A stretch of DNA of 64,000 nucleotides from Veillonella sp. 3310 (GTDB lineage Bacteria > Bacillota > Negativicutes > Veillonellales > Veillonellaceae). The stretch is taken from contig NZ_RQVJ01000001.1 in assembly GCF_003999875.1 (NCBI RefSeq), forward strand, positions 372,001-436,000, written 5' to 3'. The notes beneath the pieces were generated by a model, which worked only from the letters and a program-made list of their open reading frames with translations, was not told where the DNA came from and searched no databases. Position numbers and translations under genes: made by a program. Shown piece by piece: positions 1 through 64,000 of this stretch. How positions within the stretch are numbered: position 1 is the stretch's first letter; every line of letters begins with the position of its first letter.

Positions 1-27
1 GCAACAATAATCTTTTACCAAATTCGG

Positions 28-366
28 TTAATTCTCCATTGTTTCTGCTAAGTTTTTTTGCAAAAAATCTAATATTCGTTCATATCTCCATTCCAAATAA
101 TCTAGGCAAGGTTTAGGCAGCATTTCATCAAATTTCTTATCTAATTCTTCTTCGTGTTTTTCTGTTAACACTTTAATCTTCCGCTCTAAGAATGCGATTG
201 CCTTTTGCAAATCCTCCACCTCTTTTGATGGGTCTTTGAACCCTGCTCTCGCAATATACTTGACCGCATTCCCTGTATGGTAATCTAATCCTTGGTCTTC
301 GATAAATTCCCATACTTCAATCTTTCCTCGGTTGTAATATTGTGGATTCTTTACGTTATCACTCAT
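28..366 (-). CDS. DUF3310 family phage protein
   Basis: A 112-residue protein whose first half fits the DUF3310 family of small phage proteins: a PxYY start, then a GNAVKYIARAG helix and a K-x-x-E-D-L-x-K-A helix, followed by a charged coiled-coil-like tail. The family is common in replication and nucleotide-metabolism regions of phages; its biochemical role is not established. The ATG is preceded by GAAAGGAG at good spacing. It is the last gene of the leftward phage operon inside the window, 4 bases after the helicase-loader gene. Family assignment is fairly secure; function is unknown. Confidence 0.8.
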   Translation of the reverse strand: MSDNVKNPQYYNRGKIEVWEFIEDQGLDYHTGNAVKYIARAGFKDPSKEVEDLQKAIAFLERKIKVLTEKHEEELDKKFDEMLPKPCLDYLEWRYERILDFLQKNLAETMEN

Positions 367-370
367 TACC

Positions 371-1276
371 TTACCGTTCTCCTTTCGCTTTCAATCGTCT
401 ATAATCTTCACCTTTTAATTGGATGATTTTGCACATCTCCAACACCCTTGATGTAATTCGTTTGCCCTGTTCCCCTAGCCGTTCCTTTACTTCTTGTAAA
501 GTGCAATTGCTAGTTATGACCGTCATTCGATTATTTAAATATCGTTGGTTAATCACAAGGTATAATCTTTCTGCAACCCATTCGGTGGCTTTCTCAGCTC
601 CTAGATCATCCAATACTAAGCAATCGACATTGTACAGTGCTTGGAGTATCTCAAAATCATCACCATTCTCTCGCAGACATCTCCGCAGGCTTTCCATGAG
701 TTCGGGTACTATCACAAATAAACCTGTTTTGCCTTGCTCCATCTTCTTTCTAAGTAATCCAATAGCAAGATGTGTTTTGCCTAACCCACTAGCACCGAAT
801 ATGTACGCTCCTTGCGTGCTTTCATCATTGGCTAGTGTAATCATATAGTCATGTGCTTTCTCACTCTCTACGGTGCGTTTTTCGTAGTTTTCTAAGGTGG
901 TTTCTGTATAAGATGTAGGAATATTTGCTCGCAAGGTCACTTTCTCTAGATCCTTTTGATTTCGCCACACCCCATATAAGCCACATTTCAAGACATACAA
1001 CTCGCCATCTGCATGCATGCGTGTCATGATTCCTTTAGTCCTGCAACCCTCGCCACCAGTGCATTTACTACACATTCGCTTGCTTTCGATGTACTGGCTC
1101 GCCCTTATATCGAATAGAGGTCTGTCAGTCGCTCCCTCTACTAATTCCACCTTGTCATCCTGTAAATAGGCTCGTAGTTCTAACTCATCATAGATAGAGG
1201 TCGGCATATTCATCTTGCTTAGGTTCAGCCGTTCTATTAAAGCTTGCACGTTGATTAGATCCACCTCCTTTGTCAA
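371..1276 (-). CDS. DnaC/IstB-like phage helicase loader (AAA+ ATPase)
   Basis: A 301-residue ATPase of the DnaC/DnaI/IstB type that would load the replicative helicase at the phage origin. The Walker A is GASGLGKTHLA and the Walker B is CLVLDDLGAE; a sensor-1 segment (VITSNCT) and an arginine-rich end (GKRITSRVLEM) follow. A CxxC...C cluster near residues 70-80 resembles the N-terminal zinc region of DnaI-type loaders. The longest start is TTG at 1276 with AGGA upstream, which makes it overlap the initiator gene by 89 bases; ATGs at 1213 and 1207 are alternatives without a clear ribosome site. The initiator-plus-loader pair is a standard phage replication module. Confidence 0.88.
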   Translation of the reverse strand: MTKEVDLINVQALIERLNLSKMNMPTSIYDELELRAYLQDDKVELVEGATDRPLFDIRASQYIESKRMCSKCTGGEGCRTKGIMTRMHADGELYVLKCGLYGVWRNQKDLEKVTLRANIPTSYTETTLENYEKRTVESEKAHDYMITLANDESTQGAYIFGASGLGKTHLAIGLLRKKMEQGKTGLFVIVPELMESLRRCLRENGDDFEILQALYNVDCLVLDDLGAEKATEWVAERLYLVINQRYLNNRMTVITSNCTLQEVKERLGEQGKRITSRVLEMCKIIQLKGEDYRRLKAKGER

Positions 1277-1916
1277 AGCTGTTCCTGCTCCAGTTCCTCG
1301 CAGTCGCTTTCCAATCTTTCATCGGATTCTTTCCGACTTTCCATCCGTTCCCCTCGTAGTAATCAAAGAAGCGATTCACATCTACATGTAGATTGTGTTC
1401 ATCAACATAGGTTTGTATTTCCAATGGAGTAGGTTTGACAAATACTTTCCTCGTTGCTTTCTTCTTTTCTTTCACAGGTGGTGATTCACCATCTACTAAT
1501 ACATGAGTATTAGTAGATAATAGTCTAGTCTCTTCTATTCTAGGTATATATACCGATTGTTGAACTGGTTGTTGTACCAGTAACGGTTCTATTTGTTGTA
1601 CTGTTTGTTGTACCATTTGTTGGGAATTATTCCCTACAAATGGGATTATTCGATATACCGCTGACTGTCTACCAGTTCGACTATAGAAATCAATCCGCCC
1701 TAATTGCTTTAATCGATTCCTTGCTTTCAATATCGTTTTGGAAGTCATCTTCGTAGATACTTCTAGTACGTTGATGGCCACATTGAACTCTTCTTTCCAT
1801 CCAGTAGTATTGTTATAGTGCATTAATGCATACCACAACGCAATTTCTGATGTTGTAATAGTGGGTTCCGTCAGTATCCATCTTTGAAAGCTGTTTAATT
1901 CGTCGATGTATCCCAT
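1188..1916 (-). CDS. Phage replication initiator (replisome organizer-like)
   Basis: A 242-residue protein with an N-terminal winged-helix part (about residues 10-95: TTSEIALWYALMHYNN, then KTILKARNRLKQLGRIDF) typical of phage replisome organizers. The middle (about 98-120) is glutamine-rich with a repeating VQQ unit. The C-terminal block (PTPLEIQTYVDEH, then NPMKDWKATARNW) is found in many Firmicutes phage initiators. It should bind the phage origin and recruit the loader encoded just downstream. There is no clear ribosome site at the ATG; it follows the stop of the preceding gene by one base, suggesting coupled translation. The glutamine repeat is encoded by DNA that looks like an iteron array. 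Confidence 0.8.
   Translation of the reverse strand: MGYIDELNSFQRWILTEPTITTSEIALWYALMHYNNTTGWKEEFNVAINVLEVSTKMTSKTILKARNRLKQLGRIDFYSRTGRQSAVYRIIPFVGNNSQQMVQQTVQQIEPLLVQQPVQQSVYIPRIEETRLLSTNTHVLVDGESPPVKEKKKATRKVFVKPTPLEIQTYVDEHNLHVDVNRFFDYYEGNGWKVGKNPMKDWKATARNWSRNSFDKGGGSNQRASFNRTAEPKQDEYADLYL
1491..1625. other. Candidate phage replication origin inside the initiator gene
   Basis: Inside the initiator gene lies a perfect inverted repeat with 12-bp arms and a 4-base loop (1491-1518; arm ATCTACTAATAC). It is followed by an AT-rich stretch and then copies of TTGTTGTAC or close variants starting at 1557, 1569, 1593, 1605 and 1617, all on a 12-bp period. An inverted repeat, AT-rich DNA and iterons within the initiator gene is the arrangement of lambda-type origins. 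The 12-bp period also matches the four-residue VQQx protein repeat, so coding constraint is an alternative explanation. Confidence 0.45.
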
Positions 1917-1917
1917 A

Positions 1918-2136
1918 TTATTCGTTGTTGTTACTATCGTTATTAGTAACCCATTTTAAGAAATCATCCATCGATACCGAACACATATCATCTTCTTCTA
2001 ATTGTGCTAACCCATCGATAATCTCAATCACTGCTTGTAATTCTTTGATTCTATATTCATATCCATATGCTTGTATTGATTCATACATCTTAATTCTTTG
2101 TGCAATCATGAATTTAATTAATTGGTCTCGTTTCAT
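1918..2136 (-). CDS. Small phage protein of unknown function
   Basis: A 72-residue acidic protein that I do not recognise. The N-terminal half looks helical (MKRDQLIKFMIAQRIKMYESI), the C-terminus is Asp/Asn-rich. AAAGGAG stands before the ATG at good spacing, and the start overlaps the HNH gene stop by 4 bases, so translational coupling is likely. The position between the HNH gene and the initiator suggests an accessory role in replication, but nothing in the sequence proves it. Confidence 0.7.
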   Translation of the reverse strand: MKRDQLIKFMIAQRIKMYESIQAYGYEYRIKELQAVIEIIDGLAQLEEDDMCSVSMDDFLKWVTNNDSNNNE

Positions 2137-2381
2137 TTGATTCGCTCCTTTAACGATCTATAAACTTCCTCATGGTAACTACCATGTGCCATATTGTGGC
2201 ATTCTCTGCATAGGCATGCTAAGTTAGATAATCTACTATCTCCGCCCCTAGATCTAAATAGAATATGATGTACTTCCGTTGCAGGTGCTTTACATAGTAC
2301 GCATAAGCCCTCATCACGTTCTATCGCCCATTTCCTTGTTCGCTGATATAATTTATTGTCATCCGCCTTGCTTTTGTTCAT
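2133..2381 (-). CDS. HNH endonuclease, small phage type
   Basis: An 82-residue HNH nuclease. The zinc-finger/beta-beta-alpha motif is complete: CVLC near residue 31, EVHHILFRSRGG with the catalytic histidine, then LACLCRECHNMAHG. Such small HNH proteins occur in phage early regions and near packaging genes, where they nick or cut DNA. The ATG has GAGGGGATGG directly upstream. It overlaps the end of the NinB-like gene by 23 bases. The fold is certain; whether it serves recombination, DNA processing or homing is not visible. Confidence 0.88.
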   Translation of the reverse strand: MNKSKADDNKLYQRTRKWAIERDEGLCVLCKAPATEVHHILFRSRGGDSRLSNLACLCRECHNMAHGSYHEEVYRSLKERIK

Positions 2382-2916
2382 CCATCCCCTCCCAATCTTC
2401 TAATAGGCTGTTCACTTCCTCTTGCGTTTTTGTCTCTATTCCTAATTGAGTAGCCTCAGATACTAGAGAATCAATGAGCCTTGCCATTTCCTTGGTGTCA
2501 TAAGTGCTACTGCCATAATAAGCATGGATCACTTTGTAGCCATCTAATTTGCTATTTCCTACATCTTCAACAATCCAACCTATCCCATTGGATTGCCATA
2601 TTTCGGTAAATCGTTCTACAGCCTCCGCCTTGATTGGCATAGGTGTAAAGGCTTGGCAACCTTTGATTGCTTGCCTATATACGTCCTCACGGCTCGTATA
2701 TGTGCCATGTTTTGAAAGTTCCTCAGCAATCTTTTGGCATAACACCCAACAATAACTATTAGCCGTTAGTGACCGTCTTTCACGGTGTAACCTCAATTCA
2801 ATGTTATACCGCTTATCTTCTTGGATCTGATTGAGTACCTCCACTCCTGCAGGTACCATCAGCATGGCACCCACTGGAGTTTTGACAATCTGCAAGCAAT
2901 CAACTTGCCACTTCAT
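2359..2916 (-). CDS. NinB-like phage recombination/replication protein
   Basis: A 185-residue protein with the RRSLTANSYCWVLCQKIAEEL signature (given here in part: RSLTANSYCWVL) and a C-terminal YYGSSTYDTKEMARLIDS block. These mark a family widespread in Clostridia and Negativicutes phages that distantly resembles lambda NinB, a DNA-binding recombination mediator. Its place directly after an ERF annealing protein supports a recombination role. It overlaps ERF by 17 bases and HNH by 23 bases. The family call rests on motif memory, so the NinB label is moderate. Confidence 0.6.
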   Translation of the reverse strand: MKWQVDCLQIVKTPVGAMLMVPAGVEVLNQIQEDKRYNIELRLHRERRSLTANSYCWVLCQKIAEELSKHGTYTSREDVYRQAIKGCQAFTPMPIKAEAVERFTEIWQSNGIGWIVEDVGNSKLDGYKVIHAYYGSSTYDTKEMARLIDSLVSEATQLGIETKTQEEVNSLLEDWEGMDEQKQGG

Positions 2917-3541
2917 AGTTAGTCGCCCAATTAAGTAGTGCTTTTAATTCTTCTTCGCTTAATGCTTTGGAATTTTGTTTTCCAAACATCTTCATCATCT
3001 GTTCGCCAATCGTTTTGTTGTCAATTCCTTTTATTCCCATTTGCTGTTTAATGGAATTAAAATATTCTTCCTTGATTCTTTTTTCTTTAATTGAATTTGT
3101 CTCTGGTGCTTTTGCTTTAGCTTTTGTTTGCGTTGTATTAGCCGTGTATGCGTCTGTGTCTGCGTCCTTGGTATCATCAATACAGAACAACCCATTCAAC
3201 GCATACTTCCTCGCATAAGAGGATGTAGCACCAGTGATTTGGCTTGGATCCATTCCCTTTTTATCTAACGGCTCTTTGGCAAATGCACTATTGGCTACCG
3301 CTCCACCGTCTGCACCATACAACGTGGCGGTTGCCTTGATGTAATTGTGGTCTCCGATTGTTACAATCTCATCACTAATCACAAGGCATGTATTGGTTTC
3401 TTTTAAATGAGGTTTAACCCCCTCCAAAATGTCCTCACAACTACGGTAATGGTATTTACCAAAACTATTGAATTGCCCTTTCGGGGCTTTTAGATTAGAT
3501 TGAATATAGTTCAGTGCACTATAAATGCTTGTAGTCGTCAT
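2900..3541 (-). CDS. ERF family single-strand annealing protein
   Basis: A 213-residue ERF-type recombinase. The family core is visible: APKGQFNSFGKYHYRSCEDI, then DHNYIKATATLYG, then DPSQITGATSSYARKYALNGLF and the acidic CIDDTKDAD. ERF proteins anneal complementary single strands and drive phage recombination and circularisation. The C-terminal third is charged and less conserved. Its ATG overlaps the stop of the Gp157 gene as TAATG, a coupling signal; Gp157 and ERF are regular neighbours in Firmicutes phages. Confidence 0.9.
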   Translation of the reverse strand: MTTTSIYSALNYIQSNLKAPKGQFNSFGKYHYRSCEDILEGVKPHLKETNTCLVISDEIVTIGDHNYIKATATLYGADGGAVANSAFAKEPLDKKGMDPSQITGATSSYARKYALNGLFCIDDTKDADTDAYTANTTQTKAKAKAPETNSIKEKRIKEEYFNSIKQQMGIKGIDNKTIGEQMMKMFGKQNSKALSEEELKALLNWATNYEVAS

Positions 3542-4053
3542 TATTTCTCATCCTTTCCGATTGTTACTTTGAGCGATGTTGTATCAACCAGTCTTGCACC
3601 AGTTATTTCAACGCCATCTTGTAACGCTTTTTTAATTGCGGTTTTATCCGCCTCTATCTTTGTTTTCAAAAACTCAATAGGTAAAGCATTTACGTCTGTT
3701 ACCTCGGTAGACACACCCTTACGGTATGTCAATTTATGTGGACCATACAACATAGTGCTTTTGAGATTGCCTGTTTTTTGCAACTGCTCTTGCAAGTAGG
3801 ATTCTAGCCATGTCGCTTTGTTCTCATAGCCTTTTGCTACCTCATCAAGCCGTTTCTTTTCCGCCTTGACCATCTCAACGTTGTACTTGTATTCTTTTAC
3901 TAATGCACAGATATTCTGCACCTTAATGTCGAACTCACCATCGATAGCCTCCAATGTATCTTGGATTATTTGCCAATCTTCCGACCCCATCTCGACCTGC
4001 TCCATCATTGTGGCTACTTCTTGGTAATTCTCTGCTAATTCATACAATTTCAA
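3541..4053 (-). CDS. Siphovirus Gp157 family protein
   Basis: A 170-residue, mostly helical protein of the Siphovirus Gp157 family (start MKLYELAENYQEV; central coiled coil around residues 50-90; then LKSTMLYGPHKLTYRKG). Members lie beside single-strand annealing genes in streptococcal and related phages and have been linked to phage resistance phenotypes; the mechanism is not settled. The start is TTG at 4053, supported by AGGAGG eight bases upstream. Confidence 0.85.
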   Translation of the reverse strand: MKLYELAENYQEVATMMEQVEMGSEDWQIIQDTLEAIDGEFDIKVQNICALVKEYKYNVEMVKAEKKRLDEVAKGYENKATWLESYLQEQLQKTGNLKSTMLYGPHKLTYRKGVSTEVTDVNALPIEFLKTKIEADKTAIKKALQDGVEITGARLVDTTSLKVTIGKDEK

Positions 4054-4078
4054 TGTCTGTTCCTCCTAGTGTTTTAAT

Positions 4079-4108
4079 TTAACTTGTGGTATAATAAATA
4101 TAATTCAT
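4079..4108 (-). CDS. Possible 9-residue leader ORF
   Basis: An ATG followed by nine codons (MNYIYYTTS) and TAA, directly behind AAGGAGCAGAAAT, a ribosome-binding segment nearly identical to those of four nearby phage genes. It ends 26 bases before the Gp157 start. It may be a leader peptide, or the remnant start of a deleted small gene. Evidence is limited to the strong initiation signal. Confidence 0.25.
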   Translation of the reverse strand: MNYIYYTTS

Positions 4109-4161
4109 ATTTCTGCTCCTTATTTGGAAGCAGTGACCCTCAGTTTTGAGGGTCTTTTTTT
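4087..4161 (+). ncRNA. Candidate small RNA with promoter and terminator, opposite to the phage operon
   Basis: On the strand opposite to the operon an extended -10 (TGGTATAAT, 4087-4095; no good -35) precedes about 60 bases that end in a perfect 8-bp hairpin (GACCCTCA, GTTT loop, TGAGGGTC; 4135-4154) followed by seven T, a textbook intrinsic terminator. A second hairpin (CTGCT...AGCAG, 4113-4133) lies upstream. No open frame of note is present. The predicted RNA would be antisense to the 5' leader of the Gp157 message. Inferred from signals only. Confidence 0.35.
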
Positions 4162-4294
4162 ATTCCTCTGTTACATAGTCGATTCTGCAATTTTCAGCAT
4201 CGCAATCATATTTTCGTGTCAATTCCTCGATTGCGTTCTCTTGGATTTCTTCAAGGTTTCGACCTCGTACTGCGATATTAAACGGAATTTTCAC
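4160..4294 (-). CDS. 44-residue phage protein of unknown function
   Basis: A short frame starting with GTG at 4294 behind AGAGGGG (start VKIPFNIAVRGRNLEEIQ, end YVTEE). It encodes an amphipathic helix with an acidic, lysine-poor composition and a CDAENC segment that could bind metal or form a disulphide. It continues the leftward operon between the 57-residue gene and Gp157. Not recognised; supported by a good ribosome site and a coding-like sequence. Confidence 0.5.
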   Translation of the reverse strand: MKIPFNIAVRGRNLEEIQENAIEELTRKYDCDAENCRIDYVTEE

Positions 4295-4344
4295 ATACCC
4301 CTCTACGGCGTACTATTGTTTCATATACTCACCCCCTTTCACGA

Positions 4345-4518
4345 CTAATCTAATTTGCCTAACGTTCTGAATGCTATATTGTTTATTTCCATATCAATCT
4401 GTTTATGTACTTTCTTTCGGATCTTTTCTATTGCCTCTTCCGTATCGTCTGCCCTCACTTTGACCAACAAAGGAACGAAGGCAATCACATTCGCCACATA
4501 CTTATATTTACCTTTCAT
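4345..4518 (-). CDS. 57-residue phage protein of unknown function
   Basis: Frame from ATG 4518 to TAG 4345, with GAGGTGAAAC before the start. The protein begins MKGKYKYVANVIAFVPLLVKV and continues with a charged helix (DDTEEAIEKIRKKVHKQI). The pattern, a beta strand then a helix carrying the D-x-x-E-A-I-x-K motif, is like small phage proteins that resemble YcfA/DUF-type alpha-beta folds. No function can be assigned. It fills what would otherwise be a 490-base gap together with the 44-residue gene. Confidence 0.6.
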   Translation of the reverse strand: MKGKYKYVANVIAFVPLLVKVRADDTEEAIEKIRKKVHKQIDMEINNIAFRTLGKLD

Positions 4519-4543
4519 GTTTCACCTCATTTACTTTTAAAAC

Positions 4544-4762
4544 TCATACATCCCTAAAAAACAATTCATCAATAGTTAGTTGCCTACCTAAACGTCTGTT
4601 TAATACGTTTTGGATTACCAACATATCTCTTCTAGTAAACTCAACTTTGCCCATAAATCGTTTGGATAAAGCAACATGTGAAATGCCCACCAATTTGGAT
4701 AATTCCAGTTGAGTAATATTAGCCCTCACTATATATCCTCTTAGAACGTTGAAAGGTTTCAT
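4544..4762 (-). CDS. Small XRE-type helix-turn-helix protein
   Basis: 72 residues with a complete Cro/C1-type HTH (about residues 15-45: NITQLELSKLVGISHVALSKRF) and a short C-terminal tail. It probably binds phage DNA as a secondary regulator of the early operon. AAGGAGG lies before the ATG, and the start overlaps the LysM gene stop by 4 bases. Similar orphan HTH genes are common downstream of Cro in Firmicutes prophages. Confidence 0.8.
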   Translation of the reverse strand: MKPFNVLRGYIVRANITQLELSKLVGISHVALSKRFMGKVEFTRRDMLVIQNVLNRRLGRQLTIDELFFRDV

Positions 4763-5109
4763 TTTGCCTCCTTAATCGCTCTAACCTTGAGCGTCATGCC
4801 TGGGTGAATGTTTGCACCATCTAAATTATTTTCGGTAATAATTTCTCGAATGGATTGGCGTACATCCACTTTCTCACCTACGGCATCTTTAGCGATTCCC
4901 CATAAGGTGTCGCCCTCTTGTACGATTACTGTTTTATCTTCATATTGAATTGGTTCTTGTACTACCGCAGCATATAGCCCTGCTAGCACTAGCGGAATCA
5001 TTGCGACCGCTATAATCCTATCCCATCGGGTATAGGTTCTTTTTTTTGGTTTTATTTTATATACAACCCTATGCCCTCCGATATAGGTTCTTTTTTCATG
5101 CTGTTTCAT
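4759..5109 (-). CDS. Membrane-anchored LysM protein, YneA-like
   Basis: 116 residues: a basic cytoplasmic start (about 1-30), one membrane segment (about 31-50, IIAVAMIPLVLAGLYAAVV) and a C-terminal LysM domain (VQEGDTLWGIAKDAVG ... NIHPGMTLKV). This is the layout of YneA-type cell-division suppressors, which SOS-responding Gram-positives make to delay septation; LysM binds peptidoglycan. In an early phage operon it might block host division or exclude other phages. The architecture is clear, the function is inferred. AAGGAG precedes the ATG and the start overlaps the upstream stop by 4 bases. Confidence 0.7.
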   Translation of the reverse strand: MKQHEKRTYIGGHRVVYKIKPKKRTYTRWDRIIAVAMIPLVLAGLYAAVVQEPIQYEDKTVIVQEGDTLWGIAKDAVGEKVDVRQSIREIITENNLDGANIHPGMTLKVRAIKEAK

Positions 5110-5372
5110 TTCATCAACTCCTTTATCTTCTTCATATACGCCCTAACAATAGGGCATTGGTTTACTAGGTGATACACCGCCATAGAATGTACATCGAACT
5201 CTTCCACGGTCTTTGCGATTACATCACAAGGCGGATACAGATCATTGTACAGATACTTCACAAACGCTCGTTTGCTTATACATAGCCGTTCGGCGAATTG
5301 GTCTTGCGTTAGGATTATGCCTCGTAGTGCGTTTTCAAATTCACTGCGAGGCTTCTTTGCACTTCTGTTCAT
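5106..5372 (-). CDS. Small phage protein with a probable helix-turn-helix
   Basis: 88 residues from the ATG at 5372, chosen over an upstream GTG because AGGGGTG sits 7 bases before it. The segment LTQDQFAERLCISKRAFVKYL looks like a helix-turn-helix. The C-terminus is helical and basic (MKKIKELMK). It belongs to a run of small DNA-binding proteins in the early operon; target and role unknown. Confidence 0.6.
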   Translation of the reverse strand: MNRSAKKPRSEFENALRGIILTQDQFAERLCISKRAFVKYLYNDLYPPCDVIAKTVEEFDVHSMAVYHLVNQCPIVRAYMKKIKELMK

Positions 5373-5404
5373 TTCGTTCACCCCTTGATTTCTATATACT
5401 GTTG

Positions 5405-5716
5405 TTAGTAAGCAAGTTGTTCTATTAAATCACCTGCCTCAACCGTGATAACATTTTGCACTTTAAAGAATTTCGCCTTTAGTCGGCGGTTCTCATCTTT
5501 AAGTCTTTTATTTTCTCTTTTAAGCTGTTCATATTCCCAAGGTGTAAACTCTTGACCTCCATCAATGAATGCCATTACATTTCTACGGCTATACGCCATA
5601 GGCTTTACCCCATCAATAGGAACTAATATGCCTCTATTCTTGTAATTGAGTAGGGTGCTTTTTGAACACCCTAGCATTTCCATTACTTCCTCTGCCTTAC
5701 AAATTGGGCTGTCCAT
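5405..5716 (-). CDS. MerR/excisionase-like HTH protein with coiled coil
   Basis: 103 residues. Residues 5-50 form a winged HTH of the excisionase/MerR type (EEVMEMLGCSKSTLLNYKNRG, then YSRRNVMAFI). A heptad-like coiled coil follows (about 62-86, LKRENKRLKDENRRLKAKF), pointing to a dimer. It may be the phage excisionase or a regulator. The ATG at 5716 is used because it overlaps the previous stop as TAATG and has GAGAGGGG upstream; a TTG at 5734 is the alternative. Confidence 0.65.
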   Translation of the reverse strand: MDSPICKAEEVMEMLGCSKSTLLNYKNRGILVPIDGVKPMAYSRRNVMAFIDGGQEFTPWEYEQLKRENKRLKDENRRLKAKFFKVQNVITVEAGDLIEQLAY

Positions 5717-6033
5717 TAATACACCCCTCTCCAATACTCAACCAATTCTTTGCGTTTTAACATCTCTTGTTCTGCCACTACATCAAAATCGCCTATTACC
5801 TCGGCAGGGAGTTTATACCTAAGTTCCAAATCTCCAACGAATCCACCATCAAACGGATAGAAGATTTTGCACTGTTTCCAATTGTACGACCAATCATATT
5901 CATTGATTTCCACTCTTGGATACGCATAAGCTGTTACCAGTTCACCAGTAGGGGAGAACTCTCCCCACCATCCATAGTGGAATGTGAAGCCTTGTTCTGT
6001 TTTTGTTTCGTTATACTTTTTCAACGTGTTCAT
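5716..6033 (-). CDS. Hypothetical phage protein, 105 residues
   Basis: A protein rich in aromatic residues (FHYGWWGEFSPTGELVTAYAYPR, shown by parts: FHYGWWGEF, YDWSYNWKQ). It contains repeated W/Y motifs suggestive of a beta-rich fold. I do not recognise a family. Its start carries TAAGGAGTAGAAATATG, one of several near-identical initiation segments in this operon, and its stop is fused to the next start. Confidence 0.6.
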   Translation of the reverse strand: MNTLKKYNETKTEQGFTFHYGWWGEFSPTGELVTAYAYPRVEINEYDWSYNWKQCKIFYPFDGGFVGDLELRYKLPAEVIGDFDVVAEQEMLKRKELVEYWRGVY

Positions 6034-6047
6034 ATTTCTACTCCTTA

Positions 6048-6257
6048 TTACGACTCATAGAAGTTTGGATGTTTCTCGAAATCTCCTAAATCAAAACAAA
6101 CTCTTGCAATTGTATACGCGACTAAACCTAACCGCTTAAAACCATCATCGCCTAACTCATTTGCTATCAACGAGAATTTATCGCAATCATTCATTGCATC
6201 CATGTGCATTTTCTTTAATTGTTCGTTCTGTTCTTCAGTTAAATTGATTAGTTTCAT
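6048..6257 (-). CDS. Hypothetical phage protein, 69 residues
   Basis: Mostly helical and acidic small protein (MKLINLTEEQNEQLKKMHMD...). No known domain is visible. The initiation segment AAGGAGTAGAAATATG is shared with its two neighbours, which supports a real translated gene. Located in the early operon between two other orphan genes. Confidence 0.6.
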   Translation of the reverse strand: MKLINLTEEQNEQLKKMHMDAMNDCDKFSLIANELGDDGFKRLGLVAYTIARVCFDLGDFEKHPNFYES

Positions 6258-6268
6258 ATTTCTACTCC

Positions 6269-6481
6269 TTATTTCAATGTTTCCAATTCCACTTTCATTT
6301 CTAAATATCTTGAGTAGGGTTCAATTCCACAAAATTCAATATATACCCCTGCCTGCATCATATTTAGCTCAAATCCAATTTTAAAAATCTCCTCTTTAGT
6401 TTCCTTATATTTTCGTAACCATTTTTCAGCATAACCTATGTATTCCTCGTATTTTTGTTTTACTCTTTCTAATTCATTCAT
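6269..6481 (-). CDS. Hypothetical phage protein, 70 residues
   Basis: Helical, charged protein (MNELERVKQKYEEYIGYAEK...) with a likely coiled-coil N-terminus. No family recognised. It has the same AAGGAGTAGAAATATG initiation segment as the genes starting at 6257 and 6033. Functions of such small early phage proteins are often host takeover or anti-defence, but nothing specific can be said here. Confidence 0.6.
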   Translation of the reverse strand: MNELERVKQKYEEYIGYAEKWLRKYKETKEEIFKIGFELNMMQAGVYIEFCGIEPYSRYLEMKVELETLK

Positions 6482-6499
6482 ATTTCTACTCCTTAATCT

Positions 6500-6730
6500 T
6501 TACGCTCCATGAATCAATCTTCTTGCAGCTTGTGCCATCCCATCTATTGCCTCATCGTAGAATTTATCTACCTCATCTTTGCTATAGATGGTTTTCAATT
6601 CTTGTAAAACAGATAAGATGTGAATGCTTTTGTTATTGAATGTTTCTAAATCTTCTGCTCTAATCAGCAGATTTAATGTGTCGTGAAATTCTTTTGTGAA
6701 TATAAATTTTTTGGTTTCCATGTTTGTCAT
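6500..6730 (-). CDS. Hypothetical phage protein, 76 residues
   Basis: The start is set at ATG 6730 because AAGGAGCAGAAAC stands just before it; the longer frame from 6754 has no ribosome site and would run into an operator. The protein is helical and acidic (METKKFIFTKEFHDTLNLLI...). Not recognised. It is the second gene of the leftward operon and has an operator copy (6749-6761) immediately upstream. Confidence 0.6.
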   Translation of the reverse strand: MTNMETKKFIFTKEFHDTLNLLIRAEDLETFNNKSIHILSVLQELKTIYSKDEVDKFYDEAIDGMAQAARRLIHGA

Positions 6731-6748
6731 GTTTCTGCTCCTTGTACT

Positions 6749-6761
6749 TAACAATTTGTTA
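6749..6761. promoter_or_regulatory. Outlying phage operator copy
   Basis: The 13-bp palindrome TAACAATTTGTTA matches the four copies in the divergent control region (6985-7086). It lies between the Cro-like gene and the next gene, 19 bases before the ATG at 6730, so a bound repressor could add a roadblock or control a secondary promoter. Confidence 0.55.
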
Positions 6762-6770
6762 TTATTTTCT

Positions 6771-6971
6771 TTAAAAAAATATATCCTGCATATTTAGTTT
6801 TGCATTTCTTTTTTTGAAGAAAGTAAATATTTTTGTCATTTCATCTGGTGTAAACTTTCTTTTGCCACCCTCTTTCATTGCATATAGTGGTTGTGATAAC
6901 CCTATAGCCTTTGCCATATCCTGTTGGGTTAATTTATACCGTGTTCGCAAATCCGATAATTTCATTTTCAA
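6771..6971 (-). CDS. Cro-like XRE regulator
   Basis: 66 residues, essentially one HTH (SDLRTRYKLTQQDMAKAIGL...). It is the first gene of the leftward lytic operon, divergent from the repressor, which is the position of Cro. It should bind the TAACA-N3-TGTTA operators and lower repressor transcription. The start is TTG at 6971 with GGAGG seven bases upstream; an in-frame ATG at 6965 is possible but poorly spaced. The recognition helix is degenerate around SQPLYAMKEGG. Confidence 0.75.
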   Translation of the reverse strand: MKMKLSDLRTRYKLTQQDMAKAIGLSQPLYAMKEGGKRKFTPDEMTKIFTFFKKRNAKLNMQDIFF

Positions 6972-6984
6972 TCTATCACCTCCT

Positions 6985-7086
6985 TAACATTTTGTTATCT
7001 TATGGTTTCATTATACTAACACTTTGTTATTAAGTCAACCATAAAAATAACAAATTGTTATTACTTTTTTACATAACAAATTGTTA
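6985..7086. promoter_or_regulatory. Phage immunity operator array (four copies)
   Basis: Four 13-bp palindromes of the form TAACA-N3-TGTTA at 6985-6997, 7017-7029, 7048-7060 and 7074-7086; the last two are identical (TAACAAATTGTTA). Centres are 32, 31 and 26 bp apart, near three turns of the helix, so dimers would sit on one face. They cover the -35/-10 spacers of both divergent promoters. The phage repressor and Cro-like protein are the obvious ligands. Confidence 0.8.
7010..7038 (-). promoter_or_regulatory. Leftward lytic promoter
   Basis: On the minus strand TTGACT (7033-7038) is 17 bp from TATAAT (7010-7015). An operator palindrome (7017-7029) fills the spacer exactly, so repressor binding would exclude RNA polymerase. 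It drives the Cro-like gene and the early operon. Confidence 0.8.
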
Positions 7087-7090
7087 TAAT
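7061..7090 (+). promoter_or_regulatory. Repressor-maintenance promoter
   Basis: TATAAT at 7085-7090, overlapping the operator at 7074-7086, with a weak -35 (TTACTT, 7061-7066) at 18 bp. It faces the repressor gene starting at 7124. The overlap predicts negative autoregulation. Confidence 0.55.
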
Positions 7091-7123
7091 TTTAATACGA
7101 TATATTAACATGAGGTGAACATA

Positions 7124-7546
7124 ATGAACTCTACTGGTGACAAACTCCGTGCACTAAGAAATAAATATAATATGACCGCACAAGAGTTAGCAGATAAACT
7201 CGGTGTTACTGCTCCCGCTATTTCTCTGTGGGAACATAACAAACGTGAAATAGATAACTCTACACTATTAAAAATAGCCAATATATTTAATGTAACCACA
7301 GATTTTTTATTAGGTGCTCCTGCATTCAAGCCTACTCTTTCCGAACGTGATGAAAAGGACATCCAAAAACGGCTCGAACTGCTTATGAATGATTTGGATT
7401 CTGAAACAGGGCTTGCATTCTACAACGGCGACGGTGAGATGGATGATGAAACAAGGGAATTGCTCCGTGCCTCTTTAGAATCTGCACTGCGGATTACTAA
7501 ATTGAAAGCGAAAGAGAAATTTACACCTAACAAGTATAAGGGATAA
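7124..7546 (+). CDS. Phage repressor (XRE family, ImmR-like)
   Basis: 140 residues from the ATG at 7124, which has GAGGTG six bases upstream (a GTG at 7115 is the alternative). Residues about 6-60 are a classic HTH_3 domain (LRALRNKYNMTAQELADKLG, then ISLWEHNKREI). The C-terminal half (about 75-140) is helical and acidic. There is no LexA/CI-type Ser-Lys peptidase, so RecA-driven self-cleavage is not expected; an ImmA-type protease is encoded downstream and probably inactivates it, as in the ICEBs1 ImmR/ImmA pair. One base separates it from the SLATT gene. Confidence 0.85.
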   Translation: MNSTGDKLRALRNKYNMTAQELADKLGVTAPAISLWEHNKREIDNSTLLKIANIFNVTTDFLLGAPAFKPTLSERDEKDIQKRLELLMNDLDSETGLAFYNGDGEMDDETRELLRASLESALRITKLKAKEKFTPNKYKG

Positions 7547-7547
7547 T

Positions 7548-7985
7548 ATGGATACTTCTACATATATCAACGAACGACTAAACGACCAAATTGCATGGTA
7601 CAGCAAAAAAAGCTCTATAAACAAGAAATATTTCAATAGGTATAAATGGATAGAGTTAAGCATTGGATGTTGTATCACGATTGCCACCTATTACAGTAAC
7701 GAATATAACTGCCTCCGTATTGTTACTATAGTCCTATCATCCATACTGGTTGTGATTGTCGCTTTGCATGGATTACATAACTTTCATGAGAATTGGATCG
7801 AATACAGAAAAACAGCAGAACTACTTAAAAATGAAAAATACACCTACTTATACAAAGCAGGTGTATATAAAAATCTATCCGATGAAGATAGGTTTATTCT
7901 GTTAGTTGAACGTTGCGAATCGATTATTTCCCATGAAAATATAAATTGGGCTAACATCAATAGCGGTTCTAAATGTAAGCAGTAA
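7548..7985 (+). CDS. DUF4231/SLATT-type two-TM membrane protein
   Basis: 145 residues. The start [17 protein letters not shown] followed by two membrane segments (about 32-48, [14 protein letters not shown], and 55-75, [19 protein letters not shown]) and a C-terminal helix ([19 protein letters not shown]) matches DUF4231, a member of the SLATT superfamily. SLATT proteins are predicted pore-forming effectors of nucleotide-signal defence systems. The ATG follows the repressor stop by one base, so it is transcribed from the lysogenic promoter and should be made in the dormant prophage. The TIR-like gene downstream on the same strand is a plausible partner. Family confident, function inferred. 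Confidence 0.78.
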
Positions 7986-8184
7986 GTTCTGTATCTTGTG
8001 GAACTTCCTCATAAGTTCTATCAAACACATCAGGCTTACATGGGTATTCTTCCCCTCGGATTCCTGTAATAATCCAATCCCCAACACTGGCTTGCATTGG
8101 TCCCTCTAATGTTTGAATAACCATTTCCTTATCTGTTTGATACGCCTCAATTACTACTGGCTTTTTAACAAACTTTTTTTTCAT
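7969..8184 (-). CDS. Small phage protein with GDWIITG motif
   Basis: 71 residues: a basic start ([18 protein letters not shown]), then [20 protein letters not shown] and a [10 protein letters not shown] end. This is a familiar small phage protein resembling the PGDYG domain group; its function is not known. GGAGGTGAGTAT stands directly before the ATG, so it is certainly translatable. It lies on the opposite strand between the SLATT and TIR-like genes and overlaps the SLATT gene end by 17 bases, a convergent arrangement. Confidence 0.75.
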
Positions 8185-8212
8185 ATACTCACCTCCGATG
8201 AAAGGAATTTAC

Positions 8213-8605
8213 ATGATTAATATTTTTATTAGCCATGCATGGAAGTATAGCAAAGATTACTATACTATTAAAATTTGGTTAGATGCATCATATTTAGTAT
8301 ACCACAATTATAGTGTACCAGAACATGACCCACTAGACGCAAACAACACAAAAAAATTGAAAGAACAACTTACAGAACAAATACGTCATGCAAGTGTAGT
8401 AATTATCATTGCTGGTATGTACACTAATCATAGTTATTGGATTCAACACGAAATTGATGAAGCTGTAAGAATGGGCAAGAAAATTATTGCCATTAAACCT
8501 CGTGGAAATACCAATATGCCTACGAATTTGCAAAATGTAGCCCATGAAATAATTAATTGGAATAGCCAATCGTTGCTGTCAGCTATTTATCGATGTACAC
8601 AATAA
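8213..8605 (+). CDS. TIR-like protein (ThsB/DUF1863-related)
   Basis: 130 residues from ATG 8213, chosen because AAAGGA lies 7 bases before it; ATG 8198 has no ribosome site. The fold is read from INIFISHAWKYSKDY (first strand and BB region), ASVVIIIAGMYT (third strand) and SYWIQHEIDEAVRMGKKIIAI. This pattern is that of the TIR-like domain of Thoeris ThsB proteins. E80 in the HEIDEA segment matches the catalytic glutamate of TIR NAD-consuming enzymes. TIR proteins convert NAD to signal nucleotides or deplete it on infection. Here it may signal to the SLATT membrane protein. No SIR2-type ThsA is nearby. Confidence 0.78.
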   Translation: MINIFISHAWKYSKDYYTIKIWLDASYLVYHNYSVPEHDPLDANNTKKLKEQLTEQIRHASVVIIIAGMYTNHSYWIQHEIDEAVRMGKKIIAIKPRGNTNMPTNLQNVAHEIINWNSQSLLSAIYRCTQ

Positions 8606-8644
8606 CAACTAAAGATATACCGTAAATAGCCCATTCTTACGAAT

Positions 8645-8718
8645 TTGTTGACCTCAACAAAATGGTCTGTTTTATAAAGGGGTCGATTTCGACCCCCTTT
8701 AAACCAGTCGAATTCGAC
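8645..8718. promoter_or_regulatory. Three related palindromes between the TIR-like gene and immA
   Basis: Three 12-bp palindromes fit GTYGANNTCRAC: GTTGACCTCAAC (8647-8658), GTCGATTTCGAC (8682-8693) and GTCGAATTCGAC (8707-8718), centred 35 and 25 bp apart. Each has extended symmetry: the first within TT...AA, the second within AAAGGG...CCCTTT, and the third with 13 of 15 arm positions matching. The middle one could serve as a terminator for the TIR-like gene. The shared core suggests instead an operator set for an unknown regulator. Confidence 0.55.
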
Positions 8719-8760
8719 GGGTTTAGAATCCATACTATAATGCACTAAGGAAGATGTCAT

Positions 8761-9186
8761 TTGATTAAAGATACAATAAAAAAGCTAGTCAAGAAATACG
8801 GTACTCGTGACCCTATCCGACTAGCTAGAGAATTAGATATTCAAATTATATATAGTGAGTTAGGTAACATAGGCGGTTATTGCTTTTACAGTAACCGCAT
8901 ACGGTGTATATGCGTCAATTCCTCTGTTCCCGACCACCATGTGCCGTTTATAATAGCCCACGAATTAGGGCATATATTCCTACACCCTAACCGCAATGTG
9001 CCATACTTGCACCACTACACGCATACCAACGTGGATAGAATTGAAAGGGAAGCCAATACATTCGCCGTGGAATTACTCATACCCGATGAGTGTATCAACT
9101 TTTGCGACTGTCTCACCAGTACCGACCTTGCAACTGAATATGGAATACCGTTAGAGTTTACGGATCTAAAGACTTTCAGCCAGTAG
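8761..9186 (+). CDS. ImmA/IrrE-type zinc metallopeptidase
   Basis: 141 residues with the HEXXH zinc motif (PFIIAHELGHIFLHP) and the downstream helix RIEREANTFAVELLIP that supplies the third ligand, the standard ImmA/IrrE arrangement. In ICEBs1 and many prophages this protease cleaves the cognate XRE repressor to induce excision. The start is TTG at 8761 with AAGGAAG upstream; there is no nearby ATG. The upstream triple palindrome may control it. Pairing with the repressor at 7124 is inferred from family knowledge, although other genes separate them. Confidence 0.87.
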   Translation: MIKDTIKKLVKKYGTRDPIRLARELDIQIIYSELGNIGGYCFYSNRIRCICVNSSVPDHHVPFIIAHELGHIFLHPNRNVPYLHHYTHTNVDRIEREANTFAVELLIPDECINFCDCLTSTDLATEYGIPLEFTDLKTFSQ

Positions 9187-9298
9187 GCTTTTATTTTTTA
9201 CCACTACTAAGAACATATGTTTTATATAATTCAACTATTGGAATATTTCCAATACATGGTACTTGCATTTTCTGCAATACCCACTGAAAGGAGCAATC

Positions 9299-10354
9299 AT
9301 GGCTAGTTATTCTATTTCTACACGTCAAAAGGATAAAGGTTGGCAGGTTATCGTTAGCTACAAAGACCGCTATGGCAAATGGCGACAAAAAAGCAAGCAG
9401 GGTTTCGCTACTAAACGGCAAGCCAAAGATTACGGCGATGTAATTGTGAAAGACATCAAGGAGAATCTACTGCTGACCAATAATGAAGAATTGGCTAATA
9501 TGACATTCATTGAGTTTACTCGTTTGTACTTTGACGATATGAAAGATAAATTGCGACCTAATTCACTAATAACCTATCAAAATGCTATCAAACACCTACA
9601 CCCCATCCATAATGTTAAGGTAGCAGATATAACCCCCTCTATAATTCACTCTATGGTGCAAGAAATGACACTACCTGCACCATCCAAACATTACCCCTTG
9701 CGGTGCCTTAAAACTATCTTATCGCACGCCATATCGCACTATGATTTATTACCACGTAACCCAGTTACAAATTCCATACCCTACAAGCCTAAAATGACAA
9801 GAAAACGGATAGTAAATGCGGAAGAAATAGAACTGTATTTAAATAATTCAGATCCATTGTCACCCTATCACATTGCTGTTGCACTACTATATAATACTGG
9901 CATTCGTGTTGGCGAACTGTTAGGCTTAACATGGGACGATATTAATTTAGATGATATGACTATCTCTATTAATAAGCAATGGGTGCGAATTGGACCTGAA
10001 AATAATTTTGGATTTGGTCAATTAAAAACAAAGAATAGCAAACGTATATTGCCTATTCCTATGGTGTTAGTAACAAAATTAAAAGAATATAAAGAACAAT
10101 CTACACATGCTAGAATAATCCCTATCAATTATTCATCAATGCTGTATGGGTATATAAGCACGAATATCAACAAACATAGCCCCCACGATTTTAGGCATAC
10201 ATATGCAACTAAGCTACTTTCTAATGGGGTGGATATTAAAACTGTAGCCTCTCTATTAGGTGATACGGTTGCTACCGTCATAAACACTTACATTCATTAC
10301 TCGGACGAAATGAGGGAGAATGCTCGTGCAGAAATTCAACGAATTTTCGACTAA
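9299..10354 (+). CDS. int: Tyrosine integrase of the prophage
   Basis: 351 residues from ATG 9299 (AAAGGAG five bases upstream). Domains: an arm-binding AP2-like N-terminus (about 1-50, with KDKGWQVIVSYKDRYGKW), a core-binding SAM-like domain (about 68-160), and the catalytic domain. Catalytic residues are R203 (TGIRVGELLGL), H296 and R299 (HDFRH) and the nucleophile Y331 (NTYIHY). The usual LGH is LGD here, a variant seen in other Firmicutes phage integrases. It lies last at the right end of the prophage, so the attachment site should be in the following 300 bases. Confidence 0.93.
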   Translation: MASYSISTRQKDKGWQVIVSYKDRYGKWRQKSKQGFATKRQAKDYGDVIVKDIKENLLLTNNEELANMTFIEFTRLYFDDMKDKLRPNSLITYQNAIKHLHPIHNVKVADITPSIIHSMVQEMTLPAPSKHYPLRCLKTILSHAISHYDLLPRNPVTNSIPYKPKMTRKRIVNAEEIELYLNNSDPLSPYHIAVALLYNTGIRVGELLGLTWDDINLDDMTISINKQWVRIGPENNFGFGQLKTKNSKRILPIPMVLVTKLKEYKEQSTHARIIPINYSSMLYGYISTNINKHSPHDFRHTYATKLLSNGVDIKTVASLLGDTVATVINTYIHYSDEMRENARAEIQRIFD

Positions 10355-10386
10355 TTTTATTATTTTTTGCCGTTCATCTGACGAAT

Positions 10387-10414
10387 AAAAAAAGAACCGC
10401 AATATTATGCGGTT
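10387..10414 (-). terminator. Hairpin at the prophage right border
   Basis: A 7-bp stem (AACCGCA...TGCGGTT) with a 6-base loop and, on the minus strand, a following run of seven T. It would end leftward transcripts before they enter the prophage. The rest of 10355-10630 holds no gene; the prophage attachment core is probably within it but cannot be defined without the left end. Confidence 0.6.
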
Positions 10415-10580
10415 TCTCATTAATTAATACATACCAATTAGATATAGCATTGATGTAAAAATTAGTAGAATCACACTTTTATGGAGAACTATATTCCATT
10501 ATTCTTTAAAATTTGCCTGGGATAAAGACTTTCAAATAATGACAAATAGATATAGAACATTGGTTGACATCTTCCAAATA

Positions 10581-10614
10581 ATAAAAGCGACCAAATCCAA
10601 AAGGATTTGATCGC
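10581..10614 (-). terminator. Terminator after bioY
   Basis: A 12-bp stem with one G-T pair (GCGACCAAATCC, AAAA loop, GGATTTGATCGC) followed on the minus strand by TTTTATTATT. It lies 16 bases after the bioY stop. Confidence 0.85.
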
Positions 10615-10630
10615 CATTCTACATAAATAT

Positions 10631-11161
10631 TTAGAATTTAATTTTTATAGCAATCCATGCAGATAAAATTGCTTTTATAATATCACCAATAACAAATGGA
10701 TAGAACAAAATACCCAAAGCTTTTTGTAATCCATCAGCAGTGAATGGTATGCTTGCAACAGACATGAAGTACGGCACCGCCGCTACATAGGTAATCACAA
10801 TACTCACTACCGTAGCTACTACAGCATATCTAAGGAAACTTTTTTCTGTTCCCTTTAAACAACTAACCGCAGTATAAGCGATAGGCCAAATCAAAATAAA
10901 TCCGCCTGTAGGACCCAGTATTTTTCCCATGCCACCAGTAAATCCAGTAAATACAGGTAATCCAACTGCTCCTAACAGTACATAGACTAATAATGTCAAA
11001 AATGCTTGTTTCGGTGGTAACAATAAGCCAATCAAACACAAGGCAATGGTAATTAAAGAAATCATTCCCACACCCATAGGGTTTGGAATCGATAATTGTG
11101 CCATTACACAGGCTAGTGCCACTAATAACGCCATTTTTGTCAAATCTCTAGTCTGTAACAT
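10631..11161 (-). CDS. bioY: Biotin transporter substrate-binding component BioY
   Basis: 176 residues with about six membrane helices. The family features are visible: an N-terminal LTKMALLVALACVMAQLSIP, the central VYVLLGAVGLPVFTGFTGGMGKILGPTGGF region (in part GLPVFTGF and GPTGGF), and a C-terminal PFVIGDIIKAILSAWIA. BioY is the S-component that captures biotin and works with a shared energy-coupling module or alone. It overlaps the hotdog-fold gene upstream by 14 bases, so both are in one operon. Confidence 0.92.
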   Translation of the reverse strand: MLQTRDLTKMALLVALACVMAQLSIPNPMGVGMISLITIALCLIGLLLPPKQAFLTLLVYVLLGAVGLPVFTGFTGGMGKILGPTGGFILIWPIAYTAVSCLKGTEKSFLRYAVVATVVSIVITYVAAVPYFMSVASIPFTADGLQKALGILFYPFVIGDIIKAILSAWIAIKIKF

Positions 11162-11756
11162 TCGCTAACTCCTCTTCATAAATCCATTTACAACGGGCAC
11201 GCCCACCATGAGTGCCGACTAATTCACACTCACCAATTTGCGTATGCTTTTCCGAATGGATCATAAGTTTTTCTACAGAAATAACATCTCCACCATAAAA
11301 CGGTGCAGAAAACGTAATATCTAATTGAAGTAACATTGCTTCATCTAATACATGATGTGCCATATGTGATAAAACCATTAGTTCTGGTACTACGGGAATT
11401 TCTTCTCGATAGATAGGATTATCATCCTGAATAGCATCAGCAAATTCGAGAATGGATTCCGGTGTAAACACGAACTTTGTTCTTGTTTTATCTTTCAATT
11501 CACCTGGCCAAACCTTTGGCATTTCTCCCAATGAAACTTCATCATGGTGATTCCCTTCGGAATCGAACCGTTCTAACATCGTGGACACCAAAGTGCCTTT
11601 CGAATTACAAACAGTCACTATATGTTCTTGCTTTCTTGGGGTATAGTTAATTTGTAACTGTGGTGATCTTGTAGTTCGTTTAAATTGTACATTACGTACA
11701 ATCACGGTATTAGGAATTTCCCTTACACTTGTCAAGCCCTTACATAGTGTATGCAT
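11148..11756 (-). CDS. Hotdog-fold (MaoC/dehydratase-like) protein
   Basis: 202 residues. The segment ESILEFADAIQDDNPIY with PVVPELMVLSHM recalls the MaoC-type hydratase motif (A-x-x-x-x-D-x-N-P-x-H) although the usual histidine is Y here, so activity is uncertain. A second half contains ITFSAPFYGGDVISVE, a hotdog strand region. It probably binds acyl-CoA or acyl-ACP. The 14-base overlap with bioY hints at a link to biotin or fatty-acid metabolism. The ATG has GGAGG upstream. Function not established. Confidence 0.55.
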   Translation of the reverse strand: MHTLCKGLTSVREIPNTVIVRNVQFKRTTRSPQLQINYTPRKQEHIVTVCNSKGTLVSTMLERFDSEGNHHDEVSLGEMPKVWPGELKDKTRTKFVFTPESILEFADAIQDDNPIYREEIPVVPELMVLSHMAHHVLDEAMLLQLDITFSAPFYGGDVISVEKLMIHSEKHTQIGECELVGTHGGRARCKWIYEEELANVTD

Positions 11757-11832
11757 AGTGCCTCCTCCCCCATAGCATGGGTTATACTGGATCTTACAAG
11801 CTTACATGATTCTTACATTCTGTTACACCTTT

Positions 11833-11862
11833 ATTATAATTAATCAAACTGTAGATAGTCAA
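11833..11862 (-). promoter_or_regulatory. Promoter of the hotdog-fold/bioY operon
   Basis: TTGACT (11857-11862) and TATAAT (11833-11838) on the minus strand, 18 bp apart, about 70 bases before the ATG at 11756. No convincing BirA palindrome was found around it. Confidence 0.65.
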
Positions 11863-11926
11863 CCTATTTTTCAAATTAATTGTTTACATACAGTGATTGC
11901 CTACTCATATATATCACATAATAAAA

Positions 11927-11972
11927 TCAAAAGGACTGTAATGCAGAGTTTACACTCTTACACTACAGTCCT
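11927..11972 (-). terminator. Terminator after the outer-membrane protein gene
   Basis: A 9-bp stem (AGGACTGTA 11932-11940 with TACAGTCCT 11964-11972) followed on the minus strand by TTTTGATTTTA. It lies about 40 bases downstream of the stop at 12014. Confidence 0.8.
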
Positions 11973-12013
11973 CACATGATGCAAACTAGTACAACTGATA
12001 GGGTACTTTCAAA

Positions 12014-12589
12014 TTAGAAAGTATACCCTACACCTGCATGTAATCCTTTTACATCAGTTTTATTTTGATTCATATTATATTGATCGTATTGGTAATATAC
12101 ATTCAAATCAATATCGGGACGCAATCCATAGGAAGCTCCTACTTGGTAAGTTCCTTTAATATCATTACCAAAACCTACTTTAGCAAAGCCTTCAATTTTA
12201 TCAGCTAATTGAGTATGTCCAATCACGCCTGCTTGATAACCAAACCCATTTTGTTTTGGTCCCATATCTACATAGGTACCAGCGCCATAGACATTGATAT
12301 TAGGATGTACCGCATAGGCACCGGCTAATTGATGATCTTTGATATCTGTTCCAGTACGATGCACTTTATTAAAAGAATATTGTGCAGCTAAATTATCGGA
12401 TATACCTTGCTGTGCAGATACACCAAAACCATCTTTGCGTTTTGTGTCTTGTGCTGTTTTTTTAGATAGAGAATATTCAGCGGCTACTTTTGTTTCACCA
12501 GCATTAATATTTGTCACGGGAACAGCAGCTGCAAATGCAGAAGCACTAAAGGCAGCTAACACTGCTGTGGCTACTATGATTTTCTTCAT
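12014..12589 (-). CDS. Secreted outer-membrane beta-barrel protein
   Basis: 191 residues. A signal peptide (about 1-20, MKKIIVATAVLAAFSASAFA) ends in AFA, followed by repeated amphipathic strands with alternating aromatic residues (NINVYGAGTYVDMG, QAGVIGHTQL, GFAKVGFG, DLNVYYQYDQYNM) and a terminal phenylalanine (LHAGVGYTF), the outer-membrane insertion signal. The strand count, about eight, fits a small OmpA/OmpW-sized barrel. It proves a diderm envelope. GGAGG precedes the ATG. A single-gene unit with its own terminator, just after ftsZ on the same strand. Confidence 0.85.
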   Translation of the reverse strand: MKKIIVATAVLAAFSASAFAAAVPVTNINAGETKVAAEYSLSKKTAQDTKRKDGFGVSAQQGISDNLAAQYSFNKVHRTGTDIKDHQLAGAYAVHPNINVYGAGTYVDMGPKQNGFGYQAGVIGHTQLADKIEGFAKVGFGNDIKGTYQVGASYGLRPDIDLNVYYQYDQYNMNQNKTDVKGLHAGVGYTF

Positions 12590-12612
12590 AATATCCTCCT
12601 TGTATGAGAATC

Positions 12613-13629
12613 TTATCGTTTCATGAAAGCTGGTACGTCTGGAGAGTTTCCTGTAACACCAAATGGGCTTTTACGAGCAAAACCATTAGAAGAACCTTGG
12701 TCACCAAAACCAGTAGCAACAACAGTAATGAATACTTTGTCACCAACATTTTCATCGATAACAGAACCGAAGATAATATTTGCTTCTGGATCCGCTGCTT
12801 CAGAAATGATTTCAGCTGCTTCATTGATTTCAAATAAGCTTAATTCTTCGCTACCAGTAATGTTTAACAAGATACCTTTTGCGCCGTCAATGGAAGTTTC
12901 CAATAATGGGCTATTGATTGCTTGTTTTGCAGCATCTACAGCACGATTTTCACCTTCGCCTACGCCGATACCCATCAAGGCTTCACCTTGGTTCGTCATG
13001 ATAGTTTTTACGTCAGCAAAGTCTAGGTTGATTAAACCTGGTTTTGTAATTAAGTCAGAAATACCTTTGATGCCTTGACGTAATACTTCATCAGCAGTCA
13101 AGAACGCATCTTTTAAAGATGTTTTACGGTCAATAATACCCAACAAACGGTCATTTGGAATTGTGATGATTGTATCAACTTTACCAGTTAATGCTTCAAT
13201 ACCACGTTCAGCTTGTTCTTTACGTTTTTTACCTTCAAAGCCGAATGGTTTTGTTACAACACCTACTGTTAATGCGCCAGCTTCACGAGCACATTCTGCT
13301 ACTACAGGAGCTGCACCAGTACCAGTACCACCGCCCATACCAGCAGTTACGAATACCATATCAGCGCCTTGCAAAGCTTTTAAAATATCTTCGCGACTTT
13401 CTTCAGCTGCTTCACGGCCTACTTCTGGATTAGCACCAGCGCCTAAGCCTTTAGTAGCTTTCTCACCGATTTGGATACGAACAGGTACATTAGTACCATC
13501 TAAGGCTTGTGTTTCTGTATTAGCCACTAAGAAATCAACATTTTCTAAGTCGCTGCCAATCATACGAGATACGGCATTTCCGCCGCCGCCACCAACACCA
13601 ATAACTTTAATTTTTGCAAACTCTGACAT
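12613..13629 (-). CDS. ftsZ: Cell division GTPase FtsZ
   Basis: 338 residues from ATG 13629, which has GAGGAGGAG eight bases upstream; the longer frame from 13665 lacks one. Motifs: [15 protein letters not shown], the tubulin signature [10 protein letters not shown], and NDRLL. The C-terminal peptide DVPAFMKR that binds membrane tethers and ZapA-like partners is preserved at the end. FtsZ forms the division ring. It is last in the cluster, after sbp, with its own -10 (TATAAT, 13682-13687, minus strand). No ftsA precedes it, so the membrane tether must be another protein or be encoded elsewhere. Confidence 0.97.
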
Positions 13630-13779
13630 CGAATGCTCCTCCTCTTTACTAGAGATATATTTCATATACTTTTACAATGACATTATACTACTAGTCTATC
13701 TTATCATTTATAATTTGCTTTTATTTTACAATATATTTAATATTTTTTCAATGAAAGTCAATCATTGTCTTTATTTTTT

Positions 13780-14130
13780 CTATGTGTGTAGTCGTTTAGT
13801 TAATAATAATCTACGAATAGCTGCTGTATTTTGGAACAAGCGCAACCCAAATGAAATCAGTGCCACATAATATAAATCTATGCCAACCTCATTCCCTAAA
13901 AACACCAATAAAGCTGCTAATAAGGAGTTGGAAAAGAACCCTGTAATAAATATAGATAATCCAAATGTTCTTTCTATGGCCGCTCTTGTACCACCAAAGA
14001 CAGAATCCAAAGCAGCTAGGAGTGCCACTGAAGTATATTTAGCATAGGCTACTGGTATATCAAAAGGTGTCATAATACCAATGATAACCCCTAGTATTAA
14101 CCCGCCTATAACCCATACGTATACCATCAT
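13780..14130 (-). CDS. sbp: Small basic protein Sbp (DUF1290)
   Basis: 116 residues with three membrane segments (about 3-22, 62-78, 83-105) and conserved TPFDIPVAYAKYTSVALLAALDSVFGG (seen in parts, e.g. AALDSVFGG). DUF1290/Sbp lies upstream of ftsZ in many Firmicutes; its role is unknown. Its start overlaps the previous stop as TAATG. The ftsZ promoter lies in the 150 bases downstream. Confidence 0.88.
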   Translation of the reverse strand: MMVYVWVIGGLILGVIIGIMTPFDIPVAYAKYTSVALLAALDSVFGGTRAAIERTFGLSIFITGFFSNSLLAALLVFLGNEVGIDLYYVALISFGLRLFQNTAAIRRLLLTKRLHT

Positions 14131-14807
14131 TAACCTCCCTTCACTTTGATGTAATTTTGTTTTATCGTTCCATCATAAGCTGGGACTATTACATGATCTT
14201 CATCTTGAATTTTTACTTCAATCCCCCAATATTTAAGAGACTCCACGACTCCACCTCTCATAGTAAGAGCCGAATGCAATGTTTTTGTGTCTCCAATGGC
14301 CTTGATAATAAATGGTGGGGCAAAAATTTTTCCGTTAACTGTAACGGTAGGGCCGGAGCAACGAATTTCCGAAGTTCCTATTAAACGTTGGTCATTAATA
14401 GAGATAGCCTCCGCTCCAGCCGCTCTTAATTCATTGACAATACGAAGCATATCTTCATCGTGAATTAAATATAAATTGGGATTTTCCCCATCTTTTACTG
14501 GCGTTTTGCTATCCGTTATGGTTAAGACCACGCCTGGACCTTCTACATCGACTAAGGAAGCCTTAAGGGATAATAGTCGATTTTCTTCTTTCATCCCTTC
14601 TAGACTTCCTTCTTCTTTCATAGTAGCAATTTGTTTTTTAAGGCCCGCCCGTTCTTCTTGAAGAGAATTAATCTTTAGTGCCAATTCTCCACTTCTTTGT
14701 AAGTTTATATTGCCCTCTGCAATAGTTTGTGTCATTCTGTACTGCGTAACAAGCATGACCCCTACAATCATACTTACTACGGCTATGGCGATACGCCCTT
14801 GTTTCAA
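14130..14807 (-). CDS. DUF881 family protein (YlxW/YlxX-like)
   Basis: 225 residues: an N-terminal membrane anchor (about 5-22), a coiled coil (about 35-80) and a C-terminal DUF881 domain with VEGPGVVLTITDS, ELRAAGAEAISINDQRL and IRCSGPTVTVNG. The family is encoded next to ftsQ and sbp in Firmicutes and is thought to act at the envelope or septum. Twelve bases separate it from ftsQ. Confidence 0.9.
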   Translation of the reverse strand: MKQGRIAIAVVSMIVGVMLVTQYRMTQTIAEGNINLQRSGELALKINSLQEERAGLKKQIATMKEEGSLEGMKEENRLLSLKASLVDVEGPGVVLTITDSKTPVKDGENPNLYLIHDEDMLRIVNELRAAGAEAISINDQRLIGTSEIRCSGPTVTVNGKIFAPPFIIKAIGDTKTLHSALTMRGGVVESLKYWGIEVKIQDEDHVIVPAYDGTIKQNYIKVKGG

Positions 14808-14819
14808 CTTTGTACTCCT

Positions 14820-15686
14820 TTATTGTGATTTAATAAAAGGGGATTTAATATTTACGTCGATAAACTCAGCAGATACATGCCGTTGTGCAATATCTACAAG
14901 CATATCTGTAGTTATCTTTGCTTTTTCTTCTAAATTATTACGGTCTCCAATGTGAATTGGTAAGCCCTCTACTGTATAGGCAATCATTTTGTCGGCATCA
15001 CCTACATTAATTTCACCAATTTTCTTTCGTTCCTCTTCAGTGAAAGATTCCATATACGCAATAGCTCCGCGGATTCCCTCGGCTTCAATAGTATCGCCTA
15101 ATAATGCATTCCCTAACCGCACTCCAGAAATAATAGGCACCGTTGTGTCAGGAATAGTAGCACTACTAGCAATAACCATACCGTTTCGATCCAAAGAAAC
15201 AAATCCAAATTGAGAAGAAACTACAACCAACGCCTTTCGTTCTTTCACATCTACCTGCAAAGTAAGTGGTAATGCATAGGATACATGTGCCGTATCAACA
15301 CGTATATCCTTTTGTAAACGTTCTTCTAAAGCGCCTGTTCTAACTCTTAGGATATTAACAGGATATCCTAAATCACCTATATGCACCACATCTTCTGAGG
15401 TTAATTGACTAGTCCCTGTCACTTGAATTTGACCAATTGGCAGAGGTAATGTAAAAAGACCAATCACGATGCACGCACCAATGACCACCTTCCAAACTGC
15501 GGATTTTGATTCTTTACGTCGCTTCATCTTTCGTCTTCGACGCACACGTTTAGGTCCTTCAGGGGTATCTATGGTAACAATTTCCCATCCATCTTCTATG
15601 CCAGAAATTGTTCTTTCACTGATTGGTTGTTCTCCAATTGGAGACCTGCTCTGCTTCTCCTGGTTTTGAAACCCATGTACCTTCAT
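14820..15686 (-). CDS. ftsQ: Cell division protein FtsQ/DivIB
   Basis: 288 residues from ATG 15686 (AGGAG upstream). A basic cytoplasmic tail (GPKRVRRRRKMKRRKES) precedes one membrane helix (about 64-82, VVIGACIVIGLFTLPL), then a POTRA domain (IQVTGTSQLTSEDVVHIGD) and the beta domain. FtsQ bridges the Z-ring and the septal synthase by binding FtsL and FtsB/DivIC. It directly follows ddl, with an 8-base gap. Confidence 0.9.
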   Translation of the reverse strand: MKVHGFQNQEKQSRSPIGEQPISERTISGIEDGWEIVTIDTPEGPKRVRRRRKMKRRKESKSAVWKVVIGACIVIGLFTLPLPIGQIQVTGTSQLTSEDVVHIGDLGYPVNILRVRTGALEERLQKDIRVDTAHVSYALPLTLQVDVKERKALVVVSSQFGFVSLDRNGMVIASSATIPDTTVPIISGVRLGNALLGDTIEAEGIRGAIAYMESFTEEERKKIGEINVGDADKMIAYTVEGLPIHIGDRNNLEEKAKITTDMLVDIAQRHVSAEFIDVNIKSPFIKSQ

Positions 15687-15694
15687 AACCACTC

Positions 15695-16627
15695 CTAAAA
15701 TTTATGCAGTCCAGCGGACTGAAGAATTTGTTCGCATAATTCAGGAAATTCAATACCCACTGCTCTTGCTGCTTTTGGCACTAATGAGGTAGCCGTCATA
15801 CCAGGTACCGTATTATATTCCAATACAAACATATCATCTGTACTGTTCATCATGATATCCACACGGATTACACCTGCGCATTGCATTTGTTGATAAACAG
15901 ATTCGCCAATACGTTGCATGGCAGCAGCTTGTTCTTCTGTAATCGGTGCTGGCACCAAATAATCAGTAGCACCTGTTGTGTATTTAGAGGCATAATCATA
16001 TTCCCCTGAATGTGGTCGAATTTCAATCACTGGCAAAGCTTTACCATCTAATACAGATACAGTAAATTCTCTACCATCTACAAATTCTTCTACTACGATG
16101 ACATGGTCTATGTCTAATACTTGTTTGACTTCTACATCAACAGTTGCTTCATCTTTAATAATAGCGACACCAATACTAGATCCTTGACTAGCTGCTTTCA
16201 CAACAAATGGCACTTTGAAATTAGCATGAATATCCTCTAGGATCGCATCCACAGATTGTAATTTGTTATCATAGGATTTGGAATTAGCTGTAGGAATCTG
16301 AGCTCCCAAAAAGACATGTTTACTCATTTTTTTATTCATACCTACCGCATGAGCCATAACGCCAGATCCTGTGTAAGGAATACCCGCCATTTCAAGAGCC
16401 CCTTGCAAGGATCCATCTTCGCCATATTTTCCATGGATGGCATTAAATACGACGTCGCATTGTAAATCTTGTAAATCTTTCACTACTGTACTAGGGTTAC
16501 ATTCTAATGTTGTAGCTGCATAGCCTTTGCTTTGTAATGCGTCTGCAATAGCTGCCGCTGTTCTTCTAGATACATCGGCTTCTTTTGATGGTCCTCCCAT
16601 GAGGACAATAATACGTTTATCCTTCAC
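15695..16627 (-). CDS. ddl: D-alanine--D-alanine ligase
   Basis: 310 residues. ATP-grasp family features: LMGGPSKEADVSRRTA at the start, FNAIHGKYGEDGSLQGALEM, VKAASQGSSIG, and the omega-loop KYTTGATDYLVPA, whose tyrosine points to D-Ala-D-Ala rather than D-lactate specificity. It makes the dipeptide that MurF adds to the peptidoglycan precursor. One base separates it from murC. Confidence 0.95.
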   Translation of the reverse strand: MKDKRIIVLMGGPSKEADVSRRTAAAIADALQSKGYAATTLECNPSTVVKDLQDLQCDVVFNAIHGKYGEDGSLQGALEMAGIPYTGSGVMAHAVGMNKKMSKHVFLGAQIPTANSKSYDNKLQSVDAILEDIHANFKVPFVVKAASQGSSIGVAIIKDEATVDVEVKQVLDIDHVIVVEEFVDGREFTVSVLDGKALPVIEIRPHSGEYDYASKYTTGATDYLVPAPITEEQAAAMQRIGESVYQQMQCAGVIRVDIMMNSTDDMFVLEYNTVPGMTATSLVPKAARAVGIEFPELCEQILQSAGLHKF

Positions 16628-16628
16628 T

Positions 16629-18002
16629 TTATTTTTCCTCCAATAAAGCTAATAGTTTAGGTCCAAATTGATTAATATTACCTGCTCCCATAGTGATGAC
16701 CAAATCATTAGGTTGAATATATTCTAATACAGTTTCTGGCAAAGTATTTACATCTGCCACATAATGAACCTCTTTACCTGTCAATTCTTTAATCATCAAT
16801 GGAATAGACATACCATCAATTCCAGCCTCAGGTTTTTCACCAGCACTATAAATATCTGTAATAAAAACTAAATCAGCTTCTTTGAAAGCCGTGCCAAATT
16901 CACGTAGTAACAATTTGGTACGACTATATCTATGCGGTTGGAATAGAATTACCACTCGGTGATCTTCCAGAGATTTTGCCGCTTTAATTGTAGCCGCAAT
17001 TTCTGTAGGGTGATGTGCATAATCATCTACCACCCAAATGTCTTTTACATGACCTTTTGTTTCAAAACGACGTTTCGCACCAATAAATTTTCGCAACGCT
17101 TTTGCTACAACTTCAAAGGAAATTCCTTCTCCTAAGGCCACTACAAGTGCTCCTAGTGCATTCAACGCATTATGTTGACCTGGTACAGCTAAACGTAATG
17201 TACCTAATACACTATCTTTATGAACCACTTCAAAGGTAGTAATCCCTTGTTCAATGCGCAAGTTCTCAATACGATAATCGTTGCCTGCCCCTAAACCATA
17301 CGTAATGCATTGACGTTTAATATCCGGCATAATCCGTCGAATTGATGGATTATCACCACATACCACAGCAATACCATCTTCTGGTAATTTCATAGAAAAC
17401 TCTGTGAAAGCTCTCAATAAGTTTTCCACCGTCCGATAATGGTCCATGTGGTCATTTTCAATATTCGTGATTACAATGCGCTTAGGATTTAAGTGCAAGA
17501 AAGAACCATCACTTTCATCAGCTTCAGCAATACTATATTTACCTTTACCTACATGACTACTGCCATTTAAATAATCCACTTCTCCACCGATGATGATAGT
17601 TGGATCTTGATTTGCTTCCATGAAAATTTGTCCAATCATAGACGTAGTGGTAGTCTTACCATGTGCACCAGCAACAGCAATACCATAGGTTTCATCTAAC
17701 ACTGCTTTCACCACGTCCGAACGGTGTAAAATTGGAATATTTCGTTCTCTAGCTCCGACAATTTCAGGATTATCATCATGGATGGCAGTAGAGCGAATAA
17801 CCACATCTACTCCTTCTACATGAGCCGCATCATGGCCCATAAAAATAGTAGCCCCTGCATTTCTAAACTTTTCTGTAATCGCAGATTCTTGAATATCGGA
17901 ACCAGATACAATAAATCCTTTTTCAATCAATACATGCGCAATAGCACGCATGCCAGAACCGGCGATGCCGATTAAATGTATACGTTGATAGGTATCTAAC
18001 AT
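16629..18002 (-). CDS. murC: UDP-N-acetylmuramate--L-alanine ligase MurC
   Basis: 457 residues with the Mur ligase pattern: N-terminal Rossmann (LIGIAGSGMRAIAHVL), ATP loop GAHGKTTTTSMIG (about 107-119), DESDGSFLHL, and the C-terminal DDYAHHPTEI typical of MurC. It adds L-alanine to UDP-MurNAc in the cytoplasm. GGGAG precedes the ATG; murG lies 14 bases upstream. No murB is found next to it, so the preceding reductase is encoded elsewhere. Confidence 0.97.
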   Translation of the reverse strand: MLDTYQRIHLIGIAGSGMRAIAHVLIEKGFIVSGSDIQESAITEKFRNAGATIFMGHDAAHVEGVDVVIRSTAIHDDNPEIVGARERNIPILHRSDVVKAVLDETYGIAVAGAHGKTTTTSMIGQIFMEANQDPTIIIGGEVDYLNGSSHVGKGKYSIAEADESDGSFLHLNPKRIVITNIENDHMDHYRTVENLLRAFTEFSMKLPEDGIAVVCGDNPSIRRIMPDIKRQCITYGLGAGNDYRIENLRIEQGITTFEVVHKDSVLGTLRLAVPGQHNALNALGALVVALGEGISFEVVAKALRKFIGAKRRFETKGHVKDIWVVDDYAHHPTEIAATIKAAKSLEDHRVVILFQPHRYSRTKLLLREFGTAFKEADLVFITDIYSAGEKPEAGIDGMSIPLMIKELTGKEVHYVADVNTLPETVLEYIQPNDLVITMGAGNINQFGPKLLALLEEK

Positions 18003-18016
18003 AGAGATACTCCCTT

Positions 18017-19123
18017 CTATGATTTCTTAATAGATAGAGCCAACTTAGCAATTTCTATAGCTGCCTCAGGCTTTCCTAATTGTAATGTGGCTTGTGCCAT
18101 ACGTTCGCGACATCCCCGATCCGCTAACATTGCATCTACCGCTTGTAGTAATCTTGTGCCATCTAATTCTTTATCTACAATCATCGTAGACGCACCTGCC
18201 TCTACGAATACTTTTGCATTAAATGTTTGATGGTCAGCAGCTGCATAGGGATAAGGAATTAGGATAGATGGTATGCCACGTACAGCTAATTCTGCTAGCC
18301 CTATAGCTCCAGATCGGAATATGGCCATATCTGATGCAGCCATAGTCATATCCATATTGTCTAAGTAAGGAACAATATGTGATGTTGGACTGTAAACCTC
18401 TCCTTCATGTATGCCTAATCTTTCACAAACCCGACTGTATTCATCAGTACCTGTAGCATGGATAATTCTAATATCCTCTCTACCTTTGTATTGTTCATGA
18501 ACGGCTTGCATCGCTGTATTAATACTCCGTGCACCACGGGATCCACCAGCCACTAAGATAGCTGTTTGATTATCTTGTAAGCCAAAGTACGCTCTAGCCT
18601 CTTCTCGATTTGCTGTCACTACACTAGGGCGCACCGGATTACCCGTATATACAACTTGCTTTGCACTTGGAAAATGTCGAGCTGCTTCTTCATATCCTAC
18701 AGCTACCACATCTACAAATCGACTTAAAATTTTATTTGTTATTCCTGGCACTACATTTTGTTCTTGAATCAATGTAGGAATTCCACGTAAAGCAGCTGCT
18801 AATAGTAAAGGACCACATACATAACCACCCGTACCAATAACAATATCTGGTTTAAACTCGGAAATTAACTGATTTGCTTTCCACAAGGAAGACAGTGTTT
18901 TACCTGCTGTTACCAATGTATCTAAGGATAATTTACGTTGCAATCCTTGCACAGGTAATGTAGTAAATGGAATCCCTTCTTTAGGAACAATCCTTGACTC
19001 AAGTCCTCTTTCAGTCCCTACATAAAGAAAGTTAGCATCTACCATTGCTTCTAAAGTTTTATAAATCGTGAGAGCTGGATAAATGTGGCCTCCAGTACCT
19101 CCACCTGAAATCATGATATTCAT
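18017..19123 (-). CDS. murG: UDP-GlcNAc transferase MurG
   Basis: 368 residues of the GT-B family: GGGTGGHIYPALTI at the N-terminus, the central GGSRGARSIN, and the nucleotide-binding FRSGAIGLAEL plus IPYPYAAADHQTFNA. MurG converts lipid I into lipid II at the inner face of the membrane. It follows murD by 10 bases with no ftsW between them, unlike most clusters of this kind. Confidence 0.97.
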   Translation of the reverse strand: MNIMISGGGTGGHIYPALTIYKTLEAMVDANFLYVGTERGLESRIVPKEGIPFTTLPVQGLQRKLSLDTLVTAGKTLSSLWKANQLISEFKPDIVIGTGGYVCGPLLLAAALRGIPTLIQEQNVVPGITNKILSRFVDVVAVGYEEAARHFPSAKQVVYTGNPVRPSVVTANREEARAYFGLQDNQTAILVAGGSRGARSINTAMQAVHEQYKGREDIRIIHATGTDEYSRVCERLGIHEGEVYSPTSHIVPYLDNMDMTMAASDMAIFRSGAIGLAELAVRGIPSILIPYPYAAADHQTFNAKVFVEAGASTMIVDKELDGTRLLQAVDAMLADRGCRERMAQATLQLGKPEAAIEIAKLALSIKKS

Positions 19124-19133
19124 GTATGACCCC

Positions 19134-20486
19134 TTACAATCGTTCTACTAATCTTCTGAAATGATCGCCTCTATCTTCAAATCGTGCATACCAGTCAAAA
19201 CTTGCACAGGCTGGAGATAATAATACTACATCCCCATCTTCCGCTATACGAGCACTTAAGGATACTGCATCTTCCATAGATTCACAACGATGAATATGAG
19301 GTATCCCCACTTTTACTGCAGCTTCAGCAAAGCGCTGTGCTGCTTCACCAATAAGAATTAGTTCTTTTACATTGGTTTTTACTAGTTCCATCATATCTTC
19401 TAAGTCGGTCATTTTATCCTTACCGCCTGCGATCAACACAAGAGGGGATGTAAAAGATTCTAAGGCTTTAATAGTAGAATCCGTATTGGTTGCTTTAGAA
19501 TCGTTATAGTACGTAACTCCATTTAGAGTACGAATCCGTTCTAAGCGATGTGCCACACCATGGAATTTTGCAATAGCTTGATATATATCTTTTACAGGCA
19601 CACCCAATGCGTAGGTTAGGGCAATAACACTCAAAATATTTTCAATATTGTGAGCCCCTGGAATATGGATATCTTTTGTCGTAATCACTGGCACTGAGTT
19701 ACCATGCATCACTGCATAGCATGTATTGTTTTCAAAATACGCTCCATCTGTGACAGGTCGTTCTTGACTAATTCCTAACACATGCCCTTTTACTCGTTTT
19801 GCCATATCCGCTACAATAGGAGAATCAAAGTTTAATACTGTCCAATCTCCTAATTCTTGATTACGGAAAATGTTTTCTTTCGCTTCTTGGTATCGTTCCA
19901 TTGTTTTATGACGTAACAAGTGGTCTGGAGTCACATTTAGCAAGATAGCCCCTTTCGTACGGAACTTATCAATACTCTCCAATTGATACGATGAAAGTTC
20001 AGCCACTAACACACCTGTTTCAGGCACTGCCAAGGCTTGCTCACTAAGAGAATAGCCAATATTACCACCTACATAGACATCCCATTTAGCTTCTTTCAGT
20101 ACTTCTGCTAGTAAAGAAGTCGTTGTAGTTTTACCATTCGTACCTGTCACACCTAAAATAGGAGCTTTTGATACTTCATACGCAATCTCCACTTCTCCTA
20201 CTACAGGAATATTTCTTTTTTTCGCCTCTTGAATGATAGGTATCTCTAAAGAAATACCAGGTGATACAACCACTCTCGTAGCCGTATCAAGTAACACAAA
20301 ATCTTGTTGCCCTGTAATCACTTCTATATGATTCTCTGCCAAACGCTGGCTTTCAGCTGGATCAAAATCAATTTTTTTATAATCATTAAGCGTCACTGTA
20401 GCGCCTAATTTAGCCAATGTGTGGGCCACGCCAATACCACTAAGACCGGCACCCAATACCAATACATGCGAACCTGAATAATCCAT
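19134..20486 (-). CDS. murD: UDP-MurNAc-L-Ala--D-glutamate ligase MurD
   Basis: 450 residues from ATG 20486, which has AGGTGG upstream (a GTG at 20495 is the alternative). Mur ligase motifs: VLGAGLSGIGVAHTLAKLGA, ATP loop GVTGTNGKTTTTSLLAE, and YYNDSKATNTDSTIKAL, a hallmark of MurD. It adds D-glutamate. A short hairpin separates it from mraY. Confidence 0.96.
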   Translation of the reverse strand: MDYSGSHVLVLGAGLSGIGVAHTLAKLGATVTLNDYKKIDFDPAESQRLAENHIEVITGQQDFVLLDTATRVVVSPGISLEIPIIQEAKKRNIPVVGEVEIAYEVSKAPILGVTGTNGKTTTTSLLAEVLKEAKWDVYVGGNIGYSLSEQALAVPETGVLVAELSSYQLESIDKFRTKGAILLNVTPDHLLRHKTMERYQEAKENIFRNQELGDWTVLNFDSPIVADMAKRVKGHVLGISQERPVTDGAYFENNTCYAVMHGNSVPVITTKDIHIPGAHNIENILSVIALTYALGVPVKDIYQAIAKFHGVAHRLERIRTLNGVTYYNDSKATNTDSTIKALESFTSPLVLIAGGKDKMTDLEDMMELVKTNVKELILIGEAAQRFAEAAVKVGIPHIHRCESMEDAVSLSARIAEDGDVVLLSPACASFDWYARFEDRGDHFRRLVERL

Positions 20487-20516
20487 TCTAACCACCTAAC
20501 CCTATATGCAAGAATA

Positions 20517-20539
20517 ACGGCTCTTATTAGTAGAGCCGT
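20517..20539 (-). other. Hairpin between mraY and murD
   Basis: An 8-bp perfect stem (ACGGCTCT...AGAGCCGT) with a 7-base loop, followed on the minus strand by TTATTCTTG. The tail is too weak for a strong terminator; it may be an attenuator or a processing or stabilising element inside the operon. Confidence 0.5.
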
Positions 20540-20547
20540 AATCTATA

Positions 20548-21510
20548 TTATTTCATACTTAACAGTGCAATGCCTAACAAAGCCGTTACCAAAGAAACAG
20601 CCCAGAATACATATACCACTTTTCGCTCACTCCAGCCACCTAATTCAAAGTGATGGTGAATTGGGCTCATACGGAAAATACGAACCCTTCTAGTTTTAAA
20701 AGAGGCTACCTGTAAAATAACAGATAATGCTTCTACTACAAATACAAAGCCTATCACAATTAATAGAAGTTCTGTTTTTGTAGCAATGGCCATCCCCGCA
20801 AAAGCACCACCTAATGCTAGGGAGCCTGTATCACCCATAAATACTTTCGCCGGATTTGCATTGAAATATAAGAATCCCAAGCAAACTGCACTCACAATGA
20901 TACCAAAGAAAGTGACACTTAAGGAACCTACTAATAATCCTACCACTGCAAAAGCCGCTCCTGCAATAGCAGAAATACCAGTTGCCAATCCATCTAAGCC
21001 ATCTGTTAAGTTAACAGCATTCGTTGTCCCCAAAATAATGATAAACGCTAATACATAATAGGCGTAACCAAGATCTACAGTGATATCCACTAAAGGAATC
21101 CACAAAGTAGTTGGCAACGCTGCATAAGCGATAGAGATATAACAAAATACGATAGCTAGCACCGCTTGACCTAGTAATTTTTGTTTTGCTGTTAACCCTA
21201 AATTACGGCGTTTCACAGCTTTAATAAAATCATCACTAAACCCTAATGCACCATGACCTAATGTTAAAAATAATAGCATCCACAATGTTACAGAATAGGG
21301 TGGCACTATGCATACAGTTATAACTAAGGCTAGCATCATAAATAAACCGCCCATTGTAGGTGTCCCAGCTTTAGCTAAATGCGCCTGCGGTCCATCTTCA
21401 CGAATCGACTGTTGCGCTTTCAGTCGTTGCAACAGAGGAATCCCTATTTTACCGAATACTAATGTACTTATCAGGGCTAAGCCAAAGGCTACTGCATAGT
21501 CCATATTCAT
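20548..21510 (-). CDS. mraY: Phospho-MurNAc-pentapeptide transferase MraY
   Basis: 320 residues, about ten membrane helices. Conserved loops: GTPTMGGLFM, the acidic GFSDDFIKAVKRRN, NLTDGLDGLATG, FMGDTGSLALGG and SPIHHHFELGGW, which holds the conserved histidines. MraY attaches the precursor to undecaprenyl phosphate to give lipid I. AAGGAG precedes the ATG; murF is 17 bases upstream. Confidence 0.97.
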   Translation of the reverse strand: MNMDYAVAFGLALISTLVFGKIGIPLLQRLKAQQSIREDGPQAHLAKAGTPTMGGLFMMLALVITVCIVPPYSVTLWMLLFLTLGHGALGFSDDFIKAVKRRNLGLTAKQKLLGQAVLAIVFCYISIAYAALPTTLWIPLVDITVDLGYAYYVLAFIIILGTTNAVNLTDGLDGLATGISAIAGAAFAVVGLLVGSLSVTFFGIIVSAVCLGFLYFNANPAKVFMGDTGSLALGGAFAGMAIATKTELLLIVIGFVFVVEALSVILQVASFKTRRVRIFRMSPIHHHFELGGWSERKVVYVFWAVSLVTALLGIALLSMK

Positions 21511-21527
21511 GTCACATGTCTCCTTAC

Positions 21528-22892
21528 TTATTCATGTCGTTCTTTAAAATCTTCTATAATACGTTCCATTTTAAGGCCACGAGACCCTTTCACTAGAATC
21601 ACATCACCGTCTTGTTTTACATCATAGTAGGTATTGGCAATATCAAGATGACTCTTTCCTATATAGACATAAGGAACACCTGCTTGTTTCGCCACAGAAG
21701 CAGTTATCTTCATCATATCACCAAAGGTAAATACCATATCATACTGTTCTTCGCCGAGAATCCTGCCAATCTCCTCATGAGCTGCTTTAGAATGGTCACC
21801 TAACTCTAACATATCTCCTAGCATAGCAATTTTACGAGTCCCTTGCAACTGTCCCATAGCACGAATGGACTCTGCCATACTATTGGGATTGGCATTATAG
21901 GCATCGTTCAAAACTGTGAAAGTTGGAAATGCTACAATCTCTTGTCGCATAGAAATCCCTGGAAACTCCTTAAAAGCCTCCACAATTTCTGCTTTTGGCA
22001 CACCTAAAATGATACCTACTGCAATAGCAGATAATGCATCATATACATTGTGAATCCCAATCATTGGCAAAAAAACATTCCAATCACCCAATGTATCATG
22101 AACGGTAAAATTAATCCCTTTCGATGTATATTCTAATTGAGTCCCTTGTACGTGAGATCCTTCTTGTATACCATAAGTCATAACGTTTGCATCCGTTACC
22201 TCTTGCATAGGCAATACAAAAGGATCATCATGATTTAATACAGCTGCTCCCGTACTTGGTAAGGCTTCAATCAATTCTTGCTTCGCTTTTCCAATATTTT
22301 CTTGAGACCCTAATAGTTCAATATGGCTAGTGCCTACATTGGTAATTACACCTATTGTAGGTTCCGCAATCTCCGCTAATTCTGCAATTTGACCAAGTCC
22401 ACGCATCCCCATTTCAAGTACGCATACATCATGGTCTTCTGTTAATTGTAATAACATTTTCGGAACACCGATTTCGTTATTATAATTCTTCTCCGTTTTA
22501 AGCACTGTAAAAGCTTTTTCTAACACAGCGCTAATCATTTCTTTTGTTGTTGTTTTTCCAGAAGAACCAGTAATCCCAATGATAGGGATAGGAAAGCGTC
22601 TACGATGATAGGTTGCTAACTGCTGATAGGCCCGTAACGTATCTTCTACTTCAATACAAACTAAGCCATCAATGGTTTTACCACGTTTCACTACAGCACC
22701 TGTAGCACCGCGTTCTTTAGCAACTGTTAAAAAGTCGTGACCATCAAATGTCATCCCTTCCAATGCCACAAATAAACCATTTTTTCCAATCGTCCTTGTA
22801 TCTGTCGATACATCAGCAAAGGTGCAAGCACTTATTTCTCTACAAGTTCCTTGTGTTGCCTCTAATACTTCTTGCACTGTAAATTGTGCCAT
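21528..22892 (-). CDS. murF: UDP-MurNAc-tripeptide--D-Ala-D-Ala ligase MurF
   Basis: 454 residues. Motifs: N-terminal FADVSTDTRTIGKNGLFVAL, ATP loop GITGSSGKTTTKEMI, NYNNEIGVP, NDAYNANPNSM (specific to MurF) and the C-terminal VKGSRGLKMERII. It adds the dipeptide made by Ddl. One base separates its start from the murE stop. Confidence 0.97.
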   Translation of the reverse strand: MAQFTVQEVLEATQGTCREISACTFADVSTDTRTIGKNGLFVALEGMTFDGHDFLTVAKERGATGAVVKRGKTIDGLVCIEVEDTLRAYQQLATYHRRRFPIPIIGITGSSGKTTTKEMISAVLEKAFTVLKTEKNYNNEIGVPKMLLQLTEDHDVCVLEMGMRGLGQIAELAEIAEPTIGVITNVGTSHIELLGSQENIGKAKQELIEALPSTGAAVLNHDDPFVLPMQEVTDANVMTYGIQEGSHVQGTQLEYTSKGINFTVHDTLGDWNVFLPMIGIHNVYDALSAIAVGIILGVPKAEIVEAFKEFPGISMRQEIVAFPTFTVLNDAYNANPNSMAESIRAMGQLQGTRKIAMLGDMLELGDHSKAAHEEIGRILGEEQYDMVFTFGDMMKITASVAKQAGVPYVYIGKSHLDIANTYYDVKQDGDVILVKGSRGLKMERIIEDFKERHE

Positions 22893-22893
22893 A

Positions 22894-24378
22894 TTATCTC
22901 TCCTTCAAGGCTTCTCTTGACACTTCACGATCATCGAAGTGGATCGTTTCATCTTTTAAAATTTGATAATCTTCATGACCTTTACCTGCAATGATAACTA
23001 CATCTCCTGTAGTTGCCTCTTTGATTGCCTTATGAATTGCTTCACGACGGTCTACAATGACTTCATAAGTGACACCATCATGTAAACCTTCTTTCACACC
23101 CACCTCTACATCTTTTACGATTTGTACAGGATCTTCTGTACGAGGATTATCGGATGTCACAAATACGCGATCTCCAAGTTGCGCTGCAATACGTCCCATG
23201 ATTGGACGTTTCGTAGCATCTCTATCTCCACCACAGCCAAAGACCACTAAGATGCGATTTTCTACAATTTTCTTCGCTGTTTGTAGTATATTTTCTAATC
23301 CATCTGGTGTATGAGCATAATCTACAACGACTGCAAAATCTTGCCCTTCTTCGATTAATTCAAATCGACCTGGCACAGCTGTAAAAGTAGATAATGCTTT
23401 CACAATCTGTTCCATCGTCAACCCTTCATATAATGCAGCGCCTACGGCAGCCAAGGTATTATACACATTGAACATACCTGCAATTTTCGTAGAAATTGGG
23501 TACATTTTTCCATCATAGGATAAAGTGAATTGGGAAGATTTAGCAGTAATCGCTAAATCAGAAGCATTCATTGTACCTTTGCCTTCTGTACTGTATGTAA
23601 TCATAGGTGCTGTTGTCACATCTACAATCGCTTGACCATAGGCATCATCTACATTAATAACAGCGCCTTTACCTTCTTTCACCTGATAGGAGGCACTAAC
23701 TTGTTTAAATAGCTTAGCTTTTGCCTCTAAATAATTATCGAATGTCTTATGAAAGTCCAAATGATCTTGCGTTAAATTAGTAAATACAGCTGTATCATAT
23801 TCTACACCCGCTGTACGTCCCAATGCTAGTGCATGAGATGACACTTCCATAATACAATGTGTTACACCAGCATCCACCATTTGTTGTAAAATTTGCTGCA
23901 AATCTGCTACGTCCGGTGTGGTATTGTGAATTGGGTACGATTGGTCATCAATCAAAATATGTACGGTCCCAATAATCCCCACTGTGTAGCCTTGGGAGCG
24001 CAACATATGACCAATAATATGAGTCGTTGTAGTTTTACCATTTGTTCCTGTTACACCAATCATACGCATTTTAGAAGCTGGGTAATCATAGAAAAATGGT
24101 ACAGCATCTTGCAAGGCTTGTCTTGTATCATCCACATAGAGAACTGCTACATGTTCTGGCACGGCCACAGGTTTCGATGCAATAATCGCTACCGCACCAT
24201 CTTCCACTGCTTTTTCAACAAAGTTATGCGCATCCACTGTGGCGCCAACTAAACAGATAAACAAACTACCTTCTTGTACCGTTCTAGAGTCAGCTGTAAT
24301 ATGGCTAACAACGGATGTCAAAGGACCTTCTACCTTCGTAGGAGATACAACTTTCACAATTTCTTCCACTCGTTTCAT
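22894..24378 (-). CDS. murE: UDP-MurNAc-tripeptide ligase MurE, meso-DAP type
   Basis: 494 residues from ATG 24378, which has GGAGG seven bases before it. Motifs: ADSRTVQEGSLFICL, ATP loop GVTGTNGKTTTTHIIG, NLTQDHLDFH, and SDNPRTEDP; the DNPR tetrapeptide marks the meso-diaminopimelate-adding type. It sets the third residue of the stem peptide. It follows ftsL directly; a class B penicillin-binding protein normally found between them is missing. Confidence 0.96.
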   Translation of the reverse strand: MKRVEEIVKVVSPTKVEGPLTSVVSHITADSRTVQEGSLFICLVGATVDAHNFVEKAVEDGAVAIIASKPVAVPEHVAVLYVDDTRQALQDAVPFFYDYPASKMRMIGVTGTNGKTTTTHIIGHMLRSQGYTVGIIGTVHILIDDQSYPIHNTTPDVADLQQILQQMVDAGVTHCIMEVSSHALALGRTAGVEYDTAVFTNLTQDHLDFHKTFDNYLEAKAKLFKQVSASYQVKEGKGAVINVDDAYGQAIVDVTTAPMITYSTEGKGTMNASDLAITAKSSQFTLSYDGKMYPISTKIAGMFNVYNTLAAVGAALYEGLTMEQIVKALSTFTAVPGRFELIEEGQDFAVVVDYAHTPDGLENILQTAKKIVENRILVVFGCGGDRDATKRPIMGRIAAQLGDRVFVTSDNPRTEDPVQIVKDVEVGVKEGLHDGVTYEVIVDRREAIHKAIKEATTGDVVIIAGKGHEDYQILKDETIHFDDREVSREALKER

Positions 24379-24426
24379 ATTGATTCCTCCAATCATAGAG
24401 AAAGCAGCCCAAAAGGACTGCCTTCA

Positions 24427-24834
24427 TCATTCTCTAATATCCTTTTTCATCGTCACTTTGCGTTCTTCCACTGTGTTTTTGCTAGTGTAAACGAAATTAT
24501 CTGGTAATACCATGCCAAGTTTTTGTTGCGCTATTTTTTGAATGCGCGTAGGAGATCTTAATTCTGCTAAGCCTAAATTATATTCATAATTAGTACGATT
24601 CTCTAACACAATTTGTTCTTGTAAATTGACTGTTTCTTTACGTGCATTTTCTGTTACACCTGTTAAGAGCAAACAAGCCAACCCTAAGACCATCGCCATT
24701 AGTACAGTTAACAAACACTGGCGCATATCTGGGGTCAAATCCCAAATGAATGCTTGTGTTTTTACTTTTTTCTTTCTGACCGGTTCTACATAAGGCGCTG
24801 ATTGCTCCCAATACGCAGCCTTTCGTACTAACAT
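24427..24834 (-). CDS. ftsL: FtsL/DivIC-like septal protein
   Basis: 135 residues from ATG 24834 (GGGAGG upstream). A basic, proline-containing cytoplasmic start is followed by one membrane helix (about 43-61, LLTVLMAMVLGLACLLLTG), then a coiled coil (VNLQEQIVLENRTNYEYNLG) and the short LRSPTRIQKIAQQKLGMVLP segment typical of FtsL/septum initiators. It is recognised by size, topology and position between rsmH and murE rather than by strong sequence identity. Confidence 0.8.
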   Translation of the reverse strand: MLVRKAAYWEQSAPYVEPVRKKKVKTQAFIWDLTPDMRQCLLTVLMAMVLGLACLLLTGVTENARKETVNLQEQIVLENRTNYEYNLGLAELRSPTRIQKIAQQKLGMVLPDNFVYTSKNTVEERKVTMKKDIRE

Positions 24835-24849
24835 AATAATTCCTCCCAA

Positions 24850-25782
24850 CTATAATTTCACGGCTACCCTCAACTTGGCACTACGGGACCGTGGATTCTC
24901 TTCTACTTCTTTGTGACTTGGCTCTATAGCCTTATTTTTCGCTTTTACAACGGGTACATGATGACACACACACACCGGTAAATTCGGTGGACATGTACAT
25001 CCCTGCGCTAACTCTTTAAACGTTTGCTTTGTAATTCTATCCTCTAAGGAATGGAAAGTAATCACTGCAATTCTTCCACCTGGTTGTAACATGGATACAG
25101 CATCTACAAATGCATCATGCAAAATTTGCAGTTCCTGATTCACTTCTATGCGCAGCGCTTGGAATGTTCGTTTTGCTGGATGTGGTCCATCTTGCCTAGC
25201 CTTTGCAGGTATGGCACGTTTAATGATATCCACCAACTGAAAGGTTGTCACTACAGGAGCTTTTTCTCTAGCTTCTAGGATGAATTGAACAATTCGTTTA
25301 GCCCATCGTTCTTCACCATAGTCCCAAATAATACGATATAAGTCTTCACTAGAATAGGTATTCACGATAGTTTCTGCCGTTAAAGCTCCCGTTTGATTCA
25401 TACGCATGTCCAACGGACCGTCTTGCATATAGGAAAATCCTCGATCCGCCGTATCTAATTGATGACTAGATACACCTAAATCAAAAACGAATCCATCGAC
25501 TTCAAAAATACCTGCCTCGTGTAACGCTTCTTTTAAGTTAGAGAAATTAGTTTTGATGACTTTCACCTGGCAAGTCAAATCAGCTAATCGCTGAGATGCT
25601 GCCTCTAATGCCGCCACATCTTGATCTAAACCAATCATCATGCCTTCTGAAGATAATCGTTCACCGATAGCATGGGAATGTCCCCCACCACCTAATGTAC
25701 AGTCCACATAGGTTCCATTTGGTTTAATCGCCAATCCGTCTAGCGTTTCATTGAGTAATACACTCACATGATGAAAGTTCAT
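24850..25782 (-). CDS. rsmH: 16S rRNA (cytosine1402-N4)-methyltransferase RsmH
   Basis: 310 residues (former MraW). SAM-binding VDCTLGGGGHSHAIGERL, then FDLGVSSHQLDTADRGFSYMQDG (in parts) and DMRMNQ, and the C-terminal VKAKNKAIEPSHKEVEENPRSRSAKLR (end PRSRSAKLRVA). It methylates 16S rRNA at C1402. The CxCP/CVC cysteines near residues 275-285 are typical. Ten bases downstream of mraZ. Confidence 0.96.
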   Translation of the reverse strand: MNFHHVSVLLNETLDGLAIKPNGTYVDCTLGGGGHSHAIGERLSSEGMMIGLDQDVAALEAASQRLADLTCQVKVIKTNFSNLKEALHEAGIFEVDGFVFDLGVSSHQLDTADRGFSYMQDGPLDMRMNQTGALTAETIVNTYSSEDLYRIIWDYGEERWAKRIVQFILEAREKAPVVTTFQLVDIIKRAIPAKARQDGPHPAKRTFQALRIEVNQELQILHDAFVDAVSMLQPGGRIAVITFHSLEDRITKQTFKELAQGCTCPPNLPVCVCHHVPVVKAKNKAIEPSHKEVEENPRSRSAKLRVAVKL

Positions 25783-25792
25783 AATTCCTCAC

Positions 25793-26230
25793 TTAAAATC
25801 CAATATCATCCAAATCAAGTTCTTCTGCCATAGCCTCAATATTGCCGTAAATTTCGTTGTTATAAGCATCCCAACGAGTTTTACTCCAAATCTCGATGCG
25901 TTCACCATTACCAACTACAACCACGTCTTTTTTCAACTCACCGTGGGCTCGAAGATTACTTGGTATCAACACACGGCCTTGTTTATCAAACTCAAGGTCT
26001 GCTGCACCACCTACAAAAAACCGTACCAAACTACGTTGGTTCGCTTTATTGGAGCTTTTAGAACTTAATTTTTTTGCTAGCTCTTCAAACTTTTCTTGTG
26101 TATAAATGGCTAAGGTATTGTCAAAATATCGTGTTACAACACAAGTGTCCCCCAGTTGCTCACGCATTTTGGCAGGAATGATCATGCGCCCTTTACTATC
26201 GATTGTATGTGAAAATTCACCTTTAAACAT
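25793..26230 (-). CDS. mraZ: Transcriptional regulator MraZ
   Basis: 145 residues with two SpoVT/AbrB-like halves, each with a D-x-K-GR motif: HTIDSKGRMIIPAKMRE and LEFDKQGRVLIPSNLR. MraZ represses its own division-cluster promoter. It is the first gene of the cluster, with AAGGAGGTG upstream, and a matching repeat array lies 40-80 bases ahead of the start. Confidence 0.96.
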   Translation of the reverse strand: MFKGEFSHTIDSKGRMIIPAKMREQLGDTCVVTRYFDNTLAIYTQEKFEELAKKLSSKSSNKANQRSLVRFFVGGAADLEFDKQGRVLIPSNLRAHGELKKDVVVVGNGERIEIWSKTRWDAYNNEIYGNIEAMAEELDLDDIGF

Positions 26231-26269
26231 AGCAAGGACACCTCCTTTTCTCTCACCTATTTGCCCTAT

Positions 26270-26309
26270 TTACCACTATATGGTAAATTTTACCACAATT
26301 CCCCACTTT
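26270..26309 (-). promoter_or_regulatory. MraZ-box repeats upstream of mraZ
   Basis: On the minus strand four 10-bp units stand head to tail: AAAGTGGGGA, ATTGTGGTAA, AATTTACCAT and ATAGTGGTAA. Units 1, 2 and 4 share the GTGG core at exact 10-bp spacing, the pattern known for MraZ operators (three or more direct repeats). A possible promoter (TTAACA, 18 bp, TATAAA) is located just upstream around 26345-26375. The remainder of 26310-26583 shows no gene. Confidence 0.6.
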
Positions 26310-26583
26310 TCACAACAAAATAACCACCCTTTTTATAGATATTTATACACTTTTTTCCTACAATTTGTTAATAGCGAACACTTATTTAAATATTTATGTA
26401 TATGTTCGTATATTTCGTATAAAATCGAACATTTTTGACTACCCATTAAGGTGGGGAAAAGTGGGAAAGTTTTTCCATTTTTCTTCATTTTTAACTCTAC
26501 CAACAATATAACGAGGCATCTCTATCCTAAAAAAATGAGACTATGAGCACCATTAAAACATATTTAAATACCAAGTAGAAAAT

Positions 26584-26622
26584 AAAAAAGATAGCCAAAT
26601 CATAGATTCAGCTATCTTTTTT
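26584..26622. terminator. Bidirectional terminator after the aminotransferase
   Basis: Stem AAAAAAGATAGC (26584-26595) with GCTATCTTTTTT (26611-26622) and a 15-base loop; T-runs on both strands. It ends leftward transcription of the gene stopping at 26668. Confidence 0.85.
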
Positions 26623-26667
26623 CATCGCTATAATAACTATTCAATTGTCTCTATCTTTTCTCTATTT

Positions 26668-27912
26668 TTATAATTGACCCACTCGTTTCATTGCATCATA
26701 AATTCGTTGTGCCAATCCAGTAATTTGTCGTTTTGGAATGGAGCATACAGCAATACGAACACCACCAGATACAGGAATTAAAAATACATTTTCCTTTTTC
26801 AATTCATCTGCCAACGCTTTCGGATTATCGCTTGGAATCGTTGCAAAGAAACCACCCATATATGGCAACATTGGTAAGCCGATTGCTTTTCCTTCACACT
26901 CTAAAATACCTGCCCGTTCTTCTACAAGACGAGAGTAACAATTACGTTCTTCTTCATAGCATTTTAATTTCTTAGGTTCAAGCACAATATTGGCTACTGT
27001 ACGCATAGCTGGTCGATTAATATTAGACCATGTACCACGGGATGTCATTTGATTAATATCAAAAAACTCCTGTGCCACTTCTTTATCAGAAGTAATGCCC
27101 AACATACAGCCAACACGTTGACCGTACATAGTAAATCCTTTGGAAATACTGTAGCATACGACTGTTAAAATATCTTTTGACAAATGTTCAAATTTCTTAA
27201 AGAATCGGCGCACCTCTTCTTTAGGACCAGAGAAATCAATATACGCAGCATCAACTCCAATAATCACTTTGTTTCTTCCTGCACTTACTAAACGATTCGC
27301 AAGCACTAATACTTTATCCCAATCGCTGTCACATAGAGAAAAACCTGTTGGATTATTACCAGGTGTGTTAAAAATAACTAAAATATTCTCTTGTTTCTTA
27401 GCTATATCTAATACTAAGGATTCTAACGCCTCAAAGTTGAACTCATAGTTCTCATTGAATAGAGCGTAGGTAAGTAATTCGCGTCCATTGTCATGGCATA
27501 TTTGTTTGTACGCACCCCAATACCAATCTGCAGTGATTACCGTATCACCCAACTCTGTATAATTGTGAACTAAATGATGAATCCCACCTGTACCGCCAGC
27601 TGTGGCTATTCCTTCAATATAGGCATCAGGTCTAGATTGACCGAAACATTCTTGTTTACATGCTTCCACAAACTCTTTTAATCCCTCAATCGGTGCATAT
27701 GCAACATATTCATTACGTGGCAAATTACGAAACTCATCTTCTACCACTTTTAAGAAAACAATATCACCATTTTCATCTAGGATAGATCCGACAGTTCCAT
27801 TTAACACGTTTTCTTTGCCATATTGTCTTACTGCCTCTTGGGCTTGTGAGTTTGTTGCAAAGATCACATCATTTGCTTTTTTCCCACGCGCTTGTTTTGC
27901 TGCCATACTCAT
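26668..27912 (-). CDS. Class I/II PLP-dependent aminotransferase
   Basis: 414 residues from ATG 27912 (AGGAAGGTG upstream). Fold-type I aminotransferase: GTGGIHHLVHNY in the cofactor pocket, FNTPGNNPTGF, DAAYIDF, and the Schiff-base lysine in CYSISKGFTMYGQRVG; the substrate arginine is in GGVRIAVCSI. The whole is similar to aromatic/aspartate aminotransferases (TyrB/AspC-like). Substrate cannot be fixed from the sequence; its position next to a branched-chain amino acid transporter could mean amino acid catabolism. Monocistronic, with a bidirectional terminator. The 28-nt spacing to any clear promoter is not resolved. Confidence 0.88.
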   Translation of the reverse strand: MSMAAKQARGKKANDVIFATNSQAQEAVRQYGKENVLNGTVGSILDENGDIVFLKVVEDEFRNLPRNEYVAYAPIEGLKEFVEACKQECFGQSRPDAYIEGIATAGGTGGIHHLVHNYTELGDTVITADWYWGAYKQICHDNGRELLTYALFNENYEFNFEALESLVLDIAKKQENILVIFNTPGNNPTGFSLCDSDWDKVLVLANRLVSAGRNKVIIGVDAAYIDFSGPKEEVRRFFKKFEHLSKDILTVVCYSISKGFTMYGQRVGCMLGITSDKEVAQEFFDINQMTSRGTWSNINRPAMRTVANIVLEPKKLKCYEEERNCYSRLVEERAGILECEGKAIGLPMLPYMGGFFATIPSDNPKALADELKKENVFLIPVSGGVRIAVCSIPKRQITGLAQRIYDAMKRVGQL

Positions 27913-28175
27913 AGTAAACACCTTCCTATAGTAGTTATACATTTATACTTATATTATTAGTTTACAAGAAAAATGGTTCTCCTACAAGACATGTAGCTTA
28001 TGTATACACAATAGTTTTTTCTACTATTCAACTTTTTTATATTTTGATAAATATCTCCTGTTCCCATATCTAGTATATAAAGGTGTATATATGCGTTTAT
28101 ATAACTTTTTCTGTATATTTTTATGATATCATATACGCTGATTTCTCTTTGTAACAACTATGCATTCAAAATAAA

Positions 28176-28221
28176 GAAAACAAAAAGCAGATACACAACC
28201 ACAATGGATTGTATATCTGCT
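28176..28221 (-). terminator. Terminator of the liv operon
   Basis: A 13-bp stem with one wobble pair (AGCAGATACACAA 28186-28198 with TTGTATATCTGCT 28209-28221) followed on the minus strand by TTTTGTTTTC. About 100 bases after the livF stop. The rest of 27913-28322 is AT-rich and without a gene; it holds the aminotransferase promoter, for which several poor candidates exist. Confidence 0.85.
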
Positions 28222-28322
28222 ATCTTTATATAGTTATCTGCCAAGGTCATTACACCTGTGTTAAATCCTATATATATCTTTATATATATTTCTCTAAAAT
28301 ATTCAAGATAAAAATTAGGGAA

Positions 28323-29033
28323 TTATTCCACTTTTCCGCCTAAGTACGCTTCCATCACTCTAGGATCGTGACGAATCTCTTCGGCTGGTCCGGAAAGAAC
28401 GATTTTACCCGTTTCTAGTACATATGCATAGTCAGCAATTTTCAAAGCTTGACGCACGTTTTGTTCTACCAACAACACTGTCGTTCCTTCAGCACTGATT
28501 TCCTTGATAACCTCGAAGATTTCATTCACCACCAATGGTGCCAAACCCATGGATGGTTCATCCAGTAACAACAATTTAGGACGAGCCATTAAAGCACGGC
28601 CGATAGCAAGCATTTGTTGTTGTCCACCAGACAAAGTACCACCTAATTGGTAACTACGTTCATCAAGAATAGGAAATCGCTTGAATACTTTTTTAATATC
28701 ATCGTTGATTTCAGCATCCTTACGAATATAAGCGCCCATTTCAAGATTTTCATAAACACTCATATCTTGTAAAATTTGGCGCCCTTCTGGAACGAGGGAA
28801 ATACCAGCTTTCACAATATCATGAGTTTTCATAGATGTTATATCCTTACCTTCAAAGGTAATGCGGCCTTCTGTTGGTTTTACCAAGCCCATGATGGAAC
28901 GCATAGTTGTGGATTTACCGGCACCATTGGCACCGATCAAAGATACAATGGACCCTTGAGGAACTTCTAAGTTAATAGATTTTAATGCTGTAATATGACC
29001 ATAGCCAGCCACTACATTTTCAATTTTTAACAT
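28323..29033 (-). CDS. livF: Branched-chain amino acid ABC transporter ATPase LivF
   Basis: 236 residues. Walker A GANGAGKST, signature LSGGQQQMLAIGRAL, Walker B LLLLDEPSMGLAPL and the switch histidine replaced in VLLVEQNVRQ, as is normal for LivF. It powers uptake with LivG. Last gene of livJHMGF, one base from livG. Confidence 0.95.
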   Translation of the reverse strand: MLKIENVVAGYGHITALKSINLEVPQGSIVSLIGANGAGKSTTMRSIMGLVKPTEGRITFEGKDITSMKTHDIVKAGISLVPEGRQILQDMSVYENLEMGAYIRKDAEINDDIKKVFKRFPILDERSYQLGGTLSGGQQQMLAIGRALMARPKLLLLDEPSMGLAPLVVNEIFEVIKEISAEGTTVLLVEQNVRQALKIADYAYVLETGKIVLSGPAEEIRHDPRVMEAYLGGKVE

Positions 29034-29034
29034 A

Positions 29035-29793
29035 TTATTCCTCCTTTCCTAAGTATGCTTCAATAACGTCTGGATGATTTTGAATTTCCTGTGGCGTTCC
29101 TTCTGCAATTTTTTTACCGAAGTTTAACACCGCCAAGCGGTCACAAATATTCATCATCAACGCCATATCATGTTCAATGACTACCACGGTAATGCCCAAA
29201 TCACGGATTTTACCGATTAATTGGCGCAACACTTCTGTTTCACTATCGTTCATACCGGCTGCTGGTTCATCTAACAGAATCAATTGTGGATGCGTTGCTA
29301 AGGCACGAGCAATTTCCAAACGACGTTGTTTACCATATGGTAAGGATGTGGCTACTTCTTCTGCATCTTCTTCTAATCCAACGAGTTTTAAAAACTCATA
29401 GGCAATACCACGGCAACGCTCTTCTTCAACTCGTTGACGTTTCGTACGGAAGAAACTAGATAACACACCAGAACCCGTGCGACAATGCATACCTGTCAAT
29501 ACAGTTTCTAACGCCGTCATATTACCGAACAAACGAATATTTTGGAATGTTCTAGCAATCCCCATTTCCACTGTACGATGCGGCTTAATACCCACCACAT
29601 TCATACCATCGAACACAATATTGCCAGTGCTCACCGGGAACACGCCTGTAATTAAATTAAACAGCGTCGTTTTGCCGGCACCATTCGGTCCAATTACACC
29701 AAAGACTTCCCCTTGGTTCACTTGGAAGGTAACCCCTGTCAAGGCAGCCACACCGCCAAAGCTTTTACTTACATCATCTAATTGTAATAGCAT
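29035..29793 (-). CDS. livG: Branched-chain amino acid ABC transporter ATPase LivG
   Basis: 252 residues. Walker A GPNGAGKTTLFN, signature LPYGKQRRLEIARAL, Walker B LILLDEPAAGMN and VVIEHDM with the switch histidine. The long insertion (around residues 95-125) and the GIARTFQNIRLF Q-loop mark LivG. AGGAGG precedes the ATG; 9 bases after livM. Confidence 0.95.
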   Translation of the reverse strand: MLLQLDDVSKSFGGVAALTGVTFQVNQGEVFGVIGPNGAGKTTLFNLITGVFPVSTGNIVFDGMNVVGIKPHRTVEMGIARTFQNIRLFGNMTALETVLTGMHCRTGSGVLSSFFRTKRQRVEEERCRGIAYEFLKLVGLEEDAEEVATSLPYGKQRRLEIARALATHPQLILLDEPAAGMNDSETEVLRQLIGKIRDLGITVVVIEHDMALMMNICDRLAVLNFGKKIAEGTPQEIQNHPDVIEAYLGKEE

Positions 29794-29802
29794 GGGTACC
29801 TC

Positions 29803-30816
29803 CTATTCTTGACCAGACTTACTTTGCGCTTTATAAGCTTCAAAGCGTTCTGTTAACACTTGCGTTTCTGGAATATATGCTTTCTTTTTCACGCCTAATT
29901 TACGGTAAATTTTGTCCATCAAATCTTCTGTCAAAATACCATCTGGGCGAACAGCCATCAAGATGACTAGTAATGCGCCATAAATAATATCCCTATAATC
30001 TGCTAAGAAACGTAATACTTCTGGTAACAATGTCAAAATGAAAGAGCCTAGTACAGACCCCCATACTACATTGGAACCACCAAATACAGGGAACAATAAG
30101 ATTTGTACTACTTTGTGATAGCTAAAATCTGTAGGGTTAATGAAGTTTGTAATATGTGCATACAAACCACCACCAATACCAGCAATAAAAGCACCGATTA
30201 CAAAGGCTAACATTTTGTAATACACCACATTGATACCCATCAATTCTGCTGCATGGTCATCAGCTTTGATAGCTTGGAACGCACGCCCTACACGACTATT
30301 GTGGATACGTAAACAGAACAATATCACTAGCGCTAGAATCACTAATAAGATAATGATCGTTAACAAGTTACCCCATGTTAATGCGTCGATGTCTAACAAA
30401 CCGTCCATATCGAATTCATAGACGTAGTTTGTTAATTCTTGTGCAATCGCTGGAATCCCAGAAAGGCCCAAAGCTCCATTGGTTACTTCTAAGTTCAAAA
30501 AGATAACACGTACTACTTCACCAAAACCTAGTGTAGCAATAGCCAAGTATAAACCTTTCAAGCGTGTAGTTGGTAAACCAATCACAACAGCGACTAATGC
30601 CGCTACGATGCCACCAATGAAGATAGCAATTGGAATCGGTAACTCCGCTTTCAGAGTAAGCAAAGCACCCACATAGGCACCTACGCTCATAAAGCCAGCC
30701 GCACCCAACGTCAACTGTCCTGTAGAAAGGGTGAAGAAAATGGAAATACCCATGATAGCATTGATGATGAAGAACATCACAATTTGTAGATAATATGGAT
30801 TTAAAATTTCACTCAT
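29803..30816 (-). CDS. livM: Branched-chain amino acid ABC transporter permease LivM
   Basis: 337 residues with about eight to ten membrane helices and the permease loop RIHNSRVGRAFQAIKADDHAAELMGIN (key part GRAFQAI...ELMGIN), the EAA-like contact to the ATPases. The C-terminus is a charged cytoplasmic tail (about 305-337). It overlaps livH by 4 bases. Confidence 0.94.
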   Translation of the reverse strand: MSEILNPYYLQIVMFFIINAIMGISIFFTLSTGQLTLGAAGFMSVGAYVGALLTLKAELPIPIAIFIGGIVAALVAVVIGLPTTRLKGLYLAIATLGFGEVVRVIFLNLEVTNGALGLSGIPAIAQELTNYVYEFDMDGLLDIDALTWGNLLTIIILLVILALVILFCLRIHNSRVGRAFQAIKADDHAAELMGINVVYYKMLAFVIGAFIAGIGGGLYAHITNFINPTDFSYHKVVQILLFPVFGGSNVVWGSVLGSFILTLLPEVLRFLADYRDIIYGALLVILMAVRPDGILTEDLMDKIYRKLGVKKKAYIPETQVLTERFEAYKAQSKSGQE

Positions 30817-31694
30817 GGTCGTCCCCCCTTATCTTTGGATCCGAATAACCCTTGTGGTCTCCAGAATAATAAGAGAATGATTAAACCGAAGGCTACAGCA
30901 TCACGGTACGAAGATGCCCCATAAGCTACGGAGAATACCTCAGATACACCTAAGATGAATCCACCTACCATAGCACCGGTAATATTACCAAGTCCGCCAA
31001 GGATTAACACCGCTAACCCTTTAAATCCGATAACAACACCCATCATAGGCTCTACGGCATCGAAGGATAAGCCAACTAATACACCAGCAGCAGAACCTAA
31101 GGCGGATGCTAACATGACTGTTACGGAAATAACTAAAGTTGGATTAATCCCCAACAAGGATGCTGTTTCTGTGCTCAAAGATACAGCACGAATAGCTTTA
31201 CCGATTTTAGTCTTTTTAATGAGTACATTTAAAATCAACATTAACACAATGGATACACCAAGGCCAATGATTTGAACCATGGAGATTTTGAACATACCAA
31301 AATCGATAAGTCCACCGATAAAGTCTGGTGGGAATGAACGTGTTTGTGGGCCCCATACAAGCAAGGCTACACTTTCAATAAAAATAGAGACACCAATTGT
31401 AGAAATTAATGGCGCCAAATGGGATACGTTTTTCTTACGAAGTGGACGAAGTGCCACAAATTCTAATAGATATCCAAGAATTGCCCCTACGACCATAGCC
31501 ACAAGGATGGCTACAAAGATATTAACTTCAAAGACTGTCACCATAAATAAACCCACGAAGGCACCTATCATAAAGATGCCTCCGTGAGCCATGTTGATGA
31601 TGTTCAACACACCAAACACGAGTGTCAATCCGATGGCTAATACCGCATAGAGACTGCCTAAAGTAAGGCCATTCACTAATTGCTGTAAAAACAT
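30813..31694 (-). CDS. livH: Branched-chain amino acid ABC transporter permease LivH
   Basis: 293 residues from ATG 31694 (TAGGAG upstream); the longer frame to 31772 lies within the livJ end and has no ribosome site. Membrane permease with FLQQLVNGLTLGSLYAVLAIGLTLVFG at the start (parts: GLTLGSLYAL-type motif) and the loop GKAIRAVSLSTETASLLGIN that docks the ATPases. Ten bases downstream of livJ. Confidence 0.94.
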   Translation of the reverse strand: MFLQQLVNGLTLGSLYAVLAIGLTLVFGVLNIINMAHGGIFMIGAFVGLFMVTVFEVNIFVAILVAMVVGAILGYLLEFVALRPLRKKNVSHLAPLISTIGVSIFIESVALLVWGPQTRSFPPDFIGGLIDFGMFKISMVQIIGLGVSIVLMLILNVLIKKTKIGKAIRAVSLSTETASLLGINPTLVISVTVMLASALGSAAGVLVGLSFDAVEPMMGVVIGFKGLAVLILGGLGNITGAMVGGFILGVSEVFSVAYGASSYRDAVAFGLIILLLFWRPQGLFGSKDKGGRP

Positions 31695-31704
31695 CGTGTT
31701 ACTC

Positions 31705-32853
31705 CTATTTTTGTAATGCGTCAAACTGACCGTTTTTAATTTGTAAAACTTGAACTTCCATAGATGGGTCACGTTTTTCGTTAAATTGGAATTTACCAGT
31801 TACCCCTACGAAGTCTGTAATACCTTTTAAGGCGTTACGGAATTTTTCGCGATCTGTAGTAGAGCCTGCTGCTTTCAAAGCTGATTCATACAAGAACACT
31901 GCATCATATGCTTGTGCTGCGAATTGATCTGGTTCATGACCATATTTTTCTACATAGGCTTTGCGGAAGTCGCGAACTTTTTGGTCATCTTTGTTAGGGA
32001 ACCAAGGTGTACCTACGATCGCACCATCAGCAGCGGCACCCGCATTTTTAATGAACGCTGGGCTGTTGAAACCATTGGAACCTACTACTGGTTGGTTCAT
32101 GCCAAGTTCACGCATTTTTTTCATAATCAATGCACCTTCTTGGTACAAAGAAGCAACGATGATAATATCAGGTTTTGCTTGTTGGATTTTAGTCAACTGT
32201 GCAGAGAAATCTGTATCTTTATCAGCAAATGTTTCTGTCGCTACAATTTGAACCCCTTCAGATTCCAATGCTTTTTTAGCAGTATTATTTACAGATACCA
32301 TTTGGTCATTGTTGTTGGAGTACATAATCGCTGCTGTTTTAAAGCCTAATACTTTGTGAGATTGACGAATCGCTGCGTCTACTGCTAAAGATTCTGGTAC
32401 GGCATTACGGAAAATGTAATCTCCAATATCAGTGATACCTTCTGCAGTTGTAGAAGTACCCAATGCTACCACTTTATTTTTGTTAGCAATTGGGCCTGCT
32501 GCCATCATTTCACCTGATAACATAGGTCCAATCACAGCTACGACTTTATCTTTTGCAATGACTTTATTCATCGCATTGATTGCTTCGTTTTTGTCACCTT
32601 TTGTATCTTCCACTAACAAATTGATTTTTACATTGTTAGCATCGCCATTAATTTGTGCTACTGCTAACTCTGCACCATTTTTAATGGATTCGCCATAGGC
32701 AGCTGCTGCGCCAGACGTTGTTGTCAATAAAGCTACTTTTGCTTCATTTGCATTGTTTGTTGATGAACTATTGCCACCGCAACCAGCGATCGCCGCAGCT
32801 AAAATAGCCGTAGCACCCAATGCTAGTGCACGTTTGAACATGGATTTTTTCAT
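31705..32853 (-). CDS. livJ: Branched-chain amino acid-binding lipoprotein LivJ
   Basis: 382 residues. A lipoprotein signal peptide ends in AAAIAGC (cysteine about 25), followed by a Ser/Asn linker and a Leu/Ile/Val-binding fold (VALLTTTSGAAAAYGESIKNGAEL, AVIGPMLSGEMMAAGPIANKN in parts). It delivers the amino acid to LivHM; in a diderm it is tethered to the inner membrane or in the periplasm. First gene of the operon, AGGAGG upstream, with a strong promoter 130 bases ahead. Confidence 0.93.
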   Translation of the reverse strand: MKKSMFKRALALGATAILAAAIAGCGGNSSSTNNANEAKVALLTTTSGAAAAYGESIKNGAELAVAQINGDANNVKINLLVEDTKGDKNEAINAMNKVIAKDKVVAVIGPMLSGEMMAAGPIANKNKVVALGTSTTAEGITDIGDYIFRNAVPESLAVDAAIRQSHKVLGFKTAAIMYSNNNDQMVSVNNTAKKALESEGVQIVATETFADKDTDFSAQLTKIQQAKPDIIIVASLYQEGALIMKKMRELGMNQPVVGSNGFNSPAFIKNAGAAADGAIVGTPWFPNKDDQKVRDFRKAYVEKYGHEPDQFAAQAYDAVFLYESALKAAGSTTDREKFRNALKGITDFVGVTGKFQFNEKRDPSMEVQVLQIKNGQFDALQK

Positions 32854-32977
32854 GTTACAACCTTCCTCCTTAAAACTCTATCTTACGGATTTTCTGTTTC
32901 TGAAAGCCACCTCAATCTTTTTCTCTTTATCAGATTAAAACACAAATGACAATTCTATAGAAACCCTATTCTTATCT

Positions 32978-33007
32978 ATTATGAATGTAACATGAGTAGT
33001 TTGTCAA
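32978..33007 (-). promoter_or_regulatory. Promoter of livJHMGF
   Basis: TTGACA (33002-33007) and CATAAT (32978-32983) on the minus strand, 18 bp apart, 125 bases before the livJ ATG. The leader is long but I see no riboswitch fold in it. The segment 33008-33190 is AT-rich and holds no gene. Confidence 0.7.
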
Positions 33008-33191
33008 ATATAATTATAAGAATTTATATATGAGTTTATTTAGTAAACTAGTCACGTATATTTTTCTCATTTTTGTATTTGCATAGTGGACAAATATCTT
33101 TTTTTGAAAAGCAAATATAAAAATAGATACGTTCCATTACCAAGTATGTCCTTTTTTAAAGTATACCCCGATCTACTACTTAAGCATATTA

Positions 33192-33229
33192 AAACTGGCG
33201 ATGAAAGTGATCACTCTCATCGCCAGTTT
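33192..33229 (-). terminator. Terminator after ahcY
   Basis: A 13-bp perfect stem (AAACTGGCGATGA with TCATCGCCAGTTT) around a second small palindrome (GTGATCAC), followed on the minus strand by TTTTAATAT. It lies 50 bases beyond the ahcY stop at 33280. Confidence 0.8.
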
Positions 33230-33279
33230 AACACAGTTGCAATTTTATTTACTATGTATCAATAAAATTTCATCATTAT

Positions 33280-34524
33280 TTAGTTTACAGTATATAAATA
33301 ATCATATTGTTCTTGTGTCAATGTATCTAAATCGTAACCCATAGATTGCAATTTTAATTTCGCAATTTCTGCATCTACTTCATATGGCAATACATGTACA
33401 TCATGTTCCATATCTGCTCCATGGTGCAAGATATATTCTGCTGCTAAGGCTTGCATTGCAAAAGACAAGTCCATGATTTCTGCTGGATGTCCATCACCTG
33501 CTGCTAAGTTTACAAGGCGGCCTTCGGCTAGTACATACAATTGACGGCCATCTTGCATATGGTAGGCTTCGATATTTTGGCGTACTCGTTCATGAGATAC
33601 TGCCATGGCTGCTAAGTCTTTCACATTCACTTCGCAATCGAAATGTCCCGCATTACAAAGAACAGCGCGGTCTTTCATCACTGCATAATGTTCTTCCGTG
33701 ATGACATCCTTACAACCTGTGACAGTACAGAAAATGTCACCGATTTTAGCAGCTTCCACCATTGGCAATACTTTGAAACCATCAAATACAGCCTCGATAG
33801 CTTTAATTGGATCCACTTCTGTTACATACACGTGGGCGCCTAAGCCTTTGGCACGAAGTGCCACACCTTTACCGCACCAACCATAACCAGCAACGACTAC
33901 ATTTTTACCTGTTACCGTCAAGTTCGTAGTACGCATAATACCATCCCAAACAGATTGGCCTGTACCATAGCGATTGTCGAATAAATATTTACAGTTGGAA
34001 TCGTTAACTGCAATCATAGGGAATGTCAATTGTTCCGCTTCAGCAAGGGCTTTCAAACGATGTACACCTGTAGTGGTTTCTTCACTACCCCCCAATAAAC
34101 GTTCTTTCGCATCTTGACGAGTCGTGTGAAGTAAGCTTACTAAATCGCCACCGTCATCGATGATGATATGCGGTTTATGATCCAACGCTTTGTTCAAGAA
34201 CATCGTATACTCTTCGTCTGTACAATTGTACCAAGCATAGACAGTTAGACCCATGTCCACAAGTCCTGCTGCCACATCATCTTGGGTAGATAATGGATTG
34301 GATCCTGTAACGATAACATCAGCACCACCACGTTTTAACACGGTAGATAAATAGGCAGTTTTCGCCTCTAAATGAACAGATACAACGATGGTTTGACCTT
34401 TGAAAGTTTGTTCTTTTTCAAAACGGTCTCCTAATGTGTTTAAAGTAGGCATAAAATTAGCTACCCAGTCGATTTTTTTACGACCTTCTGCGGCTAAGGA
34501 AATATCTCGAATTAAAGATTGCAT
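33280..34524 (-). CDS. ahcY: Adenosylhomocysteinase
   Basis: 414 residues. NAD-binding GYGWCGKGVALRAKGLGAHV, substrate motifs HLEAKTAYL and GSNPLSTQDDVAAGL, and the catalytic block DDGGDLVSLLHTTR; NDSNCKYLFDNRYGTG follows. It hydrolyses S-adenosylhomocysteine to adenosine and homocysteine. The enzyme lacks the C-terminal KPxHYRY end of eukaryotic/proteobacterial forms and resembles the archaeal/thermophile type. It shares an operon with mtnP (32-base gap). Confidence 0.94.
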   Translation of the reverse strand: MQSLIRDISLAAEGRKKIDWVANFMPTLNTLGDRFEKEQTFKGQTIVVSVHLEAKTAYLSTVLKRGGADVIVTGSNPLSTQDDVAAGLVDMGLTVYAWYNCTDEEYTMFLNKALDHKPHIIIDDGGDLVSLLHTTRQDAKERLLGGSEETTTGVHRLKALAEAEQLTFPMIAVNDSNCKYLFDNRYGTGQSVWDGIMRTTNLTVTGKNVVVAGYGWCGKGVALRAKGLGAHVYVTEVDPIKAIEAVFDGFKVLPMVEAAKIGDIFCTVTGCKDVITEEHYAVMKDRAVLCNAGHFDCEVNVKDLAAMAVSHERVRQNIEAYHMQDGRQLYVLAEGRLVNLAAGDGHPAEIMDLSFAMQALAAEYILHHGADMEHDVHVLPYEVDAEIAKLKLQSMGYDLDTLTQEQYDYLYTVN

Positions 34525-34556
34525 TGGCGTTCTCCTTTTAGATTCTTCATGATAAA

Positions 34557-35351
34557 TTATAATTGAAAGCCACCATACTCAGCCATACGATGATGGGCTG
34601 GATAATCTGCATTCACATCGATGCCTTTGATGACTTCTTTCACTAGCGATTGCAATTGTTCTGCCATTTGTTGCATCATATCTACTACTTCCCCATGAGT
34701 CAAGGCAGATTCAGAAATGCCCGCTGCATAGTTAGTGATCATGGAAATTGTCATATATGCCATTTCTGCTTCATTAGCTAAGGTCACCTCTGGTACATTT
34801 GTCATGCCCACTGTTTGGCCACCTAACATAGCATACATACGAATTTCAGCAGGAGACTCAAAACGAGGCCCCTCTGTACATACGTAGGTGCCGCCATTGT
34901 GAACCGTTAAGCCTAGAGATTTTGCGGCACTTTCAACAATAGAACGCAACTCAGGACTATATGGTTCCGTTACATCCACATGTGCCACCGGACGATCTCC
35001 ACCTTCGTAGAATGTATTCACACGGTTTTTCGTAAAGTCTAAAAATTGGTCAGTCAACACAAAATGACCAGGTCCAAATTTTTGATCCAAAGAACCTACC
35101 GCTGTGGTAGATACGATAAAATTAACACCTAACTTTTTCAAGCCCCAAATATTAGCACGATAATTAATCTTGTGTGGTGGAATCGAATGATCACGGCCAT
35201 GACGGGCTAAGAAGTACACCGTCTTACCTTCATAAGTGCCACATACATAATGAATCTCACCATAAGGTGTCATCAAAGACGATTCCGTCATAGTTTCAAA
35301 CATATTTGGATCGTACACACCGGTACCACCAATAATAGCAATGGCTGACAT
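34557..35351 (-). CDS. mtnP: S-methyl-5'-thioadenosine phosphorylase
   Basis: 264 residues of the PNP/MTAP family: IIGGTGVYDPNMFE, ARHGRDHSIPPHKINYRANIW (parts RHGRDHSIPPHKIN), CTEGPRFESPAEIRM and GMTNVPEVTLANEAEM. It splits methylthioadenosine into adenine and methylthioribose-1-phosphate. With ahcY it clears products of SAM use. AAGGAGG stands before the ATG. It starts 126 bases downstream of csm6, with its own upstream region at 35352-35477. Confidence 0.93.
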   Translation of the reverse strand: MSAIAIIGGTGVYDPNMFETMTESSLMTPYGEIHYVCGTYEGKTVYFLARHGRDHSIPPHKINYRANIWGLKKLGVNFIVSTTAVGSLDQKFGPGHFVLTDQFLDFTKNRVNTFYEGGDRPVAHVDVTEPYSPELRSIVESAAKSLGLTVHNGGTYVCTEGPRFESPAEIRMYAMLGGQTVGMTNVPEVTLANEAEMAYMTISMITNYAAGISESALTHGEVVDMMQQMAEQLQSLVKEVIKGIDVNADYPAHHRMAEYGGFQL

Positions 35352-35477
35352 ATAGTTCCTCCTTGTGAAAGATAGAATTCATATTACATAACTAGTATAT
35401 CATAAACGACCTTTAATCTAGGTATAATCAATTATATGTAAAAACTTTTATGGACTATAAAAAATACATATAAAAAA

Positions 35478-36827
35478 CTACTTCATCATGCCAAAATACT
35501 GTATAATTTTGTCATTTATCAAAGTATACACCAGTTTTAATTGTTGTTTTGGAATATTCATGTATTTTTCCATCATAGAACGCATATTAGCTAAGATTTC
35601 TTGGCAGTCTTTACCTTCACTAGCTTCACGTATATCCTCTTGTGTAATAGTAGCAATTTCGTGCGCTACTATATTTCTAACATTCTTTAAAATCGGGGTA
35701 AATATTTTTAGACTATTCACTAAATCAGATCTAGTATAGGAATGAAACTGTATCATATTAAGCATATGAAAAAAGGATAGTTCAAAATCTTTAGTTTCAT
35801 AATTTAACTGATTCATAGAACATTCCCAGGACTTATATAGATCAGGATATACTTTAGATAGTTTGATATGATCTACCATCCCTCTACGACCTCTAACCTC
35901 AATGTTTCTAAAATTAACTCCATATATATCTTTAAGAATACATTTCATAAATTGAAATAAGTAAGGAGTCAATTTCACTATAAAATCTTGATACATCCCT
36001 TTTTCAATACGAATTTGTGCAATATATAAATATTCAATTAAATTTCTAATCTCCACTTTTGAAGAAGGTATAAAGTGTGTAATACTTTGTTTCAATTCTT
36101 TAGGTATATAGGTCAGAGATTTATCATACTCGAAAGCACTTCGATACATACTATGTTGTAATAGCTTACCTATTACATCGAGATATTCCTTATCCTGCTC
36201 CTCAGCTAGTATCTTATATTCTTTGAATACCTGGATCGCTTGTTTATATTCATAAGCTTTTACTAATGATATACATCGTTCTTTTAAAAAACGTCGTTTG
36301 ATGATTTTTAAAACTGGTTCATGACAGCGATTAATTGTCCCTAGTTCATTATCAAAGTTACATTCTATCACATAATCAATATCTTCATTACCTTGTAAGG
36401 CATGTTCTGTTCTATTGGAACGCTCAGTAGGTGTATCAACCTGAACCCCAATTGTATCTAAATTTTCAATCGCAATGTATGTGAGTAACTGACACATTTG
36501 TGGTGTTCCAGATGTTAAGTTGATTAAAAACTCAGCCTCTGAAAACTCATCTTTCAATTTATAGAATTCCTCTACTAAACTATACAATGTATCAATTTTG
36601 TGAACTTCTTGAAGTTCTGTTTTGATTAACCTTACCTCACACTGTGGATTTACATACAAAATCGCTTTTGTATATTGCTGATTACGCTCTTCCTCATCCA
36701 CCATTTCTTTTGATAGAAATAAAACGGCCATGTCTGGTTTATAATGACGAATGATATGTAACATTGCTCCATCATAACAGCCACGAATAGGATCTGTAGT
36801 TCCTATTGCAGAATATAATATTTTCAT
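35478..36827 (-). CDS. csm6: CRISPR type III-A ancillary RNase Csm6
   Basis: 449 residues. N-terminal CARF domain (about 1-170): KILYSAIGTTDPIRG, and LINLTSGTPQM at 102-111, the ligand-sensing loop for cyclic oligoadenylate. C-terminal HEPN domain with the catalytic R-x4-H, R384 and H389 in VRNIVAHE. Csm6 is an RNase activated by the second messenger made by Csm1/Cas10. The ATG overlaps the cas6 stop by 4 bases (ATGA). Order cas6-csm6 is the reverse of the Staphylococcus epidermidis operon. Confidence 0.92.
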   Translation of the reverse strand: MKILYSAIGTTDPIRGCYDGAMLHIIRHYKPDMAVLFLSKEMVDEEERNQQYTKAILYVNPQCEVRLIKTELQEVHKIDTLYSLVEEFYKLKDEFSEAEFLINLTSGTPQMCQLLTYIAIENLDTIGVQVDTPTERSNRTEHALQGNEDIDYVIECNFDNELGTINRCHEPVLKIIKRRFLKERCISLVKAYEYKQAIQVFKEYKILAEEQDKEYLDVIGKLLQHSMYRSAFEYDKSLTYIPKELKQSITHFIPSSKVEIRNLIEYLYIAQIRIEKGMYQDFIVKLTPYLFQFMKCILKDIYGVNFRNIEVRGRRGMVDHIKLSKVYPDLYKSWECSMNQLNYETKDFELSFFHMLNMIQFHSYTRSDLVNSLKIFTPILKNVRNIVAHEIATITQEDIREASEGKDCQEILANMRSMMEKYMNIPKQQLKLVYTLINDKIIQYFGMMK

Positions 36828-37606
36828 AATACACGCTTCACTTCTTCTAACTCTATATCCAACGCTCCCATACCGACAGCTACCTTAATTCCACAACCAC
36901 ATAAGGAGCCATAATAACATAGCATCGCGGCTAAATTAGACAAAATCATATTTCGTTTACAAATCAATATATAGTTTCCTTGAAAGCCTGGAATTTTAGT
37001 TTGTTCCAAATAAAACTTTTGTAATCGCATACGATAGTCCGCTACATATATGTTATCACACAGAGCTTGAAATAACTCTTCGTCATCATATACATCTGAA
37101 GTACTGAACGCATTCCATTTTTTTAGAAAACTTCTCATGATTCTTTCAATATTGGGAAAGATCTCATAAGCTTGATTTACCTTAAATGAAGTTGGTGTTA
37201 CAAATGTAATATCTACTTTTTTATATTGCTTAGTGTCACCTAAAAATGATTGGGCTATACTGGCATAATCTGTTTCTAATACAACGCGTCTATCATCTAT
37301 GATTAAACTCCCATTTTTTTGTATGAGCTCTATAGTAGAAGATACATCCCATAATGGCGCAATCAACTTCTGTATACTCTCTTCTGATAAAGCAGTAATT
37401 CTCCATACACTAGTATTACGCTCTTTATCATAGTACACATATTGGTGATATGGTGGTATCTGTGTAGTATGTAAAAATGTAGCATATTCTGTAGAGATAT
37501 ATGACATAATCACACCATGTAACACACTTCCTAATGATTGAGCAATTTTCTGCCCATTATCTAAGTGAATATCAAATTCTATGCCTTTAATTTCAACCGT
37601 TTTCAA
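36824..37606 (-). CDS. cas6: CRISPR repeat endoribonuclease Cas6
   Basis: 260 residues with a RAMP fold. An N-terminal ferredoxin-like region has YISTEYATFLHTTQIPPYHQY with candidate catalytic histidine H46 or H53, and the C-terminus has the glycine-rich loop region (KIPGFQGNYILICK, then GCGIKVAVGMGAL). It cuts the repeat eight bases before each spacer to give the 5' tag. The start is TTG at 37606; the ribosome site is weak, so coupling to csm5 (14-base overlap) is likely. Confidence 0.9.
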   Translation of the reverse strand: MKTVEIKGIEFDIHLDNGQKIAQSLGSVLHGVIMSYISTEYATFLHTTQIPPYHQYVYYDKERNTSVWRITALSEESIQKLIAPLWDVSSTIELIQKNGSLIIDDRRVVLETDYASIAQSFLGDTKQYKKVDITFVTPTSFKVNQAYEIFPNIERIMRSFLKKWNAFSTSDVYDDEELFQALCDNIYVADYRMRLQKFYLEQTKIPGFQGNYILICKRNMILSNLAAMLCYYGSLCGCGIKVAVGMGALDIELEEVKRVL

Positions 37607-38747
37607 GATGTAACTTCACGCCTCCAAATATATAATCTTTTCCTTTATACTTCGTTAGCTTTAACGTTCGAGGGGAAATGATTCGATCCCTACGATGTCC
37701 ATTACCTAAAATTGATTTTACCACATTAACTTCATATCTATGATCATCAAACAAAGGTATGAGTAATGTTTTGTGTAAAAATCCAATACTATTTCCTATT
37801 AGACAAGTAACACTTTCTAAATCGTGTATACATGATTGTTCAATATCTCCTCTAAAAACTTGCTTCCATCGACTTAATAATCGTTGCGTATGCATTTCAA
37901 CAATTTTCACTAATTCAGTTACGGAGTGTATTCCTACTTTTCGTAATTCCTGAATATTAACACTCAACATACCTTCTAACTTTGTATTTGGCGTAATACA
38001 CTCTCTATATAAAGATAACGTATTTCTTTTATATTGTCCTGCTACAGAATCATATCTAGGTAAAATATACGTAGTCATTTTATCCTTTGATGATAAAATA
38101 ACATCTGATACTGAAATACTATGAAATAGCTTTTTTGCACCATCGTTATGCCATTTTCCTGTAGATTCTTTTATACAAGATAGTATTAAGATATCCAAAG
38201 CTTTTCCATACTCTCTTATACATCTACGAAGTTCTCTATCATTATTTGAGGCATCTATAAGTTTTTTCTGCCATTCGCGACGAAATACTTCATTATTTTC
38301 TACTATATAAGCTATCACAGCAGAAATAATAACTCCCTTTAAGGAACTACCTGGAATATACGGCATTCCATCAAGATCAGTCATACATAAGTTTACATTA
38401 TTCAATGATCGCTTAAATATAGAACTTTTAACACAACGCAATTGGCGTTTTGAAACACTAGATAACACGGTATCATTGGGAATACCGATAGTCCGTGCCA
38501 TCCATTCATAGATAGTTTCTTTTGTATATCCTGATGTATAACTTTTAATATATGCTTCATAGTCAGCAAGTTTATGTAACGAATATAGATATTGAAACCA
38601 TTTTTTCTGATTTAAAATATATACCTCTTGATTGGAAGCATCCAAAATATAGTCAAGCACTTTTGCTACTTGTCCATTTCCAATAGAAACTGGTGTGATT
38701 ACTTCTAATGTAAATGGGATTGTAATCGGCATGGATTCACTACTCAT
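37593..38747 (-). CDS. csm5: Type III-A RAMP protein Csm5
   Basis: 384 residues, from ATG 38747 (GGTG upstream). A Cas7-like head protein of the Csm complex: TLEVITPVSIGNG at the start and PYIPGSSLKGVIISAV, the G-x-S-x-L-K-G motif. It caps the crRNA-binding backbone at the 3' end. It overlaps csm4 by 8 bases. Confidence 0.9.
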   Translation of the reverse strand: MSSESMPITIPFTLEVITPVSIGNGQVAKVLDYILDASNQEVYILNQKKWFQYLYSLHKLADYEAYIKSYTSGYTKETIYEWMARTIGIPNDTVLSSVSKRQLRCVKSSIFKRSLNNVNLCMTDLDGMPYIPGSSLKGVIISAVIAYIVENNEVFRREWQKKLIDASNNDRELRRCIREYGKALDILILSCIKESTGKWHNDGAKKLFHSISVSDVILSSKDKMTTYILPRYDSVAGQYKRNTLSLYRECITPNTKLEGMLSVNIQELRKVGIHSVTELVKIVEMHTQRLLSRWKQVFRGDIEQSCIHDLESVTCLIGNSIGFLHKTLLIPLFDDHRYEVNVVKSILGNGHRRDRIISPRTLKLTKYKGKDYIFGGVKLHLENG

Positions 38748-39738
38748 CAATATTCACCCCCAGCCAAAATCCTTTCATATATTTATAAATTGGATGTGAG
38801 ATTTGATCATGACATAGTTCTATCACTTGTCCCTCTAGTTGTATAGGCATACAACTTCCTTCTTGCAAGGCATAAAAAGAATTTCGTTTATACGGGGCTT
38901 CTATAGATTCACTATATACAAATCCACTTCTCCTCATCAATTTATACGAACCTTGACTCAGTGTTTCAATTTCATCCAACTTAGGTGTAATTGCACTAAG
39001 AGACATATATGTAGACCCTTCTTGATGTAACAAATGATATAATGCCGCATCATCTTCACCACATAAAGGTAATTCGTCTAACTCGAACTCATCCTCTAAT
39101 ATAAATTGTCCATAACCAGAACTCCGTTTTCCACCGATTCCTGTATAACTTAAGGATTCAAAAATTGTTCTAACTCTTTCTATATCCGCTTCATTTTTGA
39201 CCCCAAGAATACAATATAGCCCTGTATCAGGCACGAACTTAAAAGTTCCTACTACATAAGGCTTACTGCTATCTTCTCGTAATGCTACTCTTTGAGATGT
39301 GAGGAACTGTCCAAAAATAGGTTCATCAGTTACTCCAGAAAGTGAGTACTGACCAAACTCATTATATAGATTAGATGCACGTACATAACCTATTTTCTTT
39401 ATTTTTTTCTGTTGTTTTACTTGTTCTTGTAATATTGAAATATTAGTAATGGTATCATACTTTCTATGTCCCACATAAATTGGACGTGGTACAAATAACT
39501 CTAACTCTTGACTTAGATTTTTAAATGGAAAAAGACTTGAAATTTTTATATACCCCAATCGTAAGGACTCCAGAAACCACTCTACTTCTGCTCGATTATA
39601 GCCAATTTCATTCACACAAGCAGACACAAATGTATCTGATGATATTGTGAGTTGCACTTTGTCTAGCGAACCGCCTTCGCTCGTATTCCCAAAATGTACT
39701 GAACTGGTGAATGTAAATGGAAAGATATAATATCTCAT
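38740..39738 (-). CDS. csm4: Type III-A RAMP protein Csm4
   Basis: 332 residues with Cas5-like topology: FTFTSSVHFGN, then a C-terminal GIGGKRSSGYGQF, the glycine-rich RAMP loop. Csm4 binds the crRNA 5' tag and contacts Csm1. AAGGTGATG precedes the ATG; 9 bases after csm3. Confidence 0.9.
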   Translation of the reverse strand: MRYYIFPFTFTSSVHFGNTSEGGSLDKVQLTISSDTFVSACVNEIGYNRAEVEWFLESLRLGYIKISSLFPFKNLSQELELFVPRPIYVGHRKYDTITNISILQEQVKQQKKIKKIGYVRASNLYNEFGQYSLSGVTDEPIFGQFLTSQRVALREDSSKPYVVGTFKFVPDTGLYCILGVKNEADIERVRTIFESLSYTGIGGKRSSGYGQFILEDEFELDELPLCGEDDAALYHLLHQEGSTYMSLSAITPKLDEIETLSQGSYKLMRRSGFVYSESIEAPYKRNSFYALQEGSCMPIQLEGQVIELCHDQISHPIYKYMKGFWLGVNIDE

Positions 39739-39747
39739 TACATCACC

Positions 39748-40428
39748 TTAACCTTGTAAATAAGCTTCACAACGTTCACTTAATTCAGAATCATCCGGGA
39801 AAGTTTTTACTGTAATATGTTCAATAGACACACGTCCATAACCTCGAGTACCATGCCCTCCAAGATAGTCTAGTTCCAATAAATTTAATCCAAAACGTAA
39901 CGTTTGCAAGTCTTCTTCAATCTCCGCTTCATCAATAACAGTATATACTAAGTGGAATCCAAATTTTGTTCCTGCTGGCACTCGCTCTATTTGTCTAGGA
40001 GTAGCTTTACAAGTATTACGTTTGATACTGTTTTCGAATTTTACTTCCCCCATATAAGTATCAGTTTCAATTGATTCAAATACACGTTTACTATTATCAG
40101 TTACAAATAAGTCCTGAAACTGTAAACGAGAGATAGTTTGAGGGCTTGTAGAGCCAAATAATCGTTTTATCACTTTATCATCATCATTTATGTCCTTTAC
40201 AAAATACGTTTCACTTCTAAAACGAGCCAATAAAATTCGAAGTTTCCCTTTTAAAGAACTACCAGGAATAATTGGCTCTTGTGTTAGTATATCTCTTACA
40301 AATGGACTATCTACTGACCCAATTGGAGCATAATCACTGCCTCCTCCTATATGCATTCCTGTTTTTATAAGTAATTCACCTCGAATGATAATTTTTTTTC
40401 GCAGTACATCTTTGGATCTTTCATTCAT
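39748..40428 (-). CDS. csm3: Type III-A backbone RNase Csm3
   Basis: 226 residues, Cas7 family. Key parts are GMHIGGGSDYAPIGSVDSP with the catalytic Asp D40 (the equivalent of D33 in Streptococcus thermophilus Csm3), IIPGSSLKGKLR and the C-terminal LGGHGTRGYGRV. Multiple copies coat the crRNA and cut target RNA every six bases. Three bases follow csm2. Confidence 0.95.
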   Translation of the reverse strand: MNERSKDVLRKKIIIRGELLIKTGMHIGGGSDYAPIGSVDSPFVRDILTQEPIIPGSSLKGKLRILLARFRSETYFVKDINDDDKVIKRLFGSTSPQTISRLQFQDLFVTDNSKRVFESIETDTYMGEVKFENSIKRNTCKATPRQIERVPAGTKFGFHLVYTVIDEAEIEEDLQTLRFGLNLLELDYLGGHGTRGYGRVSIEHITVKTFPDDSELSERCEAYLQG

Positions 40429-40430
40429 AA

Positions 40431-40907
40431 TTATCGTCCCCCTCCAGTGCTATTCACTCTATTAACTTTATTGTTGTCCTTTTTATCTCTTGATGATACT
40501 GCTGAGTAATATTTATGAAATGCAACTAACGCCTCAATATATTTACAATATTTATTAAACTCATTAATATCGCCTTGAATATTATCTAAACGGGGAATCA
40601 ACTCTGCCTTTTGAATAAAATCATCAACTGCATTAATCGTATTAGATTTTTCATTATTTTTTTCAATCTCACGACCAGCTTGATAACAGAAAAGTGTTTT
40701 AAGAAAGCGAATTTCCATTTGTAATTCTGGGGATATTGTTTTCACTTTTTCTTTACTTTTAGCTACTTCAACATTTACTTTATTTTTTACATCAGTAATA
40801 GCAGATAAAATTTTTCTAAGTTGACTAGTATTTAAGGCAATAACACCTTTATCTGTTCTTTTTAAATCCTTAATCACTGCTTCTGCTTCTGCTACATAAT
40901 CAACCAT
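40431..40907 (-). CDS. csm2: Type III-A small subunit Csm2
   Basis: 158 residues, all helical, lysine-rich, with LRKILSAITDVKNKV and MEIRFLKTLFCYQAGRE, typical for Csm2. It forms the inner belly of the complex. The C-terminus is extended with an Asn/Gly-rich tail. AGGAGG-like GGGAGG lies ahead of the ATG, and it overlaps csm1 by 8 bases. Confidence 0.88.
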   Translation of the reverse strand: MVDYVAEAEAVIKDLKRTDKGVIALNTSQLRKILSAITDVKNKVNVEVAKSKEKVKTISPELQMEIRFLKTLFCYQAGREIEKNNEKSNTINAVDDFIQKAELIPRLDNIQGDINEFNKYCKYIEALVAFHKYYSAVSSRDKKDNNKVNRVNSTGGGR

Positions 40908-43428
40908 GATATTCCTCCCTTTTACCTTTCTCCCGTAGACTATATATTACTATATGAATGGCTGTTAATAATTCTCTAGTCGATTCTTTATCCTTAGTGT
41001 GCTCATACATCATAGAAATAAACTTCTTATATGCCTCTAATTGTGCTTCACTAGCTTGCTCAGGTTCCATACGAGACAAAGTATATAACAGTCTAGCTCT
41101 ATGAATCGTCTCTAAATCATCTCCTATAATTTCTTCTAATAATTCCATAATTCTATACATGGCACTTCTTGTAAAGGTCATCTTCGATAAATCTGAAATG
41201 GGTCCTTCTTTAGATATTGCTAATATTGACTGCAACATATTAAACTTTTCACCTAGTACAGATTGTATAAATCGATCCCATGTATATACATGACGACACC
41301 GTGGAGCATTACCTTCATTCTCTGTATCAAATCCAAATAAAGCAATACTATCTTTTTCAGGCATATCCTTTGCAGTTGACTCTAAACTACCTGTTATCTC
41401 CGCCATTTTAGTGATAGGAAAGTTATGTGTAAACATTCCTAGACCAGCAGACATAGTAATTTTTCCACCTGTCAAATCTTTAAGCCTGTTGCGAATATCA
41501 ATAGCCACCTCAATCAGCTCATCCCAAGGGCCTACTAAAAAAACATCATCTCCACCAGAGTAGATAATATGAATATGACCCTTTTCACTAGTATCCTTAT
41601 TCCAAAGTCGATACGTATCTTTTACATCTTCAACACCACTAACATTGCCAGATACAATTTTATTAACACCTACTTTAAAAAACATGGATAAAGCTCTTGA
41701 TAAATCTGCATATCTTGAAAATGTATTAAAGTGATATGGATTTTCTTTGGTGTCACTTATAAAGCCACTAATAAAAGCCGCCCCTAGATTATCCACATCG
41801 GCTCTTAAGACCCCTAATCGCTGCATACCTACTTTTTCAGTTCCACTCATCTGAGCTAAGTCCTCAAATGTATATACTTCTCCATTGGGTTTACGACTAA
41901 CATAGTCTGCAATCCATAATCGACTTGCTACTTTACTTCCTGTTTCGGCTTCATTAATCACATATATATGTTTCCATGTAGCACTATATCCTAACTCTTC
42001 TAATTTGCGCTTTGATATAACATATAAATTTGTTGCATTACTACTGTAAATTGGAATAGATGGGATCATTTCTAATACTTCTTGCTCTTCTGCAATTCCT
42101 AATACCGATTCTTCAGATTGTACTAATACCTCTCCCAAATGATATAAAGAATCACACATATGACAAGCCAATGATTCCGTATACCCATAGATTTTCAATT
42201 CTACTGAAGATGTATGACAAATAGAACATTCCTTATCCCCTTCTCGTACAGAATTAATACTACTATTAGGGTTAAATAAGTCTTCTAAAATTTTTTTAGT
42301 ATATCTAAATATTTTACCTTTTGCGGTCTCTCGGCTAGCTTCACCAAATAGTTTATGCTGTTTTTCTCCATTAATTAAATCGTTCCCAGTGCATGTAGCC
42401 ATTCCTAGTGAGATATATAACTTTGTACCCACATGTTCAAGTAACCATTGATTCACTGCGGCTTCAAGAGCCCTGACAATCCCTTTGGCAGTTTCCGTGG
42501 CAGGCCCTAGTATATAGAAATGTCCTCCACCAGAATACAATACATTACATCGACTCAGCTGTAAGTCTTCTAACAAAGAATCAATTATAGATTCTAATAA
42601 TATCTCTAAATACACTGAGCGACCACGCAAGGATTTTAATGCACCTGTTGATGGCACTGTATAAATGAAATCTTGTATACCAGACACATCTCCAGAAATC
42701 ATCATAAAAGCTTCTTGTTCACGAAATACTTTTGAATCTGTAAAGCAATACTTTTTATAATCCTCTATGCCATTTTCTTGAAAATATAATTTCATAGATG
42801 TAGCAATGGCTGCTGTCAACTTAGAGTGCATGTACAAAGATATATCTGCTACTTCTTTTCTGTATGTACTAGAAGGAACAAAACTAGTAGTATCCTCATA
42901 AATCCGTAATAATTCATTAACCGTCATGGCATCTATACTTTGCACAGAAAAATTATCTTTCATTGTGTGATAGAGTATTTTATAGGTATCAGATGTGGCT
43001 AAAATATTTCCATCTTTCGGATAATTATAATTGCTAGCTACATTTAAACCTCGAAGATGATATTTTTGCTCAGTGTTCGAAATATTTCCACCAAATGTAT
43101 GAAATACAGATATTAACGGTATATTCTTGTCGAAGGTTTGTCCCTCCACCATAGTACCTTCATCAAACTCTCTACGGTCCAGGGCCGATGCAAGATTATC
43201 TGCTTCATACACCAAATAGGCTAAACTAGTGTCTGGAATTATGGCCTTAGACAATTGCTTTCCATGGTGATATTGAACACATCTCAATAACTCCTTATCC
43301 TCTGTATAAGAACGCAAAAAAGTAGCCCCCGCAATCGAATGATCTCCTAATCCTTCGTTAGCGCGATAGACTACTTTCCCAATATCATGTAATAAGGCAC
43401 CTTTTACCAATGTTTCTAAACACCCCAT
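40900..43428 (-). CDS. csm1: Type III-A signature protein Csm1/Cas10
   Basis: 842 residues from ATG 43428 (GAGGGAG six bases upstream); a longer TTG frame would run into cas2 and is unlikely. Domains in order: HD nuclease (H14-D15 in LLHDIGK), first palm with a degenerate SGGGHF, zinc cysteines C401/C404 and C422/C425, second palm/cyclase with GGDD at 625-628 (YSGGDDVFL), and an all-alpha end. It makes cyclic oligoadenylate when the complex binds foreign RNA and can cut DNA with its HD domain. Both active sites look intact. Confidence 0.95.
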   Translation of the reverse strand: MGCLETLVKGALLHDIGKVVYRANEGLGDHSIAGATFLRSYTEDKELLRCVQYHHGKQLSKAIIPDTSLAYLVYEADNLASALDRREFDEGTMVEGQTFDKNIPLISVFHTFGGNISNTEQKYHLRGLNVASNYNYPKDGNILATSDTYKILYHTMKDNFSVQSIDAMTVNELLRIYEDTTSFVPSSTYRKEVADISLYMHSKLTAAIATSMKLYFQENGIEDYKKYCFTDSKVFREQEAFMMISGDVSGIQDFIYTVPSTGALKSLRGRSVYLEILLESIIDSLLEDLQLSRCNVLYSGGGHFYILGPATETAKGIVRALEAAVNQWLLEHVGTKLYISLGMATCTGNDLINGEKQHKLFGEASRETAKGKIFRYTKKILEDLFNPNSSINSVREGDKECSICHTSSVELKIYGYTESLACHMCDSLYHLGEVLVQSEESVLGIAEEQEVLEMIPSIPIYSSNATNLYVISKRKLEELGYSATWKHIYVINEAETGSKVASRLWIADYVSRKPNGEVYTFEDLAQMSGTEKVGMQRLGVLRADVDNLGAAFISGFISDTKENPYHFNTFSRYADLSRALSMFFKVGVNKIVSGNVSGVEDVKDTYRLWNKDTSEKGHIHIIYSGGDDVFLVGPWDELIEVAIDIRNRLKDLTGGKITMSAGLGMFTHNFPITKMAEITGSLESTAKDMPEKDSIALFGFDTENEGNAPRCRHVYTWDRFIQSVLGEKFNMLQSILAISKEGPISDLSKMTFTRSAMYRIMELLEEIIGDDLETIHRARLLYTLSRMEPEQASEAQLEAYKKFISMMYEHTKDKESTRELLTAIHIVIYSLREKGKREEYHG

Positions 43429-43450
43429 GGTTTTCTCCCTCATGAATCCT

Positions 43451-43726
43451 TTATAATATGACACAATCTTGTTCTTTTCTTTCTCCAATTCCCCAAGTAT
43501 ATATCTTAACTAAATCATCAAGAATATATATTCGCAAAGAATCAATATTCGGATTAATTAAACGACTACATTGGCGAATCATAGCATCGTACTGTTTACG
43601 ATTTAACAATGCCTCAAACGCTGACTTTTGAACACGAACACCATATCGTTCCAAGCACTTCACCATTTTTAATCGTATCTTATTATCTACTATATCATAA
43701 ATAATCAAAACTATAAACTTTTTCAT
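43451..43726 (-). CDS. cas2: CRISPR adaptation protein Cas2
   Basis: 91 residues: strand FIVLIIYDIVDNKIR with the conserved aspartate, then RYGVRVQKSAFEALL and LRIYILDDLVKI. Cas2 is the structural dimer of the spacer-acquisition complex. A weak ribosome site (GAGTG) precedes the ATG. 37 bases separate it from cas1. Confidence 0.93.
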   Translation of the reverse strand: MKKFIVLIIYDIVDNKIRLKMVKCLERYGVRVQKSAFEALLNRKQYDAMIRQCSRLINPNIDSLRIYILDDLVKIYTWGIGERKEQDCVIL

Positions 43727-43763
43727 AATTAGGCACTCTATCGAATTATCATTTTCTGGATAT

Positions 43764-44759
43764 CTATCTTATCTCTAGTGGTGTATATCGCTCAAGATCT
43801 ATATTCATAATTGTTGATGCATAGGCTTTACATTGACTAAAAATAGATTCTCTAAATGTTTGTCCTCTATCCATATATTGATTCATGCTTTTTATCTTTT
43901 TATTATAGGCACTCAAAAATAGTTTTCTTCCTTCTCCATTTAAATAGCACCCTTCACCAGAATATTGAAAGTCTTCATCTACATCTATCATATTTCGTTT
44001 AACTAAATTAAGTACTAATGAATCAATTACGGGGGCTCTCCATTCTTCAATTAAATCAGATACTAAGGCTGGATGCCCACCCTTAATAGAATGCATGCAC
44101 CCTACAAAAGGATGTAATCCAGCATTAATAACTCCTGCCATAATTTCATTAAAGAGCATACTATACCCTAATCCTAACATAGCATTAAATGGATCTAATG
44201 GAGGCTGTTTGCTTCGTTTTGTAAAAGCAAATTCTGAAGGGACAATCTTGCCTAGCCCTTCAAAATATAAACGGCTAATAATTCCCTCATATCCCATCAA
44301 TTCTTCAATACTTACGGCTTTATGTATATTCTTACGGATATGACAAATGTTATTAATGGACATCATAACACTATCATCAACAAGATTCCTTTCATAGCGT
44401 CTCAATATAGTTAGCTGATTATTTATTTTAGCATTGATTAGCTTTTTGCTAAGTGTTAAACAGAACTCTTTATCTCCCCTTATAGTAAATTGTCTCTGAT
44501 GCTTATGAATATCTACAGTATTTGTATTAATCAAAGTACCGAAATATTTCCCATATCCTGATAGCCAGGTCACTGGAATACCATTAGATATAAAATCAGT
44601 CAATAATGATGATGAAATATGAACCGAGTCAAACACTGTTACATCATCAATAGACTCAAATGGTACTTCAAATAATACTTCATGATTCCTACCAACAATA
44701 ACATGCCCACCTTTTCGTTTAATAAACGAGCCTGATTCTGTCACATATAAAGTCGTCAT
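43764..44759 (-). CDS. cas1: CRISPR integrase Cas1
   Basis: 331 residues from ATG 44759, which has GGGAGG eight bases upstream; the longer frame to 44897 would start inside a CRISPR repeat. Motifs: TTLYVTESGSFIKRKGGHVIV, YEGIISRLYFEG with the metal-binding glutamate, GLHPFVGCMH with the histidine, and SDLIEEWRAPVID with the acidic pair. It inserts new spacers with Cas2. The upstream region (44760-44884) has two TATAAT hexamers (44791-44796 and 44811-44816 on the minus strand) without good -35 partners. Confidence 0.95.
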   Translation of the reverse strand: MTTLYVTESGSFIKRKGGHVIVGRNHEVLFEVPFESIDDVTVFDSVHISSSLLTDFISNGIPVTWLSGYGKYFGTLINTNTVDIHKHQRQFTIRGDKEFCLTLSKKLINAKINNQLTILRRYERNLVDDSVMMSINNICHIRKNIHKAVSIEELMGYEGIISRLYFEGLGKIVPSEFAFTKRSKQPPLDPFNAMLGLGYSMLFNEIMAGVINAGLHPFVGCMHSIKGGHPALVSDLIEEWRAPVIDSLVLNLVKRNMIDVDEDFQYSGEGCYLNGEGRKLFLSAYNKKIKSMNQYMDRGQTFRESIFSQCKAYASTIMNIDLERYTPLEIR

Positions 44760-44884
44760 ACAAATGCCTCCCTTATCATACATAACTATTATTATACTCT
44801 CCGATCCCATATTATAGGACGTAAAGAACGCGGTGCATTGTTTACGCGTAGGATTAGGTACTACAATCTTAAGTTTTTTACCGA

Positions 44885-45760
44885 GTTCCGCCCCCATACT
44901 GGAGATTATGTTTTTATCGCGTGAATGACTTCAACGATGATTTAGGTAACGACTTAGACGACGAGTTTCCGTCCCCCATATTGGGGATTATTTTTTATCA
45001 TGTTGATTTATTAGTACTCGATGATTTGGGTTTGGAATATGAGTTTCCGTCCCCGTACTGGGGATTATTTTTTTATCACAATGCGAAATGACATACTGCA
45101 AGAGCATACCAGCGTTTCCGTCCCCGTATTGGGGATTATTTTTTTATCTGGACAAACAAATCGCTGAAATGTCTAATGAGAGTTTCGTGTTTCCGTCCCC
45201 GTACTGGGGATTATTTTTTTATCGGACTTTGGAAAACAATACATTAATAGTTTCCGTTTTGAAACGTTTCCGTCCCCGTACTGGGGATTATTTTTTTATC
45301 AATAGGAGAGGATTAATGAAAGAACAAACGCATGATGCAGGTTTCCGTCCCCGTACTGGGGATTATTTTTTTATCCTTTACTTATAAGTTAAGAAAGGAG
45401 TAATTTATGGACGAAGTCGTTTCCGTCCCCGTACTGGGGATTATTTTTTTATCTTGAAGAAACGATTAAAAGTATGCTTGACATGTTATAAGTTAGTTTC
45501 CGTCCCCGTACTGGGGATTATTTTTTTATCAAACAAGACATTCAAGAAGGTTTAGCAGAAGATTATTTTGTGGTTTCCGTCCCCGTACTGGGGATTATTT
45601 TTTTATCTATCATGTGTGTTATTGCAGTTTATAAAAAAGGTTTTGAATTGTTTCCGTCCCCGTACTGGGGATTATTTTTTTATCATTTTAACCATGGCAA
45701 AAGTATCAACAGGTGTAGTTAGATTGTTTCCGTCCCCGTACTGGGGATTATTTTTTTATC
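44885..45760 (-). CRISPR. Type III-A CRISPR array, 12 repeats and 11 spacers
   Basis: Repeats of 35 bp start at 44965, 45043, 45114, 45189, 45266, 45341, 45419, 45496, 45573, 45650 and 45726; a degenerate 34-bp one is at 44885-44918. On the plus strand each starts GTTTCCGTCCCC and ends in a T-run plus ATC, with a CCCC-GTACT-GGGG hairpin. Read on the minus strand it starts GATA and ends GGGGACGGAAAC, the type III-A form, so the crRNA tag is ACGGAAAC. Spacers are 36-46 bp. Repeats at 44885 and 44965 (and slightly 45114) are mutated, marking the leader-distal, cas1-proximal end. Transcription is leftward, like the cas genes. Confidence 0.97.
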
Positions 45761-45951
45761 CCTACCCTCTATAGTTATGATAACTAGTGCGTTTAAACTA
45801 TGGTTATCGGCGGAGTCTTTATAAAGATACTTTTAACTTCAAGAAGACTCTCAAAAACTGTCATTCAAGCCTATTCTTATCACATCGGTGGAGATTTGTA
45901 TCTAACACAAGAATACCATATATATAGAATAAATTGCAAATTTCAAGCAAT
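45761..45951 (-). promoter_or_regulatory. CRISPR leader with palindromes
   Basis: AT-rich DNA on the conserved-repeat side of the array, in the right place for the leader. It contains TAGTTAT-G-ATAACTA (45772-45786), 11 bp from the first repeat, and the 12-bp perfect palindrome TCTTTATAAAGA (45816-45827). A minus-strand promoter candidate is TTGAAA, 17 bp, ATATAT in 45915-45945. These may be binding sites for adaptation factors or transcription regulators; inferred. Confidence 0.6.
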
Positions 45952-45999
45952 AAAAAAGCCTCACGTCAGATTAGCATATCTGTCCTTGCGGATGTGAGG
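45952..45999 (-). terminator. Terminator of the secreted orphan gene
   Basis: CCTCAC (45959-45964) and GTGAGG (45994-45999) enclose a smaller CAGAT...ATCTG stem; on the minus strand six T follow. It lies 80 bases after the stop at 46081 and insulates the CRISPR leader. Confidence 0.7.
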
Positions 46000-46080
46000 A
46001 GTTTGACTCGTCTACAGAATAATCTTATCCAAACAAATTGTCAAGAATTTCTCTTTATAAGCCCTTTTCTTTTTTATAAA

Positions 46081-46686
46081 TCAATTCGTATCTATCATAA
46101 TATGATATGGTTCACCATATTCCATATTTTGTGTATTATCATTCCAAACTAGTGGATATCCATATCCTTCTCTATGATCATCCCAATTACGAAATTCTAA
46201 CGCAAAATCTGCTTGATATATGCTTAAGTCTTGAGAAGACTGAATTGAAGAATCTTGCTTTTTATATGGAGAATAATAATTAGCAGAATCTACCAGTTTT
46301 TCCCACATTTTTGTTTGTCGATTATATCGATAAATAAAGGTACGACTTTTGGTATCATATTTATAGTCAAATCGGCTTGCTGTAATCACATATAAAGTAA
46401 TATCACGATTAACATCATAATAGGATCTAATCCGAAAAGTATCTTCTCCTAAAGTAGTCGGCACCTGTGTTTTCTTTCCTTTGGCTCTCAATTCAAGCTT
46501 GCCATCATTTGGGTACATATACACTTCATCTGCATCGTTATTAAACCATATCTTATAATCTTTATCATAGTTTTTAAAATCAATTGTTGCTGAATCCACA
46601 TTATTAAACTTGGCTTCAGAGGAAACTCCCCCTAGAAAAGCTACGCCTAAGCCTACGCATATTGTCGCTTTTATTAATTTATTCAT
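46081..46686 (-). CDS. Secreted protein of unknown function
   Basis: 201 residues. A signal peptide (about 1-25, MNKLIKATICVGLGVAFLGG) is followed by a beta-rich, tyrosine-rich domain (YDKDYKIWFNNDADEVYMYP, YRYNRQTKMWEKLV) with D/N-rich turns. No family recognised; the pattern is that of a small periplasmic or surface protein. GAGAGGACG stands ahead of the ATG. It stands alone between the CRISPR leader and nadE, diverging from nadE. Confidence 0.65.
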   Translation of the reverse strand: MNKLIKATICVGLGVAFLGGVSSEAKFNNVDSATIDFKNYDKDYKIWFNNDADEVYMYPNDGKLELRAKGKKTQVPTTLGEDTFRIRSYYDVNRDITLYVITASRFDYKYDTKSRTFIYRYNRQTKMWEKLVDSANYYSPYKKQDSSIQSSQDLSIYQADFALEFRNWDDHREGYGYPLVWNDNTQNMEYGEPYHIMIDTN

Positions 46687-46901
46687 ATATATACGTCCTC
46701 TCTCAAACCAAAACTATATGAGTTCATTATACTTAATCTTTCAATTAAAAACTAGTATACATCCCATAATTTCACGTCATGCCAATCTACAATTTTTCAT
46801 TCAAATACACCTTATATACTCTTTCTCCTCAATAATAACGCCTCACACATGAGATCCCTCAATTTTTCTTTATTTCCGCTTCCCACTACAAATCCCCCAT
46901 A

Positions 46902-46913
46902 AAATGCTATAAT
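46902..46913 (+). promoter_or_regulatory. nadE promoter, extended -10
   Basis: TGCTATAAT (TATAAT 46908-46913) with a TG at the extended position and a weak -35, 50 bases before the nadE ATG. The surrounding intergenic region 46687-46962 shows no gene. Confidence 0.6.
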
Positions 46914-46962
46914 ATACTCAACAATTATCAACACGTTAATCTATACAACAAAGGAGTTTCCC

Positions 46963-49134
46963 ATGATTCGTATTGCTTTTGGTCAAATTCAGGTGCACCC
47001 TGGTGATCCTGCTACAAACTTTCAATCTATGATGCATGCCATCGACTATGCCAAGGCGGTAAGCACGGATATCCTTATCTTTCCAGAATTGTGCCTCAGC
47101 GGTTACATGGTTGGCGACTTGTGGGACCAAGTGCCCTTTGTGAAGGATTGTCTCTATTACGGTGAGGAACTGGTGAAAGCCACAGCAAACACCAACCTTA
47201 CGATTATCTTTGGCAATATAGGCATTGATGAAAGTCTCCGCAATCTAGACGGCAGTCTTCGCAAGTATAATGCTCTTTATGTAGCATCCAAAGGTAAATT
47301 AGTATCTAATCCGTCACAACCGTATCCGTTTACCATAAAAACATTATTGCCATGTTATCGATACTTTAACGAGCCACGGTATTTTACTAGCGCCAATGTA
47401 GTGGCGAAAGAGCGCAATCTATCGTTATCTGATATTAATCAGCCACTCACCCTTTCCACTCGTCAAGGTTCTTTCACTATTGCTCCTGTTATCTGTGAAG
47501 ATAGCTGGCATACGCACTACCCACATTGTCCCACAAGTCTTATGTTGGAATCTGCTAAAATGAAAGGTCTGCATATTGACCTAGTTGTCAATTGTTCTTC
47601 ATCTCCTTACACCATACACAAACAAGAACAACGTCGTGCCTTATTTAGGAGCCAATCGAAACGATACTCTACACCGATTGCCTATGCAAATCATGTAGGC
47701 ATTCAAAACAATGGCAAAAACATCTGCATTTATGATGGATGTTCTACTTTGTATGATGTGAACGGTTCTGTTGTGGAAGAAGTACCAGCTTTTGAAAATA
47801 CAGTACGCCCTACATTATTAAAAGATACCTTGTGGCAACCACTTTCAAATGCTAACTCTGAACAACGGGATACTTCTGAAGATAGTACAGCACTTCAACT
47901 GTCCCTAGAACATAATAGATGTGATAAAAATGATACATATCATATACAGGATGCAACTCCTACCTACATCCCTACTCTGTTCAAAGCCCTTCAATACGGT
48001 ATTCGTCAATTTTTAGCACAAACTGGGATTAAAAAGATTGTCATTGGTGCGTCTGGTGGTATCGACTCTGCCCTTAATGCTGCTTTGTACAGCACGGTAT
48101 TACCGCCAGAGAATTTATACTTAGTCAATATGCCAAGCCGTTATAACTCAGATATGACGAAAGATTTGGCCTACCAATTAGCACAGAACATCGGTTGCCA
48201 TTATGGTGTATTCCCTATTGAGGAAGGTGTGAATACCACGGTTGTACAGCTAGAAAGTCAACCTTTCACAAAATTTCCTATAAAGACCTCTGGTCATATA
48301 CATAAGCATACACCAGTAGATGATTCTACTATCTCCAATTCTACTACAGATACTATATATGAATCACAGCAAACTACTACATACTGTACCGAGCAGACTC
48401 ATGTAGATACCAACTTAGAAACTACCACACTCTTACAGCTATCCACTCTCGCCAAGGAAAACATCCAAGCCCGTGATCGTTCGTCTCGCATCTTAGCCGG
48501 TATAGCATCCGCTGTGAATGGGGCTTTCACCTGCAATGGCAATAAAACAGAGTTCACTGTTGGCTATGCTACGATGTATGGTGATTTAGCTGGTTTTCTC
48601 GCTGTGACGGGAGATGTGTGGAAAACGGACGTCTATGCTCTGGCTCGTTACATGAATGAAACAATCTTTCAACGTGAGGTCATTCCACAAGGTTCTATCG
48701 ATGTGGTGCCGAGCGCCGAGTTATCTGACGCACAGGATGTAACCCAAGGCCTAGGCGACCCATTACAGTACGAATATCATGACCTTTTATTCCGTGCCTT
48801 TGTAGAGGGTACACCACATACACTGCCTCATCAGCGTTTGACTCCTGAGGATATCTTGCGGGCCTACGAGAACGATACTTTGGAGTCACTCTTAGGATTG
48901 CCAAACCCTGTTTCTCACTATTTCACGTCAACAGAACAGTTTATCAATGACCTTGAACGGTGGTGGAAATCGTTCAATGGATTAGCCGTGGCAAAACGCA
49001 TCCAGTCTCCACCGCTGCTTCTCATCAGCGAACGTGCCTTTGGCAGTGACCTAAGTGAAAGTCAATTAAAACCATATTTCTCACGTACTTACTATGTCAT
49101 GAAAGATAGAATTCTACATCACCTATCTAAATAG
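46963..49134 (+). CDS. nadE: Glutamine-dependent NAD+ synthetase with two insertions
   Basis: 723 residues. An N-terminal nitrilase-type glutaminase has the triad E42 (FPELCLSGY), K126 and C178 (VICEDSWH). The synthetase domain has the P-loop SGGIDS at 364-369, ARDRSSRILAGIAS and TEFTVGYATMYGDLAG. It converts nicotinate adenine dinucleotide to NAD. Usual length is near 630-650. The surplus lies in two low-complexity stretches rich in Thr, Ser, Asn and His: about 292-335 (linker) and 428-492 (inside the synthetase domain). AAAGGAG precedes the ATG. It is monocistronic. Confidence 0.93.
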   Translation: MIRIAFGQIQVHPGDPATNFQSMMHAIDYAKAVSTDILIFPELCLSGYMVGDLWDQVPFVKDCLYYGEELVKATANTNLTIIFGNIGIDESLRNLDGSLRKYNALYVASKGKLVSNPSQPYPFTIKTLLPCYRYFNEPRYFTSANVVAKERNLSLSDINQPLTLSTRQGSFTIAPVICEDSWHTHYPHCPTSLMLESAKMKGLHIDLVVNCSSSPYTIHKQEQRRALFRSQSKRYSTPIAYANHVGIQNNGKNICIYDGCSTLYDVNGSVVEEVPAFENTVRPTLLKDTLWQPLSNANSEQRDTSEDSTALQLSLEHNRCDKNDTYHIQDATPTYIPTLFKALQYGIRQFLAQTGIKKIVIGASGGIDSALNAALYSTVLPPENLYLVNMPSRYNSDMTKDLAYQLAQNIGCHYGVFPIEEGVNTTVVQLESQPFTKFPIKTSGHIHKHTPVDDSTISNSTTDTIYESQQTTTYCTEQTHVDTNLETTTLLQLSTLAKENIQARDRSSRILAGIASAVNGAFTCNGNKTEFTVGYATMYGDLAGFLAVTGDVWKTDVYALARYMNETIFQREVIPQGSIDVVPSAELSDAQDVTQGLGDPLQYEYHDLLFRAFVEGTPHTLPHQRLTPEDILRAYENDTLESLLGLPNPVSHYFTSTEQFINDLERWWKSFNGLAVAKRIQSPPLLLISERAFGSDLSESQLKPYFSRTYYVMKDRILHHLSK

Positions 49135-49176
49135 TGAGTATATTTCTTAGTTAAATAATATAACCCTATACTATAG

Positions 49177-49239
49177 TAACGCTATATACAACGTTGTAAT
49201 ATACCTTATTAGATATCTTACATCCTGTATATAGCGTTA
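49177..49239 (+). terminator. Large inverted repeat after nadE
   Basis: Perfect 14-bp arms TAACGCTATATACA (49177-49190) and TGTATATAGCGTTA (49226-49239) enclose 35 bases, including an overlapping ACAACGTTGT palindrome (49188-49197). TTTAATG follows. It is probably the nadE terminator, although the loop is long and the T-run short, so it could be a regulatory element of the next gene. Confidence 0.5.
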
Positions 49240-49304
49240 TTTAATGTTTGACCATTTACTCATACACTACTTTCAAAAATAATATAACCACCAATAAAAA
49301 GTAT

Positions 49305-49354
49305 ATTGTAATGATAATCGTTATAGATTACAATAAAGTTAACCCTATGGGTTA
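49305..49354 (+). promoter_or_regulatory. pfl promoter with overlapping palindromes
   Basis: TTGTAA (49306-49311), a 17-bp spacer and TACAAT (49329-49334) form a promoter whose hexamers sit in an inverted repeat ATTGTAAT...ATTACAAT (49305-49312, 49327-49334). The spacer holds ATAATCGTTAT, and TAACCC-TAT-GGGTTA (49340-49354) follows at the start site. This suggests a redox or metal repressor; no FNR or Rex box matches exactly. Confidence 0.55.
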
Positions 49355-49382
49355 CGTTTTAATGTGTATTTGGAGGTATATT

Positions 49383-51506
49383 ATGCAACAAGCATGGAAA
49401 GACTTCAATACAGGTGTATGGGATAAATCCGTGGACGTACGCGATTTTATCCAACGAAACTATGTGCCTTATGTAGGCGATGATTCTTTTCTAGTAGGTC
49501 CAACAGAACGAACTACTAGACTTTGGCAACGGGTATTAGATTTATATGAGGAAGAACGACAAAAAGGTTCTGTCATCGATGCAGATACTGATGTAGCAAC
49601 TCATATTACGGCGCATGCCCCTGGATATATTATTAAAGAAGATGAACAAATCGTTGGTCTTCAAACTGATTATCCTTTAAAACGTGCCATGTTCCCTTAT
49701 GGTGGTTTACGAACTGCTAAAAGTGCTATCGAAGAGTATGGTTACAAAATGGATCCAACTCTTGAGGCTTTCTTTAAAACTCATCGTAAGACACACAATG
49801 ACGGTGTATTTGATGTATATACACCTGAGATGAGAGCTGCTCGCTCCGCTCACATTATTACGGGCCTACCTGACGCGTATAGTCGCGGCCGAATTATCGG
49901 TGATTATCGCCGTGTAGCCTTATATGGTATCGATTATTTGATTAAGGACAAAGAAGATCAATTCAACATTACCATGGGCGATATGATGCCAGATGTCATT
50001 CGTGACCGCGAAGAAATTCGAGATCAAATCCGTTCTTTAAAAGAATTAAAAGAAATGGCAGCGTCCTACGGATTTGACATCTCTAAACCTGCTACCGATG
50101 TAAAAGAAGCTATCCAATGGCTATACTTTGGCTATTTAGGTGCTATCAAAGAACAAAACGGGGCAGCTATGTCCATCGGACGTAACTCCACTTTCTTAGA
50201 CATCTATGCAGAACGTGATTTGAAATCTGGTAAATATACAGAAGAACAAATCCAAGAAATGGTGGATCACTTCATTATGAAATTGCGCATGGTACGTTTC
50301 GCACGTATCCATGAATACAACAATTTATTTACTGGTGATCCTGTATGGACAACAGAGTCTATCGGTGGTATGGGCACTGACGGACGTACATTAGTGTCTA
50401 AAACGGCATTCCGTGTCCTACATACATTGCAAAACCTTGGTCCTGCTCCTGAACCAAACTTAACAGTACTTTGGTCTCCTTCTCTTCCTGAAGGTTTCAA
50501 AAAGTTCTGTGCGAAACTCTCTATTGCAACCTCTTCCATTCAATATGAGAACGATGAAATCATGCGCCCTAACTCCGGTGATGATTACGCGATTGCTTGC
50601 TGCGTATCCCCTATGCGTATCGGTAAAGAAATGCAATTCTTTGGCGCTCGCTGTAACTTGGCGAAAGCCTTACTATATGCTATCAATGGTGGCGTAGATG
50701 AAAAGCTGAAAAAACAAGTAGGTCCAAAATTCCGCCCTATTACTTCAGAATACCTTGACTTCGATGAAGTGATGGAACGCTTTGAAGATATGACGGAATG
50801 GTTAGCAGGTGTGTATGTGAATGCCTTAAATATCATTCATTACATGCATGACAAATACGCCTATGAAAAATTAGAAATGGCATTACATGACCGTAAGGTA
50901 ACACGTTGGTTTGCCACAGGTATTGCTGGACTTTCCGTAGTAGCCGATTCTCTATCTGCTATTAAATATGCGAAAGTAAAACCAATTCGTGATGAAAATG
51001 GTATTGCTATTGACTTTGAAATTGAAGGCGAATTCCCTAAATATGGTAATGATGATGATCGTGTAGATGATTTGGCGGCTACGGTAGTATCTGGCTTTAT
51101 GAATAAAATTCGTAAACATCCAACCTATCGTCAATCCGTACCAACTATGTCACTATTAACCATTACATCTAATGTGGTATATGGTAATGCTACTGGTGCT
51201 ACTCCTGACGGACGTAAAGCAGGTATTCCATTTGCTCCAGGTGCAAACCCTATGCATGGTCGTGACGAACACGGTGCTATCTCTTCCCTAGCATCTGTTG
51301 CTAAAATGCCATGGCGTGATTGTTGCGATGGTATTTCTAATACATTCTCTATTATTCCAGATTCTCTAGGTAAATCCGGAGAGTCTATGGTGACACTAGG
51401 CGACTTAGACTTAGACCTAGGCAACATTGAACATGCCTTAGCCGATGGTTGTGAAAATCTAGCTTGCCGTGAGCCAAATGTTACTTTCCCTGAAGAAAAG
51501 GAGTAA
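49383..51506 (+). CDS. pflB: Pyruvate formate-lyase, catalytic part without the glycyl-radical domain
   Basis: 707 residues from ATG 49383 (GGAGG six bases upstream; the longer frame lacks a site). PFL fold with the catalytic cysteines C406-C407 (IACCVSPM), [11 protein letters not shown] and the C-terminal [22 protein letters not shown] (in parts). It converts pyruvate and CoA to acetyl-CoA and formate. The chain stops at ...[13 protein letters not shown] before the radical loop that completes normal PFL (about 750-760 residues). That loop is encoded by the next gene, two bases on. A separate segment [20 protein letters not shown] near the end is additional to Escherichia coli PflB. Confidence 0.9.
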
Positions 51507-51508
51507 AT

Positions 51509-51748
51509 ATGACTAACGAACAACAAGTAGATAATTTAGTACAATTGTTAGATGGGTACAGCAAAAAAGGCGGCCACCATTTAAACGTAAACGTATTCAA
51601 TCGTGAAACATTATTAGATGCTCAAAAACATCCTGAATTGTATCCACAATTGACTATCCGTGTTTCTGGTTACGCTGTTCATTTCAACAAGTTGACAAAA
51701 GCTCAACAAGACGAAGTGATCTCCCGTACATTCCATCAATCCATGTAA
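51509..51748 (+). CDS. Glycyl-radical domain of split pyruvate formate-lyase
   Basis: 79 residues carrying the part missing from the upstream gene: [37 protein letters not shown] with the radical glycine G54, and the FHQSM end, which is how PflB ends. The separate ATG has AAAGGAG before it, so it is an independent start, not a frameshift leftover. The GrcA/YfiD protein of E. coli, a spare radical domain, has the same size, but here no intact copy exists upstream. It must pair with the large part and be activated by PflA. Confidence 0.9.
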
Positions 51749-51754
51749 TGCACT

Positions 51755-52525
51755 ATGGTAGGTCGCATTCATTCCATTGAGACCATGGGTACTGTCGATG
51801 GCCCAGGCATGCGATTTGTCTTGTTCCTCCAAGGTTGCCCATTGCGATGTGCCTATTGCCATAATCCAGATACTTGGGATCCCTCTACGTATGCCCAAGA
51901 GATGACTGTGGCAGATGTGTGGACACAATTTGAAAGGAATCGTGACTTTTATATCACTGGTGGCATTACTGTCACTGGTGGCGAAGCATTGTTGCAACTC
52001 CCTTTTATTATCGAACTCTTTACTTTCTTTCATGGAAAGGGAATTCATACTTGTTTAGATACAAGCGGGATTTGCTACACACAAGAACAGGCTAGAGAGT
52101 ACAAACTGCTTCTTGACGTAACGGATTTAGTCATTCTTGATGTGAAAGAGATCGATTCCTCTATACACGAAACACTAACCGGCAAACCTAATGATGCGGT
52201 CCTAGAGTTCGCTAAGTTTATAGACGAGCAAGGTACCGATTTTTGGGTACGCCACGTGGTAGTCCCAACCATCACAGATAATCGCGATCGCTGGTATCGG
52301 CTTGGTTTCTTTCTAGGTGCTTTCAAACATTTGAAAGCCGTAGATTGCTTACCTTACCACGTCATGGGGGTTAATAAATATGAAAGTCTTGGCATTTCCT
52401 ATCGCTTAGATGGAATCCCGCCCCTCTCAAAAGCTGACGCACAGCGTGCACTCCGCGTTGTCCTTTCTGGAATACGCGACTACCGCCGAGGTTTATGGTG
52501 TCCTCTTAAAACACCTGAAAGTTAA
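51755..52525 (+). CDS. pflA: Pyruvate formate-lyase activating enzyme (radical SAM)
   Basis: 256 residues. Radical SAM cluster C-x3-C-x2-C at GCPLRCAYCHNPDTW (cysteines near 29, 33, 36), GGITVTGGEALLQ and the C-terminal PYHVMGVNKYE. It takes a hydrogen from the glycine of the radical domain. The start lacks a clear ribosome site and lies 6 bases after the upstream stop, so coupling is probable. Confidence 0.94.
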   Translation: MVGRIHSIETMGTVDGPGMRFVLFLQGCPLRCAYCHNPDTWDPSTYAQEMTVADVWTQFERNRDFYITGGITVTGGEALLQLPFIIELFTFFHGKGIHTCLDTSGICYTQEQAREYKLLLDVTDLVILDVKEIDSSIHETLTGKPNDAVLEFAKFIDEQGTDFWVRHVVVPTITDNRDRWYRLGFFLGAFKHLKAVDCLPYHVMGVNKYESLGISYRLDGIPPLSKADAQRALRVVLSGIRDYRRGLWCPLKTPES

Positions 52526-52555
52526 ACTCATAACAATACTTTCCTGATCTTTCAT

Positions 52556-52593
52556 GAAAGCGCACTATCCCTCGTGGACGGTGCGCTTTTCTC
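52556..52593 (+). terminator. Terminator of the pfl operon
   Basis: Stem GAAAGCGCAC (52556-52565) with GTGCGCTTTTC (52581-52591) and a T-rich tail, 30 bases after pflA. Confidence 0.8.
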
Positions 52594-52599
52594 TATGCT

Positions 52600-52705
52600 T
52601 CTATCGGCATATCTGTATACCTATGTATGTCTGTATCTGTATCTCTATACATATGTGTATCTGTATACATAGGTTTGTCTGTATCTGTATATGCGTATAT
52701 ATCTA
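52600..52705. repeat. Low-complexity TATCTGTAT repeats with inverted repeat
   Basis: About 100 bases made of imperfect copies of TCTGTATC and TATACATA. They include a duplicated GTCTGTATCTGTAT (about 52637 and 52677) and the inverted pair ACCTATGTAT...ATACATAGGT. No coding frame is seen. Confidence 0.6.
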
Positions 52706-52757
52706 GTACACTAGCCTCTTCTGTTGAAATATTGATATGTATTTCTAATGGATAGCT

Positions 52758-52786
52758 TTTACATATTAGATGTTTAGTTGTATAAT
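52758..52786 (+). promoter_or_regulatory. gltS promoter
   Basis: TTTACA (52758-52763), 17 bp, TATAAT (52781-52786). The ~90-base leader contains a 7-bp hairpin (CCTATGC, CCTT, GCATAGG; 52837-52854) ending just before the ribosome site AGGAGG. Confidence 0.75.
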
Positions 52787-52882
52787 AGGAGGGTATTATT
52801 TCAGACTATCTCACTATGATTTTGATTCAAGTGAATCCTATGCCCTTGCATAGGCTATGTATCTAAAGTTAGGAGGCATTTC

Positions 52883-54064
52883 ATGGCATCGTCATACATG
52901 CTACAATTACACCTTGGCGCCGTAGAAACGGTCATACTCTCACTGTTTTCCTTTTTACTGGGTACCTTTATGCACAAGCACATCAATATCTTGCATCGTT
53001 GGGCTATCCCAGTACCTGCTATTGGCGGTTTAACCGTAGCAGTGCTTGTATTTCTATTACAAATTTCTGGTCTTATCCTAATCACTTTAGACAAAGCTGT
53101 TCTCGTTCCCGCTATGGTGGCATTCTTCGCCACTATGGGGCTAGTAGCGCCCGTGCAAATTTGTACATCTTCTCTGAAAGCCATCCCTCGCTACTGGGGT
53201 ATGAGTACTTTACTTGTGATTATGCAAATTAGCATTGGCTTAGGACTAGCGAGTCTATTCGGATTGGACAAACACTATGCCATTTTATTGGGCTCTTTAT
53301 CTCTTGAAAGTAGTTACAACTTTGTCTCTGCCTTAGGTCATGATTTAGGGAATGCATTAAATGGTGAGACGGTAGCGCATGGGATCATTGCTTTCACTAC
53401 TATTATCGGCGTGTTCATCGGCGGTCCTATGGGACAATATTTAATCGAAAAGTTCAATCGCTATGAAACAGCTCCACCGCCACCAGATTCCCCAGCACCC
53501 ACACCGGTTGGCATTATTGTTAACTTATTGTTAGTTCTTATCTGTGTCAGCATCGGTATCGGCGGTTCCCATTACTTATTAGATACCTTCGGATTACATA
53601 TTCCTACGTTCATCGTATCTATGTTATTGGCCATTGCTATCCGCAACGGTGGTGATGCAATGGGGCAAACTTTCATCAATTCCAAAGCCATTGCCTTATT
53701 CAGCCAAATTAGCATTACTATCTTCTTAACTACTGTGTTCATGAGCGTCCCTGTAATCGCATTACGATCTTTGACAGGACCAATGCTTGTGATTCTGGTT
53801 GTACAAGTGATTGCGATTATTCTATTCACACGATTCATCGTATTTCCTGTGCTCTGCAAAGATTACGACGGTGTTGTCATCGGCGCCGCTCTCCTTGGTC
53901 ACGGCTTAGGCATCACACCAAACACGGTAGCAACCATCGCTACCCTCGGTGGTCGCTACAGAAAATCTGTGAAAGCTTTCCTAGTTGTTCCCATTACAGC
54001 TACTGTACTAATCAATGTGTTCGGTATTCCTATCTTGCATTGGATTATGCAGTTCTACTGGTAA
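52883..54064 (+). CDS. gltS: Sodium/glutamate symporter GltS
   Basis: 393 residues with two inverted halves of about five membrane helices. GltS-type features are visible: VPAIGGLTVAV, GLDKHYAILLGSLSLESSYNF (re-entrant region, first repeat) and GAALLGHGLGITPNTVATIATLGGRY (second repeat), all shown by parts. It imports glutamate with sodium. AGGAGG precedes the ATG. A strong hairpin follows. Confidence 0.9.
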   Translation: MASSYMLQLHLGAVETVILSLFSFLLGTFMHKHINILHRWAIPVPAIGGLTVAVLVFLLQISGLILITLDKAVLVPAMVAFFATMGLVAPVQICTSSLKAIPRYWGMSTLLVIMQISIGLGLASLFGLDKHYAILLGSLSLESSYNFVSALGHDLGNALNGETVAHGIIAFTTIIGVFIGGPMGQYLIEKFNRYETAPPPPDSPAPTPVGIIVNLLLVLICVSIGIGGSHYLLDTFGLHIPTFIVSMLLAIAIRNGGDAMGQTFINSKAIALFSQISITIFLTTVFMSVPVIALRSLTGPMLVILVVQVIAIILFTRFIVFPVLCKDYDGVVIGAALLGHGLGITPNTVATIATLGGRYRKSVKAFLVVPITATVLINVFGIPILHWIMQFYW

Positions 54065-54105
54065 ATTAAATTTTCCCACACTAAATTTAAAATTATTTAA
54101 TACAT

Positions 54106-54145
54106 ATACCTCAACCTACTTTGTTAGGTTGGGGTATTCTTATTA
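54106..54145 (+). terminator. Terminator after gltS
   Basis: 13-bp stem with one wobble (ATACCTCAACCTA with TAGGTTGGGGTAT), a 6-base loop and TCTTATTA tail. Confidence 0.75.
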
Positions 54146-54241
54146 TGTACTGCATACTATTGAGACTAACACACTACATATGTAAAACATCAGATTTTTC
54201 ATTATATCCCCATGCTATAACAATTACTGTAGACTATATAT

Positions 54242-54287
54242 AAAAATAGAGGAAAGTTGATACTTTTTAATCAACTTTCCTCTATTT
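54242..54287 (-). terminator. Terminator after gntP
   Basis: A 17-bp stem (AAATAGAGGAAAGTTGA 54244-54260 with its complement 54271-54287) followed on the minus strand by TTTTTATATA. About 65 bases after the gntP stop; the rest of 54146-54353 shows no gene. Confidence 0.85.
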
Positions 54288-54353
54288 CATTTGTGGGCTA
54301 TTTTATTACAGCCCTTTTTTATCACATATGTACTTATCATCTCATGATTATAA

Positions 54354-55673
54354 TTATAAGAATAAATTAATGATTTCTACACCAATTAATCCACATACAG
54401 CAATCACTGTTTCCACCATACACCAAGAGCGCAATGTTTGTTTTACAGACAATCCGAAGAATTCTTTGAACAACCAGAATCCTGGGTCATTTGGTGGGCT
54501 AAAGAATACTGAACCAGCACCGACTGCGATTACCATCAATTCAGGACTTACACCTGTTAATGGAATCAATGGAGCTACGATACCACCAGCTGTCATGGCT
54601 GCCACGGTAGCAGAGCCAACAGCAATACGAATCACCACAGCAATTAACCAAGCTAATACTAGTGGAGATACATTCACTTGCATCACTAGTTCACCAATAT
54701 AAGTACCCACACCGCTATCGATTAATACTTGTTTTAAGGCTCCACCAGCACCTACAACGAATAAAATCATAGCTACTGTTAAAATTGCTTTTTCAGAAGT
54801 AGCCATAATCTCTTTCATAGATTTGCCTCGAGCGAAGCCAAATGTATAGAAGGCAATGATCAAGGAAATTGTTAATGCCACAGATGGATCGCCAATGAAA
54901 TTAAGTATGACCATCACCGGAGATGCTTTTGGCAAGTTCATCATTTTACCGATAGCTGTCGCTGCCATCAAGATAACTGGTACTAAGGCAGTAAAGATGG
55001 ATACTCCAAAGGATGGCATTTCTTCTTCTGTGAATTCTTTATCATTGTGAAGACCTTCTGGGATATCTGTTTTAATATCTTTCACCGTATTGTACAATAA
55101 TGGACCTGCCAAAATAACTGTAGGAATACCGATTAAGATACCATATACCAACGTTAATCCAATATCTGCATTAAATAATACAGAAATTGCTGTCGGACCT
55201 GGATGTGGCGGTAAGAAACCATGTGTTACAGATAAGGCTGCTACCATTGGCATACCTACTTCTAATAATGGAATATCTGCAGATTTAGCAATAGTAAAGA
55301 TTAAAGGAATCAATAAGACGAAGCCAATTTCATAGAATAAAGCAATCCCTACAATGAATCCAGTTAAACATACAGCCCATCTTACATTGTTACGACCAAA
55401 CATATTAATCAAGGTAGTCGCTATACGTTGTGCTCCACCGCTATCGGCCATCAATTTACCTAAAATAGCGCCAAAACCTACTACGATGGTTAAGCCCCCT
55501 AAGGTAGCTCCTAAGCCTTTTTGAATAGTTGGGAAAATCTTATCGATAGGCAATCCCTCTCCAAAGGCTAATAATACACAGACTAATAGCAATGATAAAA
55601 AGCTATTCATCTTTACTTTTACAATTAGGAAAAATAGTAAAATAATTCCTAATGCGAGAATAATTAATGGCAT
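54354..55673 (-). CDS. gntP: Gluconate:H+ symporter GntP
   Basis: 439 residues, about 12 membrane helices. GntP family signatures: GLGATLGGLTIVVGFGAILGKLMADSGGA (in parts: GGLTIVVGFGA), HGFLPPHPGPTAI, and VGAGSVFFSPPNDPGFW. It imports gluconate, which GntK phosphorylates. AAAGGAG lies before the ATG; 17 bases after gntK. Confidence 0.92.
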   Translation of the reverse strand: MPLIILALGIILLFFLIVKVKMNSFLSLLLVCVLLAFGEGLPIDKIFPTIQKGLGATLGGLTIVVGFGAILGKLMADSGGAQRIATTLINMFGRNNVRWAVCLTGFIVGIALFYEIGFVLLIPLIFTIAKSADIPLLEVGMPMVAALSVTHGFLPPHPGPTAISVLFNADIGLTLVYGILIGIPTVILAGPLLYNTVKDIKTDIPEGLHNDKEFTEEEMPSFGVSIFTALVPVILMAATAIGKMMNLPKASPVMVILNFIGDPSVALTISLIIAFYTFGFARGKSMKEIMATSEKAILTVAMILFVVGAGGALKQVLIDSGVGTYIGELVMQVNVSPLVLAWLIAVVIRIAVGSATVAAMTAGGIVAPLIPLTGVSPELMVIAVGAGSVFFSPPNDPGFWLFKEFFGLSVKQTLRSWCMVETVIAVCGLIGVEIINLFL

Positions 55674-55690
55674 GTAAGTCTCCTTTCTAA

Positions 55691-57244
55691 TTATAAACGA
55701 CTAAACGGATGTTCCTTTTGGAACTGAACAAGACGTGCCAAATCGTCTTTCATATGAATATACAAACTTTCATAAATAGAGAAAAGTTCGTCATATACCG
55801 CTTGATTCTGCTCCTTAGGGTGATAGATACATTCGGGCTGTACTAACTCAGCTGTATCTTTAATATCTGATAAAGTGCCATCAGAAATAAACCCTAATAC
55901 AGCGGCACCAAAGGAGGCGCCTTCACTATTATTTGGTAAGGTGATATGTTCACCGAATATATCACTCATAATTTGTACCCATAATTCAGATTTAGTGAAA
56001 GAACCACTAATACGGATATCTTTCACATCTTCAAACTCACGTAATGCATCAAGAACAAAACGTAAGCTATAACAAATGCCTTCCATTGTGGCACGAATCA
56101 TGTAAGATCGACTATGATTTAAGGATAAGCCTACGAATGCACCACGCAAATCTGAGTTCCAGTACGGAGCTCTTTCGCCAGTAAAATATGGCATTAATAG
56201 CAATCCACCAGATCCAGCTGGTACATGTCTTGCTTTCATGGTCATTAAATCATAAGGGTCCACCGATAATTGTTCCATTTGGGAGCCATGATAATGGAGA
56301 ATCCGATCACGCATCCAACGCAAAATCATACCGCCATTGTTGATAGCTCCGCCAGCCACCCACATGGTATCTGTTAAATTATAGCACCATGTACGACCTT
56401 TAGGATCCATTTGCGGCTTTTCTGTAAGCATGCGTATCGCACCAGATGTACCTATGGTCGCACTTAACTGCCCTTTCGACACAGCGCCAATACCTACATT
56501 CACCAGTACTCCATCCGTAGCACCGATGACAACAGGTGTATTCACAGGTAACCCTAAACGCTCTGCTACGTTAGCTAGTAACTTACCACTATATGTAGTG
56601 GATACTACCTTAGGCAGTTGCTCTTCTTGAATCCCTACATAGTCTAAAATCTCAGGGTCCCAAGTTTCTGTAAAGGCATTAAATAAACCAGAACTAGAGG
56701 CTACAGACTTATCTGTGACCCATTCTCCTGTCATCAACCGGAACATGTAATCTTTAATAGATCCAATATGAGCCATGCGATCAAAGATTTCAGGTTGATT
56801 TTCTTTGACCCATATGATTTTAGCCAATGGATAGGATGCATGTAAAGGGCAGCCTGTTCTAAAGTAGAATTGTTTGCACGCTTCGTTTTGTTCCATGCGG
56901 TGTACAATGTTGGAACTTCTGCTATCTGCCCAGGTAATCATATTCCCTAATAAGTCAAACTGTTCATCTTGAGGAATAAAACTATGCATGACTGAACTCA
57001 AAGCAATTCCGGATATGGTGACAAGTTTATATTGTAACTCTTTAACCACTCCAGCAATGACTTCTTCTGCCGCATCATAAATCTGTTGAGGATTCTGTTC
57101 TGCTCGATCATATTGTGGTGTTTCTAATGGATAAAAAGCATCTCGTACAGCTACTGATTTACCTTGTGCTGTATATGCCATAGCACGTACGCCTGTTGTA
57201 CCCACATCAACGCCTATCCATACTGCTTCTCTAACTTCTGACAT
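55691..57244 (-). CDS. gntK: Gluconokinase, FGGY family
   Basis: 517 residues. FGGY-kinase elements: GVDVGTTGVRAMAY phosphate loop, ALSSVMHSFI, WADSRS, IGATDGVLVNVG, GTSGAIRML, and the C-terminal GSFTKSELWVQIMSDIFG. Pairing with gntP makes gluconate the probable substrate; xylulokinase or related sugars are alternatives. AGGAGG precedes the ATG. Only 12 bases separate it from polC on the same strand. Confidence 0.85.
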   Translation of the reverse strand: MSEVREAVWIGVDVGTTGVRAMAYTAQGKSVAVRDAFYPLETPQYDRAEQNPQQIYDAAEEVIAGVVKELQYKLVTISGIALSSVMHSFIPQDEQFDLLGNMITWADSRSSNIVHRMEQNEACKQFYFRTGCPLHASYPLAKIIWVKENQPEIFDRMAHIGSIKDYMFRLMTGEWVTDKSVASSSGLFNAFTETWDPEILDYVGIQEEQLPKVVSTTYSGKLLANVAERLGLPVNTPVVIGATDGVLVNVGIGAVSKGQLSATIGTSGAIRMLTEKPQMDPKGRTWCYNLTDTMWVAGGAINNGGMILRWMRDRILHYHGSQMEQLSVDPYDLMTMKARHVPAGSGGLLLMPYFTGERAPYWNSDLRGAFVGLSLNHSRSYMIRATMEGICYSLRFVLDALREFEDVKDIRISGSFTKSELWVQIMSDIFGEHITLPNNSEGASFGAAVLGFISDGTLSDIKDTAELVQPECIYHPKEQNQAVYDELFSIYESLYIHMKDDLARLVQFQKEHPFSRL

Positions 57245-57256
57245 ATATACCTCCTA

Positions 57257-60200
57257 TCATCCAAATAAACTCATTTGTTCGTCTTCTGGTAAGTCACCTA
57301 AGCAATCTAATTCTACCATGCGATTCGCAATGGTTTGAGACATTTTTGTACGTCTTCGCAAATCTTTAATAGATAAAAACTCCGCTTGTTCTCGTTCTTC
57401 TACGATGGCATCCGCTACCTTTTCGCCTAAACTAGTAACAGCCACAAATGGCGGTAATAAAGATGTTTCATCTTTAATCATAAAGCGCCTTGCTTGTGAT
57501 TTGTATAACTCTACATTGGCGAAAGAGTAGCCTCGCTGTTTCATTTCCAAGGATACCTCTAAAGCAGACATCAAATCCTTTTCCTTTGGCGATGCTTCGT
57601 ACTTAGCAGCTAACGCTTTCAACCGTTTAAATTCTTGTTGTTGCTCTTCTAAGGAACCCATCATAATTTTTAAATCAAAAGCTTTCGCCCGAATAGAAAA
57701 GTATGATGCATAAAATGCCAATGGATAATTAATCTTATACCAAGCAATGCGGAATGCCATCATAACGTAAGCCACTGCATGGGCCCGAGGGAATAGATAG
57801 GAAATCTTTTTACAAGATCCAATAAACCACTCCGGCACTTGCGCTGCTCGCATTTGGTCTTCATAATCTGTTTGAGCAATCCCCTCTTTATTACGCTTTT
57901 CGATACCTTTCCCTTTACGCACATTTTCCATGACGGAAAAGGCTACATTATCTGCTACCCCATGGTTGCGCAAAAAGTTCATAATGTCATCACGGGTAGA
58001 GATAGCTTCATTCAATTTGCATGTTCCCGTTTTTATCAAAGTTTGTGCATTATCTACCCATACATTGGTACCATGGGAGAAACCAGAAATCCGCACTAAG
58101 TCCGAAAAAGTTTGTGGCTTAGAATCTTCTAGCATGGCCCGTACGAACCCAGTACCTGATTCAGGTACTGCCAAGGTCGCCACTTTATCCCCTTGCAATT
58201 GAGCTGGTGTCAGGCCTAATGCTTTCGTTGATGAGAATAAGCTTAATGTAGCAGGATCATCAAAAGGAATACTCGTAGACGGAATACCCGTCATATCTTC
58301 CAACATACGGATAATCGTAGGATCATCATGACCCAGTATATCTAGTTTGGTCATACGACCTTCAATAGAATGATAGTCAAAGTGTGTAGTAATAATACCA
58401 CTTTCTTTTTTATTCGCAGGATATTGAACGGGTGTGAAATGATGTACATCCATATCTCGAGGGCAAACCATAATGCCTCCCGGATGCTGACCAGTAGTAT
58501 TCTTTACTTTCGTAAAGCCTGTGGATAACTTTTCAATAAAGCCTCGCCGTTTTTGTAAGTCATTGACATCCGCATATTTGTAGGCGTAGCCAATAGCCGT
58601 TTTATCTGCAATGGTACCTATTGTTCCCGCTCTAAATACATTGTCTCGTCCGAACAATTCTTCCGTATATTTATGGGCACGACCTTGGTAATCACCAGAG
58701 AAGTTCAAGTCAATATCTGGCACTTTATCTCCGTGGAATCCCATAAAGATGGCAAAGGGAATATCGTGTCCATTGGCGATAAGTGGCGTACCGCACTCAG
58801 GGCAATTACGACGCGGTAAGTCAAAGCCCCCTGCATATTCCCCTTTTAAATAAAACTCACTCCACTTACATTCTGGACACACATAATGCGGTTCCAGTGG
58901 ATTTACTTCCGTAATATCTGCCATGGTGGCTACGAAGGAAGACCCTACGGAACCACGGGAGCCTACTAAATACCCATCATCTAAAGATTTTTTTACTAAT
59001 TTATGAGCGATATAATACAACACGCCGAAACCATTGCCGATAATACTTTTAAGCTCATAATCTAAGCGGTCCTGCACTGTTTTTGGCAAAGGATCTCCAT
59101 AGATAGACTTCGCTTTAGCATAGCACATATCTTCCAAGGCTTTGTCGGCCCCTTCGATTTTCGGAGAATACGTACCATTTGGAATAGGTATGATATAATC
59201 TATACTTTGTTCCAATGCTCTGGTATTGGTGACTACCACTTGGTAAGCAATGTCTTCTCCTAAGTAGGCAAACTCTTCCAACATTTCATCGGTAGTACGC
59301 ATATGCTGATCCGCTTTGTCTTTGGCATCTTTCACACCGCTCGCTGTGAGCATGATTTCACGATACATCTTGTCTTTAGGGTCCATATAATGCACATTCC
59401 CTGTAGCTACTACAGGCATTTGCAACGTCTCCCCTAAAGTAACAATACGACGATTTATGTCTTTTAAGTCCTCCTCATGTTTTAACAAGCCTTCTTTAAT
59501 AAAGCTCTTGTAATTATCATGGGGTTGAATTTCTAGGTAATCATAAAACTTAGCAATCTCTTGCAAGTCTTCATCGGTGGCACCATGCGCTATAGCTTGA
59601 ATTAATTCTCCAGATTTACAAGATGTTCCTATAAGAATCCCTTCACGATGATCTTCAATGACAGCTCTTGGCAATCTTGGGTACTCATCAAAATAGTTTA
59701 AATGGCTTATGGAAATCATCTTATACAGATTCCGCAAACCTACCATATTTTTTGCAAATATAATGATATGATGTGGTATGGCTTGGTCCTCTTTTTCAAT
59801 CAAATAGGCCTCTACACCATAGAGAATCTTCACACCTTTTTCCAAAGAATAGGCCTGAGCTTCTGGAAATGCTTGTACCACCCCATGGTCGGTAATCGCT
59901 ACCGCTGGATGTCCCCAATCTTTCACACGATTTACAATGTCTTTCACTGCTACCAAAGCATTTTTCTCTGACATTTTCGTATGTAAGTGAAGTTCTACCC
60001 TTGTTTCCTCATGGGTATCTGTGCGTTTTGCATTATCCGTATCCTCCACAGGACGGATGGAATCCATATTTAACACATAGTCTCGTACAAATTGCTCATC
60101 ATAGATGACTTCCCCTTTAATTTGCACCTTCCCAACAGATTTTAAAATTTTTAATAACTTTGGTCCATCTTCAGAAGGGCTGGTGAATCGCTTAATAGCC

Positions 60201-60955
60201 AAACTATTATGATCATCCACTAGATGCCCTGTAATAATATACCGTTTTTTGGGCTCCTCACCTTTTTCACGAGCTTTTTGTACAGCCTTGCTATCTTCCT
60301 TAGGGCGAATTTCTCGTATATCCAAACTGTGAAAGTACCCAGAGATAACAACGTTTTCTCCAGTTCTCACAAAGAAATCATCTGTGCGATGCGTGTCTGC
60401 CTCATCAAAAGCTGGTCCTAACAACATCCCATCTTCCGTGGTTAGCTTTCGTCTCCGCATAGGATAGGCAGAATTACCCGCCGCCGTTGAAGTCGCAGTA
60501 TTAGGACGATCTATGACCACTGGTGCATCATACAAAACATCATAATCCGATGATGTTTTGATCGTGCCATCCTTACCTACATAGAGCTCCATTTCATCGA
60601 ATCGATTCTCTTCATCCATGTCCCAATAGATATCGTAATCTGCTACTTCATTCGCTTGTTGCAAAAAAAGATACTCTGTATCTTCTAGCCCTTTATCATC
60701 TATATTAGACACAAAAGGAGTCCCTTCTGTTCCATTAGGTATACGAGTAAGAACAATTTGGTTCCTAAAATCCTCTGTATCTACAAGTTCATAAGTGCAA
60801 CCAATACTGTGACAGATTTCTTCAATGCGTGCTTGTACTGCCTTATCTAAGGCTCCTATCGACTGAGAACCAAATATATGCAATTTTCCGTTTTTTAAAT
60901 AAAAGTGAAAGTCTACTTTAGACTCTCCCTTTAGTACCATATGATAACATTTCAT
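57257..60955 (-). CDS. polC: DNA polymerase III PolC lacking the exonuclease insertion
   Basis: 1232 residues; PolC is usually about 1430. Order: N-terminal domain (1-190), OB domain (about 195-305), PHP (HLHTKMSEKNAL at 322-333, AITDHGVVQAFPEA), then polymerase palm (GFHGDKVPDIDLNFSGDYQ in parts; the zinc module CPEC...CPEC), finger and C-terminal helices. At about residue 386 the PHP runs straight on (YGVEAYLIEKEDQAIPHHII) where a 3'-5' exonuclease of the DnaQ type (DTETTGL...) normally interrupts it. No such motif is present anywhere in the chain. Gram-positive-type replicative polymerase. Confidence 0.93.
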   Translation of the reverse strand: MKCYHMVLKGESKVDFHFYLKNGKLHIFGSQSIGALDKAVQARIEEICHSIGCTYELVDTEDFRNQIVLTRIPNGTEGTPFVSNIDDKGLEDTEYLFLQQANEVADYDIYWDMDEENRFDEMELYVGKDGTIKTSSDYDVLYDAPVVIDRPNTATSTAAGNSAYPMRRRKLTTEDGMLLGPAFDEADTHRTDDFFVRTGENVVISGYFHSLDIREIRPKEDSKAVQKAREKGEEPKKRYIITGHLVDDHNSLAIKRFTSPSEDGPKLLKILKSVGKVQIKGEVIYDEQFVRDYVLNMDSIRPVEDTDNAKRTDTHEETRVELHLHTKMSEKNALVAVKDIVNRVKDWGHPAVAITDHGVVQAFPEAQAYSLEKGVKILYGVEAYLIEKEDQAIPHHIIIFAKNMVGLRNLYKMISISHLNYFDEYPRLPRAVIEDHREGILIGTSCKSGELIQAIAHGATDEDLQEIAKFYDYLEIQPHDNYKSFIKEGLLKHEEDLKDINRRIVTLGETLQMPVVATGNVHYMDPKDKMYREIMLTASGVKDAKDKADQHMRTTDEMLEEFAYLGEDIAYQVVVTNTRALEQSIDYIIPIPNGTYSPKIEGADKALEDMCYAKAKSIYGDPLPKTVQDRLDYELKSIIGNGFGVLYYIAHKLVKKSLDDGYLVGSRGSVGSSFVATMADITEVNPLEPHYVCPECKWSEFYLKGEYAGGFDLPRRNCPECGTPLIANGHDIPFAIFMGFHGDKVPDIDLNFSGDYQGRAHKYTEELFGRDNVFRAGTIGTIADKTAIGYAYKYADVNDLQKRRGFIEKLSTGFTKVKNTTGQHPGGIMVCPRDMDVHHFTPVQYPANKKESGIITTHFDYHSIEGRMTKLDILGHDDPTIIRMLEDMTGIPSTSIPFDDPATLSLFSSTKALGLTPAQLQGDKVATLAVPESGTGFVRAMLEDSKPQTFSDLVRISGFSHGTNVWVDNAQTLIKTGTCKLNEAISTRDDIMNFLRNHGVADNVAFSVMENVRKGKGIEKRNKEGIAQTDYEDQMRAAQVPEWFIGSCKKISYLFPRAHAVAYVMMAFRIAWYKINYPLAFYASYFSIRAKAFDLKIMMGSLEEQQQEFKRLKALAAKYEASPKEKDLMSALEVSLEMKQRGYSFANVELYKSQARRFMIKDETSLLPPFVAVTSLGEKVADAIVEEREQAEFLSIKDLRRRTKMSQTIANRMVELDCLGDLPEDEQMSLFG

Positions 60956-60967
60956 AGTACGTCTCCC

Positions 60968-62320
60968 TTACGGATTTGACTTCACCGGTTCAGCGTTAGC
61001 TTTTTTCACCACATTAGGTCCTGTGACAACGACACGATCCACTGGCTCATAATAAGAATTAAATGTATACGTAGAAGATCGACCATCACCATACACAATG
61101 GTTCTTGTTGTATCTACGGAAATTCCCTCATGACCAGCTTCTTCAATAGTTTTTTCTTTCACAGTATCATCGATTTTTTCTACCTTTTTATTAGGAATTT
61201 TCTGTTCTCTACCTTTCGTAATCGTTACAGACTGTGGTACATCCTCCTTAGCTCCTAATATGGTAATGGTCACGTAACCAGCACCTTCTTCGGCAATCAC
61301 ATAGATAGGATGGGAATAAGGATTTTTAAACTGAAAGTCTATATAGCCCCACGCCACAGTAGCATCTAACCCAACTGGAATATAGGACACTGGTGCAAAA
61401 TGCGTATCACGTTCTACAATATCCATACCAGATAATAATGCCGTATTGAACAAGGTAGAACTTACTTGGCAGATACCGCCACCAATACCTGGCACTAATC
61501 GCCCGCCCATAAATACAGGCGCATCATCATAGCCCGCTTCAGGAGTACGTTCTCCTACCACTTGATTGAAGGAGAAAATACCACCTGTAGGAATAAAGGT
61601 TTGATGAATTTTTTGCGATGCTAAATGAATATTATGAGCTCGACTTGTATTAGATCCATCAAAATACGTCGTAAAAGACCCTAATATGGACGTGATAGAC
61701 ACTAAATCTTTATCTGTAATCGTAGGCTGTGCAGACTCATTAATAACAAGTTCTAAAGTCTCTACCTTACCTTCTTGCAGTTGTTCTTGCAATCGCTTCA
61801 TAGTAGCTATCACATCTAACTTACGACCTACCTTAGCAGGCTGATGTACAACTTTATTACCCTCAAGGGTAATCGTTGCATTAGTTCCTACTTGTCCCAT
61901 AGCCTTAGCATAATTCAAAAAATACGACTCAGCCATAGGTCCATCAACTTTATAGCGAATGTTCATCTCCTTTCCATGGAGCAACGCATCCACTCGGTGC
62001 ATGACATAAGTCATGACATCACTTTCATAGCCATAATCCATTACATCAGTGACAGTTCCTATTCTATCTATGGTAATTCCTAAATCCGCTAGATGAATAG
62101 TTGTTTCTTTTCCCTTGGGACCCACTATACGAATCGATTGTGATTGTGTATTCCGCTCTTGTAAGTAGCTATCTACTTCATCCATGCTTTGATGGGATAG
62201 ACTATGACCGTCTATAGTTAATCCATAAATAGTCTTTCCTGTAGGCCATGCAAGCCCTGTTACAGCTCCTCCCACGACAGCTACTAAGGCTGCCACAGTG
62301 GCAATATACTTTCCTTTCAT
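60968..62320 (-). CDS. VanW-family protein with G5 domain
   Basis: 450 residues from ATG 62320 (TAGGAG eight bases upstream). A signal anchor (about 5-25), a peptidoglycan-binding-like region, then the VanW core (YDDAPVFMGGRLVPGIGGGICQVSSTLFN, in parts GIGGGICQVSSTL; VDATVAWGYIDFQFKN as DATVAWGYIDFQFKN) and a C-terminal G5-like domain (PNKKVEKIDDTVKE...). VanW proteins are envelope proteins of unknown catalytic role. Between holA and polC; the start lies just inside the end of holA. Confidence 0.9.
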   Translation of the reverse strand: MKGKYIATVAALVAVVGGAVTGLAWPTGKTIYGLTIDGHSLSHQSMDEVDSYLQERNTQSQSIRIVGPKGKETTIHLADLGITIDRIGTVTDVMDYGYESDVMTYVMHRVDALLHGKEMNIRYKVDGPMAESYFLNYAKAMGQVGTNATITLEGNKVVHQPAKVGRKLDVIATMKRLQEQLQEGKVETLELVINESAQPTITDKDLVSITSILGSFTTYFDGSNTSRAHNIHLASQKIHQTFIPTGGIFSFNQVVGERTPEAGYDDAPVFMGGRLVPGIGGGICQVSSTLFNTALLSGMDIVERDTHFAPVSYIPVGLDATVAWGYIDFQFKNPYSHPIYVIAEEGAGYVTITILGAKEDVPQSVTITKGREQKIPNKKVEKIDDTVKEKTIEEAGHEGISVDTTRTIVYGDGRSSTYTFNSYYEPVDRVVVTGPNVVKKANAEPVKSNP

Positions 62321-62327
62321 ACTTCTC

Positions 62328-63296
62328 CTAGTTTGCACAATAGGCTAAACATATATCTTGAAATTGATTCATATCTGCTATACCTTGGCGACTTTGCAAA
62401 ATTAAATGATACAACTGGCTAATCAACTTTGCCACTGCTGGAATTTGAATTTTTCGGCGAGCTTCAAAGGCTAATTTGATTGTATAGGGATTGGCTTTCA
62501 TCCCCTTTTCCTTAAATAAACATTGGATCTCCGGTAATGTCATCCCATAATAAGCACATTCACTGACCATGAGTTGTAAATGCATTTGATTATGCACATA
62601 AGCCATCGCCATATCTACACTTTTGTTTTTTAACATAGAAGGAAACAGGTCTAGCAATGTCCTCGCATCTCTTGCTAATAAAGCATCTTTAAAACGGAAA
62701 ATATTTTTCTCTCCAAAGTCCGTCATATACTCTTTTAAAAATGGTGCTGTTATGGATTCTCCTTTATTGAGTAGGAGGAACAATCGATCAAATTCTGTAC
62801 GCAAAAATGCTAAGGGCACATCTTTCCACAAATCTACCAAGTCACGTACATATGCCATGCCATCAGGATCTATCTTTTGCTTATGCGCCTTACAATATTG
62901 TTGTATCCACTGAAAGAGCGCTTCTCCCTCTACTTTTTCAAACTTAAAGGATTCTACAGCTCCCAAAAATGATTTATTTCCTTGCAACCGTCCATCAATA
63001 GTTTCGGCATACACTAGAATAATAGGGTCTTCTCCACTATAACTTTGTAAATAATCTCGCAACCCTTGCCACTCTGGATCCATCTTTTTCTTTGGTTTAT
63101 CAAAGATGGGCAAATGGATAAGCAAAAATACTCGTGGCTCACCAAAGAGGGATACTTCTTGTAATTGTCCTAAAATAGAACCCGGACCTTGCTCCTCACG
63201 CAAGGTAAGCAAGGTCCGATCTGTATATTGATGTAAGAGATTCTGTTTTTTTTCTTCTAATAATTGTGGTTCATCTCCATAGAGTAATGTAACCAT
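62328..63296 (-). CDS. holA: DNA polymerase III delta subunit HolA
   Basis: 322 residues. AAA+ fold without Walker residues: LLYGDEPQLLEEKKQ, PRVFLLIHLPIF, and the C-terminal collar (FRFKDALLARDARTLLDL, MAYVHNQMHLQLMVSE). It opens the sliding clamp in the loader. GAGGTG precedes the ATG. Downstream is vanW and upstream a ComEC-like gene, a normal neighbourhood for holA. Confidence 0.9.
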   Translation of the reverse strand: MVTLLYGDEPQLLEEKKQNLLHQYTDRTLLTLREEQGPGSILGQLQEVSLFGEPRVFLLIHLPIFDKPKKKMDPEWQGLRDYLQSYSGEDPIILVYAETIDGRLQGNKSFLGAVESFKFEKVEGEALFQWIQQYCKAHKQKIDPDGMAYVRDLVDLWKDVPLAFLRTEFDRLFLLLNKGESITAPFLKEYMTDFGEKNIFRFKDALLARDARTLLDLFPSMLKNKSVDMAMAYVHNQMHLQLMVSECAYYGMTLPEIQCLFKEKGMKANPYTIKLAFEARRKIQIPAVAKLISQLYHLILQSRQGIADMNQFQDICLAYCAN

Positions 63297-63306
63297 CTGT
63301 CACCTC

Positions 63307-64000
63307 TTATAATGTTACTACATTGTCTTCATCACTGCCTACAATATACACGCCTTCCTCCACATCAAATTGACTATGCAAGGTACTCCATACGATAAAC
63401 TGCGTTATCCCTTGTTCTTGATAGTGCAACAATTGATTACTAGCTGTGAGGCCATATATTGTATTCATTTCTCTCTTAGTATTATACACTATTTCTTGAA
63501 CTTTTTCTCCTTCTTTTCTAGGGTGAAAATGAAACTTTCTCTGTCCTGTTACGATAATTTCATAGCCTGCTTTGGTATGAAGTTGTACAGATAACCAATC
63601 TAGTGTTAGCTCTTTACCAGCTTGTCCTTTACTGTATAGATGTTCTAAGGTATCAACATGCGTATATCCCTTCTGATACCCCTCTATAAAAACACCATTC
63701 CACTGACTAAATCCACGATGATGCAAGGCATCGACACATTGTTTCATAGCTCGCGGTGAAATATCGCCATTCTTAGCATCTATATAGAGGTATGCCTCCC
63801 TATGAAAGCCTGTTTTGCAGATCATGAAAGCTGGTCCTGAAGAGATAGCGATAGGCACCACTTGCACTACTGGTTTGACATAGGATAGTCCTAAGGGCAA
63901 CATACCTAGTACTAATAGTGCAATGCTAGCAATCCTATTCCATGCTACTTGAATAGGCGCTTTCAGTGCCAATAGCCAATATACATACCCTACGCCCATA
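63307..64000 (-). CDS. ComEC-like competence protein, C-terminal part
   Basis: At least 231 residues are visible, and the gene continues past the window edge. The first part has membrane helices (YVYWLLALKAPI, IASIALLVLGMLPLGL) followed by a beta-rich domain (SSGPAFMICK, YLYIDAKNGDISPRAM, GVYIVGSDEDNVV). The location before holA and the helix-then-globular layout suggest ComEC. The usual HxHxDH metallo-lactamase motif is not seen. Identity moderate. Confidence 0.5.
   Translation of the reverse strand, partial: MGVGYVYWLLALKAPIQVAWNRIASIALLVLGMLPLGLSYVKPVVQVVPIAISSGPAFMICKTGFHREAYLYIDAKNGDISPRAMKQCVDALHHRGFSQWNGVFIEGYQKGYTHVDTLEHLYSKGQAGKELTLDWLSVQLHTKAGYEIIVTGQRKFHFHPRKEGEKVQEIVYNTKREMNTIYGLTASNQLLHYQEQGITQFIVWSTLHSQFDVEEGVYIVGSDEDNVVTL

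Follow-up and report, generated by a model that had tools for sequence, protein, structure and literature searches.

Spacers of a Veillonella type III-A CRISPR array, and of its relatives, are almost uniformly antisense to phage messages

Natural type III CRISPR spacers match the coding strand of their targets, so that the crRNA can pair with the mRNA; the published coding-strand mean is about 65%, with 88% in Moraxella III-B (Vink et al. 2021, PMC8482600). For the type III systems of Thermus thermophilus, which lack a reverse transcriptase (RT), experiments have shown that both strands supply spacers and that, under selection by phage, those that are antisense and directed at early genes remain (Artamonova et al. 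2020, PMC7515739). A natural III-A array of Staphylococcus aureus has 6 of 7 protospacers in ORFs, all six complementary to the mRNA, and the seventh spans a bidirectional promoter (PMC10434264). Given that the strand bias of type III arrays and its origin in selection have been published, the bias itself is not new. The array described here resembles that of S. aureus in that its ORF protospacers are all complementary to mRNA, in a different organism. It shares with Thermus thermophilus a conventional Cas1, a strong antisense bias and early-gene targets, but the host is another one, and the Thermus spacers were measured during infection whereas ours come from standing arrays. The type III systems of Marinomonas mediterranea and Vibrio are likewise transcript-directed, but they carry RT-Cas1 and acquire spacers in either orientation, whereas the Veillonella genome is without an RT. 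What is new is the family (Veillonellaceae), the near completeness of the bias, and a strand test that has no need of matched targets.

The window, by which we mean the whole analysed stretch of 64,000 nucleotides, comes from Veillonella, and its Cas1 is 90% identical to that of Veillonella sp. VA139. Directly downstream of the array, the minus strand encodes a complete type III-A operon in the order cas1 (43764–44897), cas2 (43451–43726), cas10/csm1 (40900–43488), csm2 (40431–40907), csm3 (39748–40428), csm4 (38740–39738), csm5 (37593–38750), cas6 (36824–37606) and csm6 (35478–36827). Cas10/Csm1 possesses the HD (H34-D35) and GGDD (645) motifs and matches the profiles PF18211 (1.3e-35) and Cas10a (2.3e-216). 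Csm6 combines CARF and HEPN domains (PF22208 and PF09659), with an R-X4-H motif at 384. Together with Csm2–Csm5, these features assign the system to type III-A (Csm). Cas1 has no RT domain, the 99.9%-complete genome yielded no RVT_1 match at E<=0.001, and a type I Cas7 is absent from the genome. Accordingly, acquisition from RNA and borrowing from a type I system are both unlikely. In VA139, two csm-linked arrays with homologous leaders are accompanied by a duplicated cas1, of which one copy is apparently broken (L058:8800-17550).

The array (44884–45760, minus strand) consists of 12 repeats of 35 nt and 11 spacers of 36–46 nt, in agreement with the coordinates and repeats claimed from the sequence alone. 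In the crRNA sense the repeat is GATAAAAAAATAATCCCCAGTACGGGGACGGAAAC, and the minus-strand repeat has GGGGACGGAAAC as its end. Repeat degeneration is found at the low-coordinate end, where the first repeat (44884–44918) is degenerate. Past the high-coordinate end, a segment at 45761 to about 46000 (minus strand) shows about 91% column identity to the sequences beside both csm-linked VA139 arrays. The decay at one end and the conserved sequence at the other place the leader at the high-coordinate end; the oldest spacers are thus those of low coordinate, and spacer 11 is the newest. A −35/−10-like site, recognized by consensus match, lies just upstream of the leader (46044–46016). Leader position, repeat end and repeat decay indicate that the crRNA is read from the minus strand, so that the plus strand of each spacer corresponds to the target sense. 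The csm operon is encoded on the same strand as the crRNA, and the four lines of evidence agree with the minus-strand reading proposed earlier. A search of Rfam returned no CRISPR repeat family for the array. On the plus strand, every repeat resembles a terminator, a hairpin with a T-run after it (45049–45748; 12 sites against 1.2 expected), and antisense transcription across the array would therefore tend to stop.

We searched the array against 61 genomes of the order and mapped the spacers onto the fetched loci, taking the sense from the longest ORF under each match. Related protospacers were found for 8 of the 11 spacers (1, 2, 3, 4, 7, 9, 10 and 11), within prophages of Veillonella or within an integrated mobile element. 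Most of them are homologous rather than identical to the spacer, and thus belong to relatives of the true target phages. In all eight, the coding strand corresponds to the plus strand of the spacer (0.4% one-sided by chance). Spacer 1 (44919–44964) matches the 3′ end of a phage ssDNA-binding protein gene (35/46; G002:C4 prophage, L057), and spacer 11 (45685–45725) matches the start codon of the same gene (32/41, L057); a single gene is thus matched at its end by the oldest spacer and at its start by the newest. Spacer 2 (45000–45042) is identical over 43/43 positions to a DnaC-like helicase loader gene in the integrated mobile element (G005:C7, L050). Spacer 3 (45078–45113) matches the start codon region of an ORF in L055, which reads AAGGAGTGGAACAATG in the target (29/36). 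The target of spacer 4 (45149–45188; 36/40, L054) is a 222-aa prophage ORF next to ribonucleotide reductase (RNR); despite this position, PHROGs assigns it to tail fibre proteins. Three adjacent genes in a second prophage (L053) are matched by spacer 7 (45376–45418), at the RBS and start of a 75-aa ORF (29/43), spacer 9 (45531–45572), in an amidoligase-like gene (25-nt core at 96%), and spacer 10 (45608–45649), at the start of the MCVI-VYKKGF gene (32/42). For the remaining spacers, no protospacer was found in these loci for spacer 6 (45301–45340) or spacer 8 (45454–45495), the plus strand of the latter being sense by composition, and spacer 5 (45224–45265) has no convincing one; its 26-nt marginal match to the host's own chromosome is at chance level. 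All spacers are read on the minus strand. In all eight protospacers, the mapped 3′ flank matches the anti-tag GTTTCCGT at 0–3 of 8 positions, a low pairing that corresponds to nonself for a type III system.

Comparison of the array with 50,697 phage records gave chance-level matches only, the arrays of two relatives had no match in the phage records, and the exact 23-nt pattern of spacer 11 did not occur in viral contigs. IMG/VR scans with three of the target proteins recovered the same VA139 prophages and one distant locus.

The proposal that the spacers are antisense to phage messages thus holds for every mapped spacer, with no sign of protospacers in equal numbers on both strands, and it extends beyond one array. 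Related arrays were taken from across the order and then checked for csm linkage. The fractions below refer to csm-linked arrays, some arrays with type III-like repeats but no visible csm linkage being left out; G040 was counted as linked, its draft genome having the csm genes and the array on separate contigs. Strand was called by a strand-symmetric, 3-periodic Markov model, which called 83% of held-out sense phage fragments sense, and which gives the strand bias even for spacers whose targets are unknown. In the csm-linked arrays of the Veillonellaceae (f1), 93 of 114 calls were sense, from which the antisense-to-mRNA fraction is estimated at 0.99 (0.90–1.00), a value that fits better than 0.65 by 16.4 log-likelihood units; compared with the published survey (PMC8482600), this estimate includes spacers without matches. 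Beyond the present array, 103 csm-linked spacers in 8 family arrays show the same sense bias. The coding-strand excess over 50% is therefore present in both the array and the family. The csm-linked arrays of two further families (f2/f3) gave 0.89 (0.77–0.99), and the type I-C arrays of f2/f3 gave 0.39 (0.26–0.53), with no such bias. Type III is not alone in showing the bias, since the type I-C arrays of genus g4 (L146, L150 and L151), unlike type I-C in the other families, show a coding-strand bias with 56 of 82 sense calls.

All-against-all mapping of the type III arrays gave 15 other-genome matches at E<1e-4, and these, like 5 weaker matches, are sense by the longest ORF that they cover. Two matches depart from this pattern, the marginal one of spacer 5 to its own chromosome and a second one of a G011 spacer in a region poor in ORFs. 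An RBS-ATG motif occurs 11 times on the target strand and never on the crRNA strand of the 114 csm-linked family spacers. In its strict form, it occurs 26 times against 3 among 329 spacers of type III-like arrays, and 9 times against 8 among 336 type I-C spacers.

Start codons and open frames had been part of the original argument. The RBS and ATG noted in spacers 6 (AGGAGAGGATTAATG) and 7 (AAAGGAGTAATTTATG) are both present on the plus strand, so that this argument is real. For spacer 11, the ATG is confirmed as a start codon by the homologous protospacer, but its open frame has no weight as evidence, and neither does the statement that most other spacers have one, because 15 open frames lie on the plus strands and 16 on the minus strands. 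Homologous protospacers revealed further start codons in spacers 3, 10 and 11, and the targets of spacers 3, 7, 10 and 11 have a start codon with a visible RBS. In total, a start codon is present in 5 of the 11 spacers, the rate for random sense fragments being 7.6% (p=0.0008 in a post hoc comparison). In the other type III-like family arrays the RBS-ATG motif was observed in 12 of 131 spacers, with 9.3 expected. Since these arrays are at the level of random fragments, we treat the excess in the present array as chance. A general enrichment of start codons or RBS was likewise rejected (7.7% of 310 spacers against 7.1% of random sense phage fragments).

Which genes are matched bears on the origin of the bias. 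By a rough estimate, terminase–head–tail modules make up about 45% of the two VA139 prophages, yet none of the array's six protospacers lying in these prophages falls in a structural module. The protospacers of VA139's own array A in the same two prophages also avoid the terminase-to-tail modules. The prophage genes matched are those for the ssDNA-binding protein and the amidoligase-like protein, and ORFs near helicase and RNR genes. This sparing of structural modules agrees with selection for working, early-acting spacers; the PHROGs tail fibre call for the target of spacer 4 counts on the other side.

Taken together, the locus is very probably an ordinary, apparently intact type III-A system with an array that selection has filtered. 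In this putative model, minus-strand transcription from the leader would give a pre-crRNA, which Cas6 would cut into crRNAs complementary to phage and mobile-element mRNAs. Pairing of the presumably active Csm complex with a transcript would lead to RNA cleavage and activate both the Cas10 DNase arm and the cyclic-oligoadenylate/Csm6 arm. Protection would come only from spacers whose crRNA is antisense to the transcript, and clones with the other orientation would be lost; acquisition would itself be strand-neutral, the sorting being left to selection. The sequence-only reading had offered selection or directional acquisition as alternatives, of which selection is the better supported, given the missing RT, the spared structural modules and the RT-less Thermus precedent. 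A standing type III-A array can be nearly free of useless spacers. With at most about 10% of spacers in the wrong orientation, neutral fixations would amount to at most about 20%, which bounds hitchhiking.

One observation does not follow from selection of its own accord. Neutral acquisition with hitchhiking would predict some unselected spacers near the leader, but no such tail is visible: the three leader-proximal spacers per array give a fraction of 1.00 (0.85–1.00, n=27), a bias equal to that of the rest. With rare acquisition and a phage sweep fixing every new spacer, this would be expected; failing that, it is a hint of directional acquisition, in which Cas1–Cas2 would capture or insert prespacers in a fixed orientation to transcription and without reverse transcription, for example from ssDNA in transcription bubbles, such that new spacers are antisense prior to any selection. 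Such a mechanism accords with a bias that is near complete from the leader onward, needs no RT, and could draw on the start-codon regions of the present array, an excess chosen after the fact. We nevertheless consider it improbable. Start-region motifs are not enriched across the family, and Thermus has no built-in preference for a strand (PMC7515739). A review reports that in the III-A system of S. thermophilus naive uptake concentrates near start codons on the encoding strand, a pattern described as being of no direct defensive use (PMC9048733). Furthermore, a transcription-driven source should prefer the strongly expressed late structural genes, none of which is matched. The family-wide version, in which Veillonellaceae type III-A systems orient to transcription independently of RT and nearly all spacers are antisense at acquisition, is marginally more doubtful still. 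If true, it would account for newest spacers as biased as the oldest, and an RT-independent bias set during uptake would represent a new mechanism of adaptation.

In the spacers, the plus strand is rich in purines (G 0.22 against C 0.12), and one might suppose that purine-rich sequence, rather than the coding strand, was chosen. This highly unlikely reading is refuted by the mapped protospacers, which sit on the coding strand of genuine genes and keep RBS and start codons in register. None was seen in a purine-rich tract between genes or on the template strand, and the type I-C spacers of f2/f3, from the same order, lack the signal. Derivation of spacers from RNA by an RT acting in trans, familiar from type III RT-Cas1 systems (PMC9048733), is already largely refuted and has even less to commend it, given a Cas1 and a genome devoid of RT and the report that RT-type systems show no strand bias on most genes (PMC9048733). 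Chance among 11 spacers, to which the equal richness of both strands in open frames might lend some colour, is negligible in view of the eight concordant mapped spacers and the 103 others.

Several sites recur among the targets. The start of the MCVI-VYKKGF gene (L053:8752-9783; L066:11758-11785; L058 array A) is matched by spacer 10 and by a VA139 spacer with which it overlaps; a G014 spacer from another array type has 28 nt in common with spacer 10; this gene start is one site targeted repeatedly and independently. The integrated element (L050, L051), with relaxase-like, replisome-organiser-like, DnaC-like and integrase-like genes, is matched by spacers from the arrays of three genomes. Within the prophage region of VA139 contig 4 (L057:14700-15150) there is a phage-borne array, a mini-CRISPR of about 7 repeats, whose repeat TTTAGAATTACTTCCCCATTGCGGGGACGGAAAC differs little from the one in a chromosomal L059 array (45-985).
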